Origin: Candidatus Kaelpia aquatica | Lineage (GTDB): Bacteria; Omnitrophota; Gorgyraeia; Kaelpiales; Kaelpiaceae | DNA length: 53,877 nt | Assembly (NCBI GenBank): GCA_030765335.1 | Contig: JAVCCU010000038.1 | Location: 1 to 53,877 of the forward strand | Direction: 5' to 3' | Shown: positions 1 through 53,877 of the stretch, one piece after another | Layout of the letters: every line of letters begins with the position of its first letter | Numbering within the stretch: position 1 is the stretch's first letter | Notes under the pieces: generated by a model | What the model was told of the DNA's origin: nothing | The model's database searches: none | Seen by the model: only the letters and a program-made list of their open reading frames with translations | Made by a program: the position numbers and the translations under genes

Positions 1-361
1 CCTCTAAGTGTAGTATGAGGCTTCCTAGTGCTATAAAAAAATCTCTTGAGAATACCACTACAACCACCCAGAAAGGAAGACCTATAGCTTCTTTAAACTC
101 CGGCTTAAATATAAGTATAAGAAACGACGCATTGATTAAAAGCTTATCACCTAGGGGATCAAGAAAAGCTCCAATCTCAGTTGTTATCCCTTTTGCTCTA
201 GCAATAAAACCATCTAAAGCATCGGTAAGAAAAGAGAATAGCAACAGCCCTAGAGCTGTATATCTTAATACTTCCTTCCCGTCAGAATAAGAACAGCCTA
301 CTATTATGAAAAAAGGGAGTATAACCAACCTTAATAGACTGATGAGATTAGCAATATTCAC
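1..361 (-). CDS. pgsA: CDP-alcohol phosphatidyltransferase, PgsA-like (partial, C-terminus beyond window)
   Basis: This membrane enzyme family moves a phosphatidyl group from a CDP-lipid to an alcohol; PgsA makes phosphatidylglycerol phosphate. About 120 residues are visible and the gene runs off the left edge. The family signature is complete: D47, D50-G51, A54-R55, G64, D68 and D72 (DG-x2-AR-x8-G-x3-D-x3-D). Hydrophobic stretches flank it. The GTG start at 361 gives the usual family opening (NIANLISLLRL). It follows the lipoprotein stop by 13 bases and has no clear ribosome site, so it is probably translated by coupling. The family call is secure; the exact alcohol substrate is inferred. 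Confidence 0.85.
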   Translation of the reverse strand, partial: MNIANLISLLRLVILPFFIIVGCSYSDGKEVLRYTALGLLLFSFLTDALDGFIARAKGITTEIGAFLDPLGDKLLINASFLILIFKPEFKEAIGLPFWVVVVVFSRDFFIALGSLILHLE

Positions 362-374
362 AATAAAAAAGCTA

Positions 375-674
375 CTATTTTTGAAGAGGCTTTAACTCAC
401 TGCCATCGTAGGGGCAATATTGATTACCGCTGGTAAGTCTTCTACCGCATACAGGACAATAGAGAGTATCCATCTGCTCACCAATAAGAGCTCCGGTAAG
501 ACCGCCGGCTGCAGCACCAATAGCAGCGCCTTCAGCTGTATCTCCGGATTGATGCCCTATGATAGCGCCTATACCGGCTCCTATAGCAGAACCAGTAGCA
601 GCACCCTTTTGAGTTGTAGTACAACCTGAGATTAAAACTGCCGATAAAATTAATGCGAGTGAAATTCTTAACAT
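375..674 (-). CDS. glycine-zipper lipoprotein with C-terminal zinc ribbon
   Basis: A 99-residue predicted lipoprotein. The signal peptide ends in a lipobox, LISGC, with C18 as the lipidated cysteine. Residues 24-66 are a glycine-zipper segment (many GxxxG/GxxxA spacings), as in SlyB-like outer-membrane lipoproteins. The C-terminus is unusual: C73-x2-C76 and C87-x2-D90 in the context CPYDG look like a short zinc ribbon with one Asp in place of a cysteine. The ATG is preceded by a strong AAGGAGGTG ribosome site. The role is unknown; envelope location is inferred from the lipobox. Confidence 0.8.
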   Translation of the reverse strand: MLRISLALILSAVLISGCTTTQKGAATGSAIGAGIGAIIGHQSGDTAEGAAIGAAAGGLTGALIGEQMDTLYCPVCGRRLTSGNQYCPYDGSELKPLQK

Positions 675-726
675 TATTACACCTCCTTAATAGAAACAAT
701 TATATCCATCTTCTTCAGAAAGTCAA

Positions 727-1272
727 TCACCTAACCAAGCCTACCCGCCAAAGAGGCCAAAAACGCAGAAATACTTTACCCACTATATTCTTCCTGGGCA
801 CAAAACCCCAATAGCGAGAATCTTTTGAAAAGGCTGAATTGTCACCTAAAACATAGTATTGATTCTCAGGCACAGTGATAGCCCGACCCTGAGGGCCATA
901 CTCTTCAGCATTGTAGTAATAATTGTTTTTAAAAATATCCGGCTCTCTAAGAATCTCACCGTTTATTATAATGTTGCCGTCCTTTATCTGGACTCTATCA
1001 TTACCACAAGCAACAAGTCTTTTTACAAAATACCTTTTTGGTTCTTTAGGATACCTGAACACCACAATATCTCCTGCCTTTATATCGTCAAACTTATATG
1101 TCATCTTGTTAACAAATATCCTGTCTTTAATTTCCAACGTGGGCTTCATTGAACCGGAAGGAATTTTAAACGCTTCAACTATAAAAGTCCGTATAAAAAG
1201 AGCTACGACCAAAGCTATAGCAATAGATTCTATCCACTCTCTTAACCAGTGTTTCTTTTTCTTTTCAACCAT
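727..1272 (-). CDS. lepB: signal peptidase I
   Basis: This membrane-anchored serine protease removes signal peptides from exported proteins. The 181-residue protein has one N-terminal membrane helix (about residues 13-31), then the catalytic box IPSGSM with S41, the general-base lysine K84 in YFVKRL, and the GDN...S.DSR.WG box near the C-terminus. The length is typical of the short bacterial form. The ATG at 1272 has a GGAGG site seven bases upstream. The gene overlaps the 3' end of the upstream NYN nuclease gene by 31 bases, so the two are likely co-translated. Confidence 0.95.
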   Translation of the reverse strand: MVEKKKKHWLREWIESIAIALVVALFIRTFIVEAFKIPSGSMKPTLEIKDRIFVNKMTYKFDDIKAGDIVVFRYPKEPKRYFVKRLVACGNDRVQIKDGNIIINGEILREPDIFKNNYYYNAEEYGPQGRAITVPENQYYVLGDNSAFSKDSRYWGFVPRKNIVGKVFLRFWPLWRVGLVR

Positions 1273-1721
1273 AGATCCTCCAATTCTTTATTTATCTCAT
1301 AAGCCTGAGATGAAAACGGGCTGATCTTATCACCGCTCTCTTCTCTTGTCTTTCTCTTTTTCTTAAAGATAGTTCCTACAAAATCAGCAACCGATATAAC
1401 TCTGGCATCAAAATTTCTGGCTTTAAAACCCAGATCTCTATCATCAGTTACAAGATAATAATCTTTCTGCTTCTGATTCTTCTTTAGAAATTCAAGGATA
1501 TGCTCATCAGCTGAAATATCCTTACTAAAGAGGATTTCAATTTTACCATAACTATTAGACATATTTCCATAACCATCAAAAAAAACAATGGCGCCATTCT
1601 TGCCCTGAGGTTTATAGCGAGATAGAAAACCAGCTAGAGACTCTCTGCTCTCTCCTACAACACCAGGGTACAGGTCCTGCATTCTTCTTAAAATATTATA
1701 ACCATCTAAAAGATAGAACAT
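1242..1721 (-). CDS. NYN-domain (YacP-like) ribonuclease
   Basis: A 159-residue PIN-like NYN-domain protein of the YacP/DUF901 type, a family that includes Rae1, which cuts mRNA on ribosomes. The opening FYLLDGYNIL places the first acidic residue at D6. Further conserved acidic positions follow in FFDGYG and VTDDRD, and ARVISVADF is the usual closing strand. The C-terminus is basic (KKKRKTR). The start lies just after the stop of the helicase gene, with AAGGGAG upstream. RNA cleavage is inferred from the family; no target can be read from the sequence. Confidence 0.8.
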   Translation of the reverse strand: MFYLLDGYNILRRMQDLYPGVVGESRESLAGFLSRYKPQGKNGAIVFFDGYGNMSNSYGKIEILFSKDISADEHILEFLKKNQKQKDYYLVTDDRDLGFKARNFDARVISVADFVGTIFKKKRKTREESGDKISPFSSQAYEINKELEDLWLKRKRNTG

Positions 1722-1723
1722 AA

Positions 1724-4663
1724 CTAGGCTCCCTTAAGTGTAAAAGGACATATATTTTTAAAGACACAATAAGCACAGGCAAAATAACTTGGCTTGGGAT
1801 TGAAATCTCTATTTCTGATCCCTCCAGAAGCAATAGATATCTTCTCTTCTACATCTTTTAAATCCTGTTCTCTAAAACTAACTCTGCCTACAATTCCAGA
1901 ATCTATAAAGTGGAGCTCTAGAGAACTAGGAATACAGCCAAATATTTTCTTGTAAGCCAAGGCGTATATCCCAAGCTGCAAGCTCTCTTTTGCTTTCTTT
2001 TGAGCTTTACTGTAATCATCTACTTTTGAAGTCTTATAATCCACTATGCTTACCTCATTATCAACTATATCCACCCTATCAAAGCGTCCTGAAATCCGAT
2101 TGTAATCGATTAAGAACACGAACTCTTTTTCGACATAAGCAGGCTTTGACTTAGATAACTCTTCGTTCTCATAGAACCTCTTTAATAACTCTTGCCCCTC
2201 TTCAAATCTCATATCCTCATGCTCTCGCGTTAAGAAACCTTCAGATATCCAGGAACTCTTAAAAACATCCAGCATTAGATCCAAAGATACGCTTCTATCC
2301 TTTATCTTTTCTCTAAGGTATATCTGAATAGCATCGTGTATTGCTTTGCCATAGATAACGCTATGGTGTTGAATAACAGGGACTCTAAGAATATGAATGT
2401 ATTTATATTTAAGCGGACAGGTAAAATAGTCATCAACCTGCAGATGGCTTAAGTTCAGCAACTCATCGCTCCTAAGTGATTTAGGCTCTTCTATCTTTCC
2501 AAATTCTCGAGCCCTAGAACGCTGAATAACTTCCCAGGCTGAAGACTTGAGAGAGACCCCCGGTTGTTTAGGTAAGTCCAGTGCTTCCATTACAAATACA
2601 GATACTTTCTTTGCTCTCTTTGTACCATAATCATGGGCTGAGCTTAAAAAAAGTGACTCTCTAGCTCTTGTCGTCCCCACATAAAAAAGCCTTCGCTCCT
2701 CTTGAATATGAGGATCGCCCTCGGGAAGCCAATGCTCCTTCATTCTTAGCAGATCATCAGCTAAGGCTATCGCCTCCTTTCTCTTTCTTACTGGAAATCT
2801 ATCCGAGACAAGACTAACCAAAAAGACTACTCTAAACTCTAATCCTTTAGCCTTATGTATTGTTAAAACATTTACAGAATCAGTATCGTAATCAGGTCCA
2901 GGCAGAGAAGGATCGTCTCCAGCCTCTATCAGAGCATTTAAATAAGGAGCAAAGTTATAAATATCATCATTGGTTAAAACGCGGGAGGTACTTCTGACTA
3001 TCTCAAAAAACCTGGCAATATTTTTTATCTCAGACTCTGCCTCTAGACCTCCTGCAGTTAGAATTTTAAGATAGCCGCTCTGGTTTAAAATTCCAAATAG
3101 AAGCTGTCCTGTATTCAGATTCAAAGAGAGGCGAAAGAAATCATTTAGAATCTCTAAGAAAGAGCCTATTTCTCTAGAAGTCTCGTTGTCTATAAAAACT
3201 TCTGCTATACCGTCTTCTTTATAATGGGTAATCAAATAATAGAGAGACCGGCTAAGAAGCTTTGCTCTGCTCATCATCAAAGATAGAACCTCTATTTTAA
3301 AACTATAAAGCTTGGAAGATAGAATATAATATAGGCTAAGACTATCTTCTGGATTTGTTAAAAATTTAAGCCAAGAGATAAAAAATCGTATCTCCTCCTG
3401 AGAATAGAGACCCTCGCTGCCGGAAAACCTTAGCGGAATAGACCTCATATTCAACGATCTTATGAATGGGTCTGCATCTCTATTGGAACGTACTAAAATT
3501 GCAAAATCTTTATAGGAATACCCCTCCTCTTTTACCATTTTATCTATTCTTCCAGAGACCCAATCAGATTCATCAAATAGAGTATCGAAATTGTAATATT
3601 TAACCCCGTCACCTTCTTTAAGGTGGGCCTTCAGCCTCTTATCTAAATTCTCCTTAACTTCAAGCCTGTCGGGATTATTGTAAGATATGGAACGATAAGC
3701 AAAATCGAGTATCTTTTGGTTGGAACGATAATTATCTTTTAATATTATCTTCTCTGCATTTGGGTATATATCCATGAACTCCATAATATTGCTCAAGGCC
3801 GCCCCTCTAAACTTATATACTGATTGATCATCATCGCCACAGACAGTAATATTGCCTCTATCGCCAACCAAAAGCTTAAGTAGTTCAAATTGAGAATGGT
3901 TTGTATCCTGAAACTCATCTACGAGAATATATTTAAATCTATCCTGATACTCTTTAAGAATAGCTGGATGCTCTCTAAGCAGCTTTAAAGACAAGTAAAC
4001 CTGGTCACCAAAATCAATCTTGGACTCTCTCTGTAAAATCTCCTGATATCTCTGGTAGGACAACGCTACCTCTTCATCTTTTTTGATTCTCTCACTTAAA
4101 ATCTTATCATCAGGATTATTTTTTAACTCTCTTTTTAAATTATCAACGTAGTTAAGATATTCTTCAGGGGATAGATCTTCGTCTTTAGCGCGCGATATCA
4201 GAGCCAAGATAGATTCAACATACTTGGTGGGATCACCTAGAGGTCTAAAATAATTCAGAGGGAACTCAAAAAGATGTTCTCTAAAAAATATAATCTGCTC
4301 AGCGCGGGATAAAACATATAGATCAGGAGACAATCCAAGCTCAAGAGCATTCTCTTTTAAGACTCTGTCTCCAAAAGCATGAAATGTAGATATCGTCATA
4401 TCGGTATAACCATAGGGCATTAGAATATCCACCCTCTCTTCCATCTCCTCAGTAGCCTTCTCTGTAAAAGTCAGTGCCAAAATATCCTTAGGGTATGCTT
4501 TTTTAGAAGAGATGAGATCTATTATTCTTCTTGTTAATACCAGAGTCTTGCCTGTTCCGGCACCTGCTACGATCAGAAGCGGCCCATCTCCATGTTGAAC
4601 AGCCTTCTTCTGCTGAGCATTGAGACCCTCGGCAATCTTTGTTTCAATCGTTTCTATATTCAT
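1724..4663 (-). CDS. UvrD-family helicase fused to RecB/AddB-like nuclease with iron-sulfur cysteines
   Basis: A 979-residue superfamily 1 helicase joined to a PD-(D/E)XK nuclease. The Q motif lies near residues 15-22, Walker A GAGTGKT at 34-40, motif II DEFQDT at 249-254, and motif VI at about 657-669 (YVGTTRARE). The C-terminal nuclease has GRFDRVD (D862) and VDYKTSK (D875, K877). Four cysteines, C749, C963, C966 and C972, match the 4Fe-4S staple of AddB and AdnB. It likely processes DNA double-strand ends. No AddA, RecC or AdnA partner lies nearby, so it may act alone. No Shine-Dalgarno site is visible before the ATG. Confidence 0.9.
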   Translation of the reverse strand: MNIETIETKIAEGLNAQQKKAVQHGDGPLLIVAGAGTGKTLVLTRRIIDLISSKKAYPKDILALTFTEKATEEMEERVDILMPYGYTDMTISTFHAFGDRVLKENALELGLSPDLYVLSRAEQIIFFREHLFEFPLNYFRPLGDPTKYVESILALISRAKDEDLSPEEYLNYVDNLKRELKNNPDDKILSERIKKDEEVALSYQRYQEILQRESKIDFGDQVYLSLKLLREHPAILKEYQDRFKYILVDEFQDTNHSQFELLKLLVGDRGNITVCGDDDQSVYKFRGAALSNIMEFMDIYPNAEKIILKDNYRSNQKILDFAYRSISYNNPDRLEVKENLDKRLKAHLKEGDGVKYYNFDTLFDESDWVSGRIDKMVKEEGYSYKDFAILVRSNRDADPFIRSLNMRSIPLRFSGSEGLYSQEEIRFFISWLKFLTNPEDSLSLYYILSSKLYSFKIEVLSLMMSRAKLLSRSLYYLITHYKEDGIAEVFIDNETSREIGSFLEILNDFFRLSLNLNTGQLLFGILNQSGYLKILTAGGLEAESEIKNIARFFEIVRSTSRVLTNDDIYNFAPYLNALIEAGDDPSLPGPDYDTDSVNVLTIHKAKGLEFRVVFLVSLVSDRFPVRKRKEAIALADDLLRMKEHWLPEGDPHIQEERRLFYVGTTRARESLFLSSAHDYGTKRAKKVSVFVMEALDLPKQPGVSLKSSAWEVIQRSRAREFGKIEEPKSLRSDELLNLSHLQVDDYFTCPLKYKYIHILRVPVIQHHSVIYGKAIHDAIQIYLREKIKDRSVSLDLMLDVFKSSWISEGFLTREHEDMRFEEGQELLKRFYENEELSKSKPAYVEKEFVFLIDYNRISGRFDRVDIVDNEVSIVDYKTSKVDDYSKAQKKAKESLQLGIYALAYKKIFGCIPSSLELHFIDSGIVGRVSFREQDLKDVEEKISIASGGIRNRDFNPKPSYFACAYCVFKNICPFTLKGA

Positions 4664-4740
4664 AATTATACCAATCTCATTAATATATCACACCGAACAA
4701 CTTATAATGGAACAATATATCATAATATAATAGATTTCAC

Positions 4741-4769
4741 TTGATTAAATTATTCAATTTTCATACCAT
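4741..4769 (+). promoter_or_regulatory. candidate promoter for mgtE
   Basis: TTGATT at 4741-4746 and TACCAT at 4764-4769 are spaced by 17 bases and precede mgtE. The -10 box is a poor match, so this is a weak call. The 141-base gap between the divergent helicase and mgtE genes holds no other clear signal and looks too short for an M-box magnesium riboswitch. Confidence 0.3.
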
Positions 4770-4804
4770 ATTTTTTAAAGCTTATTAAAACTCTGTCTAA
4801 AAAA

Positions 4805-6160
4805 ATGAAAAAAGAACATCTAATAACCCCTGGAATACAAAGGCTTCTGAATGATAAAAACTACTCTGCTATAAGAGATATAGTGGCAGAGCTGCTCTCC
4901 CCAGACATCGCAGAACTATTGCAATCCTTAGAACACGAAGAAGCAGTAGAGATAGTTAAGCTAATATCATTAGACAAATTTCCGGAGATATTTAGTTATC
5001 TGGACAACGACAGTCAGATCCTTATCCTGCAGGATTTAACCATAGGCAGACTAAAAAATGTTCTTAATGAGATGCCGTCCGATGAAAGAGCAGATCTCTT
5101 CCTTAGAATTACACCTAAACTCAAAAAGCAGCTATTCTCTATTATGTCAGAGGAAGAGAGAAAAGATGTCGAAGAGTTAATCCAATACAAGGAGAACACT
5201 GCTGGAGCATTAATGACAACAGAGTTTGCCAAGATTAGCCCCGAAATAAGCATTGGAGAAGCAATTGAGATCCTAAGAAAAACAGCGCTAAAGAGAGAGA
5301 CTATATACTACATATATGTAACTGATGAAAAAGACAAACTCCTGGGGGTTTTCTCTCTAAAAGACCTCATTATGGCACCGGCAGAGAGAGCAGCAAGCGA
5401 AATAATGAATACCAACTTTATAAAAATCCAGCTTAACGACGACCAAGAGGAAGTAGCATTACTATTTAAAAAATACGATCTACTGGCATTGCCGGTCGTT
5501 GATAGTTTGGACAACATTCACGGCATTATAACAGTCGACGATATAGTGGATGTTATCGAACAAGAAGATACAGAAGATTTCCATAAGATGGCAGCAATCG
5601 AAACAATACCTGAAGCCTACCTTAAAACACCATTCCATATTGTTGCAAAAAAGAGAATAGGATGGCTGCTCTTATTGTTGATAACGTACTCCATATCTAC
5701 TCAACTTATAAAACACTACTCATTTGCCTTAGAATCAGTCATAGCCCTGGCATTCTTCATACCTATGCTCTCAGGCTCTGCCGGTAATGCCGGGACTCAA
5801 TCAGCCACGCTTATTATAAGAGGATTGGCAACCGGAGAGATAAACTTTAAAGATATCTTTAAAATCATGAGACGGGAGATATTTATGGGTCTTACGCTGG
5901 GAACAATATTAGGAGCTTTGGGATTCTTAAGAGCATATCTCATGCAGGGCAACCCCTTCTTAGGGCTTACAGTAGGTTACTCTCTGGCTCTTGTTATAAC
6001 GATTGCAACTTTCATAGGAAGCATCCTGCCTCTAATTCTTCATAAAGCAGGAATAGACCCCGCAATATCCGCAGGACCATTTCTAACCACCATACTAGAT
6101 ATAACATCAATATTGATATACTTTCAAATAGCAAAGGTTCTTTTGAACCTCGTTCAGTAG
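4805..6160 (+). CDS. mgtE: magnesium transporter MgtE
   Basis: A Mg2+ channel of the MgtE family, 451 residues, the usual length. Residues up to about 130 form the helical MgtE_N domain, about 135-255 hold a pair of CBS domains that sense cytosolic Mg2+, and from about 285 there are five membrane helices including the conserved segment SGSAGNAGTQSATLIIRGLA. It is one of three plus-strand genes in the window. Its last seven bases overlap the 3' end of the converging aminotransferase gene. No ribosome site is evident before the ATG, which follows a run of A residues. Confidence 0.95.
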   Translation: MKKEHLITPGIQRLLNDKNYSAIRDIVAELLSPDIAELLQSLEHEEAVEIVKLISLDKFPEIFSYLDNDSQILILQDLTIGRLKNVLNEMPSDERADLFLRITPKLKKQLFSIMSEEERKDVEELIQYKENTAGALMTTEFAKISPEISIGEAIEILRKTALKRETIYYIYVTDEKDKLLGVFSLKDLIMAPAERAASEIMNTNFIKIQLNDDQEEVALLFKKYDLLALPVVDSLDNIHGIITVDDIVDVIEQEDTEDFHKMAAIETIPEAYLKTPFHIVAKKRIGWLLLLLITYSISTQLIKHYSFALESVIALAFFIPMLSGSAGNAGTQSATLIIRGLATGEINFKDIFKIMRREIFMGLTLGTILGALGFLRAYLMQGNPFLGLTVGYSLALVITIATFIGSILPLILHKAGIDPAISAGPFLTTILDITSILIYFQIAKVLLNLVQ

Positions 6161-7266
6161 AAGTCCTTTATCTTAGAAACTATATAATCTATCTCGGCTT
6201 CTCCTAAGAAAGGATTTAGAGGAAGAGAAAGCACCTCATGAGACAATCTTTCTGATACCGGAGCAAGGCCTCTAGAGTTAATGGAACTCTTATAGACTCT
6301 CTGCAGATGACAGGGTATAGGATAATGTATGATGGATGGAATACCATTTGAAGAGAGATGCTCTATAAGTTTCTCCCGCTCTTTAACTCTAAGAACATAT
6401 ACGTGATAAACATGCTTTAGGCCGTCCTTTTCAAAGGGGGTAATTACCTCAGTAACACCTTTAAGGGCTTCATTGTAGTAATGACCAAGCTCTCTTCTTC
6501 TATCGTTCCACTGATCCAAATATTTCAGCTTGATACTCAATACAGCTGCTTGGAGAGTATCTAATCTAGAGTTATAGCCAAGCATAAGATGACTATATTT
6601 AGACTCTCTTCCGTAATCACGTAATTTTAAGAGTTTCTCATACAGAATATCGCTCCCTGTAACTGCTATACCGCCATCTCCATAACAGCCGAGATTTTTG
6701 GTGGGATAAAAACTGAAGCATCCTAAATCCGAAAGAGATCCAACCTTCCTTAGATCTCCTTTAACAGATATTGCTCCGCCATGAGCCTGAGCAGCATCTT
6801 CAACCACTCTGATATTGTTTTCAGAAGCAAAATCTAATATTGCTGACATATTAGCAGGCTGACCGTAGAGATGGACCGGTATAATAGCTTTTGTACGCGG
6901 GGTAAGCTTTCTCTTTATATCCTCGATATCTATATTAAAATCAATCTCATCGATATCACAAAATATGGGCTTTGCTCCAGTATAAGAAACCGCCATGGCG
7001 GTAGCTATATAAGTAAAGGCGGGGACAATTACCTCATCACCCTCTTTGATGCCCAGAGACAGCAAAGACAGATACAGCGCATCGGTTCCGGAGTTCACAC
7101 CTACAGCATATTTAACACCGCAGTATGAAGCAAACTGCTCTTCAAACTCTTTAAGTTCACTGCCTAAGATAAAGCTACCTTTTTTTATAATAGACGAGGT
7201 AAGGCTCTCCACCTCTCTCCCTAATAAATCATACTCTCTTTCAAAATCAAGAAATTTTATCTTCAT
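6154..7266 (-). CDS. DegT/DnrJ/EryC1/StrS family sugar aminotransferase
   Basis: A PLP-dependent aminotransferase of 370 residues, from the family that aminates keto-sugar nucleotides for surface glycans. The fold type I signature is clear: NSGTDAL at about 59-65, VEDAAQAHGG at about 155-164, and the PLP lysine K190 in FSFYPTKNLG. It overlaps the upstream GT9 glycosyltransferase by 20 bases, so the two are probably one transcript making or attaching an amino sugar. The exact sugar cannot be told from the sequence. Confidence 0.9.
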   Translation of the reverse strand: MKIKFLDFEREYDLLGREVESLTSSIIKKGSFILGSELKEFEEQFASYCGVKYAVGVNSGTDALYLSLLSLGIKEGDEVIVPAFTYIATAMAVSYTGAKPIFCDIDEIDFNIDIEDIKRKLTPRTKAIIPVHLYGQPANMSAILDFASENNIRVVEDAAQAHGGAISVKGDLRKVGSLSDLGCFSFYPTKNLGCYGDGGIAVTGSDILYEKLLKLRDYGRESKYSHLMLGYNSRLDTLQAAVLSIKLKYLDQWNDRRRELGHYYNEALKGVTEVITPFEKDGLKHVYHVYVLRVKEREKLIEHLSSNGIPSIIHYPIPCHLQRVYKSSINSRGLAPVSERLSHEVLSLPLNPFLGEAEIDYIVSKIKDFY

Positions 7267-8332
7267 ATTGTAATCCTAATAATTTAACATGTTTTTTGAA
7301 TTCATCAAAGAGATAATCTACGCTTATATCATTTAAACATTTATAATCATTGCACTCAGAAACTTTAAACTTATAATAACAAGGCCTGCAACCTAAATCA
7401 GCCGTTATCACTCTATGCTTTATATTCGCAGGATAAGGGCCATAAACACTCTCTGGCACTGGACCAAAGATAGATATAGTTGGAACTCCTAAAGCCGCTG
7501 CAATATGCAGTGGACCGCCATCATTTGTTATAACCAGATCGACTTGAGAGGTAAGAGCTATAAGCTCAAGTATCTTAGTCTGGCCCATGTAGTTATAAAT
7601 ATTTTTACAATTTTCGGGGGCAGCAAATTTCAGGCTATCGCTCTCATCGCCCATAACTAAAACAGTCGTTTTTTCTCCTGCTATTAAATGACTAAGCCTG
7701 GAGTATCTTTCATCCGCCCAACGTTTCTTATAAGCATCTCCGCCCCAGCTAGCTCCACCTCCGGGAATAACCGCTACCAAAAGATTGCCTCCCTTGTTAA
7801 TACTACTAATTCTACTCTTAGCTCGCTCCATATAGTCAACCGGAACAGAAAGCTTTTTCTCTGGATACTTAGCGCCTATACCTAGGGTAGATAGAAACTG
7901 GAGGTGATATTGAACTACATGTTTACTTATAAAACCTTCAAATACAGTATTTTTGTTTAAAAATATACCTCTATTCTTATAATTGTAACCTACTCTTAAT
8001 TTTATTCCTAAAAACCAAAGGATAAAACCAAACTCTCGAGATAAGGAGAGATCAAAAGCAACATCGTACCTCTCCCTCTTTATCGCTTTAAGAAAACCTC
8101 TAAAATCTTTAGCTGCTCTTAACTTTGACCGTGCAAACTTAGCACGCCATTCATCTTTTTCATACACATATACTCTTCCTATATCTTCTTGCGTCTTTAG
8201 AATATCAGCTACCCTCCTATTGCAGAGATAATCTATTCTGCTGTTGGGATACTGCTCCTTAAGAGCATAGACCATAGGGAGGCTGAACAAAACATCGCCG
8301 ATTCCAAAAGGATTCGTTATTAAAATATGCAT
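7247..8332 (-). CDS. glycosyltransferase family 9 (heptosyltransferase-type)
   Basis: A 361-residue GT-B fold enzyme of the GT9 (ADP-heptose:LPS heptosyltransferase) family. It opens with MHILITNPFGIGDVLFSLPM, has the donor-site region VITNDGGPLHIAAALGVP, and ends with a four-cysteine segment (CRPC...C...C) common in the family. I start at the ATG at 8332; an in-frame TTG at 8344 would add four residues that do not fit the family opening. It probably builds lipopolysaccharide core or a similar surface glycan, supported by the aminotransferase that follows. Confidence 0.88.
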   Translation of the reverse strand: MHILITNPFGIGDVLFSLPMVYALKEQYPNSRIDYLCNRRVADILKTQEDIGRVYVYEKDEWRAKFARSKLRAAKDFRGFLKAIKRERYDVAFDLSLSREFGFILWFLGIKLRVGYNYKNRGIFLNKNTVFEGFISKHVVQYHLQFLSTLGIGAKYPEKKLSVPVDYMERAKSRISSINKGGNLLVAVIPGGGASWGGDAYKKRWADERYSRLSHLIAGEKTTVLVMGDESDSLKFAAPENCKNIYNYMGQTKILELIALTSQVDLVITNDGGPLHIAAALGVPTISIFGPVPESVYGPYPANIKHRVITADLGCRPCYYKFKVSECNDYKCLNDISVDYLFDEFKKHVKLLGLQYEDKIS

Positions 8333-8370
8333 AAAACAAAGCAAGGTATGGGGTTTTAAGACCCCATACC
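8333..8370 (-). terminator. intrinsic terminator of gapA
   Basis: A perfect 9-base inverted repeat, GGTATGGGG/CCCCATACC at 8345-8353 and 8362-8370 with an 8-base loop. Read on the minus strand it follows gapA and is trailed by a T-rich tract at 8333-8344. The tract touches the GT9 start codon, so the GT9 gene either depends on readthrough or has its own signal that I do not see. Confidence 0.75.
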
Positions 8371-8406
8371 TTTTATTTATCTATTTCTCAAATTAGCTGC
8401 CTTAAA

Positions 8407-9435
<1,029 letters not shown>

Positions 9436-9464
9436 TTATTATTTTATAGTCGATTTGAGAAAGA

Positions 9465-9493
9465 ATTCTAACAACAAAGAGACCTTTTTGCAA
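9465..9493 (-). promoter_or_regulatory. promoter of gapA
   Basis: On the minus strand, TTGCAA (9488-9493) and TAGAAT (9465-9470) are separated by exactly 17 bases. Transcription would start near 9458, leaving a leader of about 40 bases that holds the gapA ribosome site. This is a good match to the housekeeping sigma-70 consensus. Confidence 0.65.
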
Positions 9494-9540
9494 GCACTAA
9501 TATTTGTCATGTTATAGAAAATACTAACACTTTTGGTAGA

Positions 9541-10332
9541 TTATCTTAAATGCCTGCCTATATATCTCTTTGCTTCTGTAACAGCTGAGCAAATAGCTAA
9601 AGCTGAAGTCTTAGGGTTACTGCTAGAGGGATAATTCCTGCATTCAATCTTTAGCCTAGATATCTTCGATTCAACTTCGATTATATGGGTTATAGTATCA
9701 TTATCACTAGAGATATAGATGTTAACCTCTATATCATCTAAGCCAGAAAGGAGCAGGAGTGTAGCAGAGACATTTATACTTTTAGGAAAACCCTCTGTTG
9801 CCTCCGAAACGCTGCCTTTAAAAACAGATTGCCCAGATAAATTGTCTAAATCAATATTATTGCTGATGATATAAGGCGACCCTTTAAGAGCCTTAATAGG
9901 TTTATAGCTAGAGAGCCTAATCTTATCTATGCCTTCATCTTTTATTGCCTCTATTGCGTCTAAACCTGCAACAGCTCCATGAGGTATTACAACATCTACA
10001 CCTCTATCTCTTGCTTGAGAAAGCAGCTCTTTAACCCTAAGAAGCCCTCCTGTACTCATGACCAAAATATCTTTTCTATATTTAACAATTAAAGGCATTA
10101 GATCTTTAACACAAGAACCTGAAGCTGTCTCTATTATAAAATCAGAATTGCAGACAACCTCTTCTATGCTATCTAAACTCTTAATCCAATCATACTTATT
10201 TAAAATTAAATCAACACTGCTTTTCTCAACATCGTAGATATAGACCTGATCTAAAGACAGGCTATAATCAGATATGGCCTGCTCTACAACAGAGCTCCCT
10301 ATTGTACCTAGACCTACAATTCCAACTTTCAT
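9541..10332 (-). CDS. nadX: L-aspartate dehydrogenase
   Basis: This enzyme oxidises L-aspartate to iminoaspartate, feeding quinolinate and NAD synthesis in place of aspartate oxidase NadB. The 263 residues start with a Rossmann motif GIVGLGTIGSS. The DUF108 family blocks IPHGAVAGLDAI and SNPKTSALA are present. It is the last gene of the long run that starts at argG and follows panC by two bases. No nadA or nadC is in the window. The neighbours are largely aspartate-using enzymes, which fits this call. Confidence 0.85.
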   Translation of the reverse strand: MKVGIVGLGTIGSSVVEQAISDYSLSLDQVYIYDVEKSSVDLILNKYDWIKSLDSIEEVVCNSDFIIETASGSCVKDLMPLIVKYRKDILVMSTGGLLRVKELLSQARDRGVDVVIPHGAVAGLDAIEAIKDEGIDKIRLSSYKPIKALKGSPYIISNNIDLDNLSGQSVFKGSVSEATEGFPKSINVSATLLLLSGLDDIEVNIYISSDNDTITHIIEVESKISRLKIECRNYPSSSNPKTSALAICSAVTEAKRYIGRHLR

Positions 10333-10334
10333 AA

Positions 10335-11174
10335 TTAAAAGACTATATTATCTATTAATCTTATTTTGTCAATCCATATCGCAACAGCTAAAATAGATTG
10401 TTTTTTGACTTGGCTCAAAGATTTTAGCGATTTACTATCTACAATATCCACATAATCTATTCTAACATTCGGTATCTCTTTAATCTTCTTCTTAAGCATA
10501 GCTTTTATCTTAGCTGCATCTCTTTGCCCATTCTTAAAAAGATCTTTCGCCTCCTTTAAACCTTTATATATAGCGGCTGCATTCTCTCTTGCAGTTTTAC
10601 TCAAATATCTATTCCTAGAACTCATAGCCAGCCCACTCTCTTCCCTTAACAGCGGTAAGACTCTGATTTTAAAAGGCATATTTAAATCTTTTATCATACG
10701 CCTGATAATGATAGCCTGCTGGTAATCTTTTTGGCCAAAATAAACAAAATCTGGCTGCACTATATTGAAGAGTTTAGTACATACCGTAGCAACACCCCTA
10801 AAATGATTAGGTCTGCTCTTTCCGCAGAGAAGAGACGATAATCCATTAACTTCAACATAGCTTGAATATTCTTGAGGATAAATCTGACCGCTGGAAGGAT
10901 AGAAAACAATATCCACGTTCTCATTTCTGGCAATACTGCAATCTCTTTTAAAATCCCTTGGATATCTCCTACAATCTTCTCCGGGTGAAAATTGAACAGG
11001 GTTCACAAAGATGCTTAGCACAACTACATTGCTCTCTTTTCTTGCCGCCCTTATCAAGCTGATATGACCTTGATGGAGATAGCCCATAGTAGGAACAAAA
11101 CCTATGCTCTTCCCTTCTAGCTTTAATCTTAGACTGTTATCCTGCAATGATTTTACAGCCTTAAATATCTTCAT
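10335..11174 (-). CDS. panC: pantothenate synthetase
   Basis: Pantothenate synthetase joins pantoate and beta-alanine using ATP in coenzyme A synthesis. From the ATG at 11174 it has 279 residues, the family size. The nucleotidyl-transferase motif is PTMGYLHQGH, FVNPVQF and FGQKDYQQ mark the active site, and SSRNRYLS is the KMSKS-like loop. A further ATG at 11195 would add seven residues not typical of the family, so I prefer 11174. It overlaps the end of folK by 14 bases. Confidence 0.93.
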   Translation of the reverse strand: MKIFKAVKSLQDNSLRLKLEGKSIGFVPTMGYLHQGHISLIRAARKESNVVVLSIFVNPVQFSPGEDCRRYPRDFKRDCSIARNENVDIVFYPSSGQIYPQEYSSYVEVNGLSSLLCGKSRPNHFRGVATVCTKLFNIVQPDFVYFGQKDYQQAIIIRRMIKDLNMPFKIRVLPLLREESGLAMSSRNRYLSKTARENAAAIYKGLKEAKDLFKNGQRDAAKIKAMLKKKIKEIPNVRIDYVDIVDSKSLKSLSQVKKQSILAVAIWIDKIRLIDNIVF

Positions 11175-11682
11175 CCCAACAAAGATTATCTCCATTAAAA
11201 ACAGCTATCTTTTTCATATTAATATCTTTTTTAATATCTTCAAGTCTTGATTTTAAATTTTCACCATTTAGAGGATCTTTGACAGTTGAAGTTAACTCAA
11301 GGAGTGGAAGAAGCTGAAAGACTCTATTCTTCAACCCCGGATGGGGTATTTTTAAGTCCTCTTCATCAATAATATCTGAATCGTAAAGCAGGATATCTAA
11401 GTCTAAAGTTCTAGGCCCCCATCTTACCCCATCACCTTTTCTGCCAAAATCTATCTCTATGTTTTTAAGTAACTCTAGAAGCTCATAAGGTGAGGCAACC
11501 ACCTCTATTTCAACAACAGCATTTAGAAAATAACTCTGTTCTTTATATCCCCATGGTTCTGATTCAAATAACGAAGATACAGCTTTTAACTCAAAAAGGT
11601 CCTTCAATTTAGCTAAAGATAGCTCTAAAATCTTTTTTCTATCACCCAGATTTGAGCCCAAAGAGATAAAAGCTCTACTCAC
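11161..11682 (-). CDS. folK: 2-amino-4-hydroxy-6-hydroxymethyldihydropteridine pyrophosphokinase
   Basis: FolK transfers pyrophosphate from ATP to 6-hydroxymethyldihydropterin in folate synthesis. The 173 residues carry the standard blocks: ISLGSNLGDR at the start, FLNAVVEIE, and the signature RWGPRTLDLDILLYD. The start is GTG at 11682, forming a GTGA overlap with the dapL stop. The last 35 residues beyond ELTS are loosely conserved. No folP or folB is adjacent, so its place in this operon is unexplained. Confidence 0.93.
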   Translation of the reverse strand: MSRAFISLGSNLGDRKKILELSLAKLKDLFELKAVSSLFESEPWGYKEQSYFLNAVVEIEVVASPYELLELLKNIEIDFGRKGDGVRWGPRTLDLDILLYDSDIIDEEDLKIPHPGLKNRVFQLLPLLELTSTVKDPLNGENLKSRLEDIKKDINMKKIAVFNGDNLCWDEDI

Positions 11683-12845
11683 AATAATTTAGCAATCCTC
11701 TCAGCAGCCTCTTTAATGCGGCTCTTATCATTAACTAAGGAGAACCTTAAATAACCTTCTCCAGAAGGTCCGAATCCAGAGCCAGGGGTAGCAATAATAA
11801 AGCATTCCTTGAGCAATAACTTAGAGAAATCGGCAGAGCTCATTTTAGAAGGAATTTTCGCCCAAACATAAAAAGTAGCTTCTGGAACTTTGATATTCCA
11901 ACCGGATTCAGATAAAGTTTGAATAAAGATATCTCTTCTCTCTCTATATATGCTTCTAAGCTCTACGATATGAGTATCATATATCTTAAGCGCCTCTATG
12001 GCTGCATACTGCACAGGGTTAAATACTCCGGAATCTATGTTAGATTTTACTTTTCTTAAACACTCAATGAGGCTCTTATTTCCACATGCCCAACCAACAC
12101 GCCATCCAGTCATATTGTAGGTCTTAGAAAAAGAGTGAAACTCGATAGCAACCTCAGATGCACCTTCAACTTCTAAGATACTGCAAGCTTCAGAAGAATC
12201 GTAAGTCAATTCAGAATAAGCAGCATCATAGAGCACGATAAACTCAAATTCTCGGGCCAGATCAACTATTCTCTTAAGATCTTCTTTTTTAATAATTTCT
12301 GCAGTGGGATTATTAGGATAATTCAAATAGAGCAGTTTAGTTTTTTTTAAAACATCCCTGCTCAAACCTTCAAGATCTGGTATAAAATTATTCTCCTCTT
12401 TAAGCGGAAGGTATTGTATTTGAGCACCTGCAAATATCGCTCCGCTACGGTAGGGAGGATAGAGCGGTTCCGGTATTAACACTAAATCGCCGGGATTAAT
12501 AACAGAGAGCGGAAAATGGGCAATCCCTTCTTTAGATCCTATCAAAGGCAGAATCTCGCTTTCAGGATCTATCTGAACATTAAACCTCTTTAAAAACCAT
12601 CTGGAGACCTCTGCTCTGAAGATGCTTAATCCCAAATCCAAAGGATACTGATGATTAACCTGGTCTTTGAGTTTCTCTTTTAAGACTTCCCTTACCTCCT
12701 GAGGTGTAGGAAGATCTGGATCTCCAATACCTAGGTCTATAAGATCTCTACCTTCGCTCTTTAATCTCTTTTTGATCTTATCTATCTCAACAAAAAGATA
12801 AGGCGGCAGCTCTTTAAGTCGCTGGGCAATCTCATGTTTAACCAT
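11679..12845 (-). CDS. dapL: LL-diaminopimelate aminotransferase (class I/II aminotransferase)
   Basis: A PLP aminotransferase of 388 residues. DapL turns tetrahydrodipicolinate directly into LL-diaminopimelate, skipping the succinylase branch. YPNNPTAE is at about 176-183, the PLP lysine is K241 in SFSKTYNMTGWR, and the C-terminal arginine lies in GYLRFSLV. The family alone does not prove the substrate. The call rests on dapA, dapB, dapF and lysA upstream and on the absence of dapD, dapC and dapE. The start has a GGAGG site ahead of it. Confidence 0.85.
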   Translation of the reverse strand: MVKHEIAQRLKELPPYLFVEIDKIKKRLKSEGRDLIDLGIGDPDLPTPQEVREVLKEKLKDQVNHQYPLDLGLSIFRAEVSRWFLKRFNVQIDPESEILPLIGSKEGIAHFPLSVINPGDLVLIPEPLYPPYRSGAIFAGAQIQYLPLKEENNFIPDLEGLSRDVLKKTKLLYLNYPNNPTAEIIKKEDLKRIVDLAREFEFIVLYDAAYSELTYDSSEACSILEVEGASEVAIEFHSFSKTYNMTGWRVGWACGNKSLIECLRKVKSNIDSGVFNPVQYAAIEALKIYDTHIVELRSIYRERRDIFIQTLSESGWNIKVPEATFYVWAKIPSKMSSADFSKLLLKECFIIATPGSGFGPSGEGYLRFSLVNDKSRIKEAAERIAKLL

Positions 12846-12848
12846 ACC

Positions 12849-13673
12849 TTAAGCCTCCTTTCTTATAGCTTCCAAAATATCGCGCTTTACTGCCTGAAAT
12901 TTTTCTTTACTGGAGATAAAACAACCATCCCATCTATCCCTAATCCAATTAATCCAAAAAGCATTCTTCAATATATATATCCCTAGAAGGGTCTTATCAC
13001 TCTTATCTTTAAGTCTTACATAACCCAAAGATGTATCTAGGGTAGTATCACTTCTTATAGACTGCAGTTCAATAAAAAAATTCTTAAGCATACTCTTTAA
13101 AAATTCATTCTCTATATAATCAAGATGATCGTTTACCGATTTTGTTCTTAAAGAGATGACCCATTTTTTGTGATTTATAAAAGAGAACGGTCTGAAATAA
13201 ATCTTCTTTGTACCCAAATTTTCGTTAATCTGATATTCATAAATATCAATAAAAGTAGGATTAAGATAATGGGCTCTCTTTACAAATTTTTCTGAATAGG
13301 AAGGCGCAAGTATGATAATCCTGGGAGCAAGAGTAGGATCTGTATTGTAAGATTTATATCTCTCTTGAAGACTCTTTATATTCGTAAGCGCCCAATCAAA
13401 ATGATCGATAGACTTAAATATTAGGCCGTCAACATCCCCTTCCCCGACTTCAATAATGACAAATCTTCCAATCATATCCACCGCCATGATATCTATCTTA
13501 CCCACAGGCGTAGAGATATCCCTATCTAAACCAAACATCCCCCTCTCTAGGCTGCTGAGCCCTTCAAAGAGAAGCTCTGCTATCCCGGAGATATTATTTA
13601 ATCTATCTTCTTCAGCAGCGTTGTTTTTTTTAGAACTACTTACTCCGTTATTTTTAAGGTGAGTAAAGACCAT
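12849..13673 (-). CDS. PD-(D/E)XK nuclease-like protein with altered active site
   Basis: A 274-residue protein I do not recognise by name. Residues 30-100 resemble the NucS/DUF91 nuclease core: an acidic helix (E43), GKIDIMAVD with D61, and FVIIEVGEG at 71-79. Active members carry E-x-K at the last position; here it is E75-V-G77, so the catalytic lysine is missing. The second half (about 150-274) is conserved-looking but unassigned. A GGAGGA site precedes the ATG. It overlaps the upstream CHASE2/SpoIIE-like gene by 34 bases, which suggests the two act together. Confidence 0.6.
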   Translation of the reverse strand: MVFTHLKNNGVSSSKKNNAAEEDRLNNISGIAELLFEGLSSLERGMFGLDRDISTPVGKIDIMAVDMIGRFVIIEVGEGDVDGLIFKSIDHFDWALTNIKSLQERYKSYNTDPTLAPRIIILAPSYSEKFVKRAHYLNPTFIDIYEYQINENLGTKKIYFRPFSFINHKKWVISLRTKSVNDHLDYIENEFLKSMLKNFFIELQSIRSDTTLDTSLGYVRLKDKSDKTLLGIYILKNAFWINWIRDRWDGCFISSKEKFQAVKRDILEAIRKEA

Positions 13674-15322
13674 TCTTCCTCCGGCTTCTTAGGACAGCAC
13701 TTGAGAAACTCTTTAAATATACCATCTGCAACTCTCTCTTCCTTATCTTTTAAGCAATTCTTAAGGTGCCCTAAAAACTCATCGGTTATACCGCCGTTGC
13801 TAGAGAGCATCTTTGCAATACCACCGCTATATCCAATAAGCATGGCATTGTCTTTTATGATCACCTCTTCCTCCTTAAAAGGAACATCCCTGGCTATTCC
13901 TAGAGGAGTAGGCTCTTCTGCAGCAAGAATATTTACAACTCCATCTCCATTAACAAATATTAAAGGATCATGCCCAGCATTAACATACCTTAAACTGCTC
14001 TTCTTTGCATCATATAGAACATATGCCAATGTTACATACTTAGCCTGCTCTGCATATCTAAACACAGTGTTATTTAAAACCTGTACGACCTTGCTTGGCT
14101 CTTTATAGATAGAAGCAAAATCTCTCCAACTATGCACTATCTCCATAATATACTCCACCCGCTCTATTCCGCTGCCCGGAACCCAGCCTATAACAACTCC
14201 TAATTCACCTTTAGAAAATTCCAAAAATTGATAAAAATCCCCCCCGACAGAATCCATCTTATAGCGATTGACACTAACTAAAGCACCGTTAGAGCTTAGG
14301 ACTGCATTGGGCAAAACCTCTCTCTCTTTAAGAAGCCGTGCCAACTGAGTATCTTTCCTCTCTTTTTTGTAAACCTTACTATCATACTCCTTTTCAAAAA
14401 CAACAACTGCAAGAGCCAGCAACGCAAATATAGAGACTGGCATCAGTTCAATATAATTCCTACTAATAGTAAAATAAAATCTATGGAACGCAATCCAAGC
14501 AAAAAATATTAATGAAAAGACGATGAAAAGACGATTAAACTTAAGCGATTTCAGCATGATATAGATAATAGAAAATATGAATATTCCGATATATATTGTA
14601 AACTCTACAGGAAAAACAGAGAAGACTTTACGGTTCAGCAGGGTATATAACAATGAATACGACTCTGACAAAGAGCCCCCTTCTTTACTTAATAGTACTA
14701 TGTTATCACTAAGATCGGTTATATAACTATCACGGTAACCCTCTTTTTTCAGCATACCGAAAAGGGCAATATTAGATGCAGGAAGAACTTTAATATTCTC
14801 TTGGAGAAGAAAATAAAACTTCTCTCTCTTACTCAACGCTGCTCTCTCAGCATCCCCCCCAAGAGTAAAGCCTACGCTAGGCATATCTTTGTAGTTGGCA
14901 AACGAATAGAGCAGCCCTCTCTCCTTGCCATATACCATATGGGTCTTGAATCCCACTTTTAAATCTTTGATATTCTCTGCAAACGGAACAATGACCTTAT
15001 CATTCTGTAAAAATTTATTAAACCCTTTTATATCTTTAGCGCTCTCAATGAAATCAGGGCTCAAGACTAACTTATCAGGCTTAAAATCCAAAATATAAGT
15101 AATAAGATAGTCCAGCCAATCACCACCCCAAGGCCAAAGCTCCTGTTCTCTAAAGCTCTCCTCAGCTATAGTGACTACCACAATCTGCCTGGCAGAGATA
15201 TCTTCATCTTTCAGAAACTTTGAAAGAACCGGCTTCTCAAATCTCCAAAAAAAACCTGAAAGTGATAGGATAACACCTGCTAGAATAGCAGATACTACAA
15301 GGTATATTTTTAATTTTTTCAT
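13640..15322 (-). CDS. CHASE2-type membrane receptor with degenerate SpoIIE/PP2C phosphatase domain
   Basis: A 560-residue membrane protein. A helix at about 6-24 leads to an extracytoplasmic CHASE2-like domain (about 45-235; note IAEESF and LWPWGGDWL). Three helices follow at about 241-257, 264-280 and 291-309, then a SpoIIE-type domain (about 335-560). Landmarks of that fold remain: VGGDFYQF (D362), VNAGHDPLIF and TPLGI. Three metal-binding sites are changed: IGWVPGSG (W380 where Asp is usual), YSGGIAKM (no DG) and EEEW at the final DD site. It is likely a pseudophosphatase. It sits between dapB and dapL and overlaps dapB by one base. Confidence 0.8.
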   Translation of the reverse strand: MKKLKIYLVVSAILAGVILSLSGFFWRFEKPVLSKFLKDEDISARQIVVVTIAEESFREQELWPWGGDWLDYLITYILDFKPDKLVLSPDFIESAKDIKGFNKFLQNDKVIVPFAENIKDLKVGFKTHMVYGKERGLLYSFANYKDMPSVGFTLGGDAERAALSKREKFYFLLQENIKVLPASNIALFGMLKKEGYRDSYITDLSDNIVLLSKEGGSLSESYSLLYTLLNRKVFSVFPVEFTIYIGIFIFSIIYIMLKSLKFNRLFIVFSLIFFAWIAFHRFYFTISRNYIELMPVSIFALLALAVVVFEKEYDSKVYKKERKDTQLARLLKEREVLPNAVLSSNGALVSVNRYKMDSVGGDFYQFLEFSKGELGVVIGWVPGSGIERVEYIMEIVHSWRDFASIYKEPSKVVQVLNNTVFRYAEQAKYVTLAYVLYDAKKSSLRYVNAGHDPLIFVNGDGVVNILAAEEPTPLGIARDVPFKEEEVIIKDNAMLIGYSGGIAKMLSSNGGITDEFLGHLKNCLKDKEERVADGIFKEFLKCCPKKPEEEWSLLTLKITE

Positions 15323-16128
15323 TACCCGCCCAGCTTAGCAGATAGCACATCCTGCATAGTGTAGAGCCCCGCTTTTTTATCCTTGATATATTTAACCCCC
15401 AGAATTGCCCCTCTAGCAAATATATCGCGTGAAATAGCAGAATGACTTAACTCTATGACTTCATTATTGCCCGCAAATATGATCTTATGTTCTCCAACTA
15501 TTTCGCCTAAGCGGAGAGCATGCATAGTAAGATCGTTCTTCTTCCGCTGAGCACTAGACCCTTCTCTGCCATAAGTAAGTACTAAATCTCTTCTAACACT
15601 TTTTATCAGTTCAGCAATTCTCTTTGCAGTACCGGACGGTGCATCTTTCTTCTTATTATGATGTGCCTCAACAACCTCTATATCATAATCCTCGCCCAAT
15701 AATTCAGTCAACTGCGGTATAATCTTAAACAGCACATTAATACCTATACTCATGTTAGGCGAAATCAAAACTGCAGCTCTCTCTGAAAGGTTCTCTAACT
15801 CTTTAAGCTGTTCCGCATTAAAACCGGTAGTTCCGATTACCATACCTTTGCCAAATTCAGAGACTACTCTCAAATGTCTCAAAGTAGCATCAGGAGTGCT
15901 GAACTCTATGACCAAATCTGCATTCTTTATATGTTCTCTTATATCCTCAACTATTAAAATGCCTCTCTTTTCGCCTAAGATAGTACTCCCCAGATCATCT
16001 TTAAGCCCGGGAAAAGCAGACTGCTCAACCCCTACAATAAGCTCTAACTCAGAATCCAGAAGAACAAGCCTAGATATCATTTTACCCATCCTTCCTAGGC
16101 AGCCCGAGACTATCAATTTTGTATTCAT
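15322..16128 (-). CDS. dapB: 4-hydroxy-tetrahydrodipicolinate reductase
   Basis: DapB reduces the dapA product with NAD(P)H in lysine and diaminopimelate synthesis. The 268 residues begin with a Rossmann motif, SGCLGRMGK, and include IEFSTPDA, GTTGF, the catalytic EAHHNKKKDAPSGTA block and the C-terminal FARGAILG helix. Both ends overlap neighbours by one base (TAATG), typical of tightly coupled translation with dapA upstream and the CHASE2 protein downstream. Confidence 0.97.
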   Translation of the reverse strand: MNTKLIVSGCLGRMGKMISRLVLLDSELELIVGVEQSAFPGLKDDLGSTILGEKRGILIVEDIREHIKNADLVIEFSTPDATLRHLRVVSEFGKGMVIGTTGFNAEQLKELENLSERAAVLISPNMSIGINVLFKIIPQLTELLGEDYDIEVVEAHHNKKKDAPSGTAKRIAELIKSVRRDLVLTYGREGSSAQRKKNDLTMHALRLGEIVGEHKIIFAGNNEVIELSHSAISRDIFARGAILGVKYIKDKKAGLYTMQDVLSAKLGG

Positions 16129-17003
16129 TATATCAGCCCGTACTTTTTTATTATTGATCTTATCTTCACTCTATTCACAGGTAATAATTTTACCAAAGGA
16201 AGCCTTAGTTCATCCGATATAATACCTATCATACCCATAGCTGCTTTAACAGGGGCAGGATTGGTCTCTAAGAATAGCGCCTTGACCAACGGATATAAAT
16301 CTATATGCAGTTTTCTTGCAGCTGCTAGATCTCCGTTCTCAAATTTCCTGACTACATCCTCAACCTCTCTAGGCATAATATTGGCCAAAACAGATATAAC
16401 ACCAGCTCCTCCAATAGACAAAATCGGAAGCGTTAGGGCATCATCTCCTGATATCAGAAGAAAATCTTTAGGGCATAGACTCTTGATAGCCAGCATCTGA
16501 TCCAAGCTGCCAGTTGCTTCCTTTACTCCGACTATATTCTTATATCGCCTTCCAAGGCGCGCTATAGTCTCAGGGGCCATATTAACACCTGTACGTGATG
16601 GGATATTATAGAGTATTAGCGGTATTCTTACCTCTTCTGCTATAGCTTTAAAATGCTGATAAAGACCTTCTTGAGTAGGCTTGTTGTAATAAGGACATAT
16701 AAGTAAAGACCCGCTAGCTCCTCTCTTCTGAGCAAATTTAGTATACCTGATAGCCTCTTCTGTAGAGTTAGAACCCGTCCCAGCAATGACTGGGATACGC
16801 CCAGCAGCCTCCTCTATAACGGTCTCTACGACTCTCTCATGCTCTCTCTCAGTCAGAGTTGCAGACTCTCCCGTAGTTCCGCATGGAACAAGAGCCGAAG
16901 TACCGTTCTTAATATGGTATCTTACAAGCTTCTTTAATCCTATTTTATCCACCTTACCATCTTTAAAAGGCGTAACAAGTGCCACCATAGAACCTCTAAA
17001 CAT
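16128..17003 (-). CDS. dapA: 4-hydroxy-tetrahydrodipicolinate synthase
   Basis: DapA condenses pyruvate with aspartate semialdehyde, the committed lysine step. The 291 residues form a TIM barrel with the GTTGES loop at 42-47, the active-site tyrosine Y132 in LYNIPSRTGV, and the Schiff-base lysine K161 in GVKEATGS. It lies 12 bases after dapF and overlaps dapB by one base. Its substrate is supplied by asd, encoded in the other long operon of this window. Confidence 0.97.
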   Translation of the reverse strand: MFRGSMVALVTPFKDGKVDKIGLKKLVRYHIKNGTSALVPCGTTGESATLTEREHERVVETVIEEAAGRIPVIAGTGSNSTEEAIRYTKFAQKRGASGSLLICPYYNKPTQEGLYQHFKAIAEEVRIPLILYNIPSRTGVNMAPETIARLGRRYKNIVGVKEATGSLDQMLAIKSLCPKDFLLISGDDALTLPILSIGGAGVISVLANIMPREVEDVVRKFENGDLAAARKLHIDLYPLVKALFLETNPAPVKAAMGMIGIISDELRLPLVKLLPVNRVKIRSIIKKYGLI

Positions 17004-17015
17004 GTGCCCTACCTC

Positions 17016-17828
17016 CTATTTAATTTTAAATTTTGATTCAAAGAGAAGCTCCGCTCTACCTTCAAGGTAGACATCGCTAAATATTCCCTTTTGATAAGAA
17101 TATGAGATCTTCAATCTTTTACCGCTTAAAGGAAGAACTATTAAATCCTTAGAGCTATAACCTTTCTTCAATCCATATATCAAAGCAGAGGCTACACAGC
17201 CAGTTCCGCAAGCCAAAGTCTCAACCTCCACCCCTCTCTCGTAAGTTCTAACAGCAAGATATCCTCTCTCCCAACGCATAAAATCTACATTGGTTCCCCG
17301 AGGCTTAAAAAGAGAGTGGTGCCTTATCTTTGAACCTATATTAAAGACATCATAATCGCAAAGAGCACCTACCTCAACAACAAAATGAGGAACTCCGGTA
17401 TCCAGATAATCGCCCTCTATAGTCTTCCTGTCTATCTTTACTTTTAAGTTCGGCCTATATTCAAAAGAGGCCATCATCTTAATTCTGATAAAATCATCTT
17501 TTTTGACCTCTCCTTTTATAATGCCAGCCTTAGTCTCAATGCAAGAATTTCTAGTTATTAGCTTCTTGCTGTAAGCCCAGAGAATAAAAGACCTCATTCC
17601 ATTACCGCACATCTCAGCTTCAGTTCCATCGGAATTAAATATTCTCATTTTAAGGTCTGCTCTCTTTGAGCTTTCTGCAACCAGAAGCCCATCTGCGCCA
17701 ACCCCGTACTTTCGAATACATAGCTTAACGGCTATGTTTCTTAATTCAGATTTAGAAAAAGTTCTGTTTTTGATTATGACAAAGTCATTTCCGCTGGCAA
17801 CGGCCTTATGAAAAGAGATGATCTTCAT
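17016..17828 (-). CDS. dapF: diaminopimelate epimerase
   Basis: DapF turns LL-diaminopimelate into the meso form used for peptidoglycan and lysine. The 270 residues hold both catalytic cysteines, C74 in MCGNGMR and C207 in ACGTGC, and the substrate-binding GNDF near the start. The reaction directly follows DapL. The gene overlaps lysA by four bases (ATGA). Confidence 0.96.
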   Translation of the reverse strand: MKIISFHKAVASGNDFVIIKNRTFSKSELRNIAVKLCIRKYGVGADGLLVAESSKRADLKMRIFNSDGTEAEMCGNGMRSFILWAYSKKLITRNSCIETKAGIIKGEVKKDDFIRIKMMASFEYRPNLKVKIDRKTIEGDYLDTGVPHFVVEVGALCDYDVFNIGSKIRHHSLFKPRGTNVDFMRWERGYLAVRTYERGVEVETLACGTGCVASALIYGLKKGYSSKDLIVLPLSGKRLKISYSYQKGIFSDVYLEGRAELLFESKFKIK

Positions 17829-19072
17829 TTTAAAAATCCCGGCATGCTCTCTCCTCTTATCAAATCCTTATAACCTTCAGGATCTTTAATAAGATAAGAG
17901 CTGCTGTCTTTGACCATGACCTCACCGCATCTGGGATGACTATTGTAGTTTGATGCCATTGTAAACCCATAAGCCCCTGCGCTAAATAAAACTATCTTGT
18001 CTTTACTCTTCAATTTAGGAAAGCTCCTAGATAAAGCTAGGAAATCTGAGCTCTCACAAATTGGACCTACAACATCGTATAGCTCTTTTCTCCCAGCCCT
18101 CTTTTCAGCCAATCCTGCCTCATGATAAGCAGAGTATAGAGCCGGTCTTATTAAAAGATTCATACCTCCATCAACTATAGCAAATTTTTTATCTATACCA
18201 TCCTTAATATATTGGACCGTAGTAACCAATATTCCAGAATTACCAGCAATAAATCTGCCCGGTTCCAGAATAAGCTTAAGTCCGGCTTTTTTTATCAAAC
18301 CTTTTATCTCAGATGCATATTTTTGAGCAGTCAAAGCTTTTTCATCTTTATAAATAATTCCTAAGCCACCACCGATATTTAAATATTGAAAATCGCAATA
18401 TTTCTCAGACTTTAGCTTTAAAGCAACCTTTATAGCTTTTAAAAACGGCTCATTATAAATAATTTGAGATCCAATATGTAAATGTAGTCCTGAGATCAAT
18501 AGATTCTTATAATTATTTCTATTTTGTAGAATATTTTTTATAACACCATAAGAGAGTCCGAACTTTGTCTCTTTCTTGCCTGTTGTAATGAACTTATGCG
18601 TCTTAGGGTCTACGTCGGGATTCAATCTTAGACAGACACCCTGCTTCTTACCCAGGCTCTTGGCAGCTTTATTGATTCTTTCAAGCTCAGAGATAGACTC
18701 AACATTGAAAAATTTTATACCTTTTTTGATTGCATAGATTATCTCGTCCTCTCTTTTACCAACCCCGGCATAGACAACTTTAGATGCAGAAGAGCCAGCC
18801 TTAAGAGCTCGAAAAAGCTCTCCGCCAGAAACAACATCCATGCCTGCGCCAGCTTTAGATAGCAACCTTAAAACAGCTAGATTAGAATTTGATTTAACAC
18901 TAAAACATATAAGCGGAGACAGCTCTTTAAACGCACTTTTAAGTTTTAAAAAGTGGTCCAGAAAAGTATTAGCGCTATAGATGTAGAGCGGAGTCCCAAA
19001 CTTCTCTAGAAGAGAAGAGACCTTAATATCCTCTGCATAAAGGTAATTACCCCGATATTTAAATCTATGCAT
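17825..19072 (-). CDS. lysA: diaminopimelate decarboxylase
   Basis: LysA makes lysine from meso-diaminopimelate. This PLP enzyme of fold type III has 415 residues, with the PLP lysine K60 in CFSVKSNSN, HIGSQI in the barrel, the glycine loop NIGGGLGI, the phosphate-binding EPGRF and the substrate-site cysteine in GPICESSD. It lies three bases downstream of argH and overlaps dapF. The set of lysine genes here is complete from aspartate semialdehyde onward. Confidence 0.96.
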   Translation of the reverse strand: MHRFKYRGNYLYAEDIKVSSLLEKFGTPLYIYSANTFLDHFLKLKSAFKELSPLICFSVKSNSNLAVLRLLSKAGAGMDVVSGGELFRALKAGSSASKVVYAGVGKREDEIIYAIKKGIKFFNVESISELERINKAAKSLGKKQGVCLRLNPDVDPKTHKFITTGKKETKFGLSYGVIKNILQNRNNYKNLLISGLHLHIGSQIIYNEPFLKAIKVALKLKSEKYCDFQYLNIGGGLGIIYKDEKALTAQKYASEIKGLIKKAGLKLILEPGRFIAGNSGILVTTVQYIKDGIDKKFAIVDGGMNLLIRPALYSAYHEAGLAEKRAGRKELYDVVGPICESSDFLALSRSFPKLKSKDKIVLFSAGAYGFTMASNYNSHPRCGEVMVKDSSSYLIKDPEGYKDLIRGESMPGFLK

Positions 19073-19075
19073 AAT

Positions 19076-20461
19076 TTATAGATCGGAAGACTCTAGCAGA
19101 ATCTCCCACTCCTTTAACCTCTTTAAAAGATACCTCGGGTTAGTAGAACAGTTGGTCTCTTTTCTCTTTAGAGACTTATTGACATTAAAAAAATTATCTA
19201 TCTTTACATCCTGGCCTAATATTTTAGCTACTTCCTCTCTCTCTAAGTCAGCTATATTACTTTTGCTTTCTTCCGCCTTCTTCAAAAGGCTACCTACCCT
19301 CTGATGAGCCTCTTTATGAGAGAGGCCACATTTAATAAGTTCGTCCGAAATATCTGTCAAATAAAACTTCTCGTCTTTTAACAGCTCTAAAGCCCTCTCT
19401 TTATCTAAATATGTATTCAAGATAACTATGTCAATAGCATCTAAAACAGCTGTGGTCGTAAGATATGATGATAAAAGCGCCTTTTTATCTAGCTGTAAAT
19501 CGCGATTATAGGATGTTGGAAGACCTTTTAATATACCAGCCATAGAGACATAAGCTGCTAAAGCTTCAGAGGAGTAAGACCTTATCAGCTCTACCGGATC
19601 AGGGTTTTTCTTCTGCGGCATCAAGCTTGAGCCAGTAGTGACCTTATCCGAAAAATATACTATCCCATATCCTGGGCTATTGTATATTATCAGATCTTCT
19701 GCAAGCCTGCTCAAATGCAGGAGAAGGGTGAGATTAGCATTAAGATACTCCAAGATAAAGTCTCTATCTGAAACCATATCGATGCTGTTCTTACCTACAT
19801 TTTTAAATCCAAGCTCTTTTCTTAGCTTATCTCTATTTAATTTAAAATTGCTGCCAGCAAGAGCACCGCTGCCCAAAGGCAATAGACTTACACCATCAAG
19901 GCAATTAATCAACCTTTTCTTATCTCTTTGAAGCTGCTCCACAAAAGATAGCAACCAATGTCCAAACAATACTGGCTGAGCATATTGAAGATGAGTAAAC
20001 CCCGGAATAGCTGAGCCGCTATACTTCCTTATTTTCTTTAGAAAACTCTTTTGTAGTTTAGTAATAAGTTCAATCTCTTCATGTATAGCATCGAGTGAAA
20101 ACATCCTCATGACAGTAACAACCTGTTCATTCCTGCTTTTACCAGCATGAATCTTATCTACTAGAGAAGAGACCTTTCCCCTCAACAAAGAATAAAAGAA
20201 AGAGTGTATATCCTCTTCTTTAAAATCTATCTCTATCTTTCCATCAGAATACTCTTTTAAGAGCTCTTTTATAGCCTTCTTGATAGAGCCCTTCTCTTTT
20301 TGAGTTATCACTTTAAGACTCTGTAGTTCATCTACCCAGGCAATATTAGAATAAGCCTCATATTCGAATAAAAACCAATCATAATCAATGCTCTTAGTAA
20401 AATCTAGAATAACAGGATCTAGGCCTTCTTTAAATCTTCCGCCCCATAATTTCTCTTTCAT
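19076..20461 (-). CDS. argH: argininosuccinate lyase
   Basis: ArgH splits argininosuccinate into arginine and fumarate, the last arginine step. The 461 residues match the family. The opening LWGGRFKEG, the helix SRNEQVVTVMR and the superfamily signature GSSLMPQKKNPD are all present. Four bases separate it from argG, so the two are translated from one message. Confidence 0.97.
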   Translation of the reverse strand: MKEKLWGGRFKEGLDPVILDFTKSIDYDWFLFEYEAYSNIAWVDELQSLKVITQKEKGSIKKAIKELLKEYSDGKIEIDFKEEDIHSFFYSLLRGKVSSLVDKIHAGKSRNEQVVTVMRMFSLDAIHEEIELITKLQKSFLKKIRKYSGSAIPGFTHLQYAQPVLFGHWLLSFVEQLQRDKKRLINCLDGVSLLPLGSGALAGSNFKLNRDKLRKELGFKNVGKNSIDMVSDRDFILEYLNANLTLLLHLSRLAEDLIIYNSPGYGIVYFSDKVTTGSSLMPQKKNPDPVELIRSYSSEALAAYVSMAGILKGLPTSYNRDLQLDKKALLSSYLTTTAVLDAIDIVILNTYLDKERALELLKDEKFYLTDISDELIKCGLSHKEAHQRVGSLLKKAEESKSNIADLEREEVAKILGQDVKIDNFFNVNKSLKRKETNCSTNPRYLLKRLKEWEILLESSDL

Positions 20462-20465
20462 ATCA

Positions 20466-21638
20466 TTACCTCATGTAGGATTGAGACCATATTTTTATAA
20501 AACCCTCAGCTGCCTTGTGTTCAAATTTATCTTTATCGGTATACGTAGCCATACTATAGCTGTATTTTGAATTCTTAGACTCTCTCCCTGTAACTTTAAT
20601 ATTACCCTTATACAACTTTAACTTTATCTTTCCATTGACGGAGTTTTGCGTAAAATCAACAAAGCTATCTAGAGCCTCTCTCAAAGGTGTAAACCAGAGG
20701 CCATAATAGATCAACTCTGCATATTTACTAGAGATAGAGCTCTTAAAATGGGAGAGCTCTCTATCTAGAACCAGAGATTCCAGCTCTCTGTGAGCAAAGT
20801 ATAACACCGTAGCAGCGGGAGACTCATATACCTCTCTGCTTTTTATTCCAACTAATCTATTCTCTACCATATCCACTCTACCTATGCCATGCCTGCCGGC
20901 TATCTTATTAAGTGCACCGACTATCTCAACCGCAGACAGCTTCTTAGAGTTTAAGCCTACAGGTCTTCCTTTTTTAAACTCAATCTCTATATGCTCTGCC
21001 TTACCGGGAGTCTTATCCAGAGAATTTGTAAGCATAAATATATCCTCCGGAGCTTCCTTATCTATCTCTTCAAGCACCCCACACTCAATACTTAAGCCCC
21101 AGAGGTTTCTATCAATGCTATAAGTGGATTCTTTAATCTCTATCGGAATTCTCTTTAGCTTTGCATATTCAATCTCATCTTCTCTGCTCTTAAGCTCCCA
21201 AATTCTTAAGGGAGCGACTATCTCAATTTTTGGAGCCAAAACCTTTACGGCAACTTCAAACCTAACCTGATCATTACCCTTCCCGGTACAACCATGGGCT
21301 ATAGCCTGAGCCTTCTCTTGTTTTGCAATATCCACAAGATGCTCAGCAATAAGCGGCCTGGATAGAGCAGTAGCCAGATAATATCTATTTTCATATAAGG
21401 CCTCAGCCTTAAGAGCACTAAAGGCATAGTTTTCGATAAACTCTTTTTTTAAATCCCTGAATATAACCTTTTTAGCTCCTGCCTTCTTGGCTCTCCTAAG
21501 GACAGAATCAAAATTTTTCTTTCCCTGACCAACATCAGCACTAAAGGTAATTACTTCATATCCTTTATCTATCAACCAAGGAATAGCAACAGATGTATCA
21601 AGACCCCCTGAATATGCCAGAACTATTTTTTTAGCCAC
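20466..21638 (-). CDS. argG: argininosuccinate synthase
   Basis: ArgG joins citrulline and aspartate using ATP. The protein has 390 residues with the PP-loop AYSGGLDTSV at the N-terminus, HGCTGKGNDQVRFE in the middle and the citrulline-binding ESPAAT region later. I start at GTG 21638, because TTGGAGG lies just upstream and provides the ribosome site; the TTG at 21650 in that same stretch cannot also be the start. It heads the 12-gene operon running to nadX. Confidence 0.96.
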   Translation of the reverse strand: MAKKIVLAYSGGLDTSVAIPWLIDKGYEVITFSADVGQGKKNFDSVLRRAKKAGAKKVIFRDLKKEFIENYAFSALKAEALYENRYYLATALSRPLIAEHLVDIAKQEKAQAIAHGCTGKGNDQVRFEVAVKVLAPKIEIVAPLRIWELKSREDEIEYAKLKRIPIEIKESTYSIDRNLWGLSIECGVLEEIDKEAPEDIFMLTNSLDKTPGKAEHIEIEFKKGRPVGLNSKKLSAVEIVGALNKIAGRHGIGRVDMVENRLVGIKSREVYESPAATVLYFAHRELESLVLDRELSHFKSSISSKYAELIYYGLWFTPLREALDSFVDFTQNSVNGKIKLKLYKGNIKVTGRESKNSKYSYSMATYTDKDKFEHKAAEGFIKIWSQSYMR

Positions 21639-21653
21639 AATATCCTCCAATTA

Positions 21654-21682
21654 TTTAGAACAACATAATACCTGAAAAACAA
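21654..21682 (-). promoter_or_regulatory. candidate promoter of the argG operon
   Basis: On the minus strand, TTGTTT (21677-21682) and TCTAAA (21654-21659) are spaced by 17 bases upstream of the argG ribosome site. The match is moderate. No riboswitch or attenuator structure is visible in the short leader. Confidence 0.35.
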
Positions 21683-21749
21683 CCCTTTTTCTATTCCAAA
21701 AACAATATTTTTCCCATGCTATAATCATACTACCATATATAATATTAAA

Positions 21750-21929
21750 ATGCTCAGCTGTATTCCCAAAATCAAAGAACATAAGTACAAATTATTTCTC
21801 TTAGTGATTATACTCTTCCATCTATGCACAAACATTATATGGATTAATGCTAACACCTACCTTGAGATGATAGAAGAGATAGGGCATATCGGAGAGATTA
21901 CTAACATCTATAGTTATCTTAAAATATAA
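21750..21929 (+). pseudogene. relic of a GT-C (ArnT/PMT-like) glycosyltransferase N-terminus
   Basis: A 59-codon open frame. It has one hydrophobic helix followed by a stretch (TNIIWINANTYLE, then EEIGH) that resembles the first helix and first loop of PMT_2-type membrane glycosyltransferases, where an acidic pair followed by His is common. It stops at a TAA with no catalytic core after it. No ribosome site is apparent. It faces the similar fragment at 21914-22168. It is either a decayed remnant or chance; the resemblance is judged by eye. Confidence 0.35.
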
Positions 21930-22168
21930 TAAAGAGGTATAAGTGTTAAATAGCACAGGAGTGGGTATACATTATTGACGTTAAATAGCTCAGTCATAAA
22001 CTCAGGTAATAGATTTTTAGACTGCTCAAAAAGATACAAGCTGTGTGAAAAGTAGAGCCCGTAGCGTCCTACCGGAGGGATATCATCTATTGTGAGAATA
22101 ATAAAGTTATTCAGTAGGTGAAACGTAACTATGAGAAAGAGGATTAAAAAAACTGTTTTCCCGGACAT
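21914..22168 (-). pseudogene. truncated GT-C glycosyltransferase-like membrane fragment
   Basis: An 84-codon open frame with an N-terminal membrane helix, a loop starting ...IDDIPPVGRYG, and a second helix near YPLLCYLTLIPLYYIL. This is how the first 80 or so residues of GT39/PMT_2-type transferases look; the full-length GT39 gene at 32299-34023 has the same helix-loop-helix plan. It ends before any further helices. It lies ten bases after the argF stop codon. The stretch 21639-22178 holds this, the facing relic and the argG promoter, and nothing else I can identify. Confidence 0.45.
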
Positions 22169-22178
22169 TAAAGAAAAT

Positions 22179-23093
22179 TCACATTTTAGATAAAATCTTA
22201 ATCAAAATAGCCTTATGCATATGGAGTCTGTTTTCAGCTTGATCAAATACTATGGAGTTTTCAGAGTCAATGACATCATCTGTTATCTCCTCCCCTCTAT
22301 GCGCAGGCAAGCAATGCATCACGCAGCACTTCTTTCCTGAGTTTTTAAGTAAATCCTTATTGATTTGATAGGATTCAAAAACCTTTTTTCTATCTAACTG
22401 CTCTTCTTCCCAGCCCATAGAAGTCCAAGCATCTGTGTATATAAAATCTGCATCTCTCACAGCATCTTGAGGTGAATTAAGTATCTCCACCCTTAAATTA
22501 TCTTTATTTAACTCTTCCAATTCAACTCTGTAGTCTTTCTTCTTAGGCTCATAACCGAGAGGTGTTGCAATAGACAGTTTGAACTTCAAAGCTGCCGCTG
22601 CCTGTATAAGTGAATTACACACATTATTACCGTCACCGATGAAAGCAATTTTAAAATTATCCAGACTTCCGACTCTTTCAGTTATAGTCAGAAGATCGCT
22701 TAAAATTTGACAAGGGTGTTCTGTATCAGTTAGAGCATTAACGACAGGTACTGAAGAAAACTGTGCAAACCTTAAAAGATCTTTTTGTTTAAAAGTTCTT
22801 ATAATAGAACAATGGACATACCTTGAAAGCACCTCCGCCATGTCTTTGAGAGATTCGCGCTTACCGAACCCGACTGAACTATCTCCTAAATATGAATAAC
22901 TGCCCCCTAGTTCTGCTATGGCAACTTCAAAGCTAACCTTTGTTCTCAGAGAAGGCTTATCAAATAAAAGAACGGCGCTCTTACCTCTAAGTATATTCTC
23001 CTGCCTTCTATTCTTTTTAAGAGTTTTTGCAATACTGATAAACTCTATTATATCTTCCTTGTTTAAATCATTGATGCTTAAAAGATGGTTCAT
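22179..23093 (-). CDS. argF: ornithine carbamoyltransferase
   Basis: ArgF makes citrulline from ornithine and carbamoyl phosphate. The 304 residues include the carbamoyl-phosphate loop KPSLRTKVSFE (S-L-R-T, a known variant of S-T-R-T), HPCQILSDL, the ornithine-binding TDAWTSMGWE and the HCLPAHRGEE signature. These favour ornithine over aspartate as substrate. It overlaps argD by four bases and ends the argD-argF unit. Confidence 0.96.
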   Translation of the reverse strand: MNHLLSINDLNKEDIIEFISIAKTLKKNRRQENILRGKSAVLLFDKPSLRTKVSFEVAIAELGGSYSYLGDSSVGFGKRESLKDMAEVLSRYVHCSIIRTFKQKDLLRFAQFSSVPVVNALTDTEHPCQILSDLLTITERVGSLDNFKIAFIGDGNNVCNSLIQAAAALKFKLSIATPLGYEPKKKDYRVELEELNKDNLRVEILNSPQDAVRDADFIYTDAWTSMGWEEEQLDRKKVFESYQINKDLLKNSGKKCCVMHCLPAHRGEEITDDVIDSENSIVFDQAENRLHMHKAILIKILSKM

Positions 23094-24277
23094 TGCTGCA
23101 CTCCTTCTAACGCTTCATCTAATATTGCAATAGCCTTATCTATCTCCTTTTTACTGATATTCAGAGCCGGCAAAAACCTTAGGATATTACCCTGGGTTAA
23201 ATTAATCAAGAGCCTATTGGCAAGGCAGCCCTCAAAAATCTCCTTGCCTTTATCTTTAACCTCCATAGCTACCATAAAACCTAAACCTCTAACATTATCT
23301 ATTAAATCATATTTCTCCTTTAAATCTAGCAGTCTATCTTTAAAGTATTTACTTATATTGTTTACATTATTAAGCAGTTTTTTGCTCATTATAGTATCTA
23401 TAACGGCTAGAGCCGCTTTACACACGATAGGACTTCCGCCAAAAGTAGAAGCATGCATTCCAGGCTTAATACAATCAGCAACCTTATCTTTGGCAAAAAC
23501 AACACCCATAGGAACTCCCCCGCCAATACCTTTTGCTAAAGTAACTATATCAGGCTCAATGTCAAAATTCTGATATGCAAACCATTTTCCGGTTCTGCCC
23601 ATTCCTGTCTGAACCTCATCAGCAATAAATAGTACATCCCGCTCATTGCAAAACTTTTTTATTCTCTGAATATAGTCGTAATCGGCAACATTTACACCGC
23701 CTTCACCTTGAACTAGCTCTAACATAATCGCTACGGTCTCATCGTCGACACTGCTTTTGAGAACCTCAAAATCATTAAAAGGAACATGAGTAAAACCTGT
23801 AAGCATAGGCTCAAAGCCTTTTTTATATTTTCCCTGCCCTGTAGCAGAGAGAGTGGCCAAAGTTCTGCCATGAAAAGAGCCGTTCATCGTAATGATCTTA
23901 TACCTCTTACCTGATCCATATAGTCTAGCTAGCTTAAAAGCTCCTTCATTAGCTTCTGCTCCTGAATTGCAGAAAAAAACCTTGGCATCAATCTGCGCTA
24001 TCTTAACTATCTTTTGAGCAAGTTTAGCTTGAAGATGATTGTAATAATTGTTGGATATATGCATTATCTTCCCAGCTTGATTTCTAACATGAGATACAAC
24101 CTTGGAAGGAGAATGCCCCAAAATAGAGACACCCCAGCCTGGGAATAAATCTAAATACTCGTTCTGCTCTAAATCCCATACCCGAGACCCTCTTCCCTTT
24201 ACAAGAGAGATGGGAAGATGAGTATATGTGTTCATGATATACTTAGAATATAATCGTTCAACATCTTTATTCTTCAT
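23090..24277 (-). CDS. argD: acetylornithine aminotransferase
   Basis: ArgD makes N-acetylornithine from the semialdehyde, using glutamate as amino donor. The 395-residue class III PLP enzyme has FFCNSGAEANEGA at about 101-113, FIADEVQTGMGRTG at about 217-230 and the PLP lysine K249 in LAKGIGGG. An AGAGG site precedes the ATG and a strong promoter lies just upstream. Some ArgD enzymes also act on succinyl-diaminopimelate, but dapL makes that unnecessary here. Confidence 0.94.
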   Translation of the reverse strand: MKNKDVERLYSKYIMNTYTHLPISLVKGRGSRVWDLEQNEYLDLFPGWGVSILGHSPSKVVSHVRNQAGKIMHISNNYYNHLQAKLAQKIVKIAQIDAKVFFCNSGAEANEGAFKLARLYGSGKRYKIITMNGSFHGRTLATLSATGQGKYKKGFEPMLTGFTHVPFNDFEVLKSSVDDETVAIMLELVQGEGGVNVADYDYIQRIKKFCNERDVLFIADEVQTGMGRTGKWFAYQNFDIEPDIVTLAKGIGGGVPMGVVFAKDKVADCIKPGMHASTFGGSPIVCKAALAVIDTIMSKKLLNNVNNISKYFKDRLLDLKEKYDLIDNVRGLGFMVAMEVKDKGKEIFEGCLANRLLINLTQGNILRFLPALNISKKEIDKAIAILDEALEGVQQ

Positions 24278-24303
24278 AAAAACCTCTCTTTCTTAAGAGA
24301 TTT

Positions 24304-24332
24304 ATTATACGTAAGATATACTAAAATGGCAA
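24304..24332 (-). promoter_or_regulatory. promoter of argD-argF
   Basis: On the minus strand, TTGCCA (24327-24332) and a perfect TATAAT (24304-24309) are spaced by 17 bases. This is one of the best sigma-70 matches in the window and places the start of transcription near 24297, about 20 bases ahead of argD. Confidence 0.7.
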
Positions 24333-24366
24333 ACCATAACTTAAACAGTGTAGAGATAAGCAGATA

Positions 24367-24693
24367 TTAATACTTATCTTTAATCAGCATCCAGAAAGAA
24401 TGCTGATAGGATATGAGCGAATATTTATTATCTTGCTGAGGAATCTTTAATATTCCAACAATCTTCCACTTGAAAAGTTTTCTTTTGCTCTGAATATTCT
24501 TATAGACATACATTTGAGGTTTAAAGCTGTACTCATATACAGGCTCTCTATCTTCGTGGCTTAAAAGCACATTGTAAGAACTACTCCTGCGAGAATAGAC
24601 CCAGACTCCATCTTCAGATACTTTCTCTGTAACTCTGACCTTCCTATTGTCGGTCTTAGGCTGAGTCTGTTTTGCAAATGTTATACTATGCAT
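24367..24693 (-). CDS. small protein of unknown function
   Basis: A 108-residue basic protein that I do not recognise. It has no signal peptide or membrane helix. It is rich in Lys, Tyr and Ser, with aromatic stretches such as VWVYSRRSSSYNV and HSFWMLI in a strand-like pattern. A GGAGGAG ribosome site stands ahead of the ATG, which supports real translation. It starts three bases after the stop of the upstream small gene, so the two form a unit. Confidence 0.6.
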   Translation of the reverse strand: MHSITFAKQTQPKTDNRKVRVTEKVSEDGVWVYSRRSSSYNVLLSHEDREPVYEYSFKPQMYVYKNIQSKRKLFKWKIVGILKIPQQDNKYSLISYQHSFWMLIKDKY

Positions 24694-24696
24694 TTT

Positions 24697-24999
24697 CTAA
24701 CTCTCCTCCATCTCTGATATGTAACCATGAGACCAGCAGCTTCTGCGTACAGCCTCAAGATGCTGCGGAGAACCAGGTATAAACACTTTTTCCTTTAATC
24801 CTTTACCAGCTCTGTCAGGAATACTCACACGATAAGGACTAAAGAGAATATCCATAAGATCTCCATCTTTTTTACCTTTAAAAGACATCTCTTTCTCTTT
24901 TATCTCCAGCGTACCGCTGAAACCTCCCTTAGTATATATTACGACTACATCGTCCTTCCCCAGTCTCTCTTTCTGAATCTTGTAAAATTTTACTTTCAT
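24697..24999 (-). CDS. small protein of unknown function
   Basis: A 100-residue protein without recognised domains. The N-terminal half looks like alternating beta strands (VVVIYTKGGFSGTLEI, then EMSFKG). The C-terminal half has a helix with QHLEAVRRSCW. No membrane or export signal is seen. The open frame extends 12 codons further upstream, but the ATG at 24999 has an excellent AAGGAGG site, so I start there. It is paired with the small gene at 24367-24693. The upstream gap 25000-25188 shows only an A/T-rich inverted repeat. Confidence 0.65.
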   Translation of the reverse strand: MKVKFYKIQKERLGKDDVVVIYTKGGFSGTLEIKEKEMSFKGKKDGDLMDILFSPYRVSIPDRAGKGLKEKVFIPGSPQHLEAVRRSCWSHGYISEMEES

Positions 25000-25139
25000 C
25001 TTATACCTCCTTAGTTTACACCTTGTATTAAACAAATTTCATGCCAAGAAGAAGATATAAAAACAAATATCTCTAACTAATTGAAACAAAAGAGGAAACA
25101 GAAAATACCTATTGTATGATATTAAAAAAAAGGGGATAA

Positions 25140-25166
25140 TTAACAAAAAAATGCAACTTTTGTTAA
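25140..25166 (-). terminator. A/T-rich inverted repeat after recR, possible terminator
   Basis: A 9-base inverted repeat, TTAACAAAA/TTTTGTTAA, with a 9-base loop lies just beyond the recR stop. The stem is almost all A-T pairs, so its stability is low. It may end the dnaX-recR transcript; the evidence is only its symmetry and position. Confidence 0.35.
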
Positions 25167-25188
25167 AATAATAAAAAGAGTGAAGAAA

Positions 25189-25788
25189 TCAGAGAATCTC
25201 TCTTCGCCCTTTAAAAGCTTCCTGCAGCGTATTCCTATCTATGAATTCCAAATCTGCTCCAACCGGTAAGCCCATGCCGATACGTGAAACTTTCCTACCT
25301 AAAGGCTTAAGCAGTTTCATGATGTAATGGGCTGTGGATTCACCTTCTGCATCAGCATCGGTCGATATAATAATCTCTTTTATAGCAAAGTTGGACTTAA
25401 CATAACAGAAAAGTTCATTCAGTTTTATATCTTCAATTCCTACGCCGTCCAAAGGCGAAAGCGCACCCAGAAGAACAAAGTATTTACCCTTAAAACACCC
25501 TGCCTTCTCAATAGACATCAAATCTTTTGGCTCCTCAACAACGCAAAGAAGAGAACTGTCTCTGCTTCCATTCTTGCAGATATCACAGAGATTATCCTCA
25601 GTAAGGTTATTACACTGCTTGCAGTTAGACACCCTCTCCTTAAGATACTTCATAGAATCCACTAAGTCATCTACTTCGTTAGACTTCATATCTAATACAT
25701 GAAAAGCATAGCGCTCTGCAGTCTTTCTACCCACGCCGGGAAATTTAACAAATTTTTCGATTAAGCTATTAAGCAGTTCAAACTTCAT
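25189..25788 (-). CDS. recR: recombination protein RecR
   Basis: RecR works with RecO and RecF to load RecA at DNA gaps. The 199 residues show the helix-hairpin-helix FPGVGRKTAERYAFH at about 17-31, a C4 zinc finger (C56, C59, C68, C71), and a Toprim domain with CVVEEPKDL and STDADAEGESTA. The size matches the family. It overlaps dnaX by 11 bases, a pairing common across bacteria. Confidence 0.97.
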   Translation of the reverse strand: MKFELLNSLIEKFVKFPGVGRKTAERYAFHVLDMKSNEVDDLVDSMKYLKERVSNCKQCNNLTEDNLCDICKNGSRDSSLLCVVEEPKDLMSIEKAGCFKGKYFVLLGALSPLDGVGIEDIKLNELFCYVKSNFAIKEIIISTDADAEGESTAHYIMKLLKPLGRKVSRIGMGLPVGADLEFIDRNTLQEAFKGRREIL

Positions 25789-27439
25789 TATTCCTGGGTA
25801 TCACTTTAAGGACTTTGGCATTAAATAATTTGGAGATCTTTTTTATATTTGGATTTTTTAATATCTCCTGAATTTTCTTTTTATTATCAACAACAACTAC
25901 CTTATTATAAAGATATTTCAATCTGATCTTTCTACCCGACTTTAAAGAGATTGAATCTTCAATAATTCTCCTGTTCTCATCTATTAGTTCACACTGGAAA
26001 TCAGAATCAATTTTAACCTCAACAATAATATTGTCAGATTCAAAAGATTTAACCTCAGAACCTTCTAAGTAGGAAGCGAGGTAGAGCTTTGTATCTTTTA
26101 AGCCTTTAATTACATCTCGCCAGATCTCTTCAATCTTCTGAAAACTTAATGCTTCACTATTATTTTTCGATTCAGAATCATTTTTTTTAAAACTGCTATC
26201 ATCCTGAGAGAGCGATGCTTCAATTACTTTTTTTTTAACCGGGATATTTAACTGCAGTTTGGGTTTAACCGGAGGCAATGTTTGCTCTTTGACACTCCGC
26301 CTCTCTTTTAAATCATTATCTAAAATCTGATTAAAAACTATTTGATATTTAGATCTACTGCATATCTTTAAAAGACCTACTTCGACCAAGACTCTTGGAG
26401 ATGAAACAATCTTTGCTCTATTTTGAAGCTCACTGAGCAACTCTAATATAAAAATTAATTCCTCTTTACTTAGCTGCTCAGATTGCTCTTTGGCTTTATC
26501 TAAATCTACAGCTATAGCTCCAACCGTAAAATCAGTAGAGCCTAGGATTTTGCAATGGAGTATAGCTCTAAAATAAGAGAGCAGGCTTTCGATTATAGTG
26601 GGGATCTCTCTACCTTCAGAGAGCAACCTATCTAATATTGTAAAGCTATCACTGACATCGGATCTTATTAAACTCTGTATAAAATCATACAATATAGCCG
26701 TTTCAATGACTCCCAAAAAATCTTTGACCATCTCTATTTTAAGCTTCTGCCCTTTTGCAACACATATAAGCTGATCTAATAAAGATTCCCCGTCTCGCAA
26801 GCTACCTCCGGCAGATCCTGCTATCACAAGAACAGCTTCGGGCTCAAATCCTATCTTCTCTTGAGTCAATATATCAATAAGTTTATCTTTTATTGCAGTT
26901 ACAGAGAACGGTTTAAAATCAAATCTCTGGCAACGCGAAATGATAGTAACTGGAACCTTATTAGGCTGGGTCGTTGCAAAGATAAACTTAACATGCTCTG
27001 GTGGCTCTTCTAATGTCTTAAGAAGAGCATTGAAAGCAGCCTCTGTCAACATATGGACCTCATCTATTATATATATTTTAAATTTAGATTGAGCCGGCTT
27101 TAATTTAACATTTTCACGCAGATCACGAACCTGGTCTATCCCCCTGTTGGAAGCCCCGTCAATCTCTAAAACATCAAGGCTGCTCCCTTCTTTTATCTGA
27201 AGACAATTGCCGCATTTAAGACAAGGGTTTGGAAGGAGAGATTCTTTGCAGTTTAATGCTTTTGCCAAAACACGGGCTGTCGTAGTCTTACCTACCCCTC
27301 GAGGACCTGCAAAAAGATAGGCATGAGAAACTCTATCAAGCTTAATTGCATTCTTTAATATTTCAACAATATGGTCTTGAGCAGCTATATCATCGAAATT
27401 CTGAGGACGCCACTTTCTTGCTAAGGCTAAATAACTCAA
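25778..27439 (-). CDS. dnaX: DNA polymerase III subunit tau (and possibly gamma)
   Basis: DnaX is the clamp-loader ATPase that also links the polymerases at the fork. The 553-residue tau form has Walker A GPRGVGKT at 45-52, zinc cysteines C64, C73, C76 and C79, the DEVH box at 126-129 and LLKTLEEPPEHV. The C-terminal tau region begins around residue 370. The start is TTG with GGGAG upstream. Two poly-A runs (A9 at codons 402-404, A8 at 418-420) could allow slippage to a shorter gamma-like product. It sits between tRNA-Ser and recR. Confidence 0.95.
   Translation of the reverse strand: MSYLALARKWRPQNFDDIAAQDHIVEILKNAIKLDRVSHAYLFAGPRGVGKTTTARVLAKALNCKESLLPNPCLKCGNCLQIKEGSSLDVLEIDGASNRGIDQVRDLRENVKLKPAQSKFKIYIIDEVHMLTEAAFNALLKTLEEPPEHVKFIFATTQPNKVPVTIISRCQRFDFKPFSVTAIKDKLIDILTQEKIGFEPEAVLVIAGSAGGSLRDGESLLDQLICVAKGQKLKIEMVKDFLGVIETAILYDFIQSLIRSDVSDSFTILDRLLSEGREIPTIIESLLSYFRAILHCKILGSTDFTVGAIAVDLDKAKEQSEQLSKEELIFILELLSELQNRAKIVSSPRVLVEVGLLKICSRSKYQIVFNQILDNDLKERRSVKEQTLPPVKPKLQLNIPVKKKVIEASLSQDDSSFKKNDSESKNNSEALSFQKIEEIWRDVIKGLKDTKLYLASYLEGSEVKSFESDNIIVEVKIDSDFQCELIDENRRIIEDSISLKSGRKIRLKYLYNKVVVVDNKKKIQEILKNPNIKKISKLFNAKVLKVIPRNNEV
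26181..26188 (-). other. A8 run in dnaX, possible slippage site
   Basis: Eight A residues in the dnaX message cover codons 418-419 and part of 420 (Lys-Lys-Asn). Adding one A, or a -1 ribosomal shift, puts a TGA immediately after the run and would end the protein at 420 residues. Confidence 0.4.
26228..26236 (-). other. A9 run in dnaX, possible slippage site
   Basis: Nine A residues form codons 402-404 (Lys-Lys-Lys). A gained A or a -1 shift gives Ser-Asn-stop straight after, a product of 406 residues. Thermus thermophilus dnaX uses a nine-A run to make gamma by slippage, so the length and place are suggestive. Function here is inferred. Confidence 0.45.
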
Positions 27440-27487
27440 AGTATCTCCCTCTCTATATAAAAACTTTTTGCAAATTTATTACTAATA

Positions 27488-27579
27488 TGGCGGAGAGGCC
27501 GGGATTTGAACCCGGGGACCCTTTTTACAGGGTCAACCGCTTAGCAGGCGGCTGCTTTCGGCCGCTCAGCCACCTCTCC
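27488..27579 (-). tRNA. tRNA-Ser(GCT)
   Basis: A 92-base class II tRNA including an encoded CCA. The acceptor stem is GGAGAGG/CCTCTCC with discriminator G, as expected for serine. The long variable arm is present, the T loop is GGTTCAAATC, and the anticodon loop CTGCTAA reads GCT (codons AGC and AGT). It lies seven bases after tadA and 48 bases before dnaX. Confidence 0.95.
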
Positions 27580-27586
27580 GTCTATT

Positions 27587-28045
27587 TTAAATTGTAACTC
27601 TTTTTTCTTTAAAGAACTTCTGAACCAAAAAAGCGCAATCTTCTTTAAAAAGACCGCTCTCTACTTTTACCTTATGATGCGTATCTTTATATTTTGTAAT
27701 ATCCAACAGGGAACCAAAAGCTCCTTGCCTATTATCTGAAGCTCCGTATATCAATTTATCTACCCGCGCCAGTATTAACGCACCAGCACACATTATACAA
27801 GGTTCGATTGTAACATAGATATTGCATCCATTCAATCTTTCGTACTTTAAGTAATCCGCTGCTTGTGTTATAGCAAGAATCTCTGCGTGAGCAGTAGGAT
27901 CCTTGAGCATTCTTACCTGATTATGTGCCCGGGCTATTATCTTGTTTTGATATACTATAACCGCCCCAATGGGCACCTCGTCTTTATTCCGCGCTTTAAA
28001 GGCTTCTTTTAAAGCCTCCTGCATATAAAAACTGTCATTCATCAT
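27587..28045 (-). CDS. tadA: tRNA-specific adenosine deaminase
   Basis: TadA converts A34 to inosine in tRNA-Arg(ACG) so that one tRNA reads CGU, CGC and CGA. The 152 residues carry the zinc deaminase motif H53-A-E55 in TAHAEIL and EPCIMCAGAL with C83 and C86. The start lies 12 bases after the 3' end of tRNA-Arg(ACG), and the stop is seven bases before tRNA-Ser. Two adjacent ATG codons exist at the start; I use the first. Confidence 0.95.
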   Translation of the reverse strand: MMNDSFYMQEALKEAFKARNKDEVPIGAVIVYQNKIIARAHNQVRMLKDPTAHAEILAITQAADYLKYERLNGCNIYVTIEPCIMCAGALILARVDKLIYGASDNRQGAFGSLLDITKYKDTHHKVKVESGLFKEDCAFLVQKFFKEKRVTI

Positions 28046-28057
28046 ATAGAAGACATA

Positions 28058-28131
28058 TACGCCTGGAGGGACTCGAACCCCCAGTCTACTGGTTCGTAGC
28101 CAGCCGCTCTATCCAATTGAGCCACAGGCGC
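28058..28131 (-). tRNA. tRNA-Arg(ACG)
   Basis: A 74-base tRNA without encoded CCA. The acceptor stem GCGCCTG pairs with CAGGCGT (first pair G-T), the discriminator is A, and the T loop is GGTTCGAGTC. The anticodon loop CTACGAA reads ACG, the arginine tRNA whose A34 is the substrate of TadA, encoded next. A promoter lies immediately upstream. Confidence 0.95.
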
Positions 28132-28135
28132 ATAA

Positions 28136-28164
28136 AGTTTAATTATCGTTAGAAAAATCTGCAA
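28136..28164 (-). promoter_or_regulatory. promoter of the tRNA-Arg-tadA-tRNA-Ser-dnaX-recR unit
   Basis: On the minus strand, TTGCAG (28159-28164) and TAAACT (28136-28141) are spaced by 17 bases. Transcription would begin very close to the tRNA-Arg 5' end. Apart from this promoter, the gap 28132-28242 shows nothing I can name. Confidence 0.55.
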
Positions 28165-28242
28165 AATATAGATAAAGATTAGCAGAAAACCACAATGGAG
28201 TAAATACGAAAACTATTTTTAAAATAGAGAAATGGGCTTAGT

Positions 28243-29400
28243 TCAGGTGTCTATCGCCCTATTTATCCTCAGGAGTCCAAAGAATAACATCAATGCTCCC
28301 CAGGTAATGAATGAATATATTTCAAAAAGATCACCTGCCCAGCTATAAACTACAAACTCGCTTGTTAAAGAGCAAAAAACAAATGATAAGATAAGCATGA
28401 TTAAAGATACTCTGTCTTTAATCTTCTTTTCAAAAATAAAATAAAACATGGTCATAGCTGGGATAAGAAGCCAGACGAAAGAGTTCTTCCAACCATTAGG
28501 ATTAAGAAGGGCCACCAATATTGCAATAAGACCAAAGTTTATCCGCAAATCTCTTTTAGGTAATACGGCAATGATTAAAAGCATTAAAGACACGGCTATG
28601 AATACAATCGATATTGCCTTATCAGATAATTGAAATAACTGCGTTGAATACCATTGGTTTTGAGAAAAGAGCCTTCTAAACGCTGCCAATAAAGACTGAT
28701 TAGGATAACAAGTTATAGAATATTTATCCAATGAGCTCTGAAATAAAAAAACAATATTTCCCTGACTAAGCTGTACCATTCTTCTAAAACCAGTAATTAT
28801 AATCGGAGAAAAATAGAGCAATGGAGCAAAAAAGATTACACGCATTATATACTTATAATCTTTTTTCAAAATAAATAACGGCAAGAATAGAAGCGAGAGA
28901 TACTTGAACAAAATAGATGCAACAAGAAAAAAAGACGAGGCTATCTTTCTATCTTTAAGATAAAAATAAAGAGCAAAAACAGTAAAAGCTAAAAAAGATA
29001 TATTGGCTTGTCCTTGGTCTAAATTCTCCAGTATAAAGCGGAAGCTGTATATGAATCCTAATAACACAATCAAGATATAACGTTTTGAATTTAAGATTCT
29101 TACCAAACAATAAAAAATCAAAACCATAAAAACCCAATTAATAAGGTGCCAGAGCAAAGCTGCTTGATACTCACTGAGAAAAGATAATGGAGATATTAGA
29201 AAAGCGTAGAAAGGAGGATACTTAAAATACGAAACCTCACCTTCATAAGTATAGAGCTCCTCTCCAGACTTAAATCTTTCAGCAGTTGTATGAAGAACAT
29301 GAAAATCAGAATAATTCCTCTTAGGGGCTCTGTGTATATAACGAAATACCGAAACAACCATTAAAAGAACGATTAAGATTAACAGTATCTTGTTTTTCAT
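28243..29400 (-). CDS. GT87-family membrane glycosyltransferase
   Basis: A 385-residue integral membrane protein with about ten helices. The first outer loop has NYSDFHVLH and GEELYTYEG followed by FKYPPFYAFLISPL, the pattern of GT87 (DUF2029) mannosyltransferases that use polyprenyl-phosphate sugars. LNPNGWKNSFVWL is another family block. It overlaps the radical SAM gene by four bases and ends the chain that began at leuD. The sugar and acceptor are unknown. The GT2 protein upstream could make its lipid-linked donor. Confidence 0.8.
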   Translation of the reverse strand: MKNKILLILIVLLMVVSVFRYIHRAPKRNYSDFHVLHTTAERFKSGEELYTYEGEVSYFKYPPFYAFLISPLSFLSEYQAALLWHLINWVFMVLIFYCLVRILNSKRYILIVLLGFIYSFRFILENLDQGQANISFLAFTVFALYFYLKDRKIASSFFLVASILFKYLSLLFLPLFILKKDYKYIMRVIFFAPLLYFSPIIITGFRRMVQLSQGNIVFLFQSSLDKYSITCYPNQSLLAAFRRLFSQNQWYSTQLFQLSDKAISIVFIAVSLMLLIIAVLPKRDLRINFGLIAILVALLNPNGWKNSFVWLLIPAMTMFYFIFEKKIKDRVSLIMLILSFVFCSLTSEFVVYSWAGDLFEIYSFITWGALMLFFGLLRINRAIDT

Positions 29401-32330
29401 TCTTCTAAACCAATCTTATAATTAAAGTCTAACGGTTTTCCACTTTTAAGAAACAGGTTATTAAAAACAACACAGACAATCTTGCCTTCTGCAATATTTA
29501 AATCAGGAACTTCTATTTGAAAAAATCCCTGCTTAGATTTAGAGAATGCAAGAGCAGGAAGACTGTTCTGGCTAGAGTTTAACAATATTTTATTATCATT
29601 ACTTTTTGTAAGAGGAAGATAGCCCCATCTATCTTTAACATTGTCCGGCAAACCGCCCTTAAATGGCCCCAAAGACCAAGAGTCATATTTTTTATTTAAA
29701 AAAATACCAATCTTCAATTCTTTTAACTCTGTATTCTCTAAGGAGTAAACTCTAAAACTCCATAGAATATTGTTTCTCTTAACTCTTATCTTCAACTCTA
29801 TTTGAAAACATATATTCTCCCAATAGAGATCAAATATATCGCAATTTTTATCACCTACAGAGCTCCAAATAGCATCTCTACTGTCCAATATCCTGTCATT
29901 ATGGTGGCATGTTACAACAACCCCGCATTCAGATGTTATTTCACTTTGCTTATAGTACAACTTTACACCTTTATCTATAATCAGATCCAAAAAACTGGAT
30001 CTCTTAAGAGATAGAGGCTCCTTCTCTTCATTAAGCTCATCCCCAGCTCCAACAATTTGAAACTCCTTTTTCTCCAATATCTCCTTATCTTCTTTTATCT
30101 TCAAATAAGATTTGGACATTTCTCTAAAACCAAGAAAAAGTTTAACATCAAGCTTATTATTGCTGCAGGTCCTAATAATTTTATTTCTAAAGGCTAGGAA
30201 TCTAAAGCTATACTTTGTAAGAGAACTCTCCATCCTCAGACTTAAAGGTATAGAGCTTTCAATCTTGCTCATCTCAACCCCAAAAGGAGACTCTCCTTCT
30301 GTCATAGCCCAAACACTCTGAACATCACCTAGATCTAAGCTCTTCCAATTATCATCTAAAATAGGAAATTCTCCCTGATAAGATTTGGAATACCAATATT
30401 TATAAAACTCTGAGAGCATCAGCCCCATCTTAGCATCGTTAATAGTATAGTTTTTAGCCTTAAAACAAACCTTAATATGCCAATGCAATCCTTCGGGTTT
30501 AAGCTCTAAGATCCACTTATGTTCTATGGCTACATCACCCATATTGATCATAATCTCAATCCTATTTAAACCTATCTTCTTAATATCCCATACATATCTA
30601 GATGTATCGTACCAATGATCTTTAATCAAAAAAGCAACATTTAATCCTGGGCCTGCAGTAATACACTTATGCTTTAAAAATATCTTTACAAAACCTTCCC
30701 TGCTGCATTTAACGCTAAGATCCCCGAAAGTAAGGATCTGTCTGCTCCTTATATATTCAATAGCCTTCTTTACTTTCTTGTCCTTAGTGGCATAAACATT
30801 TATAATCGGCTCACTCCTGAATAGTCCAAGTCTCTGCAAGAAATAAAGCGTCTTTACTAGCCTCTTGAGTCTTACTGGTTTTGTGTTTCCGCTTTTATCA
30901 ACAAATTCTGAAATATCCACTCCTTTCATATCTTTTACGGCTGAACTTATGCCAAAAATATTATAGTACCTAGGAATAAAAGCCTTTTTTAATGAAATAA
31001 ACTTAAAACTCTGAGGGAATTTTGGAAAATAAATATTAAATTTTTCAGGCTCCATTCCAAGCGCTGCCGTAGGATTAATAAATAGAGTAGAGACATTGAT
31101 GATATTTTCTATATAAGCTCTATTTCTCTTTACAAAGCGGAGAGTCTGCTGGAACTCTCTTCTGCCTTCCCCAGGATAACCTATAATTATGTTAAAAGTA
31201 GCCTTCATACCTGCTTCCTTTGTCAATCTTAAGACTCGCTCAGCATCAGAAGTATTATAGATTTTTCTCATCACCTTTAAAACCTTATCTGACCCACTCT
31301 CTATTCCATAACACAGAGATACGCAGCCTGCATCTTTAAGGCTCTTTAATAACTCTAAATCCATATCCCCTCTGGCAACAGCATAACTGCCCCATTGTAT
31401 ACTAAGAGACTCTTTTTTGATAAGCTCAGCAAGCTCTCTAAGTTTTTTTAGATTTCCATTACAAAGCAAGTCATTGAAGGAGAAATTCCTTACACCATTT
31501 TCTTTTATATGGAACTTTATCTCATCGACTATATTCTTTGGATCTCTCATCCTAAAAGGGGCGCACATAAAATGATCTACACAAAAAGTACACTTAGAGA
31601 TGCAGCCGCGGCTAGTCAACAGAGGTAGAGTTCTAGTCTGTTTTTCACCAAATCCATAGTCATTTAAATCTAGATTTTTAAAATCTGGATAAGGAATGGT
31701 ATTTAAATCAGATATTGGATCAGCCGGACTATTGTCAATCTCTTTTTTATCTTTTACAAATATAGTGCCTGGAATATTTTCTAGACTAGATTTCTTATAA
31801 AAACTTTCTACTATTTTATAGAATGGGCCCTCCCCTTCTCCTAAAACAAAGATATCTATCACCCCAGGATCAATAACGCTACGATCAAAATCCCAAAAAC
31901 AGCCTGGACCACCTGCAACTAATAACTTATCGCTATTTTTACTCTTAATAATTTTAGCAATGTGATTCACAACGTAGATGCTTAAGTAATTGGCAGAGAA
32001 CCCTATAATAGGTTCTGGGCGCTTAAGAATTATATCGATTAATTCATCAATCTCTTTGGAAAAACTACTTATCAAAAGACCTACTATATCTAGCTGCGGC
32101 AGACTGCTTGTAATGCTTATATCCCAAAACTTCTTCTTCTCATCAGAGACATTATTGTATAGTTTAGCATTAAAATCAAAGAGCAACGTCTTATATCCCT
32201 TAGATTCCATATAGCTTGATATATAAGATATACCCAGAGGAGGCATCCAAGGATGCCAAGTGTGGACCATTAAAAGCAGCAGATCCGATTTAGTGCCGTC
32301 AATAAGCGGCTGAAACATTTTCATATTCAT
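29397..32330 (-). CDS. B12-binding-type radical SAM protein with duplicated C-terminal domain
   Basis: A 977-residue protein. Residues 1-190 resemble the B12-binding domain of radical SAM enzymes (WMPPLGISYISSYM opening, LLVAGGPG), though no DxHxxG motif is seen. The radical SAM core follows, with C243, C247 and C250 in SRGCISKCTFC. After about residue 520 come two regions that resemble each other (about 525-730 and 780-977), both strand-rich, with a Y.W...G...P...W pattern. I do not recognise that domain. It overlaps GT39 and GT87 genes, so a role in modifying the same glycan or lipid is likely. Confidence 0.75.
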   Translation of the reverse strand: MNMKMFQPLIDGTKSDLLLLMVHTWHPWMPPLGISYISSYMESKGYKTLLFDFNAKLYNNVSDEKKKFWDISITSSLPQLDIVGLLISSFSKEIDELIDIILKRPEPIIGFSANYLSIYVVNHIAKIIKSKNSDKLLVAGGPGCFWDFDRSVIDPGVIDIFVLGEGEGPFYKIVESFYKKSSLENIPGTIFVKDKKEIDNSPADPISDLNTIPYPDFKNLDLNDYGFGEKQTRTLPLLTSRGCISKCTFCVDHFMCAPFRMRDPKNIVDEIKFHIKENGVRNFSFNDLLCNGNLKKLRELAELIKKESLSIQWGSYAVARGDMDLELLKSLKDAGCVSLCYGIESGSDKVLKVMRKIYNTSDAERVLRLTKEAGMKATFNIIIGYPGEGRREFQQTLRFVKRNRAYIENIINVSTLFINPTAALGMEPEKFNIYFPKFPQSFKFISLKKAFIPRYYNIFGISSAVKDMKGVDISEFVDKSGNTKPVRLKRLVKTLYFLQRLGLFRSEPIINVYATKDKKVKKAIEYIRSRQILTFGDLSVKCSREGFVKIFLKHKCITAGPGLNVAFLIKDHWYDTSRYVWDIKKIGLNRIEIMINMGDVAIEHKWILELKPEGLHWHIKVCFKAKNYTINDAKMGLMLSEFYKYWYSKSYQGEFPILDDNWKSLDLGDVQSVWAMTEGESPFGVEMSKIESSIPLSLRMESSLTKYSFRFLAFRNKIIRTCSNNKLDVKLFLGFREMSKSYLKIKEDKEILEKKEFQIVGAGDELNEEKEPLSLKRSSFLDLIIDKGVKLYYKQSEITSECGVVVTCHHNDRILDSRDAIWSSVGDKNCDIFDLYWENICFQIELKIRVKRNNILWSFRVYSLENTELKELKIGIFLNKKYDSWSLGPFKGGLPDNVKDRWGYLPLTKSNDNKILLNSSQNSLPALAFSKSKQGFFQIEVPDLNIAEGKIVCVVFNNLFLKSGKPLDFNYKIGLEE

Positions 32331-34023
32331 ATACTTTGCAGTGATATGCAGCTACATCAAAATCAAACATTTTTTTAGCTCTCTCTTTTAAAAGCTGAGA
32401 AAATTCATCTAAAAGCTCAGCCGTTATAGGGTGATCTTCAAAATCATCTTTTCTTAAAAACAGCCCTTCACGTTTTTTAAATATCCAATCTTTATCAAAA
32501 AGTGTATCTCCTCCAGGCTCTCGATTTCTATATTCAATAAATAAAATTATATATTTACCATGGGTATCTGTCCACCAATGATAAGCCGAGACCCATTGAT
32601 CATATAAATCATGGGTTAAAATTCTATAGCCCTTGCTATGCGCTTTTATCTCAATCCAGAATTGCATCCCGACAGGACCATTCTTAATGCCAGCTGAACG
32701 GACAATCAAGCAATTATACTGACCAGGGGCTAAATAGTTTTCTAAATTTTCATAAAAAGAATCGGCTATATCAGAATTGTTCGCTTCAAAGTCTCTTAGA
32801 ATATTATCACCGCTACTAATGGCAAATAGCTTATCATAGAGAGGCTTCTCTCCCTCAGAGAACGCCAATAGATAGACCCGAAAAACTAATATAATTAAAA
32901 ATAATGATCTAAAAAAGATAGTCCAAAACGGTTTTTTAAACCTTAACCCTATTACAGTCATAATAGCAATAACCGGAATAAGAGGAAGAACATATCTAAT
33001 CTGATGAACTCTAAACAAGCAAGATAATGCTAGGAGCGGAAAGAACAACCAGGATAACGCAATTTTTTTATTGGGTATAGATCTATTAAAAATATATCTA
33101 AAAACCGAAAATACTGAAAAACAACTAATCAGAAGTCCAAAACCACTTAGATAAAGATATTTAAAATAAAAAAGGTAATAACTTAAAGATCCTAAATCTT
33201 CATAAGGAGCACTCTCGAAATGCTTGTAATCAGATGCTGTATGCGTCCTTAAAGCCACTAATAGGTCGTCATACTTCCCTTTCCACCATAAGCCGCCTAC
33301 TTGAAAAGTAAAGATCAAGAATAGAGAAAAATTGGCAAGCAGCTTAAAGAGCGGCACATAGTTACCGTCGCGCCTAATCTCTTTCGACAACGAACTAAAC
33401 AAATATATAGATAGAGGTAATAAAACAAAAATCACAACCTGCCCCTTGATCAATAAGCCAATTCCAAGTGCAGAACCTGCTAATATTGAATAAACAGTCT
33501 TCTTAAATCCATCTGTCTTTAAAAGTAAGAAGAAAAACAGAACAACTATGCTCATGAGCGGAATATCTAAGCCATAGCTCTGCATAGCTCTTATAATGAT
33601 AGGGTAAAGCGGAAGAACAAGTGTGACAAAAAGAGCTTCTCTATTATTAGCTCCAAGTTTTAAAGCCAGTAGAAAACTAAAAACCATAAAAATTATCAAG
33701 TACAATATATTTGCCATTTTTATGCTAAAAGCGGACAACCCAAAGATAAACACGAAAGGTAGTGAGCTTAAATTAAGCAGCTTAGGCCAATAGACTGTTC
33801 CTTCAGAGAAAACATTCTTAAATTCAAATATTTTATCTAAAATAGACAACTCAGAATTATGTAATAAATCTATTGTATTGCCATAAAACTGAACACAGAA
33901 CATAGCATGGTTGGGGGCATCTATAGTAGAGAACCTTGGATTAGAGGCAATAATACAGATAGCTGCAATAGAGTAAATTAAGACAACAAAGAGCAGTATT
34001 ACAAACCATTTATTCTGCTTCAT
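32299..34023 (-). CDS. GT39/ArnT-like membrane glycosyltransferase
   Basis: A 574-residue membrane protein with about ten helices in the first 400 residues and a soluble C-terminal part. The first loop has STIDAPNHAMF, matching the conserved acidic and His site in PMT_2/ArnT enzymes, and YWPKLLNLSSLPFVF follows. Such enzymes move a sugar from a polyprenyl phosphate to a lipid, glycan or protein outside the membrane. It overlaps asnB by 14 bases and the radical SAM gene by 32. The acceptor is not readable. Confidence 0.78.
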   Translation of the reverse strand: MKQNKWFVILLFVVLIYSIAAICIIASNPRFSTIDAPNHAMFCVQFYGNTIDLLHNSELSILDKIFEFKNVFSEGTVYWPKLLNLSSLPFVFIFGLSAFSIKMANILYLIIFMVFSFLLALKLGANNREALFVTLVLPLYPIIIRAMQSYGLDIPLMSIVVLFFFLLLKTDGFKKTVYSILAGSALGIGLLIKGQVVIFVLLPLSIYLFSSLSKEIRRDGNYVPLFKLLANFSLFLIFTFQVGGLWWKGKYDDLLVALRTHTASDYKHFESAPYEDLGSLSYYLFYFKYLYLSGFGLLISCFSVFSVFRYIFNRSIPNKKIALSWLFFPLLALSCLFRVHQIRYVLPLIPVIAIMTVIGLRFKKPFWTIFFRSLFLIILVFRVYLLAFSEGEKPLYDKLFAISSGDNILRDFEANNSDIADSFYENLENYLAPGQYNCLIVRSAGIKNGPVGMQFWIEIKAHSKGYRILTHDLYDQWVSAYHWWTDTHGKYIILFIEYRNREPGGDTLFDKDWIFKKREGLFLRKDDFEDHPITAELLDEFSQLLKERAKKMFDFDVAAYHCKVYEYENVSAAY

Positions 34024-35875
34024 TTTTCATAGACCATATAAAGAAAATTAAAATATTCCAAAGTATTTTACGATTATTCTTCTTATATTGCAAATGTTCT
34101 GACAATACGCTCTTAATATAACTTCTATTTAGATATTCTAAGCTGCTATCATTTTGAATAAAATCATTTAGCACATCTTTCAGATCAAACCTCAACATGC
34201 TTGCAACAGGTATACTGAACCCTGCTTTCCTTTTTTTGATAATCTCAGGAGGAAGCATATCGCCATAAGCATGCCTTAATATATATTTTGTGTTTTTTAG
34301 ATTACGCAGCTTTAAATTTTCAGGAATCGAAAGAGCAAATTCAACTAACTCTCTGTCCAAATAAGGCACCCTAACTTCTAATGAATTACGCATACTTGCA
34401 AAATCAGTCTTATACAGAATATCATTACTAAGGTAGCTATAGATATCGAACTGCTGAATTCTCTGCAATCCTTCGGATTTTGTAATAAAATTATCCTGAA
34501 TAAAATCTATATATTCATTCTCTACATCTTCATGGCGCTCAGACAGAAGACGCTTTCTCTCTTTTCCAAAACTCTCCATCCAAGCAGCATGCCTTATTAA
34601 ATCGTTTATACTCTGAGACCGACTAAATCTATCTAAGCAAAAATTTAAACTAAAGTATCTATCTGAGGCAGGAGTAAAAAGCAGCATTGTTCTTAATATC
34701 CCCTCTCTTAATTTTAAAGGTACGGTCTTATAAATAGAGAATATCCTGTGGGCAATATAGGTCTGATAACCGCAGAATAATTCATCTCCACCATCTCCAG
34801 AGAGAGAGACTTTTAAATATTTAGAAGTAAACTCCGATAAAAAATACGTTGGCAAGAGAGAGTGATCAGCAAATGGCTGATCTAGTTCAGAAACAATATT
34901 CTCTAAATAGCTGAATAAAGAATCTAGATGAAACTCCTTAAAATTGTTTTTCAATCCCAGCTCCCCTGTAACCGAAGCTGCATATTTTGATTCATCAAAA
35001 CTACTATCTTGAAAACCAATATTAAATGTATTAAAAGCTCCTATATGATCTTTCATATGATAGGCTACGATGCTTGAATCAAGGCCCCCGCTTAATAAAA
35101 GGCCCGGCTCAACGTCAGACACAAGATGTTTTTTAACCGATTCTGATATCTTATCTTTAATGTCAGAGACTAAATCACCTTTTCTCTTAACACTATAGTC
35201 AGATATACTCAAAGTATAATACTTCTTTAATTTAAGTCCTTTACTTTTTGAAAAAGTAAGATAGTGTGCCGGCAAGAGCGAAGATATGCTCTGATATATC
35301 GTATGGGGTGACGGTATATAATCTAACCAAAAATATAGATTTAAAGCTTTGTTGGATATGTCAGGTCTATATCCTAATAATTTTACAATAGCTTTAATCG
35401 AAGATGAGAATATAAATCCATCACCGCTATTAAAATAAAAAAGCGGTTTAATTCCAAATCTATCTCTTGCAATAAATAAGCTCTTGTCCCTACTATCATA
35501 GATAGCGAATGCAAACATGCCGTCAAGATAGCCCAAACAATCAATACCTCTATCTTCATACAAATGAAGAATGACCTCTGTATCAGTATCTGTTTTAAAT
35601 AGATGGCCCTTTGATTTAAGCTGGGCTTTTAGATTCCTGTAATTATATATCTCCCCGTTAAATACTATGCTTAAAGTACCGTCTTCGTTGCATATAGGCT
35701 GGCTTCCGTCTTCTAACCCTATAATCTTGAGTCTACGGCAGCCTAGCTTAACCTCTCCTGCTAAAGAAAATCCGAGCTCATCAGGACCACGACTATAAAG
35801 AGTGCTAAGAGCTCTTTTAAACCTCTCCCCGTTATCACCGATGTCGCAACCTAGTGAGCCAAGAATTCCACACAT
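34010..35875 (-). CDS. asnB: asparagine synthase (glutamine-hydrolysing), AsnB-type
   Basis: A 621-residue glutamine amidotransferase. The N-terminal class II glutaminase has the nucleophile C2 (MCGILGSLG), FNGEIYN at about 72-78 and DTEV near 98-101. The synthetase half has the ATP loop LLSGGLDSS at about 260-268 and LSGDGGDELF. It could make asparagine, but AsnB relatives in glycan clusters amidate sugar acids instead. Placement between two glycosyltransferase genes favours the second role; this is inference. It lies two bases after the GT2 gene. Confidence 0.9.
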   Translation of the reverse strand: MCGILGSLGCDIGDNGERFKRALSTLYSRGPDELGFSLAGEVKLGCRRLKIIGLEDGSQPICNEDGTLSIVFNGEIYNYRNLKAQLKSKGHLFKTDTDTEVILHLYEDRGIDCLGYLDGMFAFAIYDSRDKSLFIARDRFGIKPLFYFNSGDGFIFSSSIKAIVKLLGYRPDISNKALNLYFWLDYIPSPHTIYQSISSLLPAHYLTFSKSKGLKLKKYYTLSISDYSVKRKGDLVSDIKDKISESVKKHLVSDVEPGLLLSGGLDSSIVAYHMKDHIGAFNTFNIGFQDSSFDESKYAASVTGELGLKNNFKEFHLDSLFSYLENIVSELDQPFADHSLLPTYFLSEFTSKYLKVSLSGDGGDELFCGYQTYIAHRIFSIYKTVPLKLREGILRTMLLFTPASDRYFSLNFCLDRFSRSQSINDLIRHAAWMESFGKERKRLLSERHEDVENEYIDFIQDNFITKSEGLQRIQQFDIYSYLSNDILYKTDFASMRNSLEVRVPYLDRELVEFALSIPENLKLRNLKNTKYILRHAYGDMLPPEIIKKRKAGFSIPVASMLRFDLKDVLNDFIQNDSSLEYLNRSYIKSVLSEHLQYKKNNRKILWNILIFFIWSMKNEAE

Positions 35876-35877
35876 AT

Positions 35878-36819
35878 TTAATTATGCCTTTCTTTGATTT
35901 TATAGGGGAAGCCGTACTTAGTCTGATAATATATGCGCACAATAATCTCAGCTAATATACCAATCATGATAAAAAGAATACCTACAGTTAGCAATGTTAC
36001 AGCTATAAAAAACAGGGGGCTTAACCACAGGCCCTCAAAAACAATCTTTCTATAAACAACAAGCAAAAATATAAAGAAAGAGGTGCTGATGCTTACAAAT
36101 CCTGTGCCTCCAAATACATATATAGGCCTGGAAGCAAAGCTCGTAAAAAACTTATATAATATTAAATCCATTATCAGTTTTATAACCCTAGTTAAGCCAT
36201 ATTTAGAATACCCTCCTATTCTTTTACGATGATTGACCTTAATCTCAGCAACCTTAGCCCCCATCTCAGCAAGATATACAACAAATATCCTATGCATCTC
36301 ACCTAAGAGCTTGGGATTTTCAATCCATTCCTTTCTGTATATTTTCAAACTACAGCCTACATCATGGATCTTAAGTCCTGTCGTTTTTCTAATCAAAAGA
36401 TTGCCAAAATAAGAAAAGAATCTTCTTACTAACGAATCCTTCCTTCTAGATCTAAAACCGCTTACAACGTCATAACCTTCGTCAATTTTGGATATTAATT
36501 TAGGAATATCAGCAGGATCATTCTGTCCATCACCATCTATAACCAGGACAAGATCACCGCTAATATTCTCAAAACCAACCTGAATTGCCGCTGTCTGCCC
36601 GTAGTTCTTAAGGAGCCTGATGGCTTTTATTTTTTCATCTGAGCTAGAAGCATTCAATATTAATTCCCAACTTCCATCCTTACTACCATCATCTACAACC
36701 ACTATCTCGTAATCATAAGGCATCTCAATTAAGACATTCCTCAGCTCCTCAAATAACTGAGAGAGACTCTCTTTTTCATCGTAAACCGGTATTACAACGG
36801 AAATCTTATATAAATTCAT
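35878..36819 (-). CDS. GT2 polyprenyl-phosphate glycosyltransferase (DPM1/ArnC/GtrB-like)
   Basis: A 313-residue GT-A enzyme that loads a sugar onto polyprenyl phosphate at the inner membrane face. SVVIPVYDE opens the domain, VVVDDGSKDGS binds the nucleotide, and the metal-binding motif is VIDGDGQNDP. Two C-terminal helices (about 230-255 and 265-290) anchor it, as in GtrB. It overlaps the methyltransferase by four bases (ATGA). It is the natural donor source for the two GT-C proteins downstream. Confidence 0.88.
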   Translation of the reverse strand: MNLYKISVVIPVYDEKESLSQLFEELRNVLIEMPYDYEIVVVDDGSKDGSWELILNASSSDEKIKAIRLLKNYGQTAAIQVGFENISGDLVLVIDGDGQNDPADIPKLISKIDEGYDVVSGFRSRRKDSLVRRFFSYFGNLLIRKTTGLKIHDVGCSLKIYRKEWIENPKLLGEMHRIFVVYLAEMGAKVAEIKVNHRKRIGGYSKYGLTRVIKLIMDLILYKFFTSFASRPIYVFGGTGFVSISTSFFIFLLVVYRKIVFEGLWLSPLFFIAVTLLTVGILFIMIGILAEIIVRIYYQTKYGFPYKIKERHN

Positions 36820-37601
36820 TTCTCTAATACTACAATTATTACCCCAGGATATTTAAATTGCGGCAGCTCTTCATCCTCTCCCTTATAGTAGGTCTCCCAA
36901 AATAACTTAGAGAAGAGGCGTGCCCAGGTATTTTTATGTTTTGCAAAAGGCATCTTAAAGAAAAAAAACTTTCCTAAAGAAGGACATCTCTCACCAATAA
37001 CATAGAAATATTTCAATCTTAACTTAGAAGGCTCAACTATCCTTTTAAAAATACAATTTAACTCATAATCACGCTGAAAATACGCATGACCATTATTGTC
37101 AAGCAACCTCTCTTTTGTACCAGCCTGAGAGAAAGGCAGAGTCACAATAAGCCGTCCACCTTTTTTAAGTAAGACACTTGCTTTTGCTACCGCCTCCATA
37201 TCACCGCCAAACTTGAAATGCTCTAATGTTGAAACAGCTGTAATAAAATCAAAATAGTCTGTAGGAAAATCTATATCCTGAAAATTCCCCCAAATAATAT
37301 TCATATTCTCATCATCCATAAAATGCCTTGAGTCCAGAATTTGCCTATAAAAACTATCGAAATCACTATAAAATTCACCATTATCTACTATCCAGGTTTC
37401 AAGTCCTCTATAAAGGTAATATAGAGGCAAGAAGCTTTTACCACAACCTATATCAAGAATCTTTCCAGCTTTTTCAAAACCTATCTCTTTTAAAACCAAA
37501 GGGTATTCTAAAAGCTTATAGTAATAAAGACCTTCCTTATAATGGTCTTCTCCTAAAATCTTCAAAAAATCCTGCAGCTCTTTCATGCCTATCTTATTCA
37601 A
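36816..37601 (-). CDS. class I SAM-dependent methyltransferase
   Basis: A 261-residue methyltransferase. Motif I is KILDIGCGKSFLPLYYL, with an acidic residue in the next strand (WIVDNGEF), and FDFITAVSTLEHFKFGGD is the post-motif. GGRLIVTLPF is the last core strand. The start is TTG at 37601, with GGGAGGTG five bases upstream inside the truA end. It shares a TTGA overlap with truA. A sugar, lipid or protein target is possible; context suggests the glycan. Confidence 0.82.
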   Translation of the reverse strand: MNKIGMKELQDFLKILGEDHYKEGLYYYKLLEYPLVLKEIGFEKAGKILDIGCGKSFLPLYYLYRGLETWIVDNGEFYSDFDSFYRQILDSRHFMDDENMNIIWGNFQDIDFPTDYFDFITAVSTLEHFKFGGDMEAVAKASVLLKKGGRLIVTLPFSQAGTKERLLDNNGHAYFQRDYELNCIFKRIVEPSKLRLKYFYVIGERCPSLGKFFFFKMPFAKHKNTWARLFSKLFWETYYKGEDEELPQFKYPGVIIVVLEK

Positions 37602-38332
37602 TATTTCACCTCCCAGAGAAAAAGACCTCTAGCTGGAGCAGTAGGCCCTCTTCTTAACCCGCTCTCAGATTGAAGGAGAGCTTTTAATCTTTTAGGCTCA
37701 AACTTACCTCTGCCAACCTCAACAAGAGTCCCTATCAGGAATCTTACCATCTTATAAAGAAATCCATCTGCCTCTATAAAAACACTGCAATAATTACCAT
37801 CTTTTTTTAAAAAAGCTTTAGAGACTGTTCTTTCTGTACCCTTAACGCTACTTCCTTTAGCCTGAAAATTTATAAAATCATGTTTACCTAAGATATATTT
37901 TAACTCTTTATTCATCTTATAGAAATCTAAATCTAAAGGCAGATGCCAGAAATATCTAGCTTTAAACGGAGAGATGAACTCTCCTGTAAATATATTATAC
38001 CTATACACCTTGCTTTTAACAGAGTAACGTGCATGAAAATCCAAGCTGACTCTCTGTGCAGATTTAATTCTAATATCTGAAGATAAGATCGAGTTCAAAG
38101 CCTTTTTGATATCAGCAGGAGATACAGTCTTATCTGTTTTAAAATTAGCTACTTGATATCTTGCGTGAACTCCAGCATCTGTCCTGCCTGAAGATATTAG
38201 ATTCACATCCTTCGACAGAATCTTAGATAGCCCTGATTCAACCTCGCCCTGAATAGTAGTCCCCTCTCTCTGTCTCTGCCAACCAGAAAAACAACTACCG
38301 TCATACTCTAGAACCAATTTAATATTTATAAT
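37598..38332 (-). CDS. truA: tRNA pseudouridine(38-40) synthase
   Basis: TruA modifies the anticodon arm of many tRNAs. The body is unmistakable: LEYDGSCFSGWQRQ, the catalytic Asp in SSGRTDAGVHA, and ARYFWHLP. From the conventional TTG at 38317 the first strand would be missing. Reading back in frame gives INIKLVLEYDG, the normal family opening, from an ATT at 38332 with AAGGAG five bases upstream. I therefore place the start at that ATT (244 residues). A neighbouring ATA at 38329 is a second candidate. Confidence 0.93.
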   Translation of the reverse strand: MINIKLVLEYDGSCFSGWQRQREGTTIQGEVESGLSKILSKDVNLISSGRTDAGVHARYQVANFKTDKTVSPADIKKALNSILSSDIRIKSAQRVSLDFHARYSVKSKVYRYNIFTGEFISPFKARYFWHLPLDLDFYKMNKELKYILGKHDFINFQAKGSSVKGTERTVSKAFLKKDGNYCSVFIEADGFLYKMVRFLIGTLVEVGRGKFEPKRLKALLQSESGLRRGPTAPARGLFLWEVKY

Positions 38333-38334
38333 TC

Positions 38335-39846
38335 TTACTCCTTATCAAAATGAATATCTCTTCTCCAGGGCCGCATAGCAAAAATCAGAGCAGCAAATAG
38401 AGTATAGAGAAGCCAATCCCTGCCTATGAGAAGCAATGCAACGGAAGAATAGCCTTCATAGGGATTTAAAATTTCATAGCTTAAATCATTGAAGAAGAGA
38501 ATCAAAAGCACACCTGGAACAACATATTTTACTGCTCCATCCCACCACGCTCCTATCTTAAGATCGGACACATTATTGATATGCTCTCTTAATTTACTAG
38601 CCTTATACACCCAAGCTACTAAAATAGTCTGAAGTATTCCAACCATTATCAGCCCATAGTGAGAGAGAAAATGATCGACTATATCTATCCAAAATAACCC
38701 TCCTCCAGTGGCAAATATCATAGAACCGAAAAAACCTAGAATACAGACTACGCTCGTAACAGTCTTTCTATTAAAATGAAACTTATCTATCAATGCAGAG
38801 TTAAAAGCCTCAACAATTGATATAGAAGACGATATTCCGGCAACACAAAGTGTTAAGAAAAATAGAAAACCAAATAGTTGAGGTAGAAACGGCAATAGAC
38901 TTATAGCTTGAGGGTACACTACAAATGCCAGCCCTATAGACTCTTTTACGACCTCATTAAATCCTACTCCGGTTTGATTGGCCATATAGCCTATAGTGGC
39001 AAAAACAGCGAGACCAGCAAAAAAAGAAAAGATAGAATTTAATCCGGCTATGCAATAAGAGTTTAATACTATGTCAGATTTTTTGGACAGATAAGACCCA
39101 TACGTTATCATTATTCCAAAACCGAGACTTAAGGTGAAGAATATCTGCGAGAAAGCCTCTATCCAGACCCGAGGTTCTCCAAGAAGAGAGAAATCTGGCT
39201 TAAGGTATACCCTTAAACCTTCTAAAGCACCGGGCAGCTTTATACTCCAAAAAACAAGAACAGCTGTTAAGAAGAATAGTAGAGGCATAAATATCTTGTT
39301 CGCCCTCTCTATTCCCTTCTCGATACCTAAAAAAACAATTATCCAATTTATAAACCACACAAAAGCAAGCGCTATCAATATCCCGAATCTGATATTACCT
39401 ATCTGAAACGGACCTTTGGTAACACCTAGAAACTGTTTGAAAAAGAAGCTATTAGGATCTGAGCCCCACTTTAGATCTAAAGAATACAAAAGATAATTAA
39501 AGCACCAGGAGATTATCACAGAATAGTAGAGAACTATTCCAAACATTACAAATATTACCGACCACCATCCTAACCATTCCCATCTGCGATTTATCTTTGC
39601 CAAGCTCATCGGAGCTGAGCCTCTCATCTTATGCCCGACCCCAATCTCAAGAATCATCAACGGTATACCTACAACTAAAAGAGCTATGAAGTAAGGGACT
39701 AAAAATGCTCCGCCGCCGTTCTTGTAGCAGAGATAGGAGAACCTCCAGATATTACCAAGACCTACTGCTGAACCTAGGGCTGCAAGTAGAAAACCTGTTC
39801 TGCTCTTCCACTGAGGGCGATGGGGTTGCATATATTCATTTTCCAT
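38335..39846 (-). CDS. neurotransmitter:sodium symporter family transporter
   Basis: A 503-residue LeuT-fold Na+-coupled transporter with about 12 helices. The first helix has the sodium and substrate site LAALGSAVGLGNIWRFSYL, followed by the NGGGAFLVPYFI block, both hallmarks of the family. Bacterial members carry amino acids. It lies 26 bases after asd and ends two bases before the truA start, so it is likely in the leuD-asd transcript. The substrate is not readable; a leucine or aspartate-family amino acid would fit its neighbours. Confidence 0.93.
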   Translation of the reverse strand: MENEYMQPHRPQWKSRTGFLLAALGSAVGLGNIWRFSYLCYKNGGGAFLVPYFIALLVVGIPLMILEIGVGHKMRGSAPMSLAKINRRWEWLGWWSVIFVMFGIVLYYSVIISWCFNYLLYSLDLKWGSDPNSFFFKQFLGVTKGPFQIGNIRFGILIALAFVWFINWIIVFLGIEKGIERANKIFMPLLFFLTAVLVFWSIKLPGALEGLRVYLKPDFSLLGEPRVWIEAFSQIFFTLSLGFGIMITYGSYLSKKSDIVLNSYCIAGLNSIFSFFAGLAVFATIGYMANQTGVGFNEVVKESIGLAFVVYPQAISLLPFLPQLFGFLFFLTLCVAGISSSISIVEAFNSALIDKFHFNRKTVTSVVCILGFFGSMIFATGGGLFWIDIVDHFLSHYGLIMVGILQTILVAWVYKASKLREHINNVSDLKIGAWWDGAVKYVVPGVLLILFFNDLSYEILNPYEGYSSVALLLIGRDWLLYTLFAALIFAMRPWRRDIHFDKE

Positions 39847-39872
39847 TCCAAAAAAATAAGATCATGCAATGA

Positions 39873-40892
39873 CTAGCAACTCTTTTGCGCAAGAAGCTCA
39901 GCGATCTGAACTGCATTTAAAGCAGCTCCTTTTTTTAGGTTGTCGGATACAACCCAAAGCCAGATTCCGCTCTCAACTGTAGAATCTTTTCTTATCCTAC
40001 CTACAAAGGTATCATCTGAACCCGCTGCATAAAGAGGCATTGGGTAGCTATTATTAGATACATCGTCGATAACCTTTACCCCTGGAGCATTACTTAGCAA
40101 TTCTCTTATCGCATCAGGGTCTGCTTTTTTCTCCAACTCAATATTTATCGCCTCACTATGAGATATTAAGATAGGGACTCTTACGCATGTTGCAGTTACA
40201 GAGAGATCTCCATGCATAATCTTATTTGTCTCATTAACCATCTTCAGCTCTTCTTTGGTATATCCATTTTCTGAGAAAGTATCTATATGAGGAAAGAGGT
40301 TAAATGCAATCTGAGAAGGCAAAACCCTATTCTCTAAATCCACCTTGGTCTCACCACTCTCTGCAATCTTAGCCATCTCTTTCCAGAGTTGATCTACTGC
40401 CTCCTTACCCCATCCAGATACAGACTGATAAGTAGAGACAACAACTCTTTTAATCTTAAAATTATCGTGTATTGGCTTAAGTACTACAACCATCTGTATA
40501 GTAGAGCAGTTAGGGTTAGCAATTATACCTTTATGCCTAAAAGCATCTTCTGGATTTACCTCGGGCACAACTAGAGGAACCTCGTCATCCATTCTAAAAG
40601 CTGAGGAATTATCTATAACAACCGCTCCCCTCTTAGCAGCTTCAGGTGCAATCTCTAAGCTAACGGATGAACCAGCAGAGAAGAGAGCATAATCTATATC
40701 TGAGAAAACATCGGGTTCAAGAAGCTCGACTTTTATTTTTCTACCTTTAAATTCAATCTCTTTACCAATAGAACGCTCAGAGGCCAGAGGAAGCAGCTTC
40801 TTAATCGGAAAATCCCTCTCCTCTAAGACTTTAAGCATCTCCCTGCCAACTACTCCAGTCGCCCCGCATACAGCTACATTATATTCTTTCAT
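39873..40892 (-). CDS. asd: aspartate-semialdehyde dehydrogenase
   Basis: Asd reduces aspartyl phosphate to aspartate semialdehyde, the branch point to lysine, threonine and methionine. The 339 residues start with a GATGVVGREM nucleotide motif and hold the catalytic cysteine in ANPNCSTIQ; HSEAI includes the active-site His. It follows leuB by 12 bases and supplies the dapA substrate made in the other large operon. Confidence 0.96.
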   Translation of the reverse strand: MKEYNVAVCGATGVVGREMLKVLEERDFPIKKLLPLASERSIGKEIEFKGRKIKVELLEPDVFSDIDYALFSAGSSVSLEIAPEAAKRGAVVIDNSSAFRMDDEVPLVVPEVNPEDAFRHKGIIANPNCSTIQMVVVLKPIHDNFKIKRVVVSTYQSVSGWGKEAVDQLWKEMAKIAESGETKVDLENRVLPSQIAFNLFPHIDTFSENGYTKEELKMVNETNKIMHGDLSVTATCVRVPILISHSEAINIELEKKADPDAIRELLSNAPGVKVIDDVSNNSYPMPLYAAGSDDTFVGRIRKDSTVESGIWLWVVSDNLKKGAALNAVQIAELLAQKSC

Positions 40893-40904
40893 AATAGAAT
40901 TTTA

Positions 40905-41993
40905 TTAACTTATTTTATCGTTTAAGATACGCTCAGCTACCATATCGCCTACTTCAGTAGTAGAGTAACCCATTCTACCGGCTGAGAGGCTTTTTAATTT
41001 GTTAGCTGTAATATCCATAACCGCATCTTCAATCTTTAAAGCTGCGTCTTCCTCTCCAATGGTATCCAGCATCATAGCCCCTGCAGAGATAGCAGCAAGA
41101 GGATTAATAACATTTTGACCTGTATACTTGGGGGCAGAGCCACCGATTGGTTCAAACATTGAAACCCCTTCCGGATTGATATTGCCTCCAGCTGCAATAC
41201 CCATACCACCCTGAATCATAGCCCCTAAATCAGTGATAATATCTCCAAACATATTATCAGTTACAATGACATCAAACCATTCTGGGTTCTTGATCATCCA
41301 CATGCAAGTTGCATCTACATGAGCATAATCAGTAGTAATATCAGTATACTCTTTAGCTACTTCATTAAAAGCTCTCTCCCAGAGATCAAAAGCATAAGTT
41401 AAAACATTGGTTTTTCCACAGAGAGTAAGCTTTTTATTCTTATTTCTCTTCTTGGTATATTCAAATGCATACCTAAGGCATCTCTCGACTCCAAATCTAG
41501 TATTTACAGACTCTTGAATTGCTACCTCTTTATCCGTGCCTTTCTTTAAGAAGCCACCGCAGCCGGTATAGAGCCCTTCGGTATTCTCCCGCACAACAAC
41601 AAAGTCTATCTCCTCTGGGCCTTTATCTTTAATTGGAGTCCAGACACCAGGATATAGCTTCACAGGTCTTAAGTTAATATATTGATCCAACGCAAATCTA
41701 GCTTTTAATAGAATTCCCTTTTCAAGAATTCCAGGAGCAACATCAGGATGGCCAATCGCGCCTAAATAGATTGCATCATAGCCTTTCAGCTCTTCAATTG
41801 CAGAGTCTGGAAGTATCTCTCCGGTCTTTAAGTACCTATCTCCTCCAAAATCATAATCATTAAAATTGAATTTGATATCATACTTTGAACCTACCGCCTT
41901 TAAAACCTTCAACCCCTCTCTTACAACCTCAGGTCCCGTTCCATCACCAGCTATAACAGCAATATTATATGACTTTAAATCTTCTCTGCCCAT
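40905..41993 (-). CDS. leuB: 3-isopropylmalate dehydrogenase
   Basis: LeuB oxidises and decarboxylates 3-isopropylmalate in leucine synthesis. The 362-residue metal-dependent decarboxylating dehydrogenase has AGDGTGPEV at the start, [12 protein letters not shown], the signature [12 protein letters not shown] and [12 protein letters not shown]. Isocitrate and tartrate dehydrogenases are close relatives; the coupling to leuD, with a 19-base overlap, favours LeuB. Confidence 0.88.
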
Positions 41994-42457
41994 CTCATCA
42001 AACCTCCTGCTTTTATAATTCTCTGTAAAAATTCAGGATAACTCTGAAAAGAGAGATCCTCTCTTGTAGTTAAATTGCTTATACTGCCGCCTAAAAAATC
42101 TATCTCTATTAAATCTTTGTCTTTAAATCTATTTACAGAATCAATCTCTATTATAGGCAATCCTATATTTATCGAGTTCCTATAAAATATTCTGGCAAAA
42201 GAAGAGGCAATCACAGCAGCTACACCTGCACCTTTAATAGCCAGAGGTGCGTGTTCGCGAGATGACCCAGAACCAAAGTTCTTGCCCCCCACTATAATAT
42301 CTCCACTCTTAACCTCAGAGGGAAAGCCTTTCTTAATACCCCCAAGACAGTTCAACCCTAGCTCTTTTGCATCTGTTGTAACAAGATATCTTGCAGGGAT
42401 TATTAAATCCGTATCAATATCGTTACCAAATCTCCAAACTCGACCTTTTATCTTCAT
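41975..42457 (-). CDS. leuD: 3-isopropylmalate dehydratase small subunit
   Basis: LeuD is the swivel subunit of isopropylmalate isomerase. The 160 residues contain FGNDIDTDLIIPARYL, GGKNFGSGSSREHAP (substrate-binding loop) and IFYRNSINIGL, all typical of the short archaeal-type small subunit. The large subunit leuC is not in this window. No ribosome site precedes the ATG, and the promoter -10 box ends only nine bases upstream, so the message probably starts almost at the ATG. Confidence 0.93.
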   Translation of the reverse strand: MKIKGRVWRFGNDIDTDLIIPARYLVTTDAKELGLNCLGGIKKGFPSEVKSGDIIVGGKNFGSGSSREHAPLAIKGAGVAAVIASSFARIFYRNSINIGLPIIEIDSVNRFKDKDLIEIDFLGGSISNLTTREDLSFQSYPEFLQRIIKAGGLMRWAEKI

Positions 42458-42466
42458 GATTGGCCT

Positions 42467-42495
42467 ATTCTAAATGAAAAAAAACTTATTTTCAA
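42467..42495 (-). promoter_or_regulatory. promoter of the leuD operon
   Basis: On the minus strand, TTGAAA (42490-42495) and TAGAAT (42467-42472) are spaced by 17 bases. Initiation would fall near 42460, about three bases before the leuD ATG. The -35 box overlaps that of the divergent pncC promoter. Confidence 0.65.
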
Positions 42496-42517
42496 TAGTT
42501 AAAAGAACAGCTACAAT
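42489..42517 (+). promoter_or_regulatory. promoter of pncC-thpR
   Basis: On the plus strand, TTTTCA (42489-42494) and TACAAT (42512-42517) are spaced by 17 bases. The pncC ATG lies seven bases after the -10 box, at the expected first transcribed base. No ribosome site is present, in line with a leaderless message. Confidence 0.55.
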
Positions 42518-42524
42518 AAAAAAC

Positions 42525-43007
42525 ATGGCCAATACAGTTAGAATAAATCATAAGATATCCTCTCTGCTTAAAAAAAATAATCTTACTATATCATCTGCTG
42601 AATCATGCACAGGCGGTCTTCTAGCAAGTAGACTTACTAATATAGCCGGCAGTTCTTCTTATTTTAAAACAGGATTTATTACTTATAATATAGAATCAAA
42701 ATTAAAATATCTGAAGATAGATAAAAATACGATCAGCAGCTACGGATCTGTAAGTAAGGAATGCGCTAAAGAGATGGCAGATAATGTAAAGTCTTTGACG
42801 AATAGTGAGATAGGCATAGCTACAACCGGAATACTGGGCCCCAAAACAATGGAAAATAGATCTAAAGGAGAAGTATATATAGCGCTATCACTGCCGAATA
42901 AATCCACCGTTAAAAAATTGAGATTAAATGGCAGTAGAATTACAATTAAAAAAGAGGCAGTAACCCAGGCACTGCAACTGTTATACCAAGAGCTATGTCA
43001 GCTTTAA
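42525..43007 (+). CDS. pncC: nicotinamide-nucleotide amidase (CinA C-terminal domain)
   Basis: PncC deamidates nicotinamide mononucleotide so it can be reused for NAD synthesis. From the ATG at 42525 the protein has 160 residues and is the stand-alone CinA C-terminal domain. SSAESCTGGLLASRLT is the catalytic block, then SSSYFKTGFITYN and ATTGILGPK. The frame is open for 17 more codons upstream, but those residues do not fit the family and the promoter lies inside them. thpR overlaps its end by 13 bases. Confidence 0.92.
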   Translation: MANTVRINHKISSLLKKNNLTISSAESCTGGLLASRLTNIAGSSSYFKTGFITYNIESKLKYLKIDKNTISSYGSVSKECAKEMADNVKSLTNSEIGIATTGILGPKTMENRSKGEVYIALSLPNKSTVKKLRLNGSRITIKKEAVTQALQLLYQELCQL

Positions 43008-43570
43008 GAACTTTTATAGCCATTGAGATAGACGATAAAACTCGAACTATAATATCTAATATCCAAAACAGCTTTAAAAAATCCAAAGCAGACATTAGGC
43101 TCATAGCTCCAGACAACATTCATATAACACTAATCTTTATAGGTAATATCGAAGCAACCAAGGTTGACGAAATAAGAAAAGAGCTTCAAAATCTTATCTC
43201 AAGTACTAAAGTTTTTAAAATATTACCCAAGGACATAGGGTGCTTTCCAAACACAAAAAATCCCAAGATACTATGGATAGGTATAAAAGATGGAGCAGAA
43301 AAACTAATAGAACTAAACAAAAAAATAAAATTACTGCTTGATGGCTGCAAAATTACAACGGATGACAGAGATTTTCACCCTCATATAACTATCGGACGAG
43401 TAAAATCATCCAATAATATAGATGCTTTAAAAGCGACGCTGTTGAATTTTTCCGAACAAAGTTTCCAGCAGATAGCCGTAGAGAGGATCTCTCTTATCAA
43501 AAGTAATCTTACCCCAGCCGGCCCTCAATATAAAACAATAACAAGATGGGAGCTATCTAAGAATAAGTAA
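42995..43570 (+). CDS. thpR: RNA 2',3'-cyclic phosphodiesterase (2H family)
   Basis: A 191-residue 2H phosphoesterase. The two catalytic HxT motifs are HITLIFIGN and HPHITIGRV, and RTFIAIEI opens the fold. ThpR opens 2',3'-cyclic phosphate ends of RNA. In many bacteria a cinA-type gene and thpR sit before recA; here recA is absent and the gene instead converges on accD with a 14-base overlap of the coding ends. Confidence 0.92.
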   Translation: MSALRTFIAIEIDDKTRTIISNIQNSFKKSKADIRLIAPDNIHITLIFIGNIEATKVDEIRKELQNLISSTKVFKILPKDIGCFPNTKNPKILWIGIKDGAEKLIELNKKIKLLLDGCKITTDDRDFHPHITIGRVKSSNNIDALKATLLNFSEQSFQQIAVERISLIKSNLTPAGPQYKTITRWELSKNK

Positions 43571-44405
43571 AATAATCCAGAATAGTGCTCAGGGTATGCT
43601 TCAGATCTTTTCTATGAACTATTGAATCTATCAAGCCGTGTTCAAGGAGAAACTCTGAAGTCTGAAAACCGGCAGGCAGCTTCTGCCTAATGGTCTGCTC
43701 AATAACCCTTGGGCCTGTAAAACCTATTAAAGCTTTAGGCTCAGCAATCAAAATGTCTCCCAAAGTTGCAAAGCTAGCAAGGACACCAGCCATAGTAGGA
43801 TTGGTCAAAATAGAAATATAGGGAATATTTGACTCTTTTAATCTCGATAGGGCTGCTGATGTCTTAGCCATCTGCATCAAAGAAAACAGCCCTTCCTGCA
43901 TCCTGGCCCCTCCGCCGGAACCTGATATAATAATAGCCGGGATCTTAGAATCCAGAGCCTCTTCAACAAGGCGAGTAATTTTTTCTCCTAAAACGCAGCC
44001 CATGGAGCCCATCATAAAACGAGAATCGGTAACTCCTAACATTATATCTATTCCATCAATTTTAGCTCTGCCTGTAACAGCAGCATCGCATAGCCCAGTC
44101 TTCTCTCTCTCTCTCTTTAATTTATCTTCGTAAGACTTAGGGCCCTGAAAATTTAAAATATCGGTTGAAAAGATAGCCCTATCTATCTCTTTAAAGCTTC
44201 CCTTGTCGGCTATAAGTTTTATCCTCTCATCAGCATTGAGTGTAAAATGGTAATCGCAGCGAATGCAGACTTTTAAATTATCCTCTATCTTTTTTTTAAA
44301 CAGGATCTCTCCACAAGAAGGACACTTACTCCACAATCCTGCCGGAATATCTTTCTTTCTGGCTATTCTTACTAAAGTATATTTAGGCTTACCCCAAAAT
44401 GACAT
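43557..44405 (-). CDS. accD: acetyl-CoA carboxylase carboxyltransferase subunit beta
   Basis: AccD is the carboxyl-transfer subunit that makes malonyl-CoA with AccA. The 282 residues start with a zinc ribbon (C28, C31, C47, C50), followed by the crotonase-like core with SGSGGARMQEGLFSLMQMAK and NPTMAGVLASFA. Length and layout are standard. accA is not adjacent. Nothing else is evident in the 80-base upstream gap. Confidence 0.96.
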   Translation of the reverse strand: MSFWGKPKYTLVRIARKKDIPAGLWSKCPSCGEILFKKKIEDNLKVCIRCDYHFTLNADERIKLIADKGSFKEIDRAIFSTDILNFQGPKSYEDKLKREREKTGLCDAAVTGRAKIDGIDIMLGVTDSRFMMGSMGCVLGEKITRLVEEALDSKIPAIIISGSGGGARMQEGLFSLMQMAKTSAALSRLKESNIPYISILTNPTMAGVLASFATLGDILIAEPKALIGFTGPRVIEQTIRQKLPAGFQTSEFLLEHGLIDSIVHRKDLKHTLSTILDYFTYS

Positions 44406-44485
44406 AAATTTAACCTCAAAATCTGTTTTTTAAAAGTATTTATAGGTAATTTTAAATTATACAGCAGCAAGCTATATTTATCAAT

Positions 44486-45709
44486 TTAAAATTTATGGAA
44501 GAGTAAACCTGTTAATATTTTAGGGTAAAAGTAGGTCGACTTCTGAGGCATCAGAAGCTTTTTTTCGGCTACATCTATGATATGCTCTATTGGAATAGGC
44601 TTAAGAAAGAACGCGGTGTCAAGCCCGCTCTCTTTTAACTCTCTTACAGCCTCTTCTTCATCTTTTTTATATACAATAGCTCCCTTGTAATCAAAGATCT
44701 CACCCAGTATAAAATCATGGAGCACAGTAACATCAAACTTAAAAAGCTGGTTATTCTCTTTCTGAAACCTCTCTTTAGTGTTGGGTCTTATTTTTAATAG
44801 AGAAAACCCAGATTGAGTAGAGACTCCGAACCCGAGAATCTGCAATTTTTCTAAAGCAGCAAGCATGACTTCTAAATCTATAAAATCTTCAATTTCAAAG
44901 TAATCCGACAGTTTGGCTTTAAAATTATCCTCTGAGAGACCTAATTTCACCAGCCTGTGAGTAGGCAGAACGATTAGACCGTCCTGTTCTATTGGAGCAA
45001 AATAACTCATAAGATAATCGTAGCTCTCTTCGCTAGAAGATTGAGACTTTAAGTGTCTCATGTTTCTATAATTTAAAGCAACCTCATATCTATGATGACC
45101 ATCTGCTATCAATATCGATTTTGAGCTCATCAGTAAGACTATCTTATCAAGAGACTCTTTTTCAGATATTCCCCAAAGAGCATGGTCTACACCTTCAAAA
45201 TCGAAACTAAAGATTGGGGCCCTCTTTTCTATATCTTTAAATATTTTCAACAACTCTCTATCTTTATCTGAAAAAGTAGCAAATATAGGTGAGAGGTTCG
45301 CCTCAACCTCCTCCAATAAGCTAAACCTATCTTTTTTAGGACCTTCATAGGTTTTCTCATGGGGAAGAACATCAGATCCTGGAGACTCTAATTTAAGTAA
45401 AGAGATAAACCCATAGCGAGAGCAACTATTTCCGCGATAGTTATACTTCTGACGATAGAGATAGATTGAATCATTGCTGTCAAAGACTAAAACATTCTCC
45501 TCTATCCATTTATTTAACACTAATCCAGCTTCTCTATAAGGTTGAGATGATTTATTTAATATCAGGCGAATAACATTGTAGGGAGATGATTCATAATAAT
45601 CATCTCGCCCCTGCGGCATTATTACGTCGTAAGGGGGAGCAACAACGTTAACAGGATCTACTTTGTCACTATTGTATAGGAGACCTTTAAAAGGTTTTAT
45701 CTTTGCCAT
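44486..45709 (-). CDS. DUF1015 family protein
   Basis: A 407-residue protein of the DUF1015 family, whose biochemical role is not settled. It opens with IKPFKGLLYN, then VVAPPYDVI and SPYNVIRLIL, and has the family signature ADGHHRYEVALNYR about midway. No membrane or export signal is seen. It follows dnaJ by a 125-base gap and has its own candidate promoter, so it is probably independent of the heat-shock genes. Confidence 0.88.
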   Translation of the reverse strand: MAKIKPFKGLLYNSDKVDPVNVVAPPYDVIMPQGRDDYYESSPYNVIRLILNKSSQPYREAGLVLNKWIEENVLVFDSNDSIYLYRQKYNYRGNSCSRYGFISLLKLESPGSDVLPHEKTYEGPKKDRFSLLEEVEANLSPIFATFSDKDRELLKIFKDIEKRAPIFSFDFEGVDHALWGISEKESLDKIVLLMSSKSILIADGHHRYEVALNYRNMRHLKSQSSSEESYDYLMSYFAPIEQDGLIVLPTHRLVKLGLSEDNFKAKLSDYFEIEDFIDLEVMLAALEKLQILGFGVSTQSGFSLLKIRPNTKERFQKENNQLFKFDVTVLHDFILGEIFDYKGAIVYKKDEEEAVRELKESGLDTAFFLKPIPIEHIIDVAEKKLLMPQKSTYFYPKILTGLLFHKF

Positions 45710-45734
45710 TTCTTGAATAAATGCTTATCCTTCA

Positions 45735-45763
45735 ATAATAGATATTAGATATAAATGCCACAA
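45735..45763 (-). promoter_or_regulatory. candidate promoter of the DUF1015 gene
   Basis: On the minus strand, TTGTGG (45758-45763) and TATTAT (45735-45740) are spaced by 17 bases, about 25 bases before the ATG. Confidence 0.45.
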
Positions 45764-45834
45764 AAAAGACCAAGATTGTTCTACCTGATATAACATAAAT
45801 AGAATAAAAAATAAACGAAAAAAATAAAATCTCT

Positions 45835-46977
45835 CTACTTAACTAAAATGTTTTTTACTAACTGAGAGAACCTCTTCTTCTGAGGATAATAGTCGTCAGG
45901 GATCTCCTTATTAAGACTCTCTAGAAGTTTTCTCTGTTTTCTATTTAACCCTGTTGGGGTATCTATGAGTACCTTAACAAGCTCATCCCCTCTAACGCCG
46001 ATTCTAGGATCTGCTACCCCTTTGCCTCTAAGCCTAAAGACTCTCTCGCTCTGAGTTCCGGCTGGAATCTTCATCTTAACTACACCATCAATGGTAGGCA
46101 CCTGAATCTCTACACCCAAAGCAGCCTCTGAAGGAGTAATAGGAAGCTCTATTCCAATATCCCTCCCCTCTCTCCTGAATATTTCATGAGGCTTAACCGC
46201 AATATGCAAATAGAGGTCTCCAGCAGGGCCTCCCTTATCTCCGATCTCCCCCTTACCTGAAAGACGTAAAATACTACCATTATCAACTCCAGAGGGTATC
46301 TTTACTTCCAGTTTTTTTGTCTCGTTTATCTTTCCTCTACCGCGACAATCAGGGCAAGGGTCTTTTACAATCCTGCCCTCACCTTTACAAGAAGGACATG
46401 CTGTAGTCACTGCAAAAAAACCTCTTTGCTGCGATACTCGCCCAGCTCCGCCACATTGACGGCAATCTTCTAAATTGCCTGAAACAGAACCACTCCCTGA
46501 ACATTTAGAACATTTTGCATAAGACGGAAAGCTAAGCTCTTTGTCGGCACCTTTAACAGCTTCCTGAAAAGTCAAAGACATCTTAAACTCTAGATCTCTT
46601 CCCTTCTTAACACCTCCAGAACGATTACCATGACTAGATGAACCAAAACCTCCAAAAAGATTTTCGAATATAGAGCCGCCAAAACCTAGATCTGAAAATA
46701 CGCTGGAGAAATCTACATTTCTAAACAGATCCTCCTGTGAATAATGAGAGTTTATCCCAGCATGACCATAGACATCATATTGAGATTTTTTCTCATCATC
46801 GGAGAGAACAGCATATGCTTCTGAGATCTCTTTAAATCTCTCCTCAGCCTCTGCTTTTTTATCGGCAGATACCCTGTCAGGATGATGCTCCATAGCAAGC
46901 TTCCTATAGGTTTTCTTAATCTCATCCTTTGAAACCCCTTTGGTAAGACCTAATATTTCGTAATAATCTCTTTTCAT
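45835..46977 (-). CDS. dnaJ: chaperone DnaJ
   Basis: DnaJ delivers clients to DnaK and stimulates its ATPase. The 380 residues show the J domain with HHPDR, a Gly/Phe linker (FGGFGSSSHG), four CxxCxGxG-type zinc repeats (CSKCSGSG, CRQCGGAG, CPSCKGEG, CPDCRGRG), and the C-terminal substrate domain. The four repeats are intact, so this is the full type I form. A strong hairpin separates it from dnaK. Confidence 0.97.
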   Translation of the reverse strand: MKRDYYEILGLTKGVSKDEIKKTYRKLAMEHHPDRVSADKKAEAEERFKEISEAYAVLSDDEKKSQYDVYGHAGINSHYSQEDLFRNVDFSSVFSDLGFGGSIFENLFGGFGSSSHGNRSGGVKKGRDLEFKMSLTFQEAVKGADKELSFPSYAKCSKCSGSGSVSGNLEDCRQCGGAGRVSQQRGFFAVTTACPSCKGEGRIVKDPCPDCRGRGKINETKKLEVKIPSGVDNGSILRLSGKGEIGDKGGPAGDLYLHIAVKPHEIFRREGRDIGIELPITPSEAALGVEIQVPTIDGVVKMKIPAGTQSERVFRLRGKGVADPRIGVRGDELVKVLIDTPTGLNRKQRKLLESLNKEIPDDYYPQKKRFSQLVKNILVK

Positions 46978-47017
46978 ATTAATAACATATCCATCTAGAG
47001 ATAAGTAGAGTGGTTAA

Positions 47018-47056
47018 AGACAGGGATTATATTTATCTCTATTATAATCCCTGTCT
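47018..47056 (-). terminator. hairpin between dnaK and dnaJ (attenuator or processing site)
   Basis: A perfect 14-base inverted repeat, AGACAGGGATTATA/TATAATCCCTGTCT, with an 11-base loop lies in the 97-base dnaK-dnaJ gap. On the minus strand it is followed only by a short T tract, so it may end part of the transcripts or protect the dnaK message rather than stop all transcription. Confidence 0.6.
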
Positions 47057-47074
47057 AATTATACTATATTATTC

Positions 47075-48994
47075 TTATTCTTTATACTCCGCATCTATAA
47101 CATCATCACCGCTACTCTTAGGGCTATCTTCTCCCTCTCCCGGATTAGGTTCTGATGCGCCTTCAGGAGAAGCCTGACTTCCAGCTGCATCCTGAGTTGT
47201 CTTTTTATAAATCTCTTCAGCCAATTTATGAGATGATTTTAACAGGCTCTCTTTTATTTCCTTAATCTCAGCTGCATCTTCAGAGTTCATCTTTACCTTA
47301 GCTGCATCTAAAGACTCCTGAAGCGTTTTTCTCTCCTCTTCAGATACTTTATCTCCATGCTCTTTAAGCGACTTCTCTGTTGAATAGATCAAGCCGTCGA
47401 GCTCATTCTTAGCCTCTATTAACTCTTTCTTTTTCTTATCCTCCTCAACATGGGACTCTGCATTTTTAACCAAATTTTCAACCTCATCCTTTTCAAGTCC
47501 AGAAGAGGATTCAATCCTTATCTTACGCTCTTTCCCTGTCCCTTTATCCTTTGCGGCAACATGAAGGATACCATTGGCATCAATATCAAATGAAACTTCA
47601 ATTTGCGGAACACCGCGCGGAGCTGCCGGAATACCTTCCAAAATAAACTTGCCTAAACTTCTGTTATCAGAAGCCATAGATCTTTCACCCTGAAGCACGT
47701 GCACCTCAACGTTTGTCTGGCTATCCGCCGCTGTTGTAAAAGTCTCGCTCTTCTTTGTTGGTATAGTAGTATTTCTTGGAATAAGAGTAGTCATAACCCC
47801 GCCTAAAGTCTCAATCCCAAAAGAGAGAGGCGTAACATCTAAGAGTAATAGATCTGTGACATCTCCCAATAAAACTCCTGCCTGAATAGCAGCCCCTAAA
47901 GCAACAACCTCATCGGGGTTTATACCCTTATGAGGCTCTTTAGAGAAGATCTCTTTAACCATCTCTTGTACCTTAGGCATCCTTGTCTGACCACCTACAA
48001 GTATAACCTCGTCTATATCCTCTGGGCTTAGTTTTGCATCAGAGAGCGCCTGCTTACAAGGACCTACGGTTCTATTTAGAAGGTCTTCACAGATAGCCTC
48101 TAACTTTGCTCTAGTTAAATTCATTGTGAGATGCTTAGGCCCGGAACTGTCAGCTGTAACAAAGGGAAGATTAATCTCTGTCTGAAGACTAAAAGATAAT
48201 TCGCATTTAGCCTTTTCTGCAGCTTCCTTAAGTCTTTGAAGAGCCATTCTATCCTCTCTTAAATCTATCCCTTGCTCTTTTTTAAATTCATCTGCTATCC
48301 AGTCAATAATCTTATGGTCAATATTATCTCCGCCTAGATGCGTATCGCCTGAAGTAGACTTGACTTCAAAGACTCCGTCTCCAATCTCTAAAATAGAGAT
48401 ATCAAAAGTACCGCCGCCAAAATCATATATAACAACCTTACCGCCCTGCTTCTTATCTAAACCATATGCTAAGGCCGCGGCTGTAGGCTCATTTATAATT
48501 CTTAAAACCTCAAGGCCTGCAATGGAACCAGCGTCTTTTGTAGCCTGGCGCTGAGAATCATTAAAATAAGCAGGGACTGTTATTACCGCCTGAGTAATCT
48601 TCTCTCCTAAATACTCTTCTGCATCTTGTTTTAACTTTCTTAAAATCATAGCCGATATCTCAGGCGGAGAGTAAACCTTATCGTTTATCTTCACCCTGGC
48701 ATCATTATTGGCTTCCTTTACAACTTTATAAGGAACCATCTTCATCTCTTCATTGACTTCATTGTATCTTCTGCCCATAAGCCTCTTGATAGAGAATACT
48801 GTGTTCTCGGCATTCGTAACCGCTTGCCTCTTAGCCGGACCTCCAGCAAGAATCTCACCAGTCTTGGTGAATGCAACAACCGAGGGAGTAGTACGCGTTC
48901 CCTCTTTATTGGTAATAACCTGCGGTTCTCCTGCATCGTAGACTGCAATTACTGAATTTGTTGTACCTAAATCAATTCCTATAGCTTTAGCCAT
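47075..48994 (-). CDS. dnaK: chaperone DnaK (Hsp70)
   Basis: The 639-residue Hsp70 has the ATPase opening [12 protein letters not shown], the phosphate loop [11 protein letters not shown], the hinge [16 protein letters not shown], the substrate domain, and a C-terminal tail ending in DVIDAEYKE that contacts DnaJ or clients. The ATG at 48994 has GGAGGTG eight bases upstream; an in-frame GTG at 49003 lies inside that site and is rejected. It overlaps the end of grpE by eight bases. Confidence 0.98.
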
Positions 48995-49553
48995 TTCCTT
49001 CACCTCCTGTTTTATCCTGCTCGAATTTACCTTTAGAAACCTTGACCATAGCCGGTCTTATCAAAACATCTTTAAATTTATAACCCGACCTTAATACCTC
49101 TATTACTTTATCTTCGGCTACATCTTCATCCTCTTCATGAGATGCAGCTTCCTGCTCAAAAGGATCAAAGTCTTTGTCCTTAAGATCATTTATTTTCACC
49201 AAACCGTATTTCTCAAGAGTATTGTTCATCTCTTTATATATCATCTCAATGCCCTGTTCAAACTCATCTTTTACATCTGGCAACAACTGCATAGCATGCT
49301 CAAAATGGTCTAAAACAGGTATGATACCTCTAATTAAATCTATCTGAGCATAAGAAAACAAATCCTGCCTCTCTTTTGCCCACTTCTTTCTGGCATTATC
49401 CAACTCTGCAACAGCTCTTAACCAACTATCTTTAGTTTCACTTAACTCTTCCTTTACCTTAACCAAAACCACGTCTTCTAGAACCTCTTCTAGTTCAAGC
49501 TCCTCAGTCTTAGGCTCTTCAGTTTCAAGCTCTCTATCCTTTTTCTTCTTCAT
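48987..49553 (-). CDS. grpE: nucleotide exchange factor GrpE
   Basis: GrpE releases ADP from DnaK. The 188 residues start with an acidic, Glu-rich region (1-40), a long coiled-coil helix including [14 protein letters not shown], and the C-terminal beta domain with the [18 protein letters not shown] signature. It lies 14 bases after hrcA. Its last codons contain the dnaK ribosome site. Confidence 0.96.
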
Positions 49554-49567
49554 ATCTACTTACCCCT

Positions 49568-50614
49568 TTAAAATACAGCACTATCTAGTGCCTGCGTTAA
49601 AACATCAGATACATATTTCACAACTGATATAGATCTAGCATAAGGAATCCTGGTAGGACCAAGTATACCTATTGTTCCCAAAGCTCTATTTTTAACTTTA
49701 TACTTTGAAGTTAAGATGCAGCAATTTTCTATATCCATAGAGAGACTCTCTCCGCCTATATGAATATTGACATCTGAACCTCCGATATCACTCTCCATAA
49801 TTTTAGTTAAACCCGACTCTTCTTCAAGCAGCTTTATAACTCTCTCCAGAACATCTACATTTCTAAATTCCGGATATTGGATTATTCTATTGGCCCCAAA
49901 GTACATAAATATTTTCTCATCCATATTCTCCAGTGATTTAATTAAGAGATTGAATAGTGAAGAAAATAAGTGATAAAAAGAATCATCTAAGGAGACCAGT
50001 TTTCTCTTTATATAATTCTTTACCTCATAAAGAGATTGCCCTTGCAGTTCTCTATTTACAAACTTAAGAAAACTCCTAAGCTCATCTATGGAGGGGATGT
50101 TCTCATTTTCTATAAAGAGATGTAGCACGTCTCCGTTGTCAGCTATTATTATAAACAGAACTTTAAACTTGTTAATATAAACTAGATCTATTTTCTCCAC
50201 ATAGACATTGCGAACACGATGGTATAACAAAACAGAGACTTGGTTTGTATACTTTGTCACCACCTGAAGGGCATGTGTAAATAATCTCTCAACCTCATCC
50301 CATTGAGTATTAATAATATGCATTAAGATCTTCTTTTTCTCAGAGGGGGTTAGTTGTTCTTCGTCCATTACCATATTTACATAATATCTATACCCTTTAT
50401 CTGTAGGAACTCTGCCTGAAGAAGTGTGAAGATTTTTGAGATATCCCAACTCTTCCAATTCAACCATAATATTTCTGACAGTAGCAGCAGAAATCTTAAG
50501 CCTGTATTTACAGACAAGGGCTTTGGATGCAACAGGCATAGCGGTCTCTATGTAAGTTTTAACTATACCTGTAAATATCCTATCCATTCTCTCTTCTTTA
50601 TTATTTCTTACCAT
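49568..50614 (-). CDS. hrcA: heat-inducible transcription repressor HrcA
   Basis: HrcA binds the CIRCE operator and shuts off chaperone genes when GroEL is free. The 348 residues begin with a winged helix (VCKYRLKISAATVRNIMVELEELGYL, reading through to TSSGRVPTDKGYRYYV) and end with the family GILGPTRIPYARSISVVKYV. A perfect CIRCE sits directly upstream of its ribosome site, so it represses its own operon: hrcA-grpE-dnaK-dnaJ. Confidence 0.97.
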   Translation of the reverse strand: MVRNNKEERMDRIFTGIVKTYIETAMPVASKALVCKYRLKISAATVRNIMVELEELGYLKNLHTSSGRVPTDKGYRYYVNMVMDEEQLTPSEKKKILMHIINTQWDEVERLFTHALQVVTKYTNQVSVLLYHRVRNVYVEKIDLVYINKFKVLFIIIADNGDVLHLFIENENIPSIDELRSFLKFVNRELQGQSLYEVKNYIKRKLVSLDDSFYHLFSSLFNLLIKSLENMDEKIFMYFGANRIIQYPEFRNVDVLERVIKLLEEESGLTKIMESDIGGSDVNIHIGGESLSMDIENCCILTSKYKVKNRALGTIGILGPTRIPYARSISVVKYVSDVLTQALDSAVF

Positions 50615-50626
50615 ATTCTTACCTCT

Positions 50627-50653
50627 TTAGCACTCTTTAACACTGAGTGCTAA
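50627..50653 (-). promoter_or_regulatory. CIRCE operator (HrcA binding site)
   Basis: TTAGCACTC, nine bases, GAGTGCTAA: an exact match to the CIRCE consensus. It lies between the -10 box and the hrcA ribosome site, so bound HrcA would cover the transcription start. Confidence 0.97.
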
Positions 50654-50682
50654 ATATTACAATACAAGATAGCCCTTGTCAA
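50654..50682 (-). promoter_or_regulatory. promoter of hrcA-grpE-dnaK-dnaJ
   Basis: On the minus strand, a perfect TTGACA (50677-50682) and TAATAT (50654-50659) are spaced by 17 bases. The -10 box touches CIRCE. The -35 box overlaps the stop codon of the upstream HAD gene. Confidence 0.85.
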
Positions 50683-51359
50683 GGAATAATATTAAGAAGT
50701 TTAAAAAAATCTTTGAGCTGACCTAGGCTACCTATAATCGCAAAAGGATTCCTAATAATCAACTCTTCTCTGCTGCTAGAGCCTGTTGTAAGGGCAATTG
50801 ATCTTACTCCAGCGTTATTTGCAGTTTCAACGTCGATAACCATATCACCTACATACACAACCTCTTCGGGCTTTAAATCAAACTTCTTCATAGCCTCTAA
50901 AATCATGTCCGGCTTCGGCTTAAAAGCATCCAGCTCATCCCCGCAAATTATATAATCGAAGAATCTATCAATATCAAGATGCTCTATGATAAGCCTGGTA
51001 AATATAGCCGGCCTATTGGTTCCAAGGGCTAAGAAATAATCTCTCTCTTTAAGATAACTTAATATCTCCTTTGCATGAGGCAAAAGTTTTGCATATTTAA
51101 GGAGTGTATCTCTATGCATTTGGCGATAAAGCGTTAGAGCTTCTATAGCAATATCGTCTGAAAAATAATCCTCCATAAGACTCTTATCCCCTTTACCTAC
51201 AGCTCTTTTGACCTCAGCAAGAGATAGAGCCTCTAAATTAAACTTTGCCCTTACTGCATTTAGGGCTTTTTCAATTGCAAGATATGCGTCTAAGAGAGTG
51301 CCGTCGAGATCAAACATTACAAGCTTAATATTAGACAATTTTCTGCCACCATTTTTCAT
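50679..51359 (-). CDS. HAD-family phosphatase (phosphoglycolate phosphatase-like)
   Basis: A 226-residue HAD hydrolase. Motif I is VMFDLDGTLLD with the nucleophile Asp, motif II LGTNRP, motif III lysine in FKPKPD, and motif IV VGDMVIDVETA. The helical cap between motifs I and II is of the Gph/PGMB type. The substrate is not determinable. The ATG at 51359 overlaps the upstream dehydratase by 29 bases; a TTG at 51338 is an alternative start just after that stop. Confidence 0.85.
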   Translation of the reverse strand: MKNGGRKLSNIKLVMFDLDGTLLDAYLAIEKALNAVRAKFNLEALSLAEVKRAVGKGDKSLMEDYFSDDIAIEALTLYRQMHRDTLLKYAKLLPHAKEILSYLKERDYFLALGTNRPAIFTRLIIEHLDIDRFFDYIICGDELDAFKPKPDMILEAMKKFDLKPEEVVYVGDMVIDVETANNAGVRSIALTTGSSSREELIIRNPFAIIGSLGQLKDFFKLLNIIP

Positions 51360-52275
51360 TCTTACGATACCAATCTATTGTGTTATCTAAACCTCTGCTC
51401 AAACTAAAACTATCTTTCCAGCCAAGACTTAAGAGTTTAGAGCTGTCCATAGCATATCTAAAATCATGATCAGCTCTATCCTTAACATACTTAATGGAGC
51501 TGGAGGTCTTGCCCATCTTTTTTAAGATTATTTTTGCCAGCTCAATGTTCCTCCTCCTGACTCCAGCAGAGATATTATACACAGATCCCGCTCTACCTTT
51601 TCTCAAGATCAATTCAATTGCAAAGCAAGTATCATCGACATAGATCCAGTCTCTTACATTAAATCCTTCTCCATACATAGGTATCTCACCGCCTCTAAGT
51701 AAGCTGGTTATAGCTAGGGGTATAAATTTCTCAGGATATTGGTAAGGCCCATAATTGTTGCAAGACCTCACTATGATAACCGGGAAATTATGGCTCCCAT
51801 GAAACTCCTCTACCGCCCTATCGGCTAAAGCCTTTGTAACTGCATATGGAGAGCTGGGATTTAAGCATGCATCTTCCCCGCAACTTCCCCGTAAGATGCT
51901 GCCATAAACCTCATCGGTTGATATTTGCAGAAACAATTCTACTCTACTTTTAAGAGCCAGGTTTAACAAATTATATGTCCCGTAAAAGTTTGTCTTAAAG
52001 AAGGGGGCAGCATCATCTATACTTCTATCGACATGAGTATGAGCTGCAAAGTTAACAATTACTCTAACCCCTTTAATAGCCTTTCTAACATCTCTCGCTT
52101 CAGTTATATCCCCTTTTATAAAATCAATATCTGAGATAACTTCTCCTAGATTTTCTCTACGGCCAGCATAGCTTAAATTATCCAGAACAGTTACGCAATA
52201 TCCTTTTTTAATTAAAAAGCGTACGAAATTTGACCCGATAAAACCAGCGCCGCCGGTTACCAAAACCCTCTGCAT
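51331..52275 (-). CDS. dTDP-glucose 4,6-dehydratase-like SDR enzyme
   Basis: An extended short-chain dehydrogenase of 314 residues. It has the NAD motif TGGAGFIGSNF, the RmlB-type catalytic block STDEVYGS (Thr-Asp-Glu) and the Y-x3-K pair in SPYAVTKA; NYGPYQYPEK is another RmlB block. It likely makes a 4-keto-6-deoxy sugar nucleotide. I start at the ATG at 52275; a GTG at 52290 overlaps the upstream stop but adds residues outside the family. No rmlA, rmlC or rmlD is nearby. Confidence 0.85.
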   Translation of the reverse strand: MQRVLVTGGAGFIGSNFVRFLIKKGYCVTVLDNLSYAGRRENLGEVISDIDFIKGDITEARDVRKAIKGVRVIVNFAAHTHVDRSIDDAAPFFKTNFYGTYNLLNLALKSRVELFLQISTDEVYGSILRGSCGEDACLNPSSPYAVTKALADRAVEEFHGSHNFPVIIVRSCNNYGPYQYPEKFIPLAITSLLRGGEIPMYGEGFNVRDWIYVDDTCFAIELILRKGRAGSVYNISAGVRRRNIELAKIILKKMGKTSSSIKYVKDRADHDFRYAMDSSKLLSLGWKDSFSLSRGLDNTIDWYRKNEKWWQKIV

Positions 52276-52286
52276 CTTCTTATGAA

Positions 52287-53402
52287 TCACTCTTTAATTA
52301 GATTTTTCTTTATAAGCTCATCAAATGCTTTATCAAACCTATCGAAAGCAGGTTCATTTTTAGCCCATTCAATCAACTCCCCCAACCCAGTTACAAAATC
52401 AATCTCAGGCTCCCAATCAAGATACTCTTTAGCATTCTCTATACTTGCATAACAATGCCTTACATCGCCCTTCCTGTAACCACCAGGTATATGGGGTGTT
52501 ATATTTTTGCCAAACAATTTAGCAAGCTCAAGCGCAACAGATTCTATACTATAAGGCTTTCCATTGCCAAGGTTACAAATCTTATAATCTGACTCACTCT
52601 TTTCAATCGCTCTAATAGCCGCTCTCACTACATCCTTAACCGATATAAAATCTCTGCTCTGCTTGCCATCCTCAAAAACAAAAGGAGATTTATCATTTTT
52701 AATTCGGGACATAAATATAGCACAGACACCTGTATAAGGATTGGACAACGATTGCCTGGAACCATAGACATTGAAGAACCTGAGAGATGTAACTGGTATG
52801 CCATAGGTCTTACCCACTATAAGAGACATCTCTTCCTGAACTTTCTTACCTAAGGCATAGATAGAATTAGGAACTAAAGAGGTATCTTCTGTTGTAGCTA
52901 TAGGAGTCAGACTGGATGAACAATTGGGGCAGCGCAGCTGCCAATCTTTATCTTGAAGCTGAGACTCTTCTCTTAAAGATGGTTTTACCTTACCACAGCT
53001 ATCGCAATTATACAGCCCCTCTCCATAGCTCGACATTGAAGCGCTGACTATAACCTTCTTAACTCTATTTTTACTATTTACTAAAATATCCCAAAGGTTT
53101 GCTGCTCCAAGGTCATTAACCTCCATATACTTCCTAACTTGATACTGAGACTGCCCTACACCTACCATAGAAGCAAAATGAAAAAGATAGTCACAATCCA
53201 TAAGAACACTCTTAAAAGAATCATAGTCTCTGATATCTCCATATATATACTCAGCAGCATCATTTAAATAAGAAGGCTTCTTGCCTTGATGAACCTGTTC
53301 TTCTAGATTATCGTAAACTAGGACCTCATACCCTTCTCTAAGAAGAGCATCCACTAAATGAGAACCTATAAAACCGCATCCACCGCTAATAACTGCTTTC
53401 AT
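52287..53402 (-). CDS. NAD-dependent sugar-nucleotide epimerase with zinc-ribbon insert (dTDP-L-rhamnose 4-epimerase-like)
   Basis: A 371-residue extended SDR. SGGCGFIGSHL binds NAD, S122-x-x-S-S-Y-G is the catalytic strand, and Y182-x3-K186 is the catalytic pair. Between them, residues 133-161 insert a four-cysteine ribbon (C133, C136, C158, C161). As I recall, this insert is known in the dTDP-L-rhamnose 4-epimerase (WbiB/Tll) group, which makes 6-deoxy-L-talose. It precedes the dehydratase gene, and the two likely supply a deoxy sugar for surface glycans. Confidence 0.82.
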   Translation of the reverse strand: MKAVISGGCGFIGSHLVDALLREGYEVLVYDNLEEQVHQGKKPSYLNDAAEYIYGDIRDYDSFKSVLMDCDYLFHFASMVGVGQSQYQVRKYMEVNDLGAANLWDILVNSKNRVKKVIVSASMSSYGEGLYNCDSCGKVKPSLREESQLQDKDWQLRCPNCSSSLTPIATTEDTSLVPNSIYALGKKVQEEMSLIVGKTYGIPVTSLRFFNVYGSRQSLSNPYTGVCAIFMSRIKNDKSPFVFEDGKQSRDFISVKDVVRAAIRAIEKSESDYKICNLGNGKPYSIESVALELAKLFGKNITPHIPGGYRKGDVRHCYASIENAKEYLDWEPEIDFVTGLGELIEWAKNEPAFDRFDKAFDELIKKNLIKE

Positions 53403-53437
53403 CGACTGCCTCCTTTATAATAAAAAGACATCTTAAC

Positions 53438-53877
53438 CTATGCTTTATTTCGATACAATATTAAAAATGGTTTCCCGGAATAAGGATTCTCTTTTATCAC
53501 AACTTTTGCATTGTAGACCTCTTCTATTATACTGTAGTCCATAACAGAAGATGGTTCTCCGTCTCTGACTACCCTACCTTTATCCATAAGAATAAGTCGA
53601 TCGCAAAACTCTGCAGAGATATTTAAATCATGTAATATTGTAATCACAGTAAGACCTTCTCTGTTAAGATCGCTTAGAGCATTCATAATATCAAGCTGAT
53701 GTCCTATATCAAGATGGGTTGTAGGTTCATCCAAAAGCAATAATTCCGGATCCTGGGCAATACTCTGAGCAAATAACACCCTTTGAAGTTCACCGCCTGA
53801 GATCTCATCTATCCTGCGGCCCTGTATTTCAGTCAATGAGAATCTCTCAATAACATCTTTAACTCTCTCTAAATCTC
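53438..53877 (-). CDS. ABC transporter ATP-binding protein, FecE/BtuD-type (partial)
   Basis: The C-terminal 146 residues of an ABC ATPase; the gene continues past the right edge, as the frame is open to the last base. The ABC signature is ISGGELQRV, Walker B is LLLLDEPTTHLD and the switch His is in ITILHDLN. The HLDIGHQ sequence and the tail match importers for iron-siderophore, haem or cobalamin. No permease or binding protein is visible, so the substrate is unknown. A B12 importer would suit the B12-type radical SAM protein but is not shown. Confidence 0.88.
   Translation of the reverse strand, partial: DLERVKDVIERFSLTEIQGRRIDEISGGELQRVLFAQSIAQDPELLLLDEPTTHLDIGHQLDIMNALSDLNREGLTVITILHDLNISAEFCDRLILMDKGRVVRDGEPSSVMDYSIIEEVYNAKVVIKENPYSGKPFLILYRNKA

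Follow-up and report, generated by a model that had tools for sequence, protein, structure and literature searches.

The window analysed here, a stretch of 53,877 nucleotides corresponding to contig C38 of the Candidatus Kaelpia aquatica genome (1.34 Mb, 98% complete, 46 contigs), contains a glycan-related gene cassette that is probably a detached part of an ABC-dependent surface polysaccharide system, in which an all-beta domain of ~220 residues would serve as a glycan grip on both the exporter ATPase (Wzt) and radical SAM enzymes. This domain, here named BSD (a label coined in this analysis), is present as two tandem copies in the radical SAM protein of the cassette. What is new here is this glycan-associated domain, which links radical SAM enzymes with a polysaccharide exporter.

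Organization of the cassette

The preliminary description listed seven overlapping or nearly touching genes, and an ORF check with Pfam and NCBIfam support confirms each of them at its stated place on the minus strand, arranged as TruA, methyltransferase (MT), GT2, AsnB, GT39-like, radical SAM (rSAM) and GT87 (Table 1). From GT87 to TruA the successive gaps measure -4, -32, -14, +2, -4 and -4 bases, followed by 17 bases to the next gene, and the gene run continues upstream with a transporter, asd and leu-type genes. Co-directional gaps of at most 10 bases account for six of seven within the cassette and 21 of 38 elsewhere in the window; tight packing is a weak mark of a special operon, as most of the window is closely packed. 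The stretch from MT to GT87 is A+T-rich (34.4% G+C versus 37.8%), ranking second of 223 among the same-length stretches of the window with the lowest G+C.

Table 1. Cassette genes and the domains of the radical SAM protein, in window coordinates
Feature	Coordinates	Strand	Evidence
TruA, tRNA pseudouridine synthase	37598..38332	-	TIGR00071 above cut-off; start compared with two relatives
SAM-dependent methyltransferase (MT)	36816..37601	-	Methyltransf_23; motif LDIGCG; order kept in G001 and G003
GT2, ArnC/PgfS type	35878..36819	-	Glycos_transf_2, 113 bits
AsnB-type glutamine amidotransferase	34010..35875	-	Asn_synthase, GATase_7 and TIGR01536 above cut-off; 272.7 bits
GT39-like (PMT_2) GT-C membrane glycosyltransferase	32299..34023	-	PMT_2 27.4 bits, narrowly over cut-off 26.1
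Radical SAM protein, probably B12-type, 977 aa, two C-terminal BSDs	29397..32330	-	Pfam, structure model, tree
B12-binding-like Rossmann domain, residues ~15-180	31791..32288	-	AF2 model; Foldseek to TsrM, OxsB, CysS
Radical SAM core, residues ~190-430	31041..31763	-	PF04055 80 bits; C243-x3-C247-x2-C250
BSD copy 1, residues ~518-740	30111..30779	-	72-unit profile; phylum search E 5e-53
BSD copy 2, residues ~770-977	29400..30023	-	Profile match E 6e-48; same strand order in full-length model
GT87 GT-C glycosyltransferase	28243..29400	-	PF09594 78.5 bits

The GT2 enzyme contains a DGD motif and three hydrophobic stretches at its C-terminus that form a membrane anchor; it scores far under the cut-offs of the ArnC-like and PgfS models, and is probably a polyprenyl-phosphate sugar synthase. 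About 11 hydrophobic stretches are seen in the GT39-like enzyme by hydropathy. AsnB has an intact N-terminal Cys (the protein begins MCG) and an SGGLDS loop, and MT is a possible tailoring or capping methylase.

Conservation in related genomes

The second species of the genus (G001) keeps TruA-MT-GT2-AsnB-GT39-rSAM at 70-84% identity, has lost GT87 and carries a 649-aa protein in its place. In G003, which belongs to a different genus of the family, all seven genes are kept at 41-62% identity and a related 776-aa protein comes after them. GT87 is found only in the window's own genome and G003 among the five family genomes, with no match in G001, G002 (75% complete) or G004 (59% complete). The conserved family core is MT-GT2-AsnB-GT39-rSAM, present whole and in order in two relatives (G001 and G003). 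The expectation that the cassette stays together in relatives thus holds for the core and fails for GT87, which is variable, has no counterpart in three of the four close relatives and was rejected as a fixed member. TruA is kept in position but is a housekeeping gene near the asd and leu-type genes, at one edge of a variable slot, and it was rejected as a functional member.

Two further features were seen in these relatives. A protein of 512-776 aa, absent from the window, ends the cassette in three of them (L032 12377-14326; L033 24-1562; L034 13525-15855) and by eye looks like a PAS sensor. The rSAM gene of G004 (L035 794-3507) is broken, with two open frames and part of the radical SAM core missing between them, in an incomplete genome.

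The radical SAM protein

The full-length model contains a B12-type fold, a radical SAM barrel and two BSDs; most of the linker at residues 434-513 has low confidence and the pTM is 0.55, so the model does not fix how the domains are placed relative to one another or whether BSD presents a chain to the radical SAM site. No membrane segment was found in the protein. The B12-binding family PF02310 scores 22 bits in the N-terminus, under the cut-off of 32.1, and AprD4 has a similar N-terminal fold. The closest relatives of the N-terminal 430 residues by sequence are MgmA, AprD4 and CysS, and those of the N-terminal half by fold (Foldseek) are TsrM, OxsB, MgmA, CysS, AprD4 and TokK. The protein resembles the cobalamin-dependent enzymes TsrM, OxsB, CysS and MgmA, and also AprD4, in a B12-binding-like Rossmann fold, the core and the CX3CX2C motif (Foldseek E 1e-15 to 1e-19), but none of the named matches has BSD repeats, and the predicted substrate of the window enzyme is a polymer glycan. 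MgmA is a C-methylase, and AprD4 is a diol dehydratase whose target is the sugar moiety of paromamine; by analogy, the window enzyme might either methylate a sugar or carry out a deoxygenation-type step on it.

BSD, a domain without a database entry

The preliminary description did not mention this part of the radical SAM protein. Pfam finds no match in residues ~518-977, including when the last 483 residues were scanned alone. A search of the C-terminal half against 292 genomes of the class found it in 53, mostly as one 115-200-residue repeat within much larger proteins, and profile building gave a unit of ~220 residues present twice in the window protein. An alignment of 72 units (A1) was the basis of both the profile and an AlphaFold2 model. 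A1 has no match among PDB sequences (the lone one, at E 0.15, is a ribosomal protein), and searches of Pfam and NCBIfam gave just scattered single-member chance matches. BSD has no entry in either database, and its carriers are annotated just as ABC ATPase or radical SAM, with half left blank.

The BSD model (pLDDT 94.2) has one short N-terminal helix followed by a mostly all-beta fold. Foldseek matches it to galactose-mutarotase-like supersandwiches, which include GH94 phosphorylases, aldose epimerases, cyclic glucan synthase and OpgG (E ~1e-5 to 5e-4, TM 0.48-0.63), with 3q1n at E 9e-6 (TM 0.58-0.63); this similarity is weak, and placement in the galactose mutarotase-like superfamily is therefore a fold assignment only. 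Matches to P1, the periplasmic domain of YidC, and to a PBCV-1 capsid protein were taken as common sandwich topology only, and two matches at E≤0.001 in a viral fold library were judged to be generic beta folds. Trp occupies six of the 19 positions conserved at ≥60%, and only W95 and Y132 are near-invariant in the alignment. The window copies are divergent: with units from other families, copy 1 mostly shares 11-27% identity.

BSD loci across the phylum

When 384 genomes of the phylum were searched with the BSD profile (E≤1e-5), 73 had the domain, including six that do not belong to the class of the window; none was found in plasmids. The loci of 43 genomes were inspected, with BSD presence as the sole selection criterion. 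BSD lies at the C-terminus of a Wzt-type ABC ATPase in 30 of these, usually in three copies, and on radical SAM/SPASM proteins in 26; a Wzm permease is present in 26, and at least two radical SAM domains in 38. The recurring architectures are Wzt-BSD3 (16), rSAM-BSD-SPASM-BSD (8), BSD-rSAM (7) and BSD3-SPASM (7). Two loci, L039 (1915 aa) and L073 (1865 aa), combine Wzt, BSD and radical SAM/SPASM in single chains, confirmed by Pfam for L039, and in L080 a GT39-like enzyme has a terminal BSD (GT39-BSD). Each module label rests on a profile grown from a single protein, which makes the small labels (GT4a/GT4b, UGM) approximate; by Pfam, the gene called UGM is FAD amine-oxidase-like. Several loci of family f17 have no exporter in the stretch covered, and their contigs are short.

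Other arrangements were also noted. A protein of ~1891 aa in L106 (G075:C161) has nine BSD copies and no further recognised domain, and rows of consecutive ~270-420-aa radical SAM/SPASM genes occur in L037 (11617-16906), L042, L089 and L099. A GDSL-type acylhydrolase lies among the f17 BSD-radical SAM genes of L036 (4812-7034), possibly for acyl modification of the polymer, and a second protein has a similar N-terminus.

The classical Wzt_C domain (PF14524) is not found above cut-off in any of 11 BSD genomes. Wzt proteins without Wzt_C occur, and its absence with BSD in its place is therefore read as a variant. BSD could alternatively be a docking or assembly domain, with the BSDs of Wzt, radical SAM and stand-alone proteins binding each other in a membrane-associated synthesis-export complex, as the long arrays, the stand-alone BSD proteins and the lack of conserved catalytic residues would allow; the YidC periplasmic domain has a similar, mutarotase-like fold and is not a sugar enzyme. 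We consider this unlikely, because the conserved positions are Trp-dominated, most of the Foldseek relatives act on sugars, and characterised Wzt proteins have at exactly this position a glycan-binding domain, which reads a chain end bearing a chemical modification and thereby permits export (PMC9445017).

A probable export locus in the same genome

A second contig of the window's own genome, C20, contains Wzm, a Wzt carrying a single BSD, a pair of stand-alone BSD proteins, two GT4 genes and GT2 genes; an ABC2 permease (PF01061, 45.5 bits) adjoins an ABC ATPase (PF00005, 75.6 bits). From its gene content the locus presumably exports a lipid-linked polysaccharide. It also encodes two giant proteins, at L029 8721-12656 and 12653-18412: one of 1311 aa, which combines a SPASM-type radical SAM module with two of the B12 type, and one of 1919 aa, in which there are four radical SAM domains.

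A maximum-likelihood tree places the radical SAM module of the window in a clade of 15 modules (support 100/100), whose members from families f3, f11, f17, f19 and f50 adjoin BSD-radical-SAM proteins, with Wzm and Wzt-BSD alongside in f3 and f50 and GT4-GT2-GT39 in f17. The orthologue in G214 follows Wzm, Wzt-BSD3 and BSD-rSAM-SPASM and has GT4 next to it, and that in G237 closes the row Wzm, Wzt-BSD2, BSD-rSAM. The f17 orthologue lies between rSAM-BSD-SPASM-BSD and GT4-GT2, which are adjoined by a carbamoyltransferase and GT39 where the contig extends. G013 has a related module, with GT4, GT2, GT39 and AsnB after it. Because orthologues in other families lie within such loci, the window cassette is best read as a relocated part of the export system, the remainder of which would be the C20 locus. 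The glycan-modification role first suggested for the cassette is supported, more strongly than the sequence alone allowed, by these neighbourhoods and by the kept order of the core; TruA is a housekeeping neighbour, and GT87 lies outside the conserved set.

The cassette and the Wzm/Wzt-BSD locus are nevertheless on different contigs, GT2 plus GT-C pairs serve protein and lipid A glycosylation, and GT39-like enzymes include protein mannosyltransferases. The cassette might on these grounds act alone, for example in protein O-glycosylation or in lipid modification by GT2 with GT39 or GT87, unrelated to the C20 polymer. We regard this as quite improbable, given that BSD elsewhere accompanies Wzm/Wzt or radical SAM arrays, that the rSAM orthologues lie within BSD or export loci, and that GT2 and GT39 adjoin these orthologues in f17 and, with AsnB, the related module in G013.

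Comparison with known systems

The cassette and BSD were compared with four kinds of characterised system besides the cobalamin-dependent enzymes. The first is Wzm/Wzt O-polysaccharide export (E. coli O9a, A. aeolicus), which likewise has an ABC2 permease and an ATPase with a C-terminal all-beta domain, and LpxC and a ligase-type gene in the genome; LpxC and a Wzy_C/O-antigen-ligase-type gene are each present in seven of seven genomes, and in G237 the ligase-type gene lies upstream of Wzm, two genes away. The classical domain, however, is the jelly-roll Wzt_C; here its place is taken by BSDs, numbering from one to five or more, which radical SAM and GT-C proteins carry as well.

The second is GtrB-type, three-component periplasmic glycosylation, in which a side branch is added from a polyprenyl-phosphate donor by a GT-C enzyme, sometimes with a carbohydrate-binding module (PMC11127046). 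The cassette resembles it by family in its ArnC/PgfS-like GT2 and GT-C enzymes, and the GT39-BSD of L080 is comparable to a GT-C that ends in a binding module. In contrast to that system, there is no flippase for the polyprenyl-phosphate donor among the seven cassette genes, and the GT2 and GT-C genes are linked with those for AsnB and a probable B12-type radical SAM enzyme.

The third is the exosortase/PEP-CTERM system. AsnB is related to the XrtA/PEP-CTERM amidotransferase (TIGR03108), but scores 453 bits against a cut-off of 817, and exosortase (PF09721) is found in none of seven genomes; this link was rejected. Co-occurrence with exosortase or O-antigen genes had been proposed as a check; the exosortase part fails, and an O-antigen-ligase-type gene is present.

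The fourth comprises the supersandwich domains themselves (the GH94 N-terminal domain, OpgG and aldose epimerases), which share the overall fold with BSD but at 7-12% identity and with catalytic residues that BSD does not conserve; BSD also differs in being used in tandem in the cytosol, where Wzt and radical SAM proteins carry it. That BSD is an active mutarotase- or epimerase-type enzyme partnered by the radical SAM domain is very improbable in spite of its fold match to the aldose 1-epimerases 3nre, 3q1n and 3k25, as the TM-scores are ~0.6 at that low identity and the alignment has no His/Glu/Asp catalytic columns (no acidic residue or His above 60%).

A proposed pathway

With BSD as a glycan grip, the domain would stand in place of the classical cap-binding domain of Wzt and select the finished lipid-linked polymer on the exporter ATPase, while on radical SAM enzymes it would hold the same polymer as the B12-type core modifies a sugar, by C-methylation or a deoxygenation/epimerisation-type step. 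If both loci serve one polymer, as we infer, four steps can be envisaged. In the first, the cytoplasmic GT4 and GT2 enzymes of the C20 locus would make a lipid-linked chain. The chain would then be tailored by the multi-radical-SAM proteins of C20 and the two-BSD radical SAM protein of the window, with AsnB amidating a carboxylated sugar and MT methylating. The product would be recognised by Wzt-BSD and exported by Wzm. In the fourth step the window GT2 would charge polyprenyl phosphate with a sugar, which the GT39-like enzyme (and GT87 where present) would transfer in the periplasm as a side branch.

We put forward tentatively, as a nearly balanced proposition, that these loci represent an undescribed class of polysaccharide assembly in which an exporter ATPase and radical SAM arrays share a carbohydrate-recognition domain, sometimes within one polypeptide, such that radical remodelling of the finished or growing polymer is physically coupled to its export. 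A literature search, with subscription papers and preprints outside its scope, returned nothing relevant on radical SAM enzymes with Wzt, O-antigen, exopolysaccharide or Omnitrophota. If the proposal is true, radical SAM chemistry on a lipid-linked polysaccharide, tethered through the domain of the exporter, would be a new route to surface-glycan diversity. It would also assign a role to many multi-radical-SAM proteins that are so far uncharacterised, in a phylum apparently without cultured members. BSD offers a handle for testing, its expected ligand being the exported glycan.

Other features of the window

TruA lacks a usual start codon at its expected N-terminus (window 38300-38345, minus strand). 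An ATT lies behind an AAGGAG ribosome-binding site before TruA in both species of the genus (G001: L032 ~3315-3340), a downstream TTG reads TTA in G001, and G003 has an ATG start; the comparison suggests a probable ATT start at 38332 that is conserved in the genus. Two conserved genes of 108 and 112 aa adjoin recR (window 24367-25035), and their order is kept in G001, G003 and G004.
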